From contig MGPV01000054.1 in the NCBI GenBank assembly GCA_001797615.1, forward strand, positions 1 to 34,561: a DNA stretch of 34,561 nucleotides. Reading direction: 5' to 3'. The stretch comes from Deltaproteobacteria bacterium GWC2_65_14. GTDB lineage: Bacteria > Desulfobacterota > Deferrimicrobia > Deferrimicrobiales > Deferrimicrobiaceae. The translations under genes were made by a program, and so were the position numbers. A model generated the notes under the pieces. The model saw only the letters and a list, made by a program, of their open reading frames with translations, was not told where the DNA came from and searched no databases. Positions within the stretch are counted from its first letter, which is position 1; every line of letters begins with the position of its first letter. Below are positions 1-34,561 of this stretch, one piece after another.

Positions 1-1076
1 GCACCGGCGGCTCCGGTTTCCGGAAGGAGGATCACGAATTCCTCGCCGCCGAACCGGAACGGGAAGTCCATCGAACGGATGGAGGCCCGGATCGTGTCCG
101 CCACCTCCCGGAGAAGCCTGTCTCCCTCCGAGTGGCCGTAGGTGTCGTTGAAGCTCTTGAACTGGTCGAGGTCGATCATGAGGATCGAGCAGGTGGATTT
201 CGTGCGGTCCACCCGGTCCAGCTCCTTCTGGAGGACCGTTAAAAAGTGTCTCCGGTTGTACAGACCGGTCAGGGCGTCCGTGATGGTGAGCTCAATCAGT
301 TCCTGCTCCAGGGCCTTCCTCCCGGAAATGTCATGGAAGAACCCGATCGTGCCGACCTCCTCGCCCTGGTCGTAGATCAAGGTCGCGGACAGCCGGATGG
401 GGATCTCCTTCCCCGCGGCCCCCACGACCCGGGTTTCGAAGTCGATCAATCTGCCGGGGCCTCCGTGCTCCGGGGAATAGAGGGTCTTTTTGACCTGCCG
501 GGCGACTCCGGGGGGATAGATGTCCCCCACGCTGATCTTCCCGATCACATCTTCCCGACGATAGGAAAAGATATGCTCCGCGCCATCGTTGAAGAGGAAG
601 ATGTTCCCCTTCCGGTCGTTCCCAATGATGCCGTCCGGGCTCGTCTCCAGCAGCTTCATGAACAGCTCGGTTTTCCGGCCTCTCTCCTCTTCTCCCTTCA
701 CGTACTCGGTGATCGGAAGGGACATCTCGATCACGTGGGTGATCTGCCCCTCCGGATTTCTGATGGGGTAGGCCATGATGGAGAAGATCTCCTCGCTCCC
801 GTCCTTGGCGGGATGGACGTGGACCACCCGGGAAAAAACACCGGTCTGCACAGCCGTTTTCACCGGGCAAGGCAAACCGCTCTGGTCGCACGGTTCGCTT
901 TGACCGTGGGTCACCTCGTAGCAGTGCCTTCCTCTGATGTTTTCCAGGGGCAGGCCGTAGGATTTCAGAAATGCCCGGTTCGCGTACCGGATTTTCATAT
1001 CTGGCACATCCACGACGATGATGTGATCCTCGATCTCGTCGAGGATGCTTTCATGAAAGGCGGGGGTCTTGTCCAT
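1..1076 (-). CDS. PAS-PAS-GGDEF diguanylate cyclase (3' end outside window)
   Basis: Probable c-di-GMP synthase. The visible 358 residues contain a first PAS region (about 7-125), a second PAS region (about 137-255) and the start of a GGDEF domain (DALTGLYNRR at 267-276, active-site GGEEF at 343-347). An RxxD inhibitory site (334-337) lies five residues before GGEEF, so product inhibition is expected. The first PAS carries a Cys/His cluster (H51, C52, H57, C63, C70) that could bind a metal or act as a redox sensor; that role is inference. No transmembrane segment or signal peptide is seen, so it should be cytoplasmic. The ATG at 1076 has a GGAGG-type ribosome site about 10 nt upstream. The gene is divergent from the peptide importer and is truncated by the left window edge, so its C-terminus is unknown. 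Confidence 0.9.
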   Translation of the reverse strand, partial: MDKTPAFHESILDEIEDHIIVVDVPDMKIRYANRAFLKSYGLPLENIRGRHCYEVTHGQSEPCDQSGLPCPVKTAVQTGVFSRVVHVHPAKDGSEEIFSIMAYPIRNPEGQITHVIEMSLPITEYVKGEEERGRKTELFMKLLETSPDGIIGNDRKGNIFLFNDGAEHIFSYRREDVIGKISVGDIYPPGVARQVKKTLYSPEHGGPGRLIDFETRVVGAAGKEIPIRLSATLIYDQGEEVGTIGFFHDISGRKALEQELIELTITDALTGLYNRRHFLTVLQKELDRVDRTKSTCSILMIDLDQFKSFNDTYGHSEGDRLLREVADTIRASIRSMDFPFRFGGEEFVILLPETGAAG

Positions 1077-1159
1077 ACTGTCCGGGCCCCTCCGAAAAAA
1101 AATAAAACATGGTGTTGCCCTACCTGTTCCTGTTATCGGAAGAGAACACCTTCATCTTA

Positions 1160-1205
1160 AGGGGATTCGAAGGGCCCCCTCTTCAGGGGGTTCGAAGGGA
1201 CCCCT
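1160..1205. repeat. Tandem palindromic direct repeat, operator-like
   Basis: Two 20-bp copies (1161-1180 and 1186-1205) match at 18 of 20 positions and are spaced 25 bp apart. Each has a TTCGAA centre and AGGGG/CCCCT arms, so each copy is itself near-palindromic. A CCCCCT-CTTC-AGGGGG hairpin also spans the junction (1175-1190). The pair lies between the divergent diguanylate cyclase and peptide-importer genes, where a dimeric regulator could bind side by side. A structural role in RNA is the alternative. Confidence 0.45.
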
Positions 1206-1240
1206 CCGTAGGTTCCTATTTCCCGTGATACCATGGGCGC

Positions 1241-2797
1241 GTGAAACGGGAATTTCACGTTACCCTCCCCCTCCTGGTTCTGCTGCTGGCCGCCCTCTCC
1301 GCGTGCGGCCAGAAACTGCCGGCGGACGAGGGGACCCTGGTCATCGCGCTCCCCGGGGCCCCCGAGACGATCGATCCCCGGCTCGCGACCGACGCCTACG
1401 GGACGCAACTATTACAGATGACCCACGCCTCCCTGATCCGGATGGACGCCGCGGGAAATCCGGTCCCCGACCTCGCCGGGAGCTGGGAGGAAAAAAGCCC
1501 GACCGAGTTCCTCTTCCGGCTGCGCAAGGAAGTCCGGTTCCACGACGGGAGGGAGCTTTCCTCGGCCGACGTGCGCGCCACCTTCGAATGGATCCTCGAC
1601 CCGGCGAACCGCTCCCCCCACCGGCACGGGTACACGTCGATCTCCCGGATCGAGACCCCCGACGATCGCACCGTCCTGTTCCGGCTCTCGGAGCCGTTCG
1701 CGCCGTTTCTCGCCGGCCTGGTCCGCGGGATCGTGCCGCGCGGCGCTCCCGTGTCGGCCTACGCGCCGCCGGTCGGAGCCGGTCCCTTCCGGATCGACGA
1801 CTTCCGGCGCGACGAGGCGGTCCACCTTTCCCGGTTCGACGGGTACTTCGGCGACCCTCCCGCGATCGGGAAGGTGGTAGTGAAGTTCGTCCCCGACACG
1901 AACGTCCGGTTCCTCGAGCTCCGGAAGGGGAGCGTGAACTTCGTCCTGAACGGCGTGGATCCCGATCTGATCCCGGCGGCCCTCGAACAGAAGAACCTGG
2001 CGGCCGAAGAGGCCCCCGGGAGCAACGCATCCTACCTGGGGTTCAACCTCCGGGACCGGATCCTTTCCGATCGGCGGGTGCGGCGCGCCATCGCCCTGGC
2101 GATCGACCGGGAGGCGATCGTCCGGGCGATCTGGGGGGGGCACGCGGACGTCGCCGACTCCATCCTCGCGAACGGATTCTGGGCGCATGCCGACGGGATC
2201 CCCCCGGTCCGCCACGACCCCGAAGCCGCACGGAGGCTCCTCGACGAGGCGGGGTACCCGGACCCGGACGGCGCGGGGCCAAAGCCCAGGTTCTCCCTCA
2301 CCTACAAGACCTCCCAGAACGAACTGCGGCGCAGGATCGCCGCCGTCTTCCAGGAGCAGCTGCGGGCGGTCGGGATCGCCGTGGAGATCCATTCCTTCGA
2401 GTGGGGGACCTTCTTCTCGGACATCCGGAAGGGGAACTTCCAGCTCTACAGCCTCACCTGGGTCGGGATCCAGGACCCGGACATCTACCACTACGCCTTT
2501 CATTCCGGAAGCGTCCCTCCCGCGGGGGCCAACCGGGGGGGGTACCGGAACCCCGAGGTCGACCGTCTGGTGGAGGCGGGCCGCCGCGAATCCTCCCGGG
2601 AGAAGCGGAAGGAGATCTACGGAAAGGTCCAGCGGATCCTCGCGAAGGAGCTGCCCGTGTTTCCCCTCTGGATCCACCGGAACATCCTGGTCCGGGACCG
2701 CCGGTTCACCGGCTTCGTCGTCACGCCGGACGAGGACTACGGCTCCGTGAAGCAGATGCGGGTGGAGCCTCCGGCACCCGGGAAAGGCGGCACCTGA
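1241..2797 (+). CDS. Peptide/oligopeptide ABC transporter substrate-binding lipoprotein (SBP family 5)
   Basis: Periplasmic binding protein of the Dpp/Opp type, 518 residues, the usual length for the family. The N-terminus is a lipoprotein signal: charged MKRE, a Leu-rich core and lipobox LSAC with acylated Cys22. The mature part follows the SBP_bac_5 pattern, with an N-terminal ETIDPRLATDAYG segment and a middle region around SSADVRATFEWILDP. The start is GTG at 1241; the nearby ATG at 1232 runs into a stop after three codons. No clear ribosome site is seen. The gene is followed after 2 nt by a permease, and a second permease follows. Peptides are the likely cargo, but family members also carry nickel, haem or sugars, so the substrate is not established. 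Confidence 0.88.
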   Translation: MKREFHVTLPLLVLLLAALSACGQKLPADEGTLVIALPGAPETIDPRLATDAYGTQLLQMTHASLIRMDAAGNPVPDLAGSWEEKSPTEFLFRLRKEVRFHDGRELSSADVRATFEWILDPANRSPHRHGYTSISRIETPDDRTVLFRLSEPFAPFLAGLVRGIVPRGAPVSAYAPPVGAGPFRIDDFRRDEAVHLSRFDGYFGDPPAIGKVVVKFVPDTNVRFLELRKGSVNFVLNGVDPDLIPAALEQKNLAAEEAPGSNASYLGFNLRDRILSDRRVRRAIALAIDREAIVRAIWGGHADVADSILANGFWAHADGIPPVRHDPEAARRLLDEAGYPDPDGAGPKPRFSLTYKTSQNELRRRIAAVFQEQLRAVGIAVEIHSFEWGTFFSDIRKGNFQLYSLTWVGIQDPDIYHYAFHSGSVPPAGANRGGYRNPEVDRLVEAGRRESSREKRKEIYGKVQRILAKELPVFPLWIHRNILVRDRRFTGFVVTPDEDYGSVKQMRVEPPAPGKGGT

Positions 2798-2799
2798 GG

Positions 2800-3720
2800 G
2801 TGGGCAGGATTCTCGTCGCCAGGCTCTGGCAGGCGGTGCCGGTCGTCCTCGGCGTCGTGACGATCGTCTTCCTCCTGATCCACCTGATCCCCGGCGACCC
2901 GGTCGAAATCATGCTGGGGGAGAACGCGGTCGCCGCGCAGAAGGAGGAGCTCCGAAAGGAGCTCAAACTCGACCGCCCCCTGGCGACCCAGTACGTGGAG
3001 TTTCTCTCGGGGCTTTTCCGGGGGGACCTGGGAACCTCCTTCCGGAGCCGTGAGCCGGTCCTTCGCGAGATCCTCTCCCGGTTCCCCGCCACCCTGCTCC
3101 TCGCGCTCGCCTCGCTGCTCGCGGCCCTCCTGGTCTCGCTTCCCCTCGGGGTCCTCTCCGCCATGCGCCCGCGCTCCGCCGTCGACCACCTTTGCGGCCT
3201 GTTCTCCATGCTCGGGCTCTCGATGCCGAACTTCTGGCTCGGTCCGCTGCTGATCCTGCTCTTCTCGATCCAGCTGGGGCTTCTTCCGGTCGGCGGATGG
3301 GGAAGTGCCGCCCACCTCGTCCTCCCGGCGGCGACGATGGGGACCGGGATGGCGGCGATCCTCACCCGGATGCTCCGCGCGTCGCTGCTCGAGGAGATCC
3401 GCCGGGAATATGTCCAGGCGGCGGCGGCCCGGGGGCTGTCGCGCAGGGCCGCGGTCCTGCGGCACGCCCTCCGGAATGCCCTGATCCCGGTCCTGACGGT
3501 CCTGGGCCTTCAGTTCGGGTCGCTGCTGGGCGGCAGCGTCATCACGGAGACGATCTTCTCCTGGCCGGGGATCGGCCGCCTGACCCTGCAGGCGATCGAA
3601 GCCCGGGACTACCCCCTCGTCCAGGGATGCATCCTGTTCCTCGCGGTCCTCACGGTCGCGGTGAACCTGCTCACCGACCTTCTCTACCTGCGGCTGGACC
3701 CGAGGATCCGGGTTGAGTGA
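2800..3720 (+). CDS. ABC transporter permease, DppB/OppB type
   Basis: Inner-membrane permease of 306 residues. The N-terminus has the DppB pattern: a first transmembrane helix, then LIHLIPGDPVEIMLGENA. An EAA loop that docks the ATPase is visible (EYVQAAAARGLSRRAAVLRH), followed by ALIPVLTVLGLQFGSLLGG and the ETIFSWPGIGRL segment typical of the family. GTG at 2800, 2 nt after the binding-protein stop, fits the family N-terminus; reading the same frame further upstream gives only Arg/Pro-rich non-coding-like sequence. It pairs with the next gene to form the heterodimeric channel. No DppD/DppF ATPase gene is found in the window. Confidence 0.9.
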   Translation: MGRILVARLWQAVPVVLGVVTIVFLLIHLIPGDPVEIMLGENAVAAQKEELRKELKLDRPLATQYVEFLSGLFRGDLGTSFRSREPVLREILSRFPATLLLALASLLAALLVSLPLGVLSAMRPRSAVDHLCGLFSMLGLSMPNFWLGPLLILLFSIQLGLLPVGGWGSAAHLVLPAATMGTGMAAILTRMLRASLLEEIRREYVQAAAARGLSRRAAVLRHALRNALIPVLTVLGLQFGSLLGGSVITETIFSWPGIGRLTLQAIEARDYPLVQGCILFLAVLTVAVNLLTDLLYLRLDPRIRVE

Positions 3721-4564
3721 GCGGCCGAGGAGCGGGATCCGTGGTGCGCGGCTGCTTCGTCACCGGGGAGCGGCGGCGGGCCTGGCCGTGGTCTCCGCGG
3801 TCCTGCTGCTCGCCCTGTTCGCCCCCTGGATCGCCCCGTACGACCCCGGAACGCAGGCGCTCGACTCCGGCCTCTCCCCTCCCTCGGTTTCGCACTGGCT
3901 CGGCCAGGACAAGCTCGGCCGGGACATCTTCAGCCGCCTCGCCTTCGGGTCCCGCGTCTCCCTCGCGGTGGGACTGGGTACGGTGTCGATCTCGCTCCTC
4001 CTGGGGCTGCTGGCCGGATCGCTGGCGGGGTTCTTCGGGGGCCGCACCGACCGTCTCCTCATGCGGCTGGCCGACATGCTCCTCGCCTTTCCGGGGATCC
4101 TGCTCGCGATCGGAATCACCGCGGTCCTGGGGCCCTCCCTCCGGAACGTCCTGATCGCCCTCTCGGTCCTCGGGTGGGTCGGCTATGCCCGTCTCGTCCG
4201 CGCCCAGGTGCTGCAGGTCCGGGAGCTGGAGTTCGTCCAGGCGGCGCAGGCGGTGGGGAGTCCCCCGGCGAGGCTGTTGCTCCGGCACATCCTGCCGAAC
4301 GCCCTCTCCCCCATCCTGGTGGAGGCGACCTTCGGGATCGCTAGGGCCATCGTGGCGGAGGCGGGCCTCTCCTTCCTGGGCCTTGGGGTCCAGCCGCCCA
4401 CTCCCTCCTGGGGGGCGATGATCAGCGAGGGGCGGCACTTCCTCTTCGTCGCGCCCCACCTCACCCTCGCGCCGGGGATCGCGATCATGCTCACCGTGAT
4501 GGCCTTCAACTTCATCGGCGACGGGCTCCGCGACGCGCTGGACGTCCGGGAGGAGATCCGGTAG
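3713..4564 (+). CDS. ABC transporter permease, DppC/OppC type
   Basis: Second inner-membrane permease, 283 residues. Family marks are APYDPGTQ near the N-terminus, HWLGQDKLGRDIFSRL, an EAA loop (EFVQAAQAVGSPPARLLLRH) and the C-terminal FLGLGVQPPTPSWGAMI. The start used is TTG at 3713, overlapping the dppB-type stop by 8 nt, which suggests translational coupling; no in-frame ATG lies before the first membrane segment. It is the last gene of the cluster. The next 600 bases hold no ATPase, so the system must borrow ATPases encoded elsewhere or be incomplete. Confidence 0.9.
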   Translation: MSERPRSGIRGARLLRHRGAAAGLAVVSAVLLLALFAPWIAPYDPGTQALDSGLSPPSVSHWLGQDKLGRDIFSRLAFGSRVSLAVGLGTVSISLLLGLLAGSLAGFFGGRTDRLLMRLADMLLAFPGILLAIGITAVLGPSLRNVLIALSVLGWVGYARLVRAQVLQVRELEFVQAAQAVGSPPARLLLRHILPNALSPILVEATFGIARAIVAEAGLSFLGLGVQPPTPSWGAMISEGRHFLFVAPHLTLAPGIAIMLTVMAFNFIGDGLRDALDVREEIR

Positions 4565-4611
4565 AGCCCCCGCCCCAACGCAGCGCACACGAACGGCTCC
4601 GTTCCCAACCG

Positions 4612-4636
4612 GGGACCCTGGCTCGCGGGGGGTCCC
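4612..4636. terminator. Hairpin after the peptide-importer operon
   Basis: GGGACCC (4612-4618) and GGGTCCC (4630-4636) form a 7-bp stem with an 11-nt loop, 48 nt after the last permease stop. There is no U-run, so termination is uncertain. Part of it (4612-4626) recurs in reverse complement at 15923-15937, so it also belongs to the dispersed repeat family. Confidence 0.35.
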
Positions 4637-4683
4637 ACGTAAGCATCAGCCGTATTGGCGCGCCCCGTGGCGAGGGGGCAACC

Positions 4684-4703
4684 GGGCGGAGCCAGCCGAA
4701 GGA
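4684..4703 (+). repeat. Dispersed repeat module B, copy 1
   Basis: A 20-nt stretch beginning GGGCGGAGCC matches 16016-16035 at 19 of 20 positions in the same orientation. In both places it lies in an intergenic gap upstream of the hairpin module C. Confidence 0.6.
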
Positions 4704-4904
4704 GGGGGGCCGGCCTCCAGGGGTCCATTCCCTCAGATCCCGGCATTCGAGGGCCGCTGCATCCGCCCCGGCTTCGTTGCCCTTCCTCACCGTACCGCCG
4801 TGGGTACGCCTCGGTCGGGCGCCTCGCCGGATGCGGCGCATCGCCCCTCTCGGTGCACGGCCTCTTCCGGAACGGATCCCTGGAAGCCGGGCGGAGATGA
4901 TGGT

Positions 4905-4953
4905 GGGGGCGGAGGGCGGGCGGAGCGAAGCCCCCCTCCGAGGCGGCGAAGCC
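4905..4953 (+). repeat. Dispersed hairpin repeat module C, copy 1 (REP-like)
   Basis: This 49-nt stretch is identical to 16067-16115 except for one base. It folds into a GC-rich hairpin: arms CGGAGGGCGGGC and GCCCCCCTCCG with one bulged base and a loop near GGAGCGAA. A weaker copy lies at about 15950-15976. Intergenic location, palindromic structure and recurrence resemble REP-type elements. Confidence 0.7.
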
Positions 4954-5042
4954 CCTGCGTGCACCCCCGCGACGGGGCGCGACGCGGGCGCCGGAAGAGG
5001 GCCGGAAGCAGGAAACCTTGTTTGATCCGCCGCATCCCTTCC

Positions 5043-5071
5043 TTGACAGGGAATCCCCAGTCGATTGTAAT
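5043..5071 (+). promoter_or_regulatory. Sigma-70 promoter for the sugar-importer operon
   Basis: TTGACA (5043-5048), a 17-nt spacer and TGTAAT (5066-5071) are a near-consensus promoter. The predicted start near 5078 leaves a leader of about 95 nt before the ATG at 5173. Confidence 0.75.
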
Positions 5072-5172
5072 GGTCAGGAAAGACCCCCTTATGCATCGCA
5101 ACAGGTCCTTGGGGCATTCCGGTGGGGTAGTGCGTCGGCTCGTTCAATTCCTGAACAGGAAGGAGGAACGCG

Positions 5173-6600
5173 ATGGGAAAGGAGAAACGGGGTTCCATTT
5201 CCAGGCGGGACTTTTTGAAGGCGGCCGGCGTCGGCACGCTCGCCGCGGGGGTAGCACCGTCGCTCATCCTGCCCGGAAGAGGGTATGCGGCGGGCAAGGA
5301 GCTCAAGATCCTGGTCTGGTCCCACTTCGTCCCCCGGTTCGACAAGGAGTTCTTCGACAACTTCGCCAAGAACTGGGGCCAGGCGAACGGCGTGAACGTC
5401 ACGGTGGACCACATCGGGCTGGCGGAGATCCCCGCCCGGACCGCGGCGGAGATCTCCGCGGGGCAGGGGCATGACCTGATCGAGTGGATCTTCCCGCCCT
5501 CCCAGTTCACGCCGAGCGTCGTCGACATGACCGACGTGGTCAAGGAGGCGGAAAAGAAGTTCGGCAAGCAGCTGTCCGTCGCCAAGCGGAGTTCCTACAA
5601 CCCGCGCACGAAGAAGTTCTTCGGCTTCTGCCACGGGTGGACCATCGACCCCGGGGACTACCGGAAGAGCCTGTGGGAGAAGGCGGGCAAGCCGAACGGG
5701 CCGGAGACGTGGGAGGACCTGGTCACCTACGGCGGGAAGATCAAGAAGGAGCAGGGGATCCAGCTGGGCATCGGGTTGTCCCAGGAGCTCGACTCCGACA
5801 TGGCGGCGCGGGCGCTCATCTGGTCGTTCGACAGCAGCGTGCAGGACGTGGGGGAAAACGTCGTCTTGAACAACAAGAACACCATCGAGGCGGTCAAATA
5901 CATGAAGCGGCTGTACGACGAGGCGATGACGCCCGAGGTCTTCGCCTGGTCCGCCGTCTCCAACAACCAGGCGCTCATCGCCGGCCGGGCCTCGTACATC
6001 CTCAACTCGATCTCGGCCTACCGGTCCGCGCAGAAGCAGGTTCCGGAGATCGCCAAGGACGTCTACTTCACGCCGGCGCTCAAGGGCCCCCGCGGGACCG
6101 CCTGGGCCAGCGAGCACGTCGTCTACAATTACATCATTCCGAAATACTCGAAGAACGAGGACACGGCGAAGAGGTTCCTCCTCGCGATTATTGAGAACTA
6201 CGACCAGGCGATGTACGGCAGCGAGCTCTACACCTCTCCCGCCTTCTTCGACGCCCCGATTCCCGCGGGGGACCGCGGCTATCCGAAGGTGAACGGCGCA
6301 AAGACGATGCGGGATCTCCACAACGCCTGGTTCGACGAGGATCCGTTCGCCCTCCCGGGAGAGGAAAAGGGAAAACTGAAACCGCTCAAGGATGCGGAGA
6401 AGTGGAGCACCAACGTGGGACACCCCGGACCGACGAACCCGGCGATCGGGGAGGTGTTCGCCACCTTCGTCCTCTCGAACATGATGGCGAACGGCGCCAG
6501 GGGGATGAAGCCGGAGCTGGCGGTGGAACAGGCCGAGCTCCTCGCGAAGTCGATCTTCGCCAAGTGGCGCAAGCAAGGCCTCGTGGGAGGGAAATCGTAG
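5173..6600 (+). CDS. Sugar-type ABC transporter substrate-binding protein (SBP family 1), Tat-exported
   Basis: Periplasmic binding protein of 475 residues. The N-terminus has a twin-arginine signal, SRRDFLK (10-16), then a hydrophobic stretch ending near PGRGYAAGKE, so it is exported folded. The mature protein has the extracellular solute-binding family 1 layout (KILVWSHF, DLIEW, WEDLVTYGGKIKKEQGI). The ATG at 5173 has an AAGGAGG ribosome site 6 nt upstream. It is the first gene of a complete importer and is separated from the ATPase gene by a strong hairpin, a common way to make more binding protein than membrane parts. The sugar is unknown; nagZ directly downstream points to an amino-sugar or muropeptide disaccharide (inference). 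Confidence 0.88.
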   Translation: MGKEKRGSISRRDFLKAAGVGTLAAGVAPSLILPGRGYAAGKELKILVWSHFVPRFDKEFFDNFAKNWGQANGVNVTVDHIGLAEIPARTAAEISAGQGHDLIEWIFPPSQFTPSVVDMTDVVKEAEKKFGKQLSVAKRSSYNPRTKKFFGFCHGWTIDPGDYRKSLWEKAGKPNGPETWEDLVTYGGKIKKEQGIQLGIGLSQELDSDMAARALIWSFDSSVQDVGENVVLNNKNTIEAVKYMKRLYDEAMTPEVFAWSAVSNNQALIAGRASYILNSISAYRSAQKQVPEIAKDVYFTPALKGPRGTAWASEHVVYNYIIPKYSKNEDTAKRFLLAIIENYDQAMYGSELYTSPAFFDAPIPAGDRGYPKVNGAKTMRDLHNAWFDEDPFALPGEEKGKLKPLKDAEKWSTNVGHPGPTNPAIGEVFATFVLSNMMANGARGMKPELAVEQAELLAKSIFAKWRKQGLVGGKS

Positions 6601-6620
6601 TCGTCTGCAAGGACCCGCAT

Positions 6621-6649
6621 GCGCGCGGGGGATAGGCCCCCCCGCGCGC
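6621..6649 (+). promoter_or_regulatory. Intercistronic hairpin between binding protein and ATPase genes
   Basis: GCGCGCGGGGG (6621-6631) pairs with CCCCCGCGCGC (6639-6649), an 11-bp GC stem with a 7-nt loop, 20 nt after the binding-protein stop. No U-run follows, so partial attenuation or protection of the upstream mRNA is likelier than full termination. Confidence 0.55.
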
Positions 6650-6725
6650 CGCGGGTTGAAATCCTGCGGAAAATCCCGCATAGTACATCCCCGAACGACC
6701 CGGAAGAGGGAGGAAGACGAGGAGA

Positions 6726-7769
6726 ATGGCGCAGGTCGAAGTCCGGGGAATCACGAAACGGTTCGGGGACGTGGTGGCGGTCGACCATGTCGATATTGCG
6801 ACCGACGAGGGAGAGTTCCTGGTGCTGCTGGGTCCCTCCGGCTGCGGGAAAACGACCCTCTTGCGAATGATCGCGGGGATCGAGACCCCCACCTCCGGCG
6901 AGATCCGGATCGGTGACGAGGTGGTGAACCACCTCCCCCCGCGCGCCCGGAAGATCGCCATGGTCTTCCAGAGCTACGCCCTCTATCCCCACATGACGGT
7001 GTTCAAGAACATCGCCTTCCCCCTCAAGTCCCAGGGATATCCCAAGGAGGAAATCCCGGCGAAGGTACAGTGGGCCGCCTCGACGTTCGGGATCGAGAAG
7101 CTGCTCCACCGCAAGCCTCGGGAGCTCTCCGGGGGGGAACGGCAGCGGGTTGCGCTCGCCCGGGCGGTGGTCCGGGAGCCGAGCGTGTTCCTGCTCGACG
7201 AGCCGCTCTCCAACCTCGACGCGAAGCTTCGGACGCTGGCCCGGTTCGAACTGCAGCAGTTCCAGCGGCGGATCGGCACCACCACCATCTACGTGACCCA
7301 TGACCAGGTGGAGGCGATGGGGCTCGGAGACCGGATCGTGGTGATGAGCAAGGGGAAGGTGCGGCAGATCGGCTCGCCGCAGGAGGTCTACAACGAGCCG
7401 GCCGACACCTTCGTGGCCGGGTTCCTCGGGTCCCCACCGATGAATCTTTTCCGGCGTGACGACTTCATCGCCGGGTTCCGTCCCGAGAAGTTCCTCCCGG
7501 TCTCCGCCTACGACACCCGGGAGCCGCTGGTGAAGCTCTGGGTCCGGGTGGACCGGGTCGAGCACCTGGGGTCGGACCGACTCGTGTACGGGGCGATGCG
7601 CGACACCTTCCCCGACGAGAAGGTGATCGTCAACATCCCCTCCACGCTGGATCTGCACCTCGCCGCGGGGGAACACTACGAGTTCGCCATCAAGGAGACC
7701 GACATCAGGTTTTTCGACGGAAACACGGGATTGCGGGCCGAACCCAGGCGGTTCTGGGACACACCGTGA
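6726..7769 (+). CDS. ABC transporter ATP-binding protein, MalK/UgpC family
   Basis: Cytoplasmic ATPase of the CUT1 importer, 347 residues. Walker A is GPSGCGKTT (36-44), the Q-loop is MVFQSYALYPHM, the signature is LSGGERQRVALARA (from 134), Walker B is VFLLDEP (154-160) and the H-loop is VTHDQVEAMGLGD. A C-terminal regulatory extension after about residue 235 is of the TOBE kind (FIAGFRPEKFLPV). The ATG at 6726 follows a purine-rich GAGGAAGACGAGGAGA stretch. The gene overlaps the next one by 4 nt (GTGA). Confidence 0.95.
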   Translation: MAQVEVRGITKRFGDVVAVDHVDIATDEGEFLVLLGPSGCGKTTLLRMIAGIETPTSGEIRIGDEVVNHLPPRARKIAMVFQSYALYPHMTVFKNIAFPLKSQGYPKEEIPAKVQWAASTFGIEKLLHRKPRELSGGERQRVALARAVVREPSVFLLDEPLSNLDAKLRTLARFELQQFQRRIGTTTIYVTHDQVEAMGLGDRIVVMSKGKVRQIGSPQEVYNEPADTFVAGFLGSPPMNLFRRDDFIAGFRPEKFLPVSAYDTREPLVKLWVRVDRVEHLGSDRLVYGAMRDTFPDEKVIVNIPSTLDLHLAAGEHYEFAIKETDIRFFDGNTGLRAEPRRFWDTP

Positions 7770-8728
7770 CGCCCGCGGTTCGGGAATCCACCCCGGGGAA
7801 CGTCCGCGCCGCCCATTCCCACCGGCTCGCGGACAGCGAGAAATGGCTCGGCCTGGTGATGATCGCTCCGGCGATCGTCTACATCGTGGCGCTGATCGGG
7901 ATCCCCCTGGTCATGGCCATCCTCTACAGCATGAGCGACGTCTCGACCGGCGACCCGAGCCTGGATTACGCAGGGCTGCGGAACTTCCGGGCGGCTTTCG
8001 CGGACCCGGTGTTCCGGAGATCCGTCTGGAACACCATCGTGTTCACCTTCGCCTCCCAGTTCCTGGTCCTCGTCCTCTCGAAAATCCTCGCACTGGCCCT
8101 GATGAAGGATTTCAAGGGGAAATGGCTGGCGAGGTTCCTGATCATGCTCCCGTGGACGGCACCGATCGCGCTGGGAACCATCGGGTGGCTCTGGATGCTC
8201 GACTCGGTCTTTTCCCCGATCGACTGGGTGTTCCGGCATTGGGGGCTGCTGGGCTCCCCGGGTGCGCTGTTCGGGTCGAACCCGAACCTCTACTGGCTGG
8301 GGGTTCCGTCGCTGGCGATGACCTCCGTGATCTTCGTCCACGTCTGGAGGATGCTGCCCCTGGCGACGGTGATCGTGCTGGGGGGCTTAAGCTCCATCCC
8401 GAAGGAGCTCCTCGAGGCGGCGGATATCGACGGGGCCGGTTTCTGGCGGAGAACCTTCCAGATCGTCATCCCGCTGGTCCTCCCGATCATGACGATCGCG
8501 GTGCTGTTCGGGATCGTGTTCACGTTCACCGACATGGCCGTCGTCTACGTATTGACGCGCGGCGGCCCGGTGCAGTCCACGCAGGTCATCGCGACCTGGA
8601 CCTTCTTCAAGGGGATCGAGGGGGGGGACCTGGCCCAGGGTGCGGCGGTCTCCCTCTTTCTCGTCCCCGTCCTGGCCGGAGTGGCGATTCTCATGCTGAA
8701 GCTGGCCCGGCGCACGGAGGTGACGTGA
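7766..8728 (+). CDS. Sugar ABC transporter permease, MalF/UgpA type
   Basis: Inner-membrane permease, 320 residues, with about six hydrophobic helices and an EAA loop (KELLEAADIDGAGFWRRTFQIV) before VIPLVLPIM. A cytoplasmic stretch of about 25 residues precedes the first helix. The GTG at 7766 overlaps the ATPase stop by 4 nt, so translation is probably coupled. It should pair with the following permease to form the channel. Confidence 0.92.
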   Translation: MTPAVRESTPGNVRAAHSHRLADSEKWLGLVMIAPAIVYIVALIGIPLVMAILYSMSDVSTGDPSLDYAGLRNFRAAFADPVFRRSVWNTIVFTFASQFLVLVLSKILALALMKDFKGKWLARFLIMLPWTAPIALGTIGWLWMLDSVFSPIDWVFRHWGLLGSPGALFGSNPNLYWLGVPSLAMTSVIFVHVWRMLPLATVIVLGGLSSIPKELLEAADIDGAGFWRRTFQIVIPLVLPIMTIAVLFGIVFTFTDMAVVYVLTRGGPVQSTQVIATWTFFKGIEGGDLAQGAAVSLFLVPVLAGVAILMLKLARRTEVT

Positions 8729-9570
8729 TGCGACCGCTCCGGAAACTGGCGGCACGGGGAGGACTCTACACGGTGGTCGGCGCCTTCTCCTTCTTCGGGG
8801 CCTTCCCGTTCTACTGGATGCTCATCGCCACCTTCAAGACCGACCACGACCTGTTCAGCCCGACGAACAATCCCTTCCTGTTCAACGAGCCGCCGACGCT
8901 GGACCACCTCCGGCTGCTGTTCTTCGAGACCCACTACCTGCAGTACCTCCTGAACACCTTCTGGGTCGGGCTCGCCGTGGTCGCGATCACGCTGGCGACC
9001 GCCGTCCCGGCCGCCTACAGCCTGACCCGGTGGGCCCGGGGGTGGGGGGAGACGATGGGGATCGGGATCTTCCTCACCTACCTGGTCCCGGGGACGATCC
9101 TGTTCATCCCCCTCTCCCGGTTCATCGCCTTCCTGGGGCTCCACGAGTCGCTCTGGTCGCTGATCCTGATCTACCCGACCTTCACGATCCCCTTCTGCAC
9201 CTGGCTGCTGATGGGGTTCTTCAAGTCGATCCCGAAGGACATCGAGGAGCAGGCGATGATCGACGGGGAGAGCCGGCTCGGGGCGATGGTCAAGGTCGTC
9301 CTGCCGATCTCGGTGTCGGGGATCCTCACCGTCGTCGTGTTCGCCTTCACCCTCGCCATGCACGAGTTCATCTACGCGCTGACCTTCATCTCCGTATCGG
9401 CCAAGAAGACCGTCTCCATCGGCGTGCCGACGGAGCTCGTCCGAGGAGACGTGTTCCAGTGGGGCCCGCTCATGGCCGGGGCGCTGATCGCGAGCATCCC
9501 CGTGGCGATCCTCTACACCTTTTTCCTCGACCGGTTCATCGCCGGCTTCACCATGGGCTCCGTGAAGTAG
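8728..9570 (+). CDS. Sugar ABC transporter permease, MalG/UgpE type
   Basis: Second inner-membrane permease, 280 residues. It begins with PFYWMLIATFKT, typical of MalG-type proteins, and has the EAA loop IEEQAMIDGESRLGAMVKVV and a C-terminal FLDRFIAGFTMGSVK tail usual in the family. The ATG at 8728 shares one base with the previous stop (TGATG). The gene ends 20 nt before nagZ with no terminator between, so nagZ is probably on the same transcript. Confidence 0.93.
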   Translation: MRPLRKLAARGGLYTVVGAFSFFGAFPFYWMLIATFKTDHDLFSPTNNPFLFNEPPTLDHLRLLFFETHYLQYLLNTFWVGLAVVAITLATAVPAAYSLTRWARGWGETMGIGIFLTYLVPGTILFIPLSRFIAFLGLHESLWSLILIYPTFTIPFCTWLLMGFFKSIPKDIEEQAMIDGESRLGAMVKVVLPISVSGILTVVVFAFTLAMHEFIYALTFISVSAKKTVSIGVPTELVRGDVFQWGPLMAGALIASIPVAILYTFFLDRFIAGFTMGSVK

Positions 9571-9590
9571 CGGGCGGGACCGCAGGACGC

Positions 9591-10742
9591 ATGGCCCCGG
9601 TCACGACCGCCGCCCGGACCGCCCCCCTCATGGTCGGCTTCGAGGGGAAGCAGGTTCCCCCGTGGCTTTCCCGCTGGCTGCGGGAGGGGACCGCCACGGG
9701 AGTGGTCCTCTTCTCGCGGAACGTGGAGGGGCCCCGGCAAGTCCGGGAGCTCTGCCGCGAGATCCGGGCCGCCGCCGGCAGGGGCCGCCCCTCGCCGCTG
9801 ATCGCCGTCGACCAGGAGGGAGGCCGGGTCCGCCGCCTGACCGCCCCGGGCTTCACCCGCTTCCCGCCCGCCCGCTGCTACTCCACCCTCTGCTGCCACG
9901 CCGGGCGCGCGGCGGAGGCGGCCGCCGGGGCGATGGCATCGGAGCTGCGCGCCGTGGGGGTGGACATCAACTTCGCGCCGGTGCTCGACGTGGACAGCAA
10001 CCCGGACAACCCGGTGATCGGGGACCGGGCGCTCTCGGCGGACCCGGAGCAGGCGGCCCTCCTCGGGACCGCCTGCTTCCGAGCCACCCTCTCCCGGGGG
10101 GTGATCCCGGTCGGGAAGCATTTCCCGGGACACGGGGCCACCGACACCGATTCCCACGAGGAGCTTCCGGTCGTTCGGAGCAGCCGGAAGACGCTGCTCT
10201 CCCGGGACCTCCTCCCGTTCGAGCGGGCCGTCCGCGCGGGGATTCCCGCCCTCATGACGGCCCACGTCCTCTACCCCGCCCTCGACCGAGAGTTTCCGGC
10301 CACCTTTTCCCGGAAGATCCTGACGGGGCTGCTCCGGGAGCGGCTCCGGTTCCGCGGCGTCCTCTTCTCGGACGCGCTCGAGATGGGGGCCGTCGCGGCC
10401 CGCTACGGGATCGGGGAGGCCGCCGTGCGGGCGGTTGCGGCGGGGTGCGACGTCCCCCTGGTCTGCCGGGGAGAGGACGCACGGCAGGCCGCCGCCGAGG
10501 CGCTGGCCCGTGCGGCCCGGGACGACCGGACCTTCCGGAAGGCCGCGGCGGCCGCTATCCGCCGGATGGGGCGGCTTCGGGAGATTCTTGCGAGGGCGCG
10601 GGAGCCGGGACGGCCCCGGGCGTCCCTTCGCCTGGTGGGGTCCCGGAAGCACCGGGAGCTGGCGTCCCTTCTTTCGGAGCGGTGGGAAAATACCGAGCGA
10701 ACATCTCCGGGCGGTAGATCCGGTAGTATTGGAGAAGATTGA
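9591..10742 (+). CDS. nagZ: Beta-N-acetylhexosaminidase NagZ (glycoside hydrolase family 3)
   Basis: Cleaves GlcNAc from GlcNAc-anhydroMurNAc (peptides) in the cytoplasm during peptidoglycan recycling. The protein has 383 residues and no signal peptide. Family marks: IAVDQEGGRVRRL, KHFPGHG (176-182), the Asp-His acid/base pair in TDSH (D187, H189) and the nucleophile D261 in FSDALEM. All catalytic residues are present. The ATG at 9591 lies 20 nt after the importer permease. The last 60 or so residues are a polar tail beyond the usual GRLREIL end, and their DNA overlaps the 3' end of the convergent transglycosylase gene by 188 bp. Confidence in the activity is high; membership of the importer operon is inferred from spacing. 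Confidence 0.93.
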   Translation: MAPVTTAARTAPLMVGFEGKQVPPWLSRWLREGTATGVVLFSRNVEGPRQVRELCREIRAAAGRGRPSPLIAVDQEGGRVRRLTAPGFTRFPPARCYSTLCCHAGRAAEAAAGAMASELRAVGVDINFAPVLDVDSNPDNPVIGDRALSADPEQAALLGTACFRATLSRGVIPVGKHFPGHGATDTDSHEELPVVRSSRKTLLSRDLLPFERAVRAGIPALMTAHVLYPALDREFPATFSRKILTGLLRERLRFRGVLFSDALEMGAVAARYGIGEAAVRAVAAGCDVPLVCRGEDARQAAAEALARAARDDRTFRKAAAAAIRRMGRLREILARAREPGRPRASLRLVGSRKHRELASLLSERWENTERTSPGGRSGSIGED

Positions 10743-12936
10743 AGAAGACCTTCCGCAGGTAGCCCCGGGTCTCCCGGTAGGTCACCCGCTCGAGGAAGAG
10801 GGCCGGGTCTCCCTCCGCCCCCTCCCACCATCTCGCCACGGCGGCCTCCCCGGCGTTGTAGGCGGCCACGGCCCGGAGGTAGTCTCCCCCGTACTCCTTC
10901 AGAAGGATGGAAAGGGTTGCCGCCCCCAGGGCGACGTTGCGTTCCGGACGGAGCAGGTCGCTCCTCCGGAGCTTTCTCCGGATCCCGGCCGCGGGGGCGA
11001 CCCTGCGGGCGGTCCGGGGCATGAGCTGCATCAGCCCCACCGCCCCCGCCGGAGAAAGGGCGTTGTACTGGAACAGCGACTCCTGGCGGATGATGGCGTG
11101 CAGAACGAGGGGGTCCACTCCCGCCTTTTTCCCGTCGCAGTCGCCCACAAATTGCGGGGCCAGAGGGTACTGGAGGCGGTCGGCCAGGCCGACGGATCCC
11201 CGGTCTGCCGCGAGCCCGAGGGTCTCCCGGATCGCCCCCCGGAGGTCCCCCGCAAGGTAGCGGAACAGGGCGGGCGTATACCCGCCAGCCAGCCCGAGCA
11301 CCCGCCGGACTTCGCCGCGATCGACGCGCTCCGCCTCCAGGACGGCATACTCCACCATTCCCAGGCGGGTGAGCCGCGCAGCCCGCCGGACCTTGGGGCC
11401 GTCCGCATTCGACCAGCCGGCGCCCCGGATCTTCTCCCACAGCTCCTCCTTCTCCTGCTCGCACCGCCGCGTCTCCCCGCTGGAGGGGGCGGACAGCATC
11501 GCGAAGGAATCCCTGCCGAGGCGCTTCGCGGCGAAGAGGGCGAACGGCCCTGCGCCCGGATCGGAGGCGATGGACTCGAACAGCGCCTTCCCCCCCTCCA
11601 TCTCCCCCATCCCGTGAAGGGTCCTTCCCCTCCAGTAGGCGTGACGGGCCCGCTCGACGGACGACCCGCCGCTCTTCTCCCCCGCCATGAAGGCTACCGC
11701 CGCCTCGGGGTAGTTCTTCTGCAGGTAGAGCCCGAACGCGTGGCGAAAGATCGCCTCCTGCCGGATCTGCTCGTCCTTCGCACCGGCCAGCTTCCCGAAC
11801 TCCTCCGTGGCGCCCGGGAGATCGCCCAGTTCCAGGGAGATCCAGGCCGCCTGGTTCCTGGAGCGTTCCGCGACGGCGGCGGAAGCGCCGCTCTCCGGGA
11901 TCTGGAGGAACTTCCGCCGGGCATCCTCCGAGCGGCCCGCCTTCCAGTCCACCCGGGCGCTCAGGAACTCGACCTCCGCCCGGAAGGCGGGCGGGGCCCC
12001 ATCGACCGCGGCGGCCAGGAGGGTTTTCGCCTTCGTCGTGTCGCCCTGCTTTCTCAGGAACTCCGCATAGTCGAGGAGGATGGCGTGGTACTCCTCCGGG
12101 GGCAGATCGGCGGCCAGCGCCTCCTGGTAGACCGACCGCGCCTTCGCCGTCTCCCCGGCCCGGAACAGGGCGTTCGCGAACTTTCCGATGTACCCGCCGC
12201 CAAGAGCCCGGAAGGGAAGGATCCCGTCCGTGCGCCATTTCCAGAGCCGCTCCATGGAGAGAGCAGCCCCCTCCTGCACGGTGTGCACCACGAAGTTTTC
12301 CAGATGGGCCCTGGCGGCCTCCGGAGTCGGACGGAACCTGCCGGAGGAAGAAGGGGCCGGGCTCTCAGGCTCTTCCGGGAGGGGAAGGGCCTCTAGTTCG
12401 ATCCCGTTTCCATTTTCCTTGACGGGGGGAGGCGGTGTGGCGGTCCCCTCCCCGGCCGGGATCTCCTGTTCCAGAAGACGCGCGGCGATGTACCCTTCCT
12501 CCGACTTCCGCCCGTTTCCCGAAACCTTCCCCCGGGAAGCGGAGAAGTGCTTCCGGGCCACTGCGAGATCGTCCGCCTTCGCGGCCGCGTAGGCCAGCTC
12601 GTGGGAGAGATACGGTGACAGCGGCGACTCCGGGAAGGACCCGGCCAGCGTCCCGAGGACCGACGCCGCCTCCTCCTGCTTCCCCTGGCGGGCGAGGGAG
12701 AAGCCGGTGAAGTAGAGAAGGTAATCGCCGAGGTCGTAGCCGTCGGGGGAGATCCGGGAAAAGACCCGCCGCGCCTCGTCGTACTCCTCGTTTGTGAGGA
12801 GGGAGTACCCTTCCCGCAGCGTCTCGTCCGTGTCCGGGGCGTCAGAGGCGGACGCGGGCGGAGCCTGGACCAGGAACGACAGGAACAGAAGAACTGCGGC
12901 GCCTGTCCGCAGTCGGATGCGAGGCAACAAAAACAC
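10555..12936 (-). CDS. slt: Soluble lytic murein transglycosylase (Slt70-like)
   Basis: Periplasmic enzyme that cuts the MurNAc-GlcNAc bond and leaves 1,6-anhydroMurNAc ends. The 793 residues begin with a signal peptide (cleavage near PASASDAP), followed by a long helical region with TPR-like repeats (about 35-570) and the C-terminal SLT domain. That domain has RQESLFQYNALSPAGAVGLM with catalytic Glu619, then AVAAYNAGEAAV and RETRGYLRKV. The last 40 or so residues are Pro/Gly/Ala-rich and disordered-looking. The longest start is GTG at 12936, but GGAG overlaps it; TTG at 12930 or 12927 gives better ribosome-site spacing. It converges on nagZ, and the products act in sequence on the same muropeptides. 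Confidence 0.9.
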   Translation of the reverse strand: MFLLPRIRLRTGAAVLLFLSFLVQAPPASASDAPDTDETLREGYSLLTNEEYDEARRVFSRISPDGYDLGDYLLYFTGFSLARQGKQEEAASVLGTLAGSFPESPLSPYLSHELAYAAAKADDLAVARKHFSASRGKVSGNGRKSEEGYIAARLLEQEIPAGEGTATPPPPVKENGNGIELEALPLPEEPESPAPSSSGRFRPTPEAARAHLENFVVHTVQEGAALSMERLWKWRTDGILPFRALGGGYIGKFANALFRAGETAKARSVYQEALAADLPPEEYHAILLDYAEFLRKQGDTTKAKTLLAAAVDGAPPAFRAEVEFLSARVDWKAGRSEDARRKFLQIPESGASAAVAERSRNQAAWISLELGDLPGATEEFGKLAGAKDEQIRQEAIFRHAFGLYLQKNYPEAAVAFMAGEKSGGSSVERARHAYWRGRTLHGMGEMEGGKALFESIASDPGAGPFALFAAKRLGRDSFAMLSAPSSGETRRCEQEKEELWEKIRGAGWSNADGPKVRRAARLTRLGMVEYAVLEAERVDRGEVRRVLGLAGGYTPALFRYLAGDLRGAIRETLGLAADRGSVGLADRLQYPLAPQFVGDCDGKKAGVDPLVLHAIIRQESLFQYNALSPAGAVGLMQLMPRTARRVAPAAGIRRKLRRSDLLRPERNVALGAATLSILLKEYGGDYLRAVAAYNAGEAAVARWWEGAEGDPALFLERVTYRETRGYLRKVFFNLLQYYRIYRPEMFARYFPTAPKEGTPAPGASGTPPGEGTPGAVPAPAPSQESPEAAPSGG

Positions 12937-13016
12937 TCCGGCAGAGAAAATGGATCGAACCCTGTATGGTATTATCCTGGATGTTCTCCGGAGAACTCAA
13001 GGGAAAGCGGAGGCCG

Positions 13017-13853
13017 ATGGAGATTTCCCTCTCCACACACCTGTTCGTCTTCCATGACATCGACGAGGAGATCGCGTCGCTTCTGCCGCGGTTCGGCTTT
13101 TTCTCCGCGGAGATCTGGGCGATGCCGCCCCATTTCCCGTACGCCGATCCCGAGGCGGCGGAAAGGATCGCCGGGCTGCTCGCCCGCCACGGAGTCCGGG
13201 TGGCGAGCCTGCACGCCCCCCTCTACCCCGACGTCCGCTCCTACAAGAAGGACCGGTGGTACTCCCTCTCCTCACAGGACGAGGCGCACCGCAGGGAGTC
13301 GGTCGCCGCGACCGAAGCGGCCGGAGGATGGCTGGCCGGACACGGCGGCGGGACGCTCGTGATCCACACCCATTTCCCCGCGGAACAGTGGGTTCCGGAG
13401 CGATGGAACTCCTTCCTCCGCTCGATGGACGAACTGCTGGAGGCGGTCCCGGGGAATGTCCTGCTGGCCGTGGAGAACACCCCGCTTCCCTCCGGCGGCG
13501 TGCAGTCGATCCTCGACATCGTGGGGCGGTACCCGGGACACCGGGTGGGGGTCTGCCTGGACCTGGGGCATGCGAACATCGAGGGGGAGGTCCTTTCCGC
13601 CATCCGGACGGCCTCCCCGAGGCTCGTCCACATCCACGCCTCCGACAACCTCTCGGGACGGGACGACCACCTGGTCCCGGGGCGCGGCTCGATCCCCTGG
13701 AAACCGGTGTTCGCCGTGCTCTCCGAGATCGGCTTCGGGGGGGCGTTCACCGTGGAACTTCGGGACTACACAAGGGGAGAGGACCCGCTCTACAATAGCT
13801 TCGACGAGATCCTCACGGAATGCCGCAGCACGCTGGACCGGTATCTCGCATAA
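13017..13853 (+). CDS. Sugar phosphate isomerase/epimerase-like TIM-barrel protein
   Basis: 278 residues resembling the xylose-isomerase-like (AP endonuclease family 2) TIM barrel. Visible metal-site-type strands are VASLHAPLYP, TLVIHTHFP, LLAVENTP, VGVCLDLGHANIEG, LVHIHASDN and AFTVELRDY, with His, Glu and Asp at the expected strand ends. The ATG at 13017 is preceded by GCGGAGG; a longer reading from 12966 has no ribosome site. It is followed after 17 nt by the sugar kinase gene and probably heads a three-gene operon with the kinase and nucleotidyltransferase. The substrate is unknown; a sugar role is suggested only by the neighbours. Confidence 0.8.
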   Translation: MEISLSTHLFVFHDIDEEIASLLPRFGFFSAEIWAMPPHFPYADPEAAERIAGLLARHGVRVASLHAPLYPDVRSYKKDRWYSLSSQDEAHRRESVAATEAAGGWLAGHGGGTLVIHTHFPAEQWVPERWNSFLRSMDELLEAVPGNVLLAVENTPLPSGGVQSILDIVGRYPGHRVGVCLDLGHANIEGEVLSAIRTASPRLVHIHASDNLSGRDDHLVPGRGSIPWKPVFAVLSEIGFGGAFTVELRDYTRGEDPLYNSFDEILTECRSTLDRYLA

Positions 13854-13870
13854 GGAGGGTGACCCGGCCG

Positions 13871-14947
13871 TTGGACGAGCGGTCCGTATCGGCAGCCCTG
13901 TCCGCCCTCTTCCGGATCCCGGTCCGCGTGACCGGGATCTCGGAACTGGCGGGGGACGCCTCCACGCGCCGCTACTTCCGTGTTGCGATCGGGCCCGGAT
14001 CCCCGGTTCCCACCCTGGTCGTGATGCACTACCCGGAGGAGATCGCCCCGGGGGAGGAGCTTCCCTTCGTCAACGTCCACCGGTATCTGGAAAAGGCGGG
14101 GGTTCCCGTCCCGAGGATCCATCTGCATTCCCCGGAAAAACGGCTCCTGTACCTGGAGGACGCGGGCGACACGCTGCTGGAAGGGGTCGTCCGCGACACC
14201 GGGTCGCCGGACCGGTTTCTTCCCCTGTATGAGCGCTCCCTGGAGATCCTCGTGCGGATCCAGCGGGACGGAACCCGGGCGCTGGACGGCAAGGCGATTC
14301 CCTCCCGTCTGGCGTTCGACGTGAGGAAGTTCGCCGAGGAGATCGACTTCTTCTTCGAGCACGCCGTGCGGGAGTACGGGGGGATCCCGCTTTCCCCGTC
14401 CCGGGAGACGGCGATCGAGGACCTGTTCCTCCCCTTCCTCGAAACCCTCTCCTCGCTGCCCCGCGTGCTGGCCCACCGGGATTACCACAGCCGGAACATC
14501 ATGGTCCTCCCCGCGGGAACGGACGGAGGAAGGGAATCGCTCCGGATCCTGGACTTCCAGGACGCGCGGATGGGGACCCTCTTCTACGACCTTTCCTCCC
14601 TGCTGCGGGATGCCTACGTGACGCTTCCGGAGAAGACGGTCGACCACCTCTGCTACGTCTACCGTCACGCCGCCCCCGGGGAGCTGAAGCGGGCGGGAGG
14701 GGACCGGGGAACCTTCTTTTTCCACCTCGACCTCGCGGCGCTCCAGCGCAACGTCAAGGCGATCGGCACCTTCGGGAACCAGGCCGTGAACCGGGGGAAG
14801 ACCCTGTACCTGAAGTTCATTCCACCCACCGTGGCGTACATCGCCGACAACGTCGCCCGGAACCCCCGCATGCGCCCGCTCGGGGCGAAACTCCTCCCGA
14901 TCCTGACGGACCTGGCCGCGAAGGCGTCGGCGGAGGCGCCGCCGTGA
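13871..14947 (+). CDS. amgK: AmgK-type anomeric sugar kinase (aminoglycoside phosphotransferase fold)
   Basis: In Pseudomonas, AmgK phosphorylates MurNAc/GlcNAc at C1 for cell-wall recycling. This 358-residue protein has the APH fold marks AGDASTRRYFRV near residue 28, catalytic loop HRDYHSRN (H202, D204) and metal-binding LDFQDA (D228), plus the NVKAIGTF segment of the AmgK subgroup. The start is probably TTG at 13871, 12 nt after a GGAGG; GTG at 13859 would overlap that site. The gene overlaps the nucleotidyltransferase by 4 nt (GTGA), the same order as amgK-murU in Pseudomonas. Other APH-fold sugar kinases cannot be ruled out. Confidence 0.78.
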   Translation: MDERSVSAALSALFRIPVRVTGISELAGDASTRRYFRVAIGPGSPVPTLVVMHYPEEIAPGEELPFVNVHRYLEKAGVPVPRIHLHSPEKRLLYLEDAGDTLLEGVVRDTGSPDRFLPLYERSLEILVRIQRDGTRALDGKAIPSRLAFDVRKFAEEIDFFFEHAVREYGGIPLSPSRETAIEDLFLPFLETLSSLPRVLAHRDYHSRNIMVLPAGTDGGRESLRILDFQDARMGTLFYDLSSLLRDAYVTLPEKTVDHLCYVYRHAAPGELKRAGGDRGTFFFHLDLAALQRNVKAIGTFGNQAVNRGKTLYLKFIPPTVAYIADNVARNPRMRPLGAKLLPILTDLAAKASAEAPP

Positions 14948-15915
14948 GGGGGATGGTCCTCGCCGCCGGCCTGGGGACCCGCCTGCGCCCCCTTTCGTTC
15001 GAGCTTCCCAAGCCGATCGTCCCCGTGCTGGGCCGTCCCCTGTGCAGTTACACCATGGAATTTCTCCTGCGGTCGGGAGTGCGGGAGTTCCTCCTGAACC
15101 TCCACACGAAGCCGAAGCTGATCCAGCAGCATGTGACCGGATGGGCGGGGAAGCGGACCCCCGTCCGGTACACCTTCGAGCCGGTGATCCTGGGCACCGG
15201 CGGAGGTGTCCGGAACGCGATGGAGTTCCTGAAGGGGGGCACCTTCGTCGCGGCGAACGGCGACACCGTGCTCCGGTTCCCCTTCGCTTCCGCCCTCGCC
15301 TTCCACCGGAAGAAACGGGCGCTGGCCACCCTCGTCCTCTTCCCGGATCCCTCGAAACGGTACACGCCGGTCTGGACGGACGGCGAGGGCCGGATCACCG
15401 GATTCGGGAGCGATGCGGGCGAAGGGATCCGCTCCGGCTTCTACACGGGATGCCAGATCGTCGAACCGGAGCTGCTCTCCCGCATCCCTGCGGGAAAACC
15501 CTCCTGCATCATCCGGGAGACCTATTCGCTCCTCGTCCGGGAGGGCGCCCCCGTCTACGGGTTCCACTCGGATGGAACCTTCCTCGAGTTCGGGTCCCCC
15601 GCCGATTACCTGCACGGGACGCTCGCGCTCCTGCGCGAACGACCCCCGGAAGGCTCCCCGGGCCGGCCGGAAGGAGCGGGTCCGGACATCCGCCCGCCGG
15701 TCTTCCTCTCGCCCGGGGCCCGGGTCGCCCCCGGCGCCCGGATCGGCCCGGACGCCGTGATCGAGGAGGGGGCCGTCGTCGGCGAGGGGGCCTCCGTCTC
15801 CCGGGCGATCCTCTGGCCCCGCGCCGTCCTTCCCCCGGGGGAGAGCCTCCGGGACGCGATCCTCACGCCGACCCGCCGGGTCCCCGTCCCCGCCGACCCC
15901 CCCTCCCCCCGGTAG
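14944..15915 (+). CDS. murU: MurU-type nucleotidyltransferase with C-terminal hexapeptide repeats
   Basis: Sugar-1-phosphate nucleotidyltransferase of 323 residues; as MurU it would make UDP-MurNAc from MurNAc-1-phosphate. The N-terminal Rossmann-like domain starts with VLAAGLGTRLRPLSFELPKP and has LGTGGGVRNAM and FVAANGDTV. Residues about 240-310 carry hexapeptide-like repeats (VFLSPGARVAPGARIGPDAV, then VIEEGAVVGEGASV), a left-handed helix absent from the short Pseudomonas MurU of about 220 residues. The GTG at 14944 overlaps the kinase stop. The role is inferred from the kinase partner; a mannose-1-phosphate guanylyltransferase-like enzyme is the main alternative. Confidence 0.7.
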   Translation: MRGMVLAAGLGTRLRPLSFELPKPIVPVLGRPLCSYTMEFLLRSGVREFLLNLHTKPKLIQQHVTGWAGKRTPVRYTFEPVILGTGGGVRNAMEFLKGGTFVAANGDTVLRFPFASALAFHRKKRALATLVLFPDPSKRYTPVWTDGEGRITGFGSDAGEGIRSGFYTGCQIVEPELLSRIPAGKPSCIIRETYSLLVREGAPVYGFHSDGTFLEFGSPADYLHGTLALLRERPPEGSPGRPEGAGPDIRPPVFLSPGARVAPGARIGPDAVIEEGAVVGEGASVSRAILWPRAVLPPGESLRDAILTPTRRVPVPADPPSPR

Positions 15916-15922
15916 CCCCCCA

Positions 15923-15937
15923 GCGAGCCAGGGTCCC
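15923..15937 (-). repeat. Dispersed repeat module A, inverted copy
   Basis: The 15 bases are the exact reverse complement of 4612-4626, inside the hairpin after the peptide-importer operon. Confidence 0.5.
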
Positions 15938-16015
15938 TGTCGGGACGGCGAAGCAAGCCCCTCCCTCCGAGGCGGCGTAGCCTTCCCCCGGCGCCCTCGG
16001 GGCGGGGCGCACACT

Positions 16016-16035
16016 GGGCGGAGCCGGCCGAAGGA
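16016..16035 (+). repeat. Dispersed repeat module B, copy 2
   Basis: Matches 4684-4703 at 19 of 20 positions, same orientation, with module C downstream in both places. Confidence 0.6.
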
Positions 16036-16066
16036 CGGGGGGATGAGCGGAGATTAAGGAATGACC

Positions 16067-16115
16067 GGGGGCGGAGGGCGGGCGGAGCGAAGCCCCCCTC
16101 CGAGGCGGCGGAGCC
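16067..16115 (+). repeat. Dispersed hairpin repeat module C, copy 2 (REP-like)
   Basis: Differs from 4905-4953 at one base in 49 and folds into the same GC-rich hairpin. A partial third copy (CCCTCCGAGGCGGCG core) lies about 100 bases upstream in the same gap. Confidence 0.7.
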
Positions 16116-16275
16116 TTCCCCCGGCGCCCTCATGAAGGGGTCGCCGGGAGGCGGGCGAGACGCCCAAATACGGTTAAAGAACGGGACTTTTTCATCCGAT
16201 ACGACCCCGAGAAGGATGGGTGGTCCGCCCGCGCCAGGCACGCGGGAAACCGGGACACCCCAACGGGGGGAAATC

Positions 16276-16488
16276 ATGTCGAACCGCCGGGAGAGCGGGA
16301 CGCTGGACCGGGAGAAGATCCGGGCGAACCTCCTGAGCGTCGAGCACGGGACGATCCTGGGCCCCTTCCGGCTGCGGAAGGACGGGACCCAGATCGGCCA
16401 CCGGAGCATCATCATCCAGTGGCAGCACGGGAAGAAGGAGATCGTCTGGCCCCAGAAAATGAGGACCGCCAGGCCGGTCATCCCATAG
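16276..16488 (+). pseudogene. C-terminal remnant of a branched-chain amino-acid-type periplasmic binding protein
   Basis: This 70-residue frame resembles the last 60 residues of LivJ-type (Peripla_BP_6) binding proteins: DREKIRANLLS helix, GPFRLRKDGTQIGH, the IIIQWQHGKKEIVWP strand pair and the TARPVIP tail. Full-length members have about 380-420 residues plus a signal peptide; neither is present upstream, where repeat modules lie instead. The ATG at 16276 follows a GGGGGG run that could serve as a ribosome site. The stop directly abuts the kinase ATG at 16489, so it may survive as a short leader or coupling frame. Similarity is from memory of the family pattern. It could instead be a real small protein. 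Confidence 0.6.
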
Positions 16489-18750
16489 ATGCGTCCGCGC
16501 AGTCTCTTTCTCCCCTTTTTCCTCGTCGTGACGGCCGTCGGCGTCGCGGTGGGGGTCGTCACCGCCTACCTCGTCTCGGCGAGGCTCATGGAAACGCTTG
16601 TCCGGATGGAAAAACGCCCGCTGGAGATGATCTCCGGGGAAACCTATTCCATCGCGTCGGAGACCTTCCACGGCCTGCTGGACTCCAGGAAGGAAGATGA
16701 CCCGGTGACGGTGCAGACCGCCAAGCAGGACGTTCTTGCCCGGATCGCGCACTACTCGGCCTCCGGGGTGCGGGGGGAATACCGTTTTGCCGTCCTCGAT
16801 GACGAAAACCGGATCCTGGTCGACTCCGGGGCGATGCTGGATTCCATTTCTTTACCCTCCTTCTCAGGAAGCCGGGAGACCCGGGAAGTCTCCTTCGAGG
16901 ACGGGGAGGGAAGGGCGGTCTTCGGATACCACCGGTTTTTCCCCGCCTGGCGGTGGCATATCCTCACGCTCGTCCACGACGAGGATCTTCGGCGAGAGGC
17001 GCGCGGGATCCTCTTCCTCCTGGTGGCTTCGGGGACGCTGGCCCTGGCGGTGTTCCTCGCCCTCTCCTACTTCCTGTTCATGCGGCACATCCAGAAACCG
17101 CTCCTCGGGCTGGTTGGGCACGCTCGGAGGATCATGTCCGGCCGGTACGAAGCGGAGCCGGTGACGGGAGCGGGAGAGATCGGGGAACTCTCGGAGGCCT
17201 TCCACCGGATGGCGGAGGCGATCCGAAAGCGGGAGAAATCGCTCCTGGACCTCGCCAGGTTCACCGCCTCGAACCCGAACCTGGTGATGAAGGTGGACAC
17301 GGAAGGGAGGATCCTCTACGCGAACACCAGCGTGGAGCGGGCGCTGTACGGGATGGGCCTTCCGATCCAGCACGGGGAGATGCTGCTCCCGGACGACGCC
17401 GGGGAGATCGCCCGGGACGTCCTCGCGTCGAAGGGAAAAATCCGGGAGGTGACCTTCCTCGCGGAAGGGAGGACGATCGTATACACCATCTTCGGGTTCG
17501 AGGGCGAGGAGTCGGCCGTCTTCCACGGGGTCGACGTCACCGAGAGGAAGGCGATGGAGGAGCAGCTGCTCCACTCCCGGAAGATGGAGACCCTCGGGCG
17601 GATCGCGGGCGGGGTCGCCCACGATTTCAACAACCTCCTCGCCGGGATCCTCGGCTACGCCTCCTACCTGAAAAGCAAGCCGCTCGCCGGTTCGGGGACC
17701 GATAAGGCGGTCGACAACATCGTGAAGGCGGCGGAACGGGGTGCGCAGCTGACGCGGCAGCTGCTCGGATTCGCGCGGAAGGGGACGCACGAGCATCTCC
17801 CGGTGGCCCTGAACCGGATCGTGGAGGAGGTCTCCGACCTCGTTTCCCAGACCTTCCTCAAGAACCTCTCGGTCGGACAGGAAAAGGCGGAGGACCTCCC
17901 TGTCGTCCGGGGGGACGCGACCCAGCTGAGCCAGTGCCTCATGAACCTGTGCGTGAACGCGCGGGACGCGATGCCGGACGGAGGGATCCTCACGATCACC
18001 ACCCGGAGGACCCTCCTGCGGGAGGATGTCCGGGAGCGGTTTTTCCGGATTCCGGCGGGGCTCTACGCGACGATCCTCGTGGAGGACCGCGGCCACGGCA
18101 TGGACGAGGCGACCCTCGAGCGGATCTTCGATCCCTTCTTCACCACCAAGGAGCCTCAGAAAGGGACCGGCCTCGGAATGGCGCTGGTCTACGGGATCGT
18201 GAAGACCCACGGGGGATACGTCACGGTGAAGAGCGCGCCCGGGGAGGGGACCTCGGTCCGGATCGATCTCCCCGCTTCCATGGAGGCAATCCCGGAGGCC
18301 GAGCCGGCCGTGGAATCCCCGCCGAGGGAACGAAGGGACATGCGGGCCGGCACCGCCCTCCTGGTCGACGACGAGGAGCTGGTCCGGGACGTGGCCGGGG
18401 CGATGCTCTCCTCCCTGGGGTACGAGGTGCTCACCGCCTCGGACGGAAGGGAAGGAGTGGAGCTCTTCCGACGGGAGCGGGACCGGATCTCCCTCACCGT
18501 GCTGGACCTCCGGATGCCGGTCATGGACGGGAAGAAGGCGTTCGAGGAGATCCGGTCGATCGATCCCTCGGCGCGGGTCGTCATCTCGACCGGATTCAGC
18601 GGCGACGAGGATGTCGGCCGGATGAAGGCCATGGGGGCGGCGGCCATCCTGTCGAAACCCTACTCCTACGGCGAGATCGCGCGGCTGGTCGCGGAACTCG
18701 GCGAGTGCCGGGAACCGGCCCCCTCACCCCCTCCAGTGGAGAAGGAATGA
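16489..18750 (+). CDS. Membrane-bound hybrid histidine kinase (Cache-HAMP-PAS-HisKA-HATPase-REC)
   Basis: Sensor kinase of 753 residues. Order: transmembrane helix 6-28, periplasmic Cache-like sensor about 30-170, second helix about 175-197, HAMP about 198-250, PAS about 257-355, HisKA with phospho-acceptor His378 in GGVAHDFNN, HATPase (NLCVNARDAM, GTGLGMAL) and a C-terminal receiver with Asp673 in VLDLRMP. There is no output domain, so signal must pass to another regulator. The ATG at 16489 directly follows the stop of the binding-protein remnant, which hints that the kinase once worked with an amino-acid-type binding protein. The 3' end overlaps convergent uppP by 27 bp. Confidence 0.92.
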   Translation: MRPRSLFLPFFLVVTAVGVAVGVVTAYLVSARLMETLVRMEKRPLEMISGETYSIASETFHGLLDSRKEDDPVTVQTAKQDVLARIAHYSASGVRGEYRFAVLDDENRILVDSGAMLDSISLPSFSGSRETREVSFEDGEGRAVFGYHRFFPAWRWHILTLVHDEDLRREARGILFLLVASGTLALAVFLALSYFLFMRHIQKPLLGLVGHARRIMSGRYEAEPVTGAGEIGELSEAFHRMAEAIRKREKSLLDLARFTASNPNLVMKVDTEGRILYANTSVERALYGMGLPIQHGEMLLPDDAGEIARDVLASKGKIREVTFLAEGRTIVYTIFGFEGEESAVFHGVDVTERKAMEEQLLHSRKMETLGRIAGGVAHDFNNLLAGILGYASYLKSKPLAGSGTDKAVDNIVKAAERGAQLTRQLLGFARKGTHEHLPVALNRIVEEVSDLVSQTFLKNLSVGQEKAEDLPVVRGDATQLSQCLMNLCVNARDAMPDGGILTITTRRTLLREDVRERFFRIPAGLYATILVEDRGHGMDEATLERIFDPFFTTKEPQKGTGLGMALVYGIVKTHGGYVTVKSAPGEGTSVRIDLPASMEAIPEAEPAVESPPRERRDMRAGTALLVDDEELVRDVAGAMLSSLGYEVLTASDGREGVELFRRERDRISLTVLDLRMPVMDGKKAFEEIRSIDPSARVVISTGFSGDEDVGRMKAMGAAAILSKPYSYGEIARLVAELGECREPAPSPPPVEKE

Positions 18751-19521
18751 GGCGGCGGCCAGCAGCAGGGTGTAGGGAGCGAACCGCAGAAACCTTCCCC
18801 GGGTGACGAACCGCTCCACCAGCAGCAGCGCACCATACCCCACGACCAGCGCGCAGAGGAAGCCGGAGATGGACGGGAGAACCCCGGGCAGCGCCGACAC
18901 TCCGCGGTAGAGGGTCAGGAAGGAGGCCCCCAGGATCGCCGGCAGCGAGATCAGGAAGGAGTACTTCGCGCTCCGGGAGGCCCCGATCCCGAGCATCAGC
19001 GCCAGCGAGATCGTCGATCCGGACCGGGAAAGCCCCGGCAGCACGGCGGCCCCCTGGATGAGCCCGATCGCCAGCGCGTCCCAGAAGGAGATCCGGTCCG
19101 GGTCGAGCCTGTGCCGGAACCGGAGGTTGCTCATCATCAGGAACAGCGTGAGGACGAGGTACCCGCCCCCCACGCCGCGCAGGGTGATCCCGGTCTCCAC
19201 GAAGTCGCGCAGCGCGAACCCGATGACCGCCGTCGGGACGCTGCTCACGATGACCAGCAGGATGTCGCGCTTCCCCCAGGCGGGCGTCTCGAACCCGGTC
19301 TCCCGCCGGAAGAGGGAGCCGAGCATCCAGGAGATCTCCCGGCGGAGGAAGATGAGGATCGCCACCACGGTCCCGAGGTGAAGCAGCAGGTCGAACGCCA
19401 GCTCCGGTCCCGTAAGCCCGAGCAGATGCTGGGCGAGGACGAGATGGCCGGAGCTGCTGACCGGGAGGAACTCGGTCAGCCCCTGGAGGATCCCGAGGAG
19501 GATCGCCATCCAGACCGTCAT
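18724..19521 (-). CDS. uppP: Undecaprenyl-diphosphate phosphatase UppP (BacA)
   Basis: Inner-membrane phosphatase that recycles undecaprenyl diphosphate to the monophosphate for cell-wall and glycan synthesis; overexpression confers bacitracin resistance in other bacteria. The 265 residues match family length. Both conserved loops are present: LQGLTEFLPVSSSGHLVLA near the N-terminus and LIQGAAVLPGLSRSGSTIS in the second half, with about eight hydrophobic segments. The ATG at 19521 lies 7 nt after the phosphomannomutase stop, so it is the last gene of a malic enzyme-phosphomannomutase-uppP operon. The ribosome site is weak. Confidence 0.95.
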   Translation of the reverse strand: MTVWMAILLGILQGLTEFLPVSSSGHLVLAQHLLGLTGPELAFDLLLHLGTVVAILIFLRREISWMLGSLFRRETGFETPAWGKRDILLVIVSSVPTAVIGFALRDFVETGITLRGVGGGYLVLTLFLMMSNLRFRHRLDPDRISFWDALAIGLIQGAAVLPGLSRSGSTISLALMLGIGASRSAKYSFLISLPAILGASFLTLYRGVSALPGVLPSISGFLCALVVGYGALLLVERFVTRGRFLRFAPYTLLLAAASFLLHWRG

Positions 19522-19528
19522 GTCCGCT

Positions 19529-20893
19529 TCACCGGGAGATTCCCGCCCTGGCCGATTCCACGGCCCCCTGCATGACGGAGCGGATCCGCTCCAGCGCCTC
19601 CCGGTCCTTCCCCTCGAACCGCAGGACCAGGACCGGCTGGGTGTTCGAAGCGCGGACCAGCCCCCATCCCCCTTCGAAGAGGGCGCGGATCCCGTCCACC
19701 TCGATCACCTCCCGTGCCAGGGGCCGGACGAGCTCCGCGACCCGCCGCGCAACGGCGAATTTCTCCTCGTCGGGGCAGTCGACCCGGATCTCCGGGGTGG
19801 CCACCAGCGGGGGAAGATCGGACAGCATGCCGCTCAGCGGGACGGGGGAGTCTGCGAGGAGCTCGAAGAGCCTCGCGGAGGCGTAGATCGCGTCGTCGAA
19901 GCCGAGGAACCGGTCGGCGAAGAAGATGTGCCCGCTCATCTCCCCCGCCACCTCGGCCGCCTCCTCCTTCATCTTCTGCTTGATGAGCGAGTGCCCCGCC
20001 TTCCACATGACCGGCCTTCCCCCGCGCCGGGCGATGTCGTCGTAGAGGTTCTGCGACGCCTTCACCTCGGAGATGACGGTCGCCCCCGGCTTCCGCGCGA
20101 GGATCTCCCGCGCGAACAGGAGGAGGAGGGAGTCCCCGAAGAGGATGTTCCCCCGCTCGTCCACGGCGCCGATCCGGTCGGCGTCGCCGTCGTATCCCAC
20201 CCCGACGTCGGCCCCCGTCTCCAATACCGCCCGGACGAGGAACCGCAGGTTCTCCGGTACGGTGGGATCGGGGAAATGGTTGGGGAACCGCCCGTCCATG
20301 TCGCAGAAAAGCTCCACGACCTCCATCCCCATCTCGCGGAACAGGGGCACAGCCACGATCCCGCCGGTGCCGTTCCCGGCGTCCACCACCACCTTGAGCG
20401 GGCGGGAGATGGAGATGTTCGACCGCACATACTCCCGGTACGCCGGGATCACCTCCCGTACGGACACGGATCCCCGCCCGGAGGCGAAGGCGCCCCCTTC
20501 CACGATCCCGCGGATCTCCTGGACCTGTTCCCCGTAGAGGGTGCCCGGCCCCAGGCAGAGCTTGAACCCGTTGAACTCGGGGGGGTTGTGGCTGCCGGTG
20601 ATCATGACCCCGGCGTCCGCGGGAAACCGGAGGATGGCGAAGTAGAGAAGCGGGGTCGGGCAGACCCCCACGTCGAACACGTCGAGGCCGGTGGAAAGCA
20701 CCCCCTCCACCAGGGCGTCGCGGAAGGAGGAGGAGCTCAGCCGGCAGTCCCGACCGACGACGACCGTTTGCGCCCCCCGCTTCCGCGCGTAGGTTCCGAA
20801 CCCCTTCCCGATCCGCGCCACCCCTCCGGGGTCCAGATCCTCGCCGACTCTTCCCCGGATGTCGTACTCCCGGAATATGTGGGGATTCAGCAC
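19529..20893 (-). CDS. Phosphomannomutase/phosphoglucomutase (AlgC/ManB type)
   Basis: Interconverts hexose 6- and 1-phosphates, feeding GDP-mannose and UDP-glucose synthesis for polysaccharides. The 454 residues have all four family landmarks: N-terminal FREYDIRG, phosphoserine loop TGSHNPPEFNGFK with Ser101, magnesium loop DGDADR (235-240), and C-terminal phosphate-binding RASNTQPVLVLRFEG. The GTG at 20893 has AAGGGGG upstream and lies 10 nt after the malic enzyme stop. Mannose versus glucose preference cannot be read from the sequence. Confidence 0.93.
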   Translation of the reverse strand: MLNPHIFREYDIRGRVGEDLDPGGVARIGKGFGTYARKRGAQTVVVGRDCRLSSSSFRDALVEGVLSTGLDVFDVGVCPTPLLYFAILRFPADAGVMITGSHNPPEFNGFKLCLGPGTLYGEQVQEIRGIVEGGAFASGRGSVSVREVIPAYREYVRSNISISRPLKVVVDAGNGTGGIVAVPLFREMGMEVVELFCDMDGRFPNHFPDPTVPENLRFLVRAVLETGADVGVGYDGDADRIGAVDERGNILFGDSLLLLFAREILARKPGATVISEVKASQNLYDDIARRGGRPVMWKAGHSLIKQKMKEEAAEVAGEMSGHIFFADRFLGFDDAIYASARLFELLADSPVPLSGMLSDLPPLVATPEIRVDCPDEEKFAVARRVAELVRPLAREVIEVDGIRALFEGGWGLVRASNTQPVLVLRFEGKDREALERIRSVMQGAVESARAGISR

Positions 20894-20903
20894 CGATCCC
20901 CCT

Positions 20904-22349
<1,446 letters not shown>

Positions 22350-22397
22350 GTGTGTCCTCCATGGAGGCTTCTGTGGGAATGTTCAAGCGTGAGTGCA

Positions 22398-22426
22398 ATT
22401 CTATTTTTCCGGGACTCCCAATTCAA
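22398..22426 (-). promoter_or_regulatory. Sigma-70 promoter of the malic enzyme operon
   Basis: On the minus strand TTGAAT (22426-22421), a 17-nt spacer and TAGAAT (22403-22398) form a good promoter, with a start near 22391 and a leader of about 42 nt. The -35 box overlaps the palindrome at 22420-22432. Confidence 0.65.
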
Positions 22427-22473
22427 GGAATTTCGCCCCGGCGATCCGCCCCTCCGGGGAACCATTCCCGGGA
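22420..22473. promoter_or_regulatory. Two palindromes in the malE-type/XRE divergent region
   Basis: AATTC-AAG-GAATT (22420-22432) is a perfect palindrome over the malic enzyme -35 box. TCCGGGGAA-CCA-TTCCCGGGA (22453-22473) is a 21-bp near-perfect palindrome. Either could be the operator of the adjacent XRE-cupin regulator. No convincing promoter for that regulator was found. Confidence 0.4.
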
Positions 22474-22577
22474 TTCGACCATCTTAACGGTATTCTGTGC
22501 CCGGATGCACTTTCCCGAAGATCCGGTGTGCAGGGCTTTTACAGCACGGTATCCTATAGCAAGGGGGATTTTCCTTG

Positions 22578-23114
22578 ATGATCGATGTCGGAAAACGGAT
22601 CAAGAGCGTCCGGAAAAGGAAGGGGCTGACGCTCCAGGAGCTGTCGGAGAAAAGCGGGATGTCCGCCACGGCGATCAGCGCGATCGAGCGGAACGTCTCC
22701 TCCCCGACCGTGACCACCCTGGCCAGCATCGGGAGGGCCCTCGGCGAATCGCTCTCCTCGCTGCTCGGGGAAACCGAGACCGAGTATCTCCTCACGCGCG
22801 CGTCCACGAGGAACCCGGTGGCGACGGATCTCCGGAACGTGGACTTCCGGAGTCTCGGCTCCGGGATCCCCGGCCAGCGCTTTCGCCCCCTGCACTGCAC
22901 CCTGCAGCCCGGTTCGGCCAGCGGGGAGGACTACGTGAACCACCCGGGGGACGATTTCTTCTTCGTGATCCGGGGAGCGCTGGAGGTGGATCTGAACGGG
23001 ACCACCCTGATGCTTGAGGAAGGGGACAGCCTCTACTGCCGCGGCAACACCCCCTACCGGTGGAAAAACACGGCGGAAGGGGACACCCACCTGCTGGTCG
23101 TGGCCGCAGCCTGA
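22578..23114 (+). CDS. XRE-family transcriptional regulator with C-terminal cupin domain
   Basis: DNA-binding regulator of 178 residues. The N-terminal helix-turn-helix (about 5-60) has LTLQELSEKSGMSATAISAIERNVSSPTVTTLASIG, and the cupin (about 105-175) has HPGDDFFFVIRGALEVDL and LEEGDSLYCRGNTPYRW, a small-molecule or metal-binding barrel. Members of this architecture often control uptake or catabolism genes next to them. The ATG at 22578 sits 10 nt after AAGGGGG; a TTG one codon earlier is also possible. It is divergent from the malic enzyme operon, whose promoter carries a palindrome, so control of that operon is plausible. Confidence 0.9.
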   Translation: MIDVGKRIKSVRKRKGLTLQELSEKSGMSATAISAIERNVSSPTVTTLASIGRALGESLSSLLGETETEYLLTRASTRNPVATDLRNVDFRSLGSGIPGQRFRPLHCTLQPGSASGEDYVNHPGDDFFFVIRGALEVDLNGTTLMLEEGDSLYCRGNTPYRWKNTAEGDTHLLVVAAA

Positions 23115-23159
23115 CCGGTTCCCGCGTTCCGGGGGCCTCTCCCCCGCTACGCGGACCGG
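23115..23159. terminator. Nested hairpin between convergent genes
   Basis: An inner GGGGG-CCTCT-CCCCC stem (23131-23145) lies inside partly pairing outer arms (CCGGTTCCCGCG and CGCGGACCGG). It starts right after the XRE-cupin stop and sits between convergent genes, so it may end both transcripts. There is no U-run. Confidence 0.4.
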
Positions 23160-23205
23160 GGCACCCCCGCCCTCGGGCAGACCGGCGCGCGGTTTCCCGC
23201 AGCCC

Positions 23206-23466
23206 TCATTCCGGACCGCTCCGCCGGAGGACGAGCACCTCGAACCCCTGGACGTCCACCTCGAGGACGACCCCCTCGATCACGCAGGTGAACAGCTTTC
23301 CGGATCCCGGGAATCCGTCGTCCGGCGACGGGGGGAACGCATCCTGTCCGGCCAGCCAGTCCAGCATCCCCCGGACCTCGCGGAAGGTCATGTCGGTCGC
23401 GGTGATGATGCTGTAGACCTTGCCCCGGTGGTCGATGGGGTAGATCTCCAGTTCTTCGGAGTGCAT
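23206..23466 (-). CDS. Small protein of unknown function
   Basis: 86 residues, acidic, with no signal peptide or membrane segment. The sequence looks like a small alpha/beta fold: strands IYPIDHRGKVYSIITAT, a helix FREVRGMLDWLAG, then strands LFTCVIEGVVLEVDVQGFEVLVLRR. The ATG at 23466 has a good AAAGGAG ribosome site 5 nt upstream, which supports it as a real gene. It converges on the XRE-cupin gene and diverges from the acyl-CoA-synthetase-like gene. I do not recognise the family. Confidence 0.65.
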   Translation of the reverse strand: MHSEELEIYPIDHRGKVYSIITATDMTFREVRGMLDWLAGQDAFPPSPDDGFPGSGKLFTCVIEGVVLEVDVQGFEVLVLRRSGPE

Positions 23467-23482
23467 GGGGCTCCTTTCGCGC

Positions 23483-23510
23483 TTTACGGGGAAACCGGGT
23501 GTAGTATACG
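23483..23510 (+). promoter_or_regulatory. Probable sigma-70 promoter of the acyl-CoA-synthetase-like gene
   Basis: TTTACG (23483-23488), a 16-nt spacer and TATACG (23505-23510) lie 36 nt before the TTG start at 23547. Confidence 0.45.
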
Positions 23511-23546
23511 CTGGATTTCCGGAGCCGGGGAAGGGAGGGAGTCCTG

Positions 23547-25085
23547 TTGCTGCTCCGCGACCTGTTGGCCCACAACGCGAGAGTCCATTCCGCCCGCACC
23601 GCGCTCTCCACGGAGGGAGAAGAGATTTCCTACGGCGGCCTCGAACCGCTCGTGCGGCGGACCGCCGCCGCTCTCCACGGTCTCGGGGTGCGGAAGGGAG
23701 ACCGCGTGGCGGTCCTCTCGCAGAGCTCCCTGCGGTACGTGGAGCTGCTCTTCGCCGTCCCCGCGGCGGGAGGGATCTTCGTCCCCCTGAACCCGCTGTT
23801 CATCGCACGGGAGCTCCGGCAACTCCTTATCCATTCGAGAGCCCGCGTTCTCCTGTTCGCCTCGGAATTCGAGGAGAGGGTGAACGAGCTGTTCCCGGCC
23901 CTTGCGGGGAGGACGGAAGCCTACTGCATCGACTCCTCCCGGAACGGCTACCCCCTCCTTCCGCGGAAGGGAGCCCCGGAACCCCCCGCCGACATCCCCT
24001 CGTCGGACCGGGATATCGCCCTGCAGGTCTACACCGGCGAGCGCTCCGGTCGCCCGACGGGGGCGATGCTGTCCCACCGGAACCTCCTCGCCGCCGCCGC
24101 CTCCGCCGCCGTGGAGCTCGGGCTCTCGCGGAAGGACGTCTTTCTCTCCTGCACCCCCCTCCCCTTCATCGCCGGAACCGGGAGACTGCTACGGTATCTC
24201 TACGTCGGGGGAACGATCCACCTGCAGGACGAGTTCGATCCCGACGGGGTGCTGGGGACGATCGAGCGCCGCAAGGTCACCCACGTGCTCCTCACCCCCG
24301 CCATGATCGCCCGGATCCTCTCCCTCCCCGCGGCGGAGCGGTACGATCTCGCCACGCTGCGCACGGTGCTCTACGGAGGATCCTCCATCCCTCTCGACCT
24401 GCTGCGCCGCGCCATCCGGTTCTTCCGGTGCGACATGGTGCAGTCCTACGGGCAGGTGGAGTCGGCGGGGATTCTCTCCTTTCTTCACCCGGAGGACCAT
24501 TCCCTCGACGAGAGCAGCCCCTACATGCGGAAGCTGACCTCGGTGGGAAAGGAGGCGGTCGGGGTGGAGATCCGGGTGGTGGACGGGGAAGGACGGCCGA
24601 TCGCGCCGAACCAGGTCGGGGAGATCGTGGCCCGGGGGGAGAACGTCTTCGAGGGGTATTTCGAGGATCCGGAGTCCACGGCGGAGGTCCTCCGGGAGGG
24701 CTGGCTCCACACGGGGGACGTGGCCTCCGTGGACGAGGAGGGATACCTCTATATCGTCGACCGGATGCGGGATACCCTGATGGTCGGCGGAATCCCGGTC
24801 ACTCCCCGGGAGATCGAGTCGGTTCTCGCGGAGCACCCCGGCGTGGAGGAAGCGGCCGTCGTCGGACGCCCCGACTACGCCCTCGGGGAGATCCCGGTCG
24901 CCTTCCTCACACTGCGGGAGGGGTCCCGGGCGGACGCGGAGGAGATCCTCGCCCATTGCCGGAGCAACATGGCCCCCTTCAAGATCCCCCGGGCGGTCTC
25001 CTTCCTCCCCCGGCTCCCGAAGAACAGCGCCGGCAAGGTGCTCAAGGCGAAGCTCCGGGAAGGGATCCTGGCCCAAAGAAGCTGA
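23547..25085 (+). CDS. AMP-dependent acyl-CoA synthetase/ligase-like protein with altered P-loop
   Basis: Member of the ANL adenylating superfamily, 512 residues, near the usual length. Motifs present: ISYGGLEPLVRRTAAAL near the N-terminus, SYGQVES (A5), GWLHTGDVASVDEEGYLYIVDR (A7/A8) and the C-terminal lysine motif PKNSAGKVLK (A10). The phosphate-binding A3 loop, normally like YTSGTTGRPKG, reads YTGERSGRPTG (162-172), losing the usual Thr/Lys residues. The enzyme may have weak or changed activity. The start is TTG at 23547, 7 nt after a GGGAGGGAG site. Its stop abuts that of the convergent AMMECR1 gene. Confidence 0.88.
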   Translation: MLLRDLLAHNARVHSARTALSTEGEEISYGGLEPLVRRTAAALHGLGVRKGDRVAVLSQSSLRYVELLFAVPAAGGIFVPLNPLFIARELRQLLIHSRARVLLFASEFEERVNELFPALAGRTEAYCIDSSRNGYPLLPRKGAPEPPADIPSSDRDIALQVYTGERSGRPTGAMLSHRNLLAAAASAAVELGLSRKDVFLSCTPLPFIAGTGRLLRYLYVGGTIHLQDEFDPDGVLGTIERRKVTHVLLTPAMIARILSLPAAERYDLATLRTVLYGGSSIPLDLLRRAIRFFRCDMVQSYGQVESAGILSFLHPEDHSLDESSPYMRKLTSVGKEAVGVEIRVVDGEGRPIAPNQVGEIVARGENVFEGYFEDPESTAEVLREGWLHTGDVASVDEEGYLYIVDRMRDTLMVGGIPVTPREIESVLAEHPGVEEAAVVGRPDYALGEIPVAFLTLREGSRADAEEILAHCRSNMAPFKIPRAVSFLPRLPKNSAGKVLKAKLREGILAQRS

Positions 25086-25655
25086 CTACTCCCCGAACAC
25101 CTCCGCCGTGAAGGAATAGAGCTCGACCTCCTCCCTCCAGGCGTCCCCCGGCAGCCCGGCCTTCGCGCACAGGCGGGAGAGGAAGGTCTCCCGGTTCCAG
25201 CCATGCAGCGCGGCCACCTGGGGGAGCAGCAGCCCTCTGTGCATTCCTTTCCGGATCGCGAGGCCGTGGGTCCCGACGGCGATCTCCCCCGGGGAAACGG
25301 GGAAGAGAGGAGAGAGAACGGAGATCTCGAACCGGACCTTCCCGACCTCGTCCTGGGTCACGGGAGGAAAGCGGAGATCCTCGGTCGCCGCCGCGATCGC
25401 GCACTCCTGGACGGTCCGGTAGAGGGGCGACTTCGCTTCCGTGTACCCGATGCACCCCCGGAGGCTTCCTTCCAGGGTCAGGGTCACGAAGGCGGCCCCG
25501 GGGGCCAAAAGCGTCTCCGAGGAGGGCGGTTCCTTCCGAATCCCCTCCCCCCCGAGGGTGGCGGACACGGCCCTCCTCGCGATCGCGAGAAGCTCCGCGC
25601 GCTCCGCCTCGTCCAGCGGAAAGGGGGAGCGGCCTCCCTCACCGGGGGACGACAT
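25086..25655 (-). CDS. AMMECR1-domain protein
   Basis: 189 residues matching the AMMECR1 family, found from bacteria to humans; its exact biochemical role is unsettled. The hallmark is GSLRGCIGY, preceded by AAFVTLTLEG and followed by RFPPVTQDEVGKVRFEISVLSP. In many genomes the domain sits beside or is fused to MEMO proteins or radical-SAM enzymes; neither is adjacent here. The ATG at 25655 (MSSPGEGG) is preferred over a longer reading whose extra residues are Ser/Trp-rich and lie over another frame. The two convergent stop codons touch at 25085/25086. Confidence 0.88.
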   Translation of the reverse strand: MSSPGEGGRSPFPLDEAERAELLAIARRAVSATLGGEGIRKEPPSSETLLAPGAAFVTLTLEGSLRGCIGYTEAKSPLYRTVQECAIAAATEDLRFPPVTQDEVGKVRFEISVLSPLFPVSPGEIAVGTHGLAIRKGMHRGLLLPQVAALHGWNRETFLSRLCAKAGLPGDAWREEVELYSFTAEVFGE

Positions 25656-25815
25656 CGCGCGTCCCCGCTCCGCCGGAATTCCGCTCCACTGCGGCGACCT
25701 CCAGCCGCTCTCGGACCAGCAGCCGGATGAACTCCTCGTCGTCCACGACGAGCAGCCGCTCCCCGTTCGACGGGACACCCGGAACCCCGGGACGGATGTC
25801 GATTTTCCCGCTCAC
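25639..25815 (-). pseudogene. Truncated response-regulator receiver fragment
   Basis: A 58-residue frame from GTG at 25815 contains RLLVVDDEEFIRLLVRERLE at 20-39, which matches the first strand, acidic pair and first helix of a receiver domain. The phospho-accepting Asp region and everything after helix 1 are missing; the sequence then turns to VAAVERNSGGAGTRDVVPR and stops. A normal receiver has about 120 residues, so this looks like a decayed remnant. GAGAGG lies 2 nt before the GTG. The end overlaps the AMMECR1 start by 17 nt. Confidence 0.5.
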
Positions 25816-25835
25816 ATCCTCTCTTTTCGGGCAGG

Positions 25836-25872
25836 CCGGGGGGGATATTTAGCGGTTTTTTCCCCCTCCCGG
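25836..25872 (-). terminator. Hairpin downstream of the YchF-like gene
   Basis: CCGGGGGGGA (25836-25845) pairs with TCCCCCTCCCGG (25861-25872) with one bulge; the loop is A/T-rich. It begins 6 nt after the stop of the minus-strand YchF-like gene and precedes the receiver fragment. Confidence 0.5.
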
Positions 25873-25878
25873 ACCGTC

Positions 25879-26922
25879 CTACACGTTGAACCGGACATGC
25901 ACGATCTCCCCGTCCCGGACGACGTAGTCCTTCCCTTCCAGCCTCAGCTTCCCTCCGGTTTTCGCGTTCGCCATGGAGCCGCAGCGAAAGAACTCCCCGC
26001 AGTCGATCACCTCCGCGCGGATGAAGCCCTTCCCCATGTCGGAGTGGATCTTCCCCGCCGCCGCGTGGGCGGTCGTCCCCCTGCGGACGTTCCAGCCCCT
26101 CACCTCATCCTCCCCTACCGTGAAAAAGGAGATGTGGTCCATCGCCTCGAGCGCGGCCCGAACCAGCCGGTCCCGGGCCCCCCGGCCGACCCCCATCTCC
26201 CGGAGGAACTCGGCCTGCTCTCCGGGGGAGAGCCGGGATATCTCCTCCTCGACCAGGGCGCAGAGCCGCACCAGGGGGATCCCCTTCGAGGAGGCGACCT
26301 CCGAAAGCTCCGGAAACGGCTCCCCCCGGATCGCCTCCTCTCCCACGTTCAGCGCGAGGACGAGCGGAAGCTGGCTGACGAACCGGAACCCCGACAGGGT
26401 GCGGGCCTCCTCCGCCGCCAGGGAAATCTCCCGGACCGGCAGCCCGTTCTCGAGCGACTCGATCACGCGGTGGAGAGCGGACCACTCGGCGTCCCTGCGG
26501 GCCTCCTTCGTCATCCGCTCGATCCTCTTCTGGGCGACGAGATAGTCGGACAGCACCAGCTCCGACAGGATCTCCCGGAACTCCTTGAGGGGATTCAGCC
26601 CTTCCGGGGGGGCGGGACGGAAGTCGTCCGCGAATCCCCGGAGCACCAGGTCCAGGACATCGACGTTCCGGATCCGGACGAGGGTTTCCGGGGGAAGCAG
26701 CGTACCCTCCCCCGGGTCGATCTCGGTGAAGACGATGGAGACATGGGTGGTCTTTTTCGGACGATAGATTTCGGCCAGACGGTCCACGCGGTCGTCGGGC
26801 ACCTTGATCGTGCAGACCCCGGCATGCCGGCCGGAAGACCCGGAGGCGTCGCCCCCCCCCGACAGGGAGCGGAAGAGCGTGCTCTTCCCGACCCCTCCGT
26901 TTCCGAAGATCCCGACCTTCAC
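25879..26922 (-). CDS. Divergent YchF/OLA1-like P-loop NTPase with TGS domain
   Basis: 347 residues, like YchF (about 363). YchF proteins bind ATP and associate with ribosomes and stress responses. The P-loop GNGGVGKST (7-15) replaces the usual GxPNVGKST; the switch region reads TEIDPGEGTLLPPE where YchF normally has a DIAGL-type motif. The middle part has the long coiled helix region, the nucleotide-base segment PLVLALNVGE, and the C-terminus is a TGS-like domain (RRGTTAHAAAGKIHSDMGKGFIRAEVID). The GTG at 26922 overlaps the PIG-L stop by 4 nt. A 962-codon open frame continues upstream but is non-coding there. It may be a specialised paralogue. Confidence 0.8.
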   Translation of the reverse strand: MKVGIFGNGGVGKSTLFRSLSGGGDASGSSGRHAGVCTIKVPDDRVDRLAEIYRPKKTTHVSIVFTEIDPGEGTLLPPETLVRIRNVDVLDLVLRGFADDFRPAPPEGLNPLKEFREILSELVLSDYLVAQKRIERMTKEARRDAEWSALHRVIESLENGLPVREISLAAEEARTLSGFRFVSQLPLVLALNVGEEAIRGEPFPELSEVASSKGIPLVRLCALVEEEISRLSPGEQAEFLREMGVGRGARDRLVRAALEAMDHISFFTVGEDEVRGWNVRRGTTAHAAAGKIHSDMGKGFIRAEVIDCGEFFRCGSMANAKTGGKLRLEGKDYVVRDGEIVHVRFNV

Positions 26923-27701
26923 GTACGGGAGTTCTCCATGTCCGGAATCCCCTGGAAGAGATCCTCCTCGGGAAGGGAGACCGCGCAGCCCCTGTGCCTG
27001 GCAAGGACGTAGCTCTCGAGGCGGCAGAATTCCAGATACCCTTCCCTGGAGAGGATCCGGCGGGCATCCTTCTCCTGGGTCTTGTGGGAGGCAAAGGCCT
27101 CGATCTTGGTGTCCACGAAGGAGGAGGTGTCGATGAAGGTCGTCAGCTCCTTCCGGGGAACACCCGCGAGAGGGATCCCCCACCGTTCGAGGATCTCCCG
27201 GGCGATCTCGAACTGGTACAATTTGTACGGGGCCCACGGGGACATCCCGTTTCCCTTTGGACCGGGAAAGCGGGAGGGGTCGGCGGCGGCGTCGAACGCC
27301 TCGAGGGCGATCGCCGACATCGCCACGTGGTCCGGATGCCGGGAGACTCCTTCGGGCCCGAACCCGATCAGGACATGGGGACGGACTCTGCGGATCTGCT
27401 CGACCGTTTTCCCGAGAATCCGCTCGCGCGGCGTGTGAACGAGCTGCTTGTCCCGGAACCCGAGGAAGACGACCTCCCGGATCCCCAGGATCCCGGCCGC
27501 CTCCCGCAGCTCCCTCTCGCGGACCTCGCCGAGCCGATCCCGCTCCGCTACCGGAGGATCGCCCGTCATCCCCTCCTCTCCCCTCGTCGCCGTCACGAGG
27601 GTGACCTCGACTCCCTCGCGTGCGTACCGGGCGATCGTTCCCCCCGGCCCGAAGGTTTCGTCGTCGGGATGGGCCAGCAGCAGCAGCAAGCGTCTTGTCA
27701 T
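26919..27701 (-). CDS. PIG-L (LmbE) family deacetylase
   Basis: 260 residues with the zinc-binding AHPDDE motif (10-15) and the later RHPDHVAMS motif, both needed for catalysis in the family. PIG-L enzymes remove N-acetyl groups from GlcNAc-containing substrates, as in bacillithiol, mycothiol or lipid glycan synthesis; the substrate here is unknown. No signal peptide is evident, so it should act in the cytoplasm. The ATG at 27701 has a GAGGAAG site about 9 nt upstream. It is translationally coupled (GTGA) to the YchF-like gene and divergent from the patatin gene. Confidence 0.88.
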   Translation of the reverse strand: MTRRLLLLLAHPDDETFGPGGTIARYAREGVEVTLVTATRGEEGMTGDPPVAERDRLGEVRERELREAAGILGIREVVFLGFRDKQLVHTPRERILGKTVEQIRRVRPHVLIGFGPEGVSRHPDHVAMSAIALEAFDAAADPSRFPGPKGNGMSPWAPYKLYQFEIAREILERWGIPLAGVPRKELTTFIDTSSFVDTKIEAFASHKTQEKDARRILSREGYLEFCRLESYVLARHRGCAVSLPEEDLFQGIPDMENSRT

Positions 27702-27771
27702 TCCGGAAGGCTTCCTCGCAAGGGATGAATTCCCCTATAGGATTGCCACAATAGCACAAAGGTTTCCCCGC

Positions 27772-27800
27772 TTGCACCCCGCCGGGAGAACCCCTATCCT
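27772..27800 (+). promoter_or_regulatory. Sigma-70 promoter of the patatin gene
   Basis: TTGCAC (27772-27777), a 17-nt spacer and TATCCT (27795-27800). The predicted start near 27807 places the long hairpin at the very beginning of the transcript. Confidence 0.6.
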
Positions 27801-27815
27801 TGTTTCCGATGGACC

Positions 27816-27891
27816 AGTACTCCGTTTCACAAATACGGCTGCATTCGAGCGCCGCTCTCGGTGCGACACCGTATTTATGAAGCGGAGTACT
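27816..27891 (+). promoter_or_regulatory. Long leader stem-loop enclosing the patatin start codon
   Basis: Arms 27816-27838 and 27869-27891 are 23 nt each and pair with only one G-U wobble and one C-A mismatch. The 30-nt loop has its own small GAGCG-C-CGCTC stem. The patatin ATG (27877-27879) lies within the 3' arm, and no ribosome site is visible before it. This could hold translation off until the stem opens. A decayed mobile-element end is the alternative, but no target duplication is seen. Confidence 0.7.
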
Positions 27892-29040
27892 AAATCGGCG
27901 CTGGTCCTCGGTGGAGGCGGAATCACGGGGGGAGTCTATGAGCTGGGAGTCCTCTCCGCCCTCGACGAGTTCGTCGTCCGCGGGAAAAAGGCGATCGATT
28001 TCGACACTTTCGTCGGGATCAGCTCCGGCAGCATCCTGGCCGCCTTCCTCGCGAACGGGATCTCGGTGGCCGAGATGTGCAAGGGAATCCTGGGGGAGGA
28101 GGGTCACCCCCTGCTTTTGCGCCGGGAGGACATCTACAGGATCCGCGTTTCTCCCCTCTTTCGGTCCGCCTGGCGGTTCGCGCGGAACATCGGCCCGGTC
28201 TTCCGCTACCTGCGCCGCGAGCGGCAGGAGATCACCCTCCTGAACACGATCTCGATGTTCGAGCAGTTCCTCCCGGCAGGGTTTTTTTCGAACGAGAACC
28301 TCGAGCGGTACGTGCGGAGGATCCTCTCCGGGGAGGGGCGGACGAACGACTTCCGGGAAACCGCGCGGGAACTCTTCATCGTCGCCACCGAGATCGACAC
28401 CGGGGAACGGTGGGTGTTCGGGAAGCAGGCGGTCGAAGACGTCCCGGTCTCGAAGGCGATCCAGGCCTCCTGCGCCATCCCGGTCTTCTTCGAGCCGGTG
28501 CGGATCGCCGACCGCTTCTTCGTGGACGGCGCGACCGAGCGGGCCGGCCACCTCGACATCCCGGTGGGGGTTGGGGCCGGGCTGGTGGTGATGATCAACC
28601 CGACCGTGCCCGTCTACAACGACCGGACCGTGGTCTGCATCCCCACGATCCTCGGGAACTGCAGCTCGATCACGGAGATCGGGTTCCCGAACATCGCGGA
28701 CCAGACCTTCCGGATCAACTCCCGGGTGAAGCTCGAGCTGGCGATGGAGGTCTACCGGAAGCGCCATCCCGACATCGACTTCCTGCTGCTCGAGCCGGCC
28801 CCGATGGAGTCCACCCTCTTCCTCTACGGGAGCATGAATTTCTCGGAGCGTGTCCAGGTGCTAAACTACGGGTACAATTCCGCCGCTTTCTACTTCATGG
28901 AGCATTTCGATATGCTGAAAGCCTGTTTCGCGAAACACGACATGGAGGTCTCCTTGGACCGGATCCGGACCGACCGGTTCCTGGAGCTCGCGTCGCGCCC
29001 GAAGGCGCGGCGGAGGTTCGCCATGAAACCTTACCGGTAG
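27877..29040 (+). CDS. Patatin-like phospholipase
   Basis: Serine lipid acyl hydrolase of 387 residues. The oxyanion motif LGGGGITGG (11-19), nucleophile elbow GISSG with Ser49 and catalytic Asp217 in VDGATE complete the Ser-Asp dyad. Most patatins have GxSxG as GTSAG; this one has GISSG, still consistent. No signal peptide is seen. The ATG at 27877 is the only reasonable start before the GGGG motif, yet it has no ribosome site and lies in the 3' arm of a 23-bp stem. The gene converges on amtB, 25 nt away. Bacterial members include secreted toxins and housekeeping lipases; the role here is unknown. Confidence 0.88.
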   Translation: MKRSTKSALVLGGGGITGGVYELGVLSALDEFVVRGKKAIDFDTFVGISSGSILAAFLANGISVAEMCKGILGEEGHPLLLRREDIYRIRVSPLFRSAWRFARNIGPVFRYLRRERQEITLLNTISMFEQFLPAGFFSNENLERYVRRILSGEGRTNDFRETARELFIVATEIDTGERWVFGKQAVEDVPVSKAIQASCAIPVFFEPVRIADRFFVDGATERAGHLDIPVGVGAGLVVMINPTVPVYNDRTVVCIPTILGNCSSITEIGFPNIADQTFRINSRVKLELAMEVYRKRHPDIDFLLLEPAPMESTLFLYGSMNFSERVQVLNYGYNSAAFYFMEHFDMLKACFAKHDMEVSLDRIRTDRFLELASRPKARRRFAMKPYR

Positions 29041-29065
29041 CGCCCGGAACCGGGAGGAACGGCGC

Positions 29066-30286
29066 CTACCAGTTGTAGCCCGCCTCCCCGTGCTGGGCGA
29101 GGTCGAGCCCCATGACCTCCTCCTCGCCGGGCACGCGCAGCCCCACCACCCTGTCCAGGAGCCGGAACAGCAGCCAGGTCACGACGAACGCGTAGGCCGC
29201 CGAGACCGCCGCGGCCGCCGCCTGGACGGCGAGAAGCCCCGGATTCCCGAAGAACAGGCCGTTTCCCCCCGCCGCGTTGACCGCCGTCGAGGCGAACAAC
29301 CCGGTGGCGAGGGCTCCCCAGGTGCCGCCGACGCCGTGGACCCCGACGACATCGAGCGAGTCGTCGTACCCGAGCCTGCCCTTCATCATCACCGCGCCGT
29401 AGCAGAGCGCGCCCGCCACCCCTCCGATCGCGACGGCGGAGACCGGGCCGACGAACCCCGCCGCCGGGGTGATCGCGACCAGCCCCGCCACCGCGCCGGA
29501 GGCGGCTCCCAGGACGGTCGGCTTCCCGCGGTGGATCCACTCCGCGAAGGCCCAGGAGAGCATCGCCGTCGACGCGGCCATGTGGGTCACCACGAAGGCG
29601 CTGGTGGAGAGTCCCCCCGCCGACAGGGCGCTGCCGGCGTTGAACCCGAACCAGCCGAACCAGAGGATCCCGGCGCCGAGCACCGTCATCGGGAGGTTGT
29701 GGGGGGCCATGTTGTCGGTCCCGTGTCCCCGGCGCTTCCCGGCGACCAGGACCGCCGCCAGGGCGCTCGCCCCGGAGGTGATGTGGACCACCGTCCCGCC
29801 GGCGAAGTCGAGCACGCCGAGGTTCCGGATCCATCCCCCGACCCCCCAGACCCAGTGGGCGACCGGGCAGTAGACCAGCAGCGACCAGAGGAGCACGAAG
29901 ACGAGGAAGGCCGAGAACTTCAGCCGCTCGGCGAAGGCCCCGGTGATGAGCGCCGGAGTGATCACCGCGAACATCGCCTGGTAGATCATGAACGCCTGGT
30001 GGGGGACCGTCGCCACGTAGTCCGGGTAGGGGTCGAGCCCCACGCCGCGCAGCGCGAACCAGGAGAGGTCCCCGATGATCCCCTTCACGTCCGGGCCGAA
30101 GGAAAGGGAGTACCCGATGAAAAGCCATTCGACGCTGACCAGGCCGATCACGATCAGCGACTGCATGATGGTGCCCAGGGTGTTCTTCCTGCGGACCATC
30201 CCCCCGTAGAACAGGGCGAGACCCGGAGTCATGAGCATCACAAGCGCCGCGGAGAGCAGAATGAACGCGGTGTCTCCCGTGTTCAT
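29066..30286 (-). CDS. amtB: Ammonium transporter AmtB
   Basis: Inner-membrane ammonium channel of 406 residues with about eleven helices. The pore histidines are present at H168 (VVHITSGA) and H317 (VGVHGVGG), almost the same numbers as in E. coli AmtB. The C-terminal tail VMGLDLAQHGEAGYNW is the segment that contacts the PII protein GlnK. No glnK lies next to it in the window, unlike the common glnK-amtB pair. The ATG at 30286 has AAGGAGG 8 nt upstream. A sigma-54 promoter lies about 50 nt upstream, consistent with NtrC-type nitrogen control. Confidence 0.96.
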   Translation of the reverse strand: MNTGDTAFILLSAALVMLMTPGLALFYGGMVRRKNTLGTIMQSLIVIGLVSVEWLFIGYSLSFGPDVKGIIGDLSWFALRGVGLDPYPDYVATVPHQAFMIYQAMFAVITPALITGAFAERLKFSAFLVFVLLWSLLVYCPVAHWVWGVGGWIRNLGVLDFAGGTVVHITSGASALAAVLVAGKRRGHGTDNMAPHNLPMTVLGAGILWFGWFGFNAGSALSAGGLSTSAFVVTHMAASTAMLSWAFAEWIHRGKPTVLGAASGAVAGLVAITPAAGFVGPVSAVAIGGVAGALCYGAVMMKGRLGYDDSLDVVGVHGVGGTWGALATGLFASTAVNAAGGNGLFFGNPGLLAVQAAAAAVSAAYAFVVTWLLFRLLDRVVGLRVPGEEEVMGLDLAQHGEAGYNW

Positions 30287-30333
30287 GGTGGGTTCCTCCT
30301 TCCGGTGACGGGTGCCTACCGGCTACGGAAACG

Positions 30334-30348
30334 GCAATCCTTGTGCCA
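30334..30348 (-). promoter_or_regulatory. Sigma-54 (-24/-12) promoter of amtB
   Basis: The minus strand reads TGGCAC-AAGGA-TTGC, with GG and GC at exactly the -24/-12 spacing. The predicted start near 30322 leaves a leader of about 36 nt. Confidence 0.82.
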
Positions 30349-30349
30349 T

Positions 30350-30378
30350 CCCGATAGCTCCTTTAACATCGGGAGCTT
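30350..30378 (-). promoter_or_regulatory. Two overlapping inverted repeats upstream of the sigma-54 promoter
   Basis: On the minus strand AGCTCC-N10-GGAGCT and CCCGAT-N12-ATCGGG overlap and cannot both form. They may be an activator site or the terminator of the upstream kinase gene. Confidence 0.35.
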
Positions 30379-30464
30379 TCCACGGAACCTCGCTCCGGAG
30401 ACGAAAACAGTAGTGTAAGGAAAAGGTAACGATTGTCTGCTTTTCGACAACGAACCCGACGGAT

Positions 30465-33263
30465 TCACCCCGGGGGATGTCCGGGCCGGTCTCGGTCGAG
30501 CACCTCCCGGACGGTTTTCGCGAGGAGATCGGCCCGGTAGGGCTTCGCCAGGAAGGCGGACGCCCGCGAAGCCTTTCCCGCGGCCTCGTCGTCCTCGGAG
30601 CGGTAGCCGCTGGAAAGAATGACCCTGGCCCCGGGGTCCAGCTTCCGGATCCGCTCCAGGACCTCCATGCCGGAGAGGCGGGGCATCGACAGGTCCAGGA
30701 GGACGAGGTCGATGCGCTTGCGGTACCGGACGAACATGTCGATCGCCTGTTGCCCGTCGGCCGCGGAGAGCACCGTGTAGCCGTGGATCTCGAGGACCTG
30801 CCGTCCCAGGTCCCGGATCATCTCCTCGTCGTCGGCCAGGAGGACCGTCTCCTTCCCCCGGTGCGAACCGGGCTGTTCCGGGACCGCCTCCGTCTGCCTC
30901 ACCGGCTCCCCCGCCCGGGGGATGTAGACACGGAAGGCGCTCCCCTCGTCCCTGCGGCTCTCCACGTTGATCCAGCCGGCATGCTGCTTGACGATCCCGA
31001 AGACGGTGGAGAGCCCCAGCCCGGTCCCGCGACCCATCTTCTTCGTGGTGAAGAACGGCTCGAAGACCCTCCGCCGGGTCTCCTCGTCCATCCCGACACC
31101 GTTGTCGACGACCGAGACCATGACGAAATCCCCTTCCCGGGCGTAGGGGAAGGAGCGGAGATACTCCTCGGGAATTGTCACGTTTTCCGCGGAAACCCGG
31201 ATGCGGAATCCGCCCGGCGCCGTGGGGACCTTCCGGGCGCCGTCCAGGCACTCCGTCACGGCATCCCGCGCGTTCACGCACAGGTTCATCAGCACCTGTT
31301 GGAGCTGCCCGGAATCGGCGGCGGCAGGCCACAGGTCCGGCGGCGAAAGCATGTCCACGCCGATCCGGCGGTCGATCGTCTGGGAGAACAGGTGCACCAC
31401 TTCCGCGACCACGCTCCCCACGTTCACGGCCTCCCGCTCGATCGGGGAGCGCCTGGAAAATTCGAGCAGCTGGCGGACGAGCCGCGCCGCCCGCTCCGAC
31501 GCATGGATCGACTCCTCGACCGGCGCCAGGGCCGCGGACTCCGGCTTGAGCAACCTCCGGGCGAGATCCAGGTTCCCCAGGATCCCGGTCAGGATGTTGT
31601 TGAAGTCGTGCGCCACCCCGCCCGCCAGCGTCCCCACCGCCTCCAGCTTCTGCATCGCGACGACCTGCCGTTCGAGGCGTCGCCTCTCGGTGACGTCGGA
31701 CCCGACCGCAAGGATGGAGGACGGCTTCCCTTCGGCGTCCGGCAGGACGGCCGCACTCCACACGATGATCCGCTCTTCCCCCCGCCTGCCCAGGAGTGGG
31801 TGCTCCGACGCCCCGGGGTCCTCCCCGCTCCGGATCCTCTGCAGCAATTCCTCGAACGGGGCCCGGTGCTCGGCGGGGACGAGAAGGTCGGCCGCGCGCC
31901 GCCCGAGCACCTGCCCCGCCGTACGGCCGGTGACCTCCTCGCACATCCGGTTGAAGAGGAGGATCTCTCCGCCCTGCCCCAGCTGCATCACGAGCGACCC
32001 GGAGACATCGAGAATCCTCGAGGAAAAATCCCGCTCCGACCGCAGATCCTCCAGCACCTGTTTCCGCTGCGTGACATCCCGGAGGAGGATCATCCCGAGA
32101 GGCCCCTTCATCAAGGGCTCGTAGTCCTCGTTCCGGTTCCCCCTCGGCACCCAGGTCACCGTCAGCTCACAGGGGAAGACACTTCCGTCCTTCCGGAGGA
32201 TCGGTATCTCCCGGGCTTCCTCGCCGTTCCCCTGCTCCGAAAGACGCTCCATGCGGGCGAACTGACCGTCCCGAATCTCCGGGGGGAAGATCCGGGCATA
32301 CTCCGCGCCCGCGAGTTCCTCCGCGGAAGGGTATCCGAGCATCGCGGCGCCGGCCGGGTTGACCCGCACGATCCTTCCTCCCCGGACCAGGATCACCCCG
32401 TCCCGCTGGGTCCCCAGCAGGTCGTCGTAGGCGTTCTTCGCGCAGACGAACATTTCGTGCCGCCTGGCGCTGAGGATCGCGGTCTCGAGCCTCGACGCCA
32501 TCGCCTTGAGGGCCTCGACCTCGAGCGGGTCGAAGGCGTCCTCGACCGACCCGTACAGGGTGAGCGCCATCGGCGCCATCCCCCTCCCGCGGATCGGGAA
32601 GGAGGCCGCGCTCCGGATCCGGAAGGTCTCGAAGACCGCCTTCCAGGGGAGGAGGGCGGCGGCGCCCCGGACCCGGTTCACCACACAGGGCATGCCGGTG
32701 CGGATCGCCTTCCCCGTCGGCTCCTGTCCCTCCGGGGAGTCGTCCCAGCGGACGGCGATCCTCGAGAGAACGCCTCTTCCGGATCCGGCGCTCCGCGCGA
32801 CCCGGACCCTGCCGTCCGGGTCGCCGGCCCCGATCCATGCCAGCGCGTAGCCGCGGCCCGAGGTCAGCCCCTCGCAGACGAGGGAGAGGATCCGCTCCTC
32901 CTCCAGGACGCCGATCACCGCCTGGTCCACGCCCGCCATGACGCGGAAGCGGCGCTCGAGCCGTTCCTTCAGGAAGAACCATCGCTCCGTGAGGGCGAAC
33001 CCGGTCGCCAGGAGGAAGGAGATCCCGAATTCGACCACCGGGACGGTCATCTCCCCGCTCCCGGGATCCCCGTCCGCCACCATCTGGACGATCGACCCGA
33101 CCCGGAGCACTCCCATCAGCAGCAGCGCCAGCGTGACGAGCGACCAGTGGGGCCCCAGACGCTTGTGGTAGACAAACCGCAGGGAAAGCGCGGCCGCCAG
33201 AAACTGGAAGATCGCGGATACGACGAAGAGCGCGATCAAAATACCCCCCCGGGACTGCGGCAT
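30465..33263 (-). CDS. Membrane-bound hybrid histidine kinase (GAF-PAS-PAS-HisKA-HATPase-REC)
   Basis: Sensor kinase of 932 residues. About three N-terminal transmembrane helices (10-30, 42-60, 75-95) are followed by a GAF-like domain (about 115-265), two PAS domains (about 285-410 and 415-535), HisKA with His552 in GGVAHDFNN, HATPase (NLCVNARDAV, GTGLGLST) and a receiver with Asp857 in VLLDLSMP. There is no DNA-binding output. The ATG at 33263 lacks a well-placed ribosome site; an in-frame TTG at 33239 follows a G-run by 4 nt and would give a protein starting at IALFVVSAIFQF. It lies upstream of amtB on the same strand, but 178 nt and a separate promoter intervene. Confidence 0.92.
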   Translation of the reverse strand: MPQSRGGILIALFVVSAIFQFLAAALSLRFVYHKRLGPHWSLVTLALLLMGVLRVGSIVQMVADGDPGSGEMTVPVVEFGISFLLATGFALTERWFFLKERLERRFRVMAGVDQAVIGVLEEERILSLVCEGLTSGRGYALAWIGAGDPDGRVRVARSAGSGRGVLSRIAVRWDDSPEGQEPTGKAIRTGMPCVVNRVRGAAALLPWKAVFETFRIRSAASFPIRGRGMAPMALTLYGSVEDAFDPLEVEALKAMASRLETAILSARRHEMFVCAKNAYDDLLGTQRDGVILVRGGRIVRVNPAGAAMLGYPSAEELAGAEYARIFPPEIRDGQFARMERLSEQGNGEEAREIPILRKDGSVFPCELTVTWVPRGNRNEDYEPLMKGPLGMILLRDVTQRKQVLEDLRSERDFSSRILDVSGSLVMQLGQGGEILLFNRMCEEVTGRTAGQVLGRRAADLLVPAEHRAPFEELLQRIRSGEDPGASEHPLLGRRGEERIIVWSAAVLPDAEGKPSSILAVGSDVTERRRLERQVVAMQKLEAVGTLAGGVAHDFNNILTGILGNLDLARRLLKPESAALAPVEESIHASERAARLVRQLLEFSRRSPIEREAVNVGSVVAEVVHLFSQTIDRRIGVDMLSPPDLWPAAADSGQLQQVLMNLCVNARDAVTECLDGARKVPTAPGGFRIRVSAENVTIPEEYLRSFPYAREGDFVMVSVVDNGVGMDEETRRRVFEPFFTTKKMGRGTGLGLSTVFGIVKQHAGWINVESRRDEGSAFRVYIPRAGEPVRQTEAVPEQPGSHRGKETVLLADDEEMIRDLGRQVLEIHGYTVLSAADGQQAIDMFVRYRKRIDLVLLDLSMPRLSGMEVLERIRKLDPGARVILSSGYRSEDDEAAGKASRASAFLAKPYRADLLAKTVREVLDRDRPGHPPG

Positions 33264-33408
33264 CCGACGATTCCGATGCCCCCTGCTCCTTCATAACGGA
33301 AACAGGCTGGGAAATCCTTACCTTTTTTTCATCCGCTGCCCCCTCCACATGGACCCGATTCCTCGACGACGGCGAGGAGGAATAGGATCCACGATTTTTC
33401 CAGGGGGT

Positions 33409-33437
33409 TTGAACCGGGAAAGAGAATCCCGTATGCT
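33409..33437 (+). promoter_or_regulatory. Sigma-70 promoter of the OsmC gene with a palindrome in the spacer
   Basis: TTGAAC (33409-33414), a 17-nt spacer and TATGCT (33432-33437). The spacer is CGGGA-N7-TCCCG, an inverted repeat filling the whole gap between the boxes, so a dimeric regulator probably binds there. Confidence 0.6.
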
Positions 33438-33488
33438 GGTTTCTGCAGCGGCAAAACGGAGTTCCTATTCCAGGAGGAGAGGTGTGCC

Positions 33489-33959
33489 ATGGGGCAGGTC
33501 GTCCACACGTCGCGGATCACGATCACCCGGGAGAAGGGTCCCACCCGCAAGGCGATGATCGAGGGGTTCCCGGAGCCGGTCTACTACGGGGTCCACGGAG
33601 GGATCAAGAAGTTCTACAAGATCGAGCCGGAGAAGGAGCATGCCGCCACCCTCGACCACATCGTCGGCGCGGTCGGCGGCTGAATGATGGGGACACTGGC
33701 CGCGGTGCTGGCCAGCAGGAAGATCCCGACCTTCGGCGACCGCTACCGGGCCGACATCGAGGGGGAGATCGAGGATGTCGCCGGGGTGATGAAGATCGTA
33801 AGGATCCGGGTCCGGTACACCCTGAAGGCGCCTCCGGGCAAGAGCGCGGAGGCAAAAGAAGCGCTGGGGGCCTACCTCACCCAGTGCCCCGCCGCGATGA
33901 GCGTTTCGGGATGCATCGAACTGTCCCACGAGATCGACGTCACGGAACTCGAGGCCTGA
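33489..33959 (+). CDS. OsmC-family peroxide/thiol protein, probable selenoprotein with UGA (Sec) at codon 65
   Basis: OsmC proteins reduce organic hydroperoxides with a reactive cysteine pair. Two frames (33489-33683 and 33684-33959) join without shift through a single in-frame TGA at 33681-33683, giving 156 residues. The TGA falls in HIVGAVGG-X-MMGTLAAVLA, exactly where OsmC proteins have their peroxidatic Cys; the second Cys (C133 in TQCPAAMSV) is present. Both sides read as intact OsmC sequence. A hairpin with GGU in its loop lies 20 nt after the TGA. The ATG at 33489 has a strong AGGAGGAGAGG site. An ordinary nonsense mutation or sequencing error is the alternative, but a random hit at this one codon is unlikely. 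Confidence 0.82.
33696..33715 (+). promoter_or_regulatory. Bacterial SECIS-like hairpin
   Basis: CTGGCC (33696-33701) pairs with GGCCAG (33710-33715); a further G-U pair closes a loop with GGU at 33704-33706, starting 20 nt after the UGA. Bacterial SECIS elements need a small loop with an early G about 16-37 nt after the UGA, and this one fits. Confidence 0.7.
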
Positions 33960-33978
33960 GGAAACGGGAGGATCCCCG

Positions 33979-34561
33979 ATGAGAGCCGCCCTCTGCGAAA
34001 CGTTCGGAAAACCGCTGGCCCTGACCGATCTTCCCCGCCCGGAGCCCGGGCCGGGGGAGGTGCTGATCCGCGTCAAGGCGTGCGGGGTCTGCCACAGCGA
34101 CCTTCACCTGGTGGACGGCGACTGGAAGGACTGGGGGACTCCCCTGCCGATCGTCCCGGGGCACGAGGTGACCGGGGTGGTGGAGAGGGCGGGCGACGGC
34201 GTCCCCGGGCTCTCGGCCGGGGACCCGGTCGGCGTCCCCTGGATGCAATATGCCTGCGGGGGCTGCGTCCCCTGCCGGTCCGGCGCGGAGATGCTCTGCG
34301 CCGCGCAGAAGAGCACCGGGATCACGGTCTACGGCGGCTACGCGGAGTACCTCACGGCGCCGGCCGCCTTCACCCACAAGATCCCGGAGGGGCTCGACCT
34401 GGTCGCCGCCGCTCCCCTCCTGTGCGCGGGGATCACCGTCTTTTCCCCTCTGCGGCGCGCCGGAAACCTGGCCGGGAAGACCGTCGCCATCGCCGGGATG
34501 GGCGGACTGGGGCACCTCGGCGTGCGGATGGCCTCCGCCATGGGGGCCCGGGTGGTGGCGA
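33979..34561 (+). CDS. Zinc-dependent alcohol dehydrogenase (3' end outside window)
   Basis: Medium-chain NAD(P)-dependent alcohol dehydrogenase; 194 residues are visible of an expected 340 or so. The catalytic zinc ligands are C38 (GVCHSD) and H62 in PGHE. The structural zinc site has four cysteines (C93, C96, C99, C107). The nucleotide fold begins at VAIAGMGGLGHLGVRMA. The ATG at 33979 has GGGAGG 7 nt upstream and lies 19 nt after the OsmC stop, so the two are probably co-transcribed. It is like the AdhP/YahK group, but the exact substrate cannot be told. Confidence 0.92.
   Translation, partial: MRAALCETFGKPLALTDLPRPEPGPGEVLIRVKACGVCHSDLHLVDGDWKDWGTPLPIVPGHEVTGVVERAGDGVPGLSAGDPVGVPWMQYACGGCVPCRSGAEMLCAAQKSTGITVYGGYAEYLTAPAAFTHKIPEGLDLVAAAPLLCAGITVFSPLRRAGNLAGKTVAIAGMGGLGHLGVRMASAMGARVVA

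Follow-up and report, generated by a model that had tools for sequence, protein, structure and literature searches.

A predicted OsmC-family selenoprotein and its UMMGT branch in a Desulfobacterota-type phylum

Is the TGA that interrupts an OsmC-like reading frame in Deltaproteobacteria bacterium GWC2_65_14 a stop codon, a defect, or a codon read as selenocysteine (Sec)? The DNA analysed here, hereafter the window, is a stretch of 34,561 nucleotides, and the frame lies on its forward strand, from an ATG at 33489 to a terminal TGA at 33957-33959, with a Shine-Dalgarno sequence, AGGAGG, read directly in front of the start codon (33472..33477, +). Translation shows a single interruption, the TGA at 33681-33683 (+), which falls at codon 65. 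The original prediction had treated the two halves as one selenoprotein of 156 residues including Sec65, and translation, domain content and relatives uphold that claim: comparison of sequences leads us to predict, with a probability of about 95%, that 33489..33959 (+) is a genuine OsmC-family selenoprotein gene. The joined frame matches the Pfam OsmC domain (PF02566) with 37 bits against a cut-off of 27.5. It matched no NCBIfam model, nor did the OsmC-family protein match anything in a viral collection or, when searched as a single sequence with phmmer, in the PDB.

Several alignments place the UGA at the catalytic cysteine of the family, as had been proposed. A profile search of the PDB returned one match, the organic hydroperoxide resistance protein 6d9n, which is marginal (E = 0.06), and in its alignment U65 stands opposite the Cys of YSAC and C133 opposite the second Cys, in vCP. 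L063 (NSCIMTT ... NCLVS), one of the genome's own Cys-type OsmC proteins, gives this pairing too, as do distant OsmC homologues (GGCLLSSL ... YCIVS). Cys133 (TGC, 33885..33887, +) thus takes the place of the second OsmC/Ohr Cys in these alignments and is the predicted resolving partner of Sec65; this partner, which the original prediction had described as kept, is retained with the following proline of its CP motif in 34 of 34 distinct sequences checked. In an AlphaFold2 model (pLDDT 85, pTM 0.81) the protein takes up the OsmC topology, and Sec65 sits within its long central helix. Foldseek ranked E. coli OsmC and other structures of the OsmC/Ohr type as the closest to this model. The TM-scores against known OsmC chains reach only about 0.5, a moderate value, probably because those chains are domain-swapped dimers.

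The interrupting codon is shared far beyond the window. Within the same order, 13 of 24 genomes (the window's own included) encode the OsmC protein, and a single in-frame TGA interrupts it in all 13. In a sample of 395 genomes of the phylum 37 match the protein, 36 of them with an in-frame TGA; the remaining match is a short fragment with TAA. That it is the same codon applies to the relatives whose sequence was read out. Among these, codon 65 is TGA in 33 distinct relatives and further ones, TGC in one, and never TAA or TAG, and it lies in the conserved block HAATLDHIVGAVGGU-MMGT. The relatives that carry it span many families, with identity down to 33%, and a contig search added the isolate Desulfacinum hydrothermale DSM 13146 and a Nitrospiraceae MAG to the matches. 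Either a sequencing error or a recent nonsense mutation that has left a pseudogene could account for one stop within a reading frame of a draft contig such as this one. With the TGA conserved in about 35 further genomes, the D. hydrothermale isolate among them, both are therefore ruled out, and we regard this explanation as the least probable of those considered here. The segment past the stop also retains many invariant residues, and differences between relatives are in excess at third codon positions (48% after the TGA, 69% before it), which points to purifying selection on the downstream segment.

A UGA that is conserved could still be a real stop, with a 64-residue N-terminal product and a 91-residue product reinitiated directly after it, the two making up a selenium-free OsmC fold. 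The sequence offers some ground for such a split gene, since two ATG codons stand directly behind the TGA, and a standard gene finder would report the 91-residue ORF. Read directly, however, the ATG after the internal TGA has no Shine-Dalgarno comparable to the one at the gene start, and the Met-Met pair recurs as internal protein sequence in L030, a homologue with Cys in place of Sec. The restriction of codon 65 to TGA, to the exclusion of the other two stops, is likewise unfavourable to termination, and in the AlphaFold2 model a split at this point would cut the long central helix in two and cost the protein its redox residue. The constraint on synonymous sites in the hairpin that follows the UGA also speaks against this arrangement, which we judge very improbable.

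This hairpin, a predicted bSECIS, occupies 33696..33715 (+). Its stem (33696-33703 with 33707-33715) folds as CUGGCC-GC-[GGU]-GC-(U bulge)-GGCCAG, with 8 base pairs and one bulge, U33709, and the GGU loop (33704-33706) begins 20 nt past the UGA. These dimensions fit the published bSECIS model, which specifies a stem of 4-16 bp, a loop of 3-9 nt with a G in its first two positions, and 16-37 nt between loop and UGA (PMC13188914). Taken alone, the hairpin of the window is not above chance: a 55-nt fold gives z = -0.29, and among synonymous recodings of the window sequence 11% fold as well and 19% satisfy a simple SECIS rule. It stands above chance because of the comparative evidence rather than because of single-sequence energy. 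In 33 distinct Sec genes, whose GC content is 43-66%, the codons of Leu70, Ala71, Leu74 and Ala75 are CUG or GCC in 91-97% of cases. These stem codons have an entropy of 0.20-0.45 bits, whereas 34 other conserved columns of four- or sixfold degenerate codons average 1.61. Stem positions pair in 89-96% of cases in the true register; shifting the partner by 1-3 columns lowers this to 3-55%. Cells changed on both sides of a pair number 12 as against 3.8 in shuffles, a count that none of 500 shuffles reached, all these figures coming from related sequences in which the Leu-Ala protein sequence also constrains most stem columns. The SECIS-like hairpin with GGU that had been noticed 20 nt after the UGA is thus borne out by frozen codons and covariation in relatives.

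Together, the conserved TGA, the selection past it, the Shine-Dalgarno evidence and the hairpin effectively exclude read error, pseudogene and split gene. As a side observation, the codon of Ser138 (33900-33902) is AGC wherever a relative has Ser at this position (31 relatives), while every other conserved four- or sixfold column outside the hairpin varies; this is possibly another constraint at the nucleotide level.

The decoding of a UGA as Sec calls on dedicated machinery, and selA, selB, selC and selD were all found when the genome that contains the window (2.26 Mb in 67 contigs, stated completeness 100) was searched. The gene for selB scores 292 bits, above its cut-off, selA scores 564 bits, and selC, the tRNA-Sec, scores 74 bits against a cut-off of 47 and is also called by ARAGORN as tRNA-SeC with the anticodon tca (UCA). 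Two selD genes lie above the cut-off (L010 and L011, at G000:C52:815-1738 and G000:C62:52685-53494); each has one in-frame TGA, and both are therefore probably selenoprotein-type SelD. Among the OsmC-positive genomes of the phylum draw, selA is present in all except one that is 82% complete (G365). Because selA is found in 352 of 390 phylum genomes, however, its co-occurrence with Sec-OsmC is uninformative.

By sequence criteria, then, the locus has a Sec-type UGA at the predicted active site, a conserved bSECIS, the insertion machinery, both positions of the redox pair and the OsmC fold. In the mechanism that we propose, translation would begin at the ATG at 33489, and the hairpin at 33696-33715 would tether the SelB:GTP:Sec-tRNA(Sec) complex, which would insert Sec at the UGA at 33681 instead of letting translation terminate. 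The product would presumably be a domain-swapped dimer of the OsmC type, in which Sec65, on the long central helix, is partnered by Cys133. The selenolate of Sec65 would attack an oxidised or electrophilic substrate, by analogy with Ohr/OsmC most likely an organic hydroperoxide, after which Cys133 may resolve the intermediate as a U65-C133 selenenylsulfide and a thiol system may re-reduce it.

Hydroperoxide reduction is accordingly a reading by analogy, and the active site departs from that of Ohr, in which an Arg and a Glu near the peroxidatic Cys are catalytic. Arg14 and Arg20 are invariant among the relatives, and the position of the Ohr Glu, -10 from the Cys, is Leu55 here, with an invariant Asp56 at -9. 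With this Glu missing from -10 and an Asp at -9, Ohr-like peroxidase chemistry cannot be assumed. The selenoprotein may instead act on another substrate, such as a persulfide or a quinone or aldehyde adduct, or serve in thiol-disulfide or selenium/sulfur metabolism, an alternative to which we would give somewhat less than even odds. Outside Ohr, the roles of OsmC-family members are varied or unknown, which leaves room for it, as do the displaced catalytic Glu, the largely anaerobic lineages of the named hosts and a dehydrogenase neighbour that is conserved within one family only. Both redox positions of OsmC/Ohr are retained, on the other hand, and the enzymes that use Sec are typically peroxidatic and thiol-redox enzymes, two points that favour hydroperoxide reduction by Sec65.

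How does this protein relate to selenoproteins already described? The statement in the original prediction that OsmC-like selenoproteins had been reported from marine metagenomes was correct: three sequences with the motif UxxT came from the Sargasso Sea in 2005 (PMC1088965), and the GOS survey of 2008 added five OsmC-like selenoproteins (PMC2398784). A 2026 inventory of 119 families and subfamilies lists OsmC-like as one entry, with the motif UxxT, and treats different Sec-related motifs as distinct subfamilies (PMC13188914). The published family and the window protein have in common the OsmC domain (PF02566/COG1765), a Sec in the redox motif and a bSECIS downstream. The published members, however, are few, marine and of the UxxT type, whereas the window's branch reads U-M-M-G-T (UxxG) in nearly all members and is widespread across this Desulfobacterota-type phylum, a separation made by comparing motifs. 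None of the main-group Sec members read out has the UxxT motif: all have U-M-M-G-T except L053, with U-M-T-G-T. Since UMMGT differs from UxxT, under the rule of that inventory it would count as an unlisted, separate subfamily. We found no further report of Sec-OsmC in the open-licence literature; a groundwater MAG survey mentioned in that literature may include the UMMGT branch among unspecified candidates.

The Ohr/OsmC hydroperoxide reductases (PDB 1nye, 6d9n) share the fold, and their catalytic and resolving Cys align with U65 and C133, but they have Cys where the window protein has Sec, are about 10-19% identical to it and carry their catalytic Glu where it has Leu55. Two Cys-type paralogues in the same genome, L063 and L064, contain PF02566 like the Sec protein and have Cys at the position of Sec65, yet they have the motif CIMTT or CIMST, no TGA and another N-terminal region. 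The corresponding region of the Sec protein, GPTRKA / YYGVHGGIKKFY, looks specific to the UMMGT branch.

The locus is thus a real, well-supported new branch of the already known OsmC-like selenoproteins, and so a well-supported addition to the bacterial selenoproteome. We consider it probable that it represents a phylum-wide OsmC subfamily, so far unlisted, whose normal and likely ancestral state is Sec, because Cys forms are rare in close relatives, the bSECIS is frozen in the Leu-Ala codons and a sister group with ULTGT also uses UGA. Its representative (L065 / L081, at G048:C19:52143-52613) is only 33% identical and has TGA at the aligned position, within AAAAGU-LTGT; this protein, with its in-frame TGA in the motif AGU-LTGT, marks another and more remote line of Sec-OsmC within the phylum. 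For annotation the consequences are practical. NCBI-style annotation, which has no model for the UMMGT branch, would truncate or split the gene, an error that is likely in roughly a tenth of the sampled phylum genomes and that would deprive a redox enzyme of its active residue.

The single TGC at codon 65 belongs to L030 (PLGI01000039.1), a closely related protein from a bog Syntrophaceae genome that keeps selA. Its hairpin is broken and weak, at -5.0 kcal/mol where -11 is typical, and no longer contains GGU. We note it as a natural replacement of Sec by Cys, or the reverse, accompanied by a degraded SECIS-like hairpin; as a clean Sec/Cys pair with selA kept, it is useful for testing why Sec persists.

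The surroundings of the gene bear in part on the original prediction, which had the selenoprotein expressed with an alcohol dehydrogenase from a palindrome-controlled promoter. A zinc-type alcohol dehydrogenase ORF, cut by the end of the window (33979..34561, +), starts 19 nt downstream of the OsmC gene and is likely co-transcribed with it, and a homologue adjoins Sec-OsmC in 8 of 12 same-family relatives, with 79-83% identity. At the loci sampled outside the taxonomic family no adjacent dehydrogenase homologue was found in the flanks searched (about 1.5-3 kb). The association therefore stands within the family and not at those other loci: a common operon is plausible locally and does not form part of the general function. 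The proposed promoter fared less well, as the upstream inverted repeat at 33350-33391 (15 + 15 nt, 87%) showed no similarity in relatives by blastn. Also 5' of the OsmC gene is a divergent PAS/histidine kinase-response regulator gene (30465-33263, -), and many genomes of the taxonomic family likewise have a PAS-type sensor kinase, 49-56% identical, upstream of their Sec-OsmC gene.
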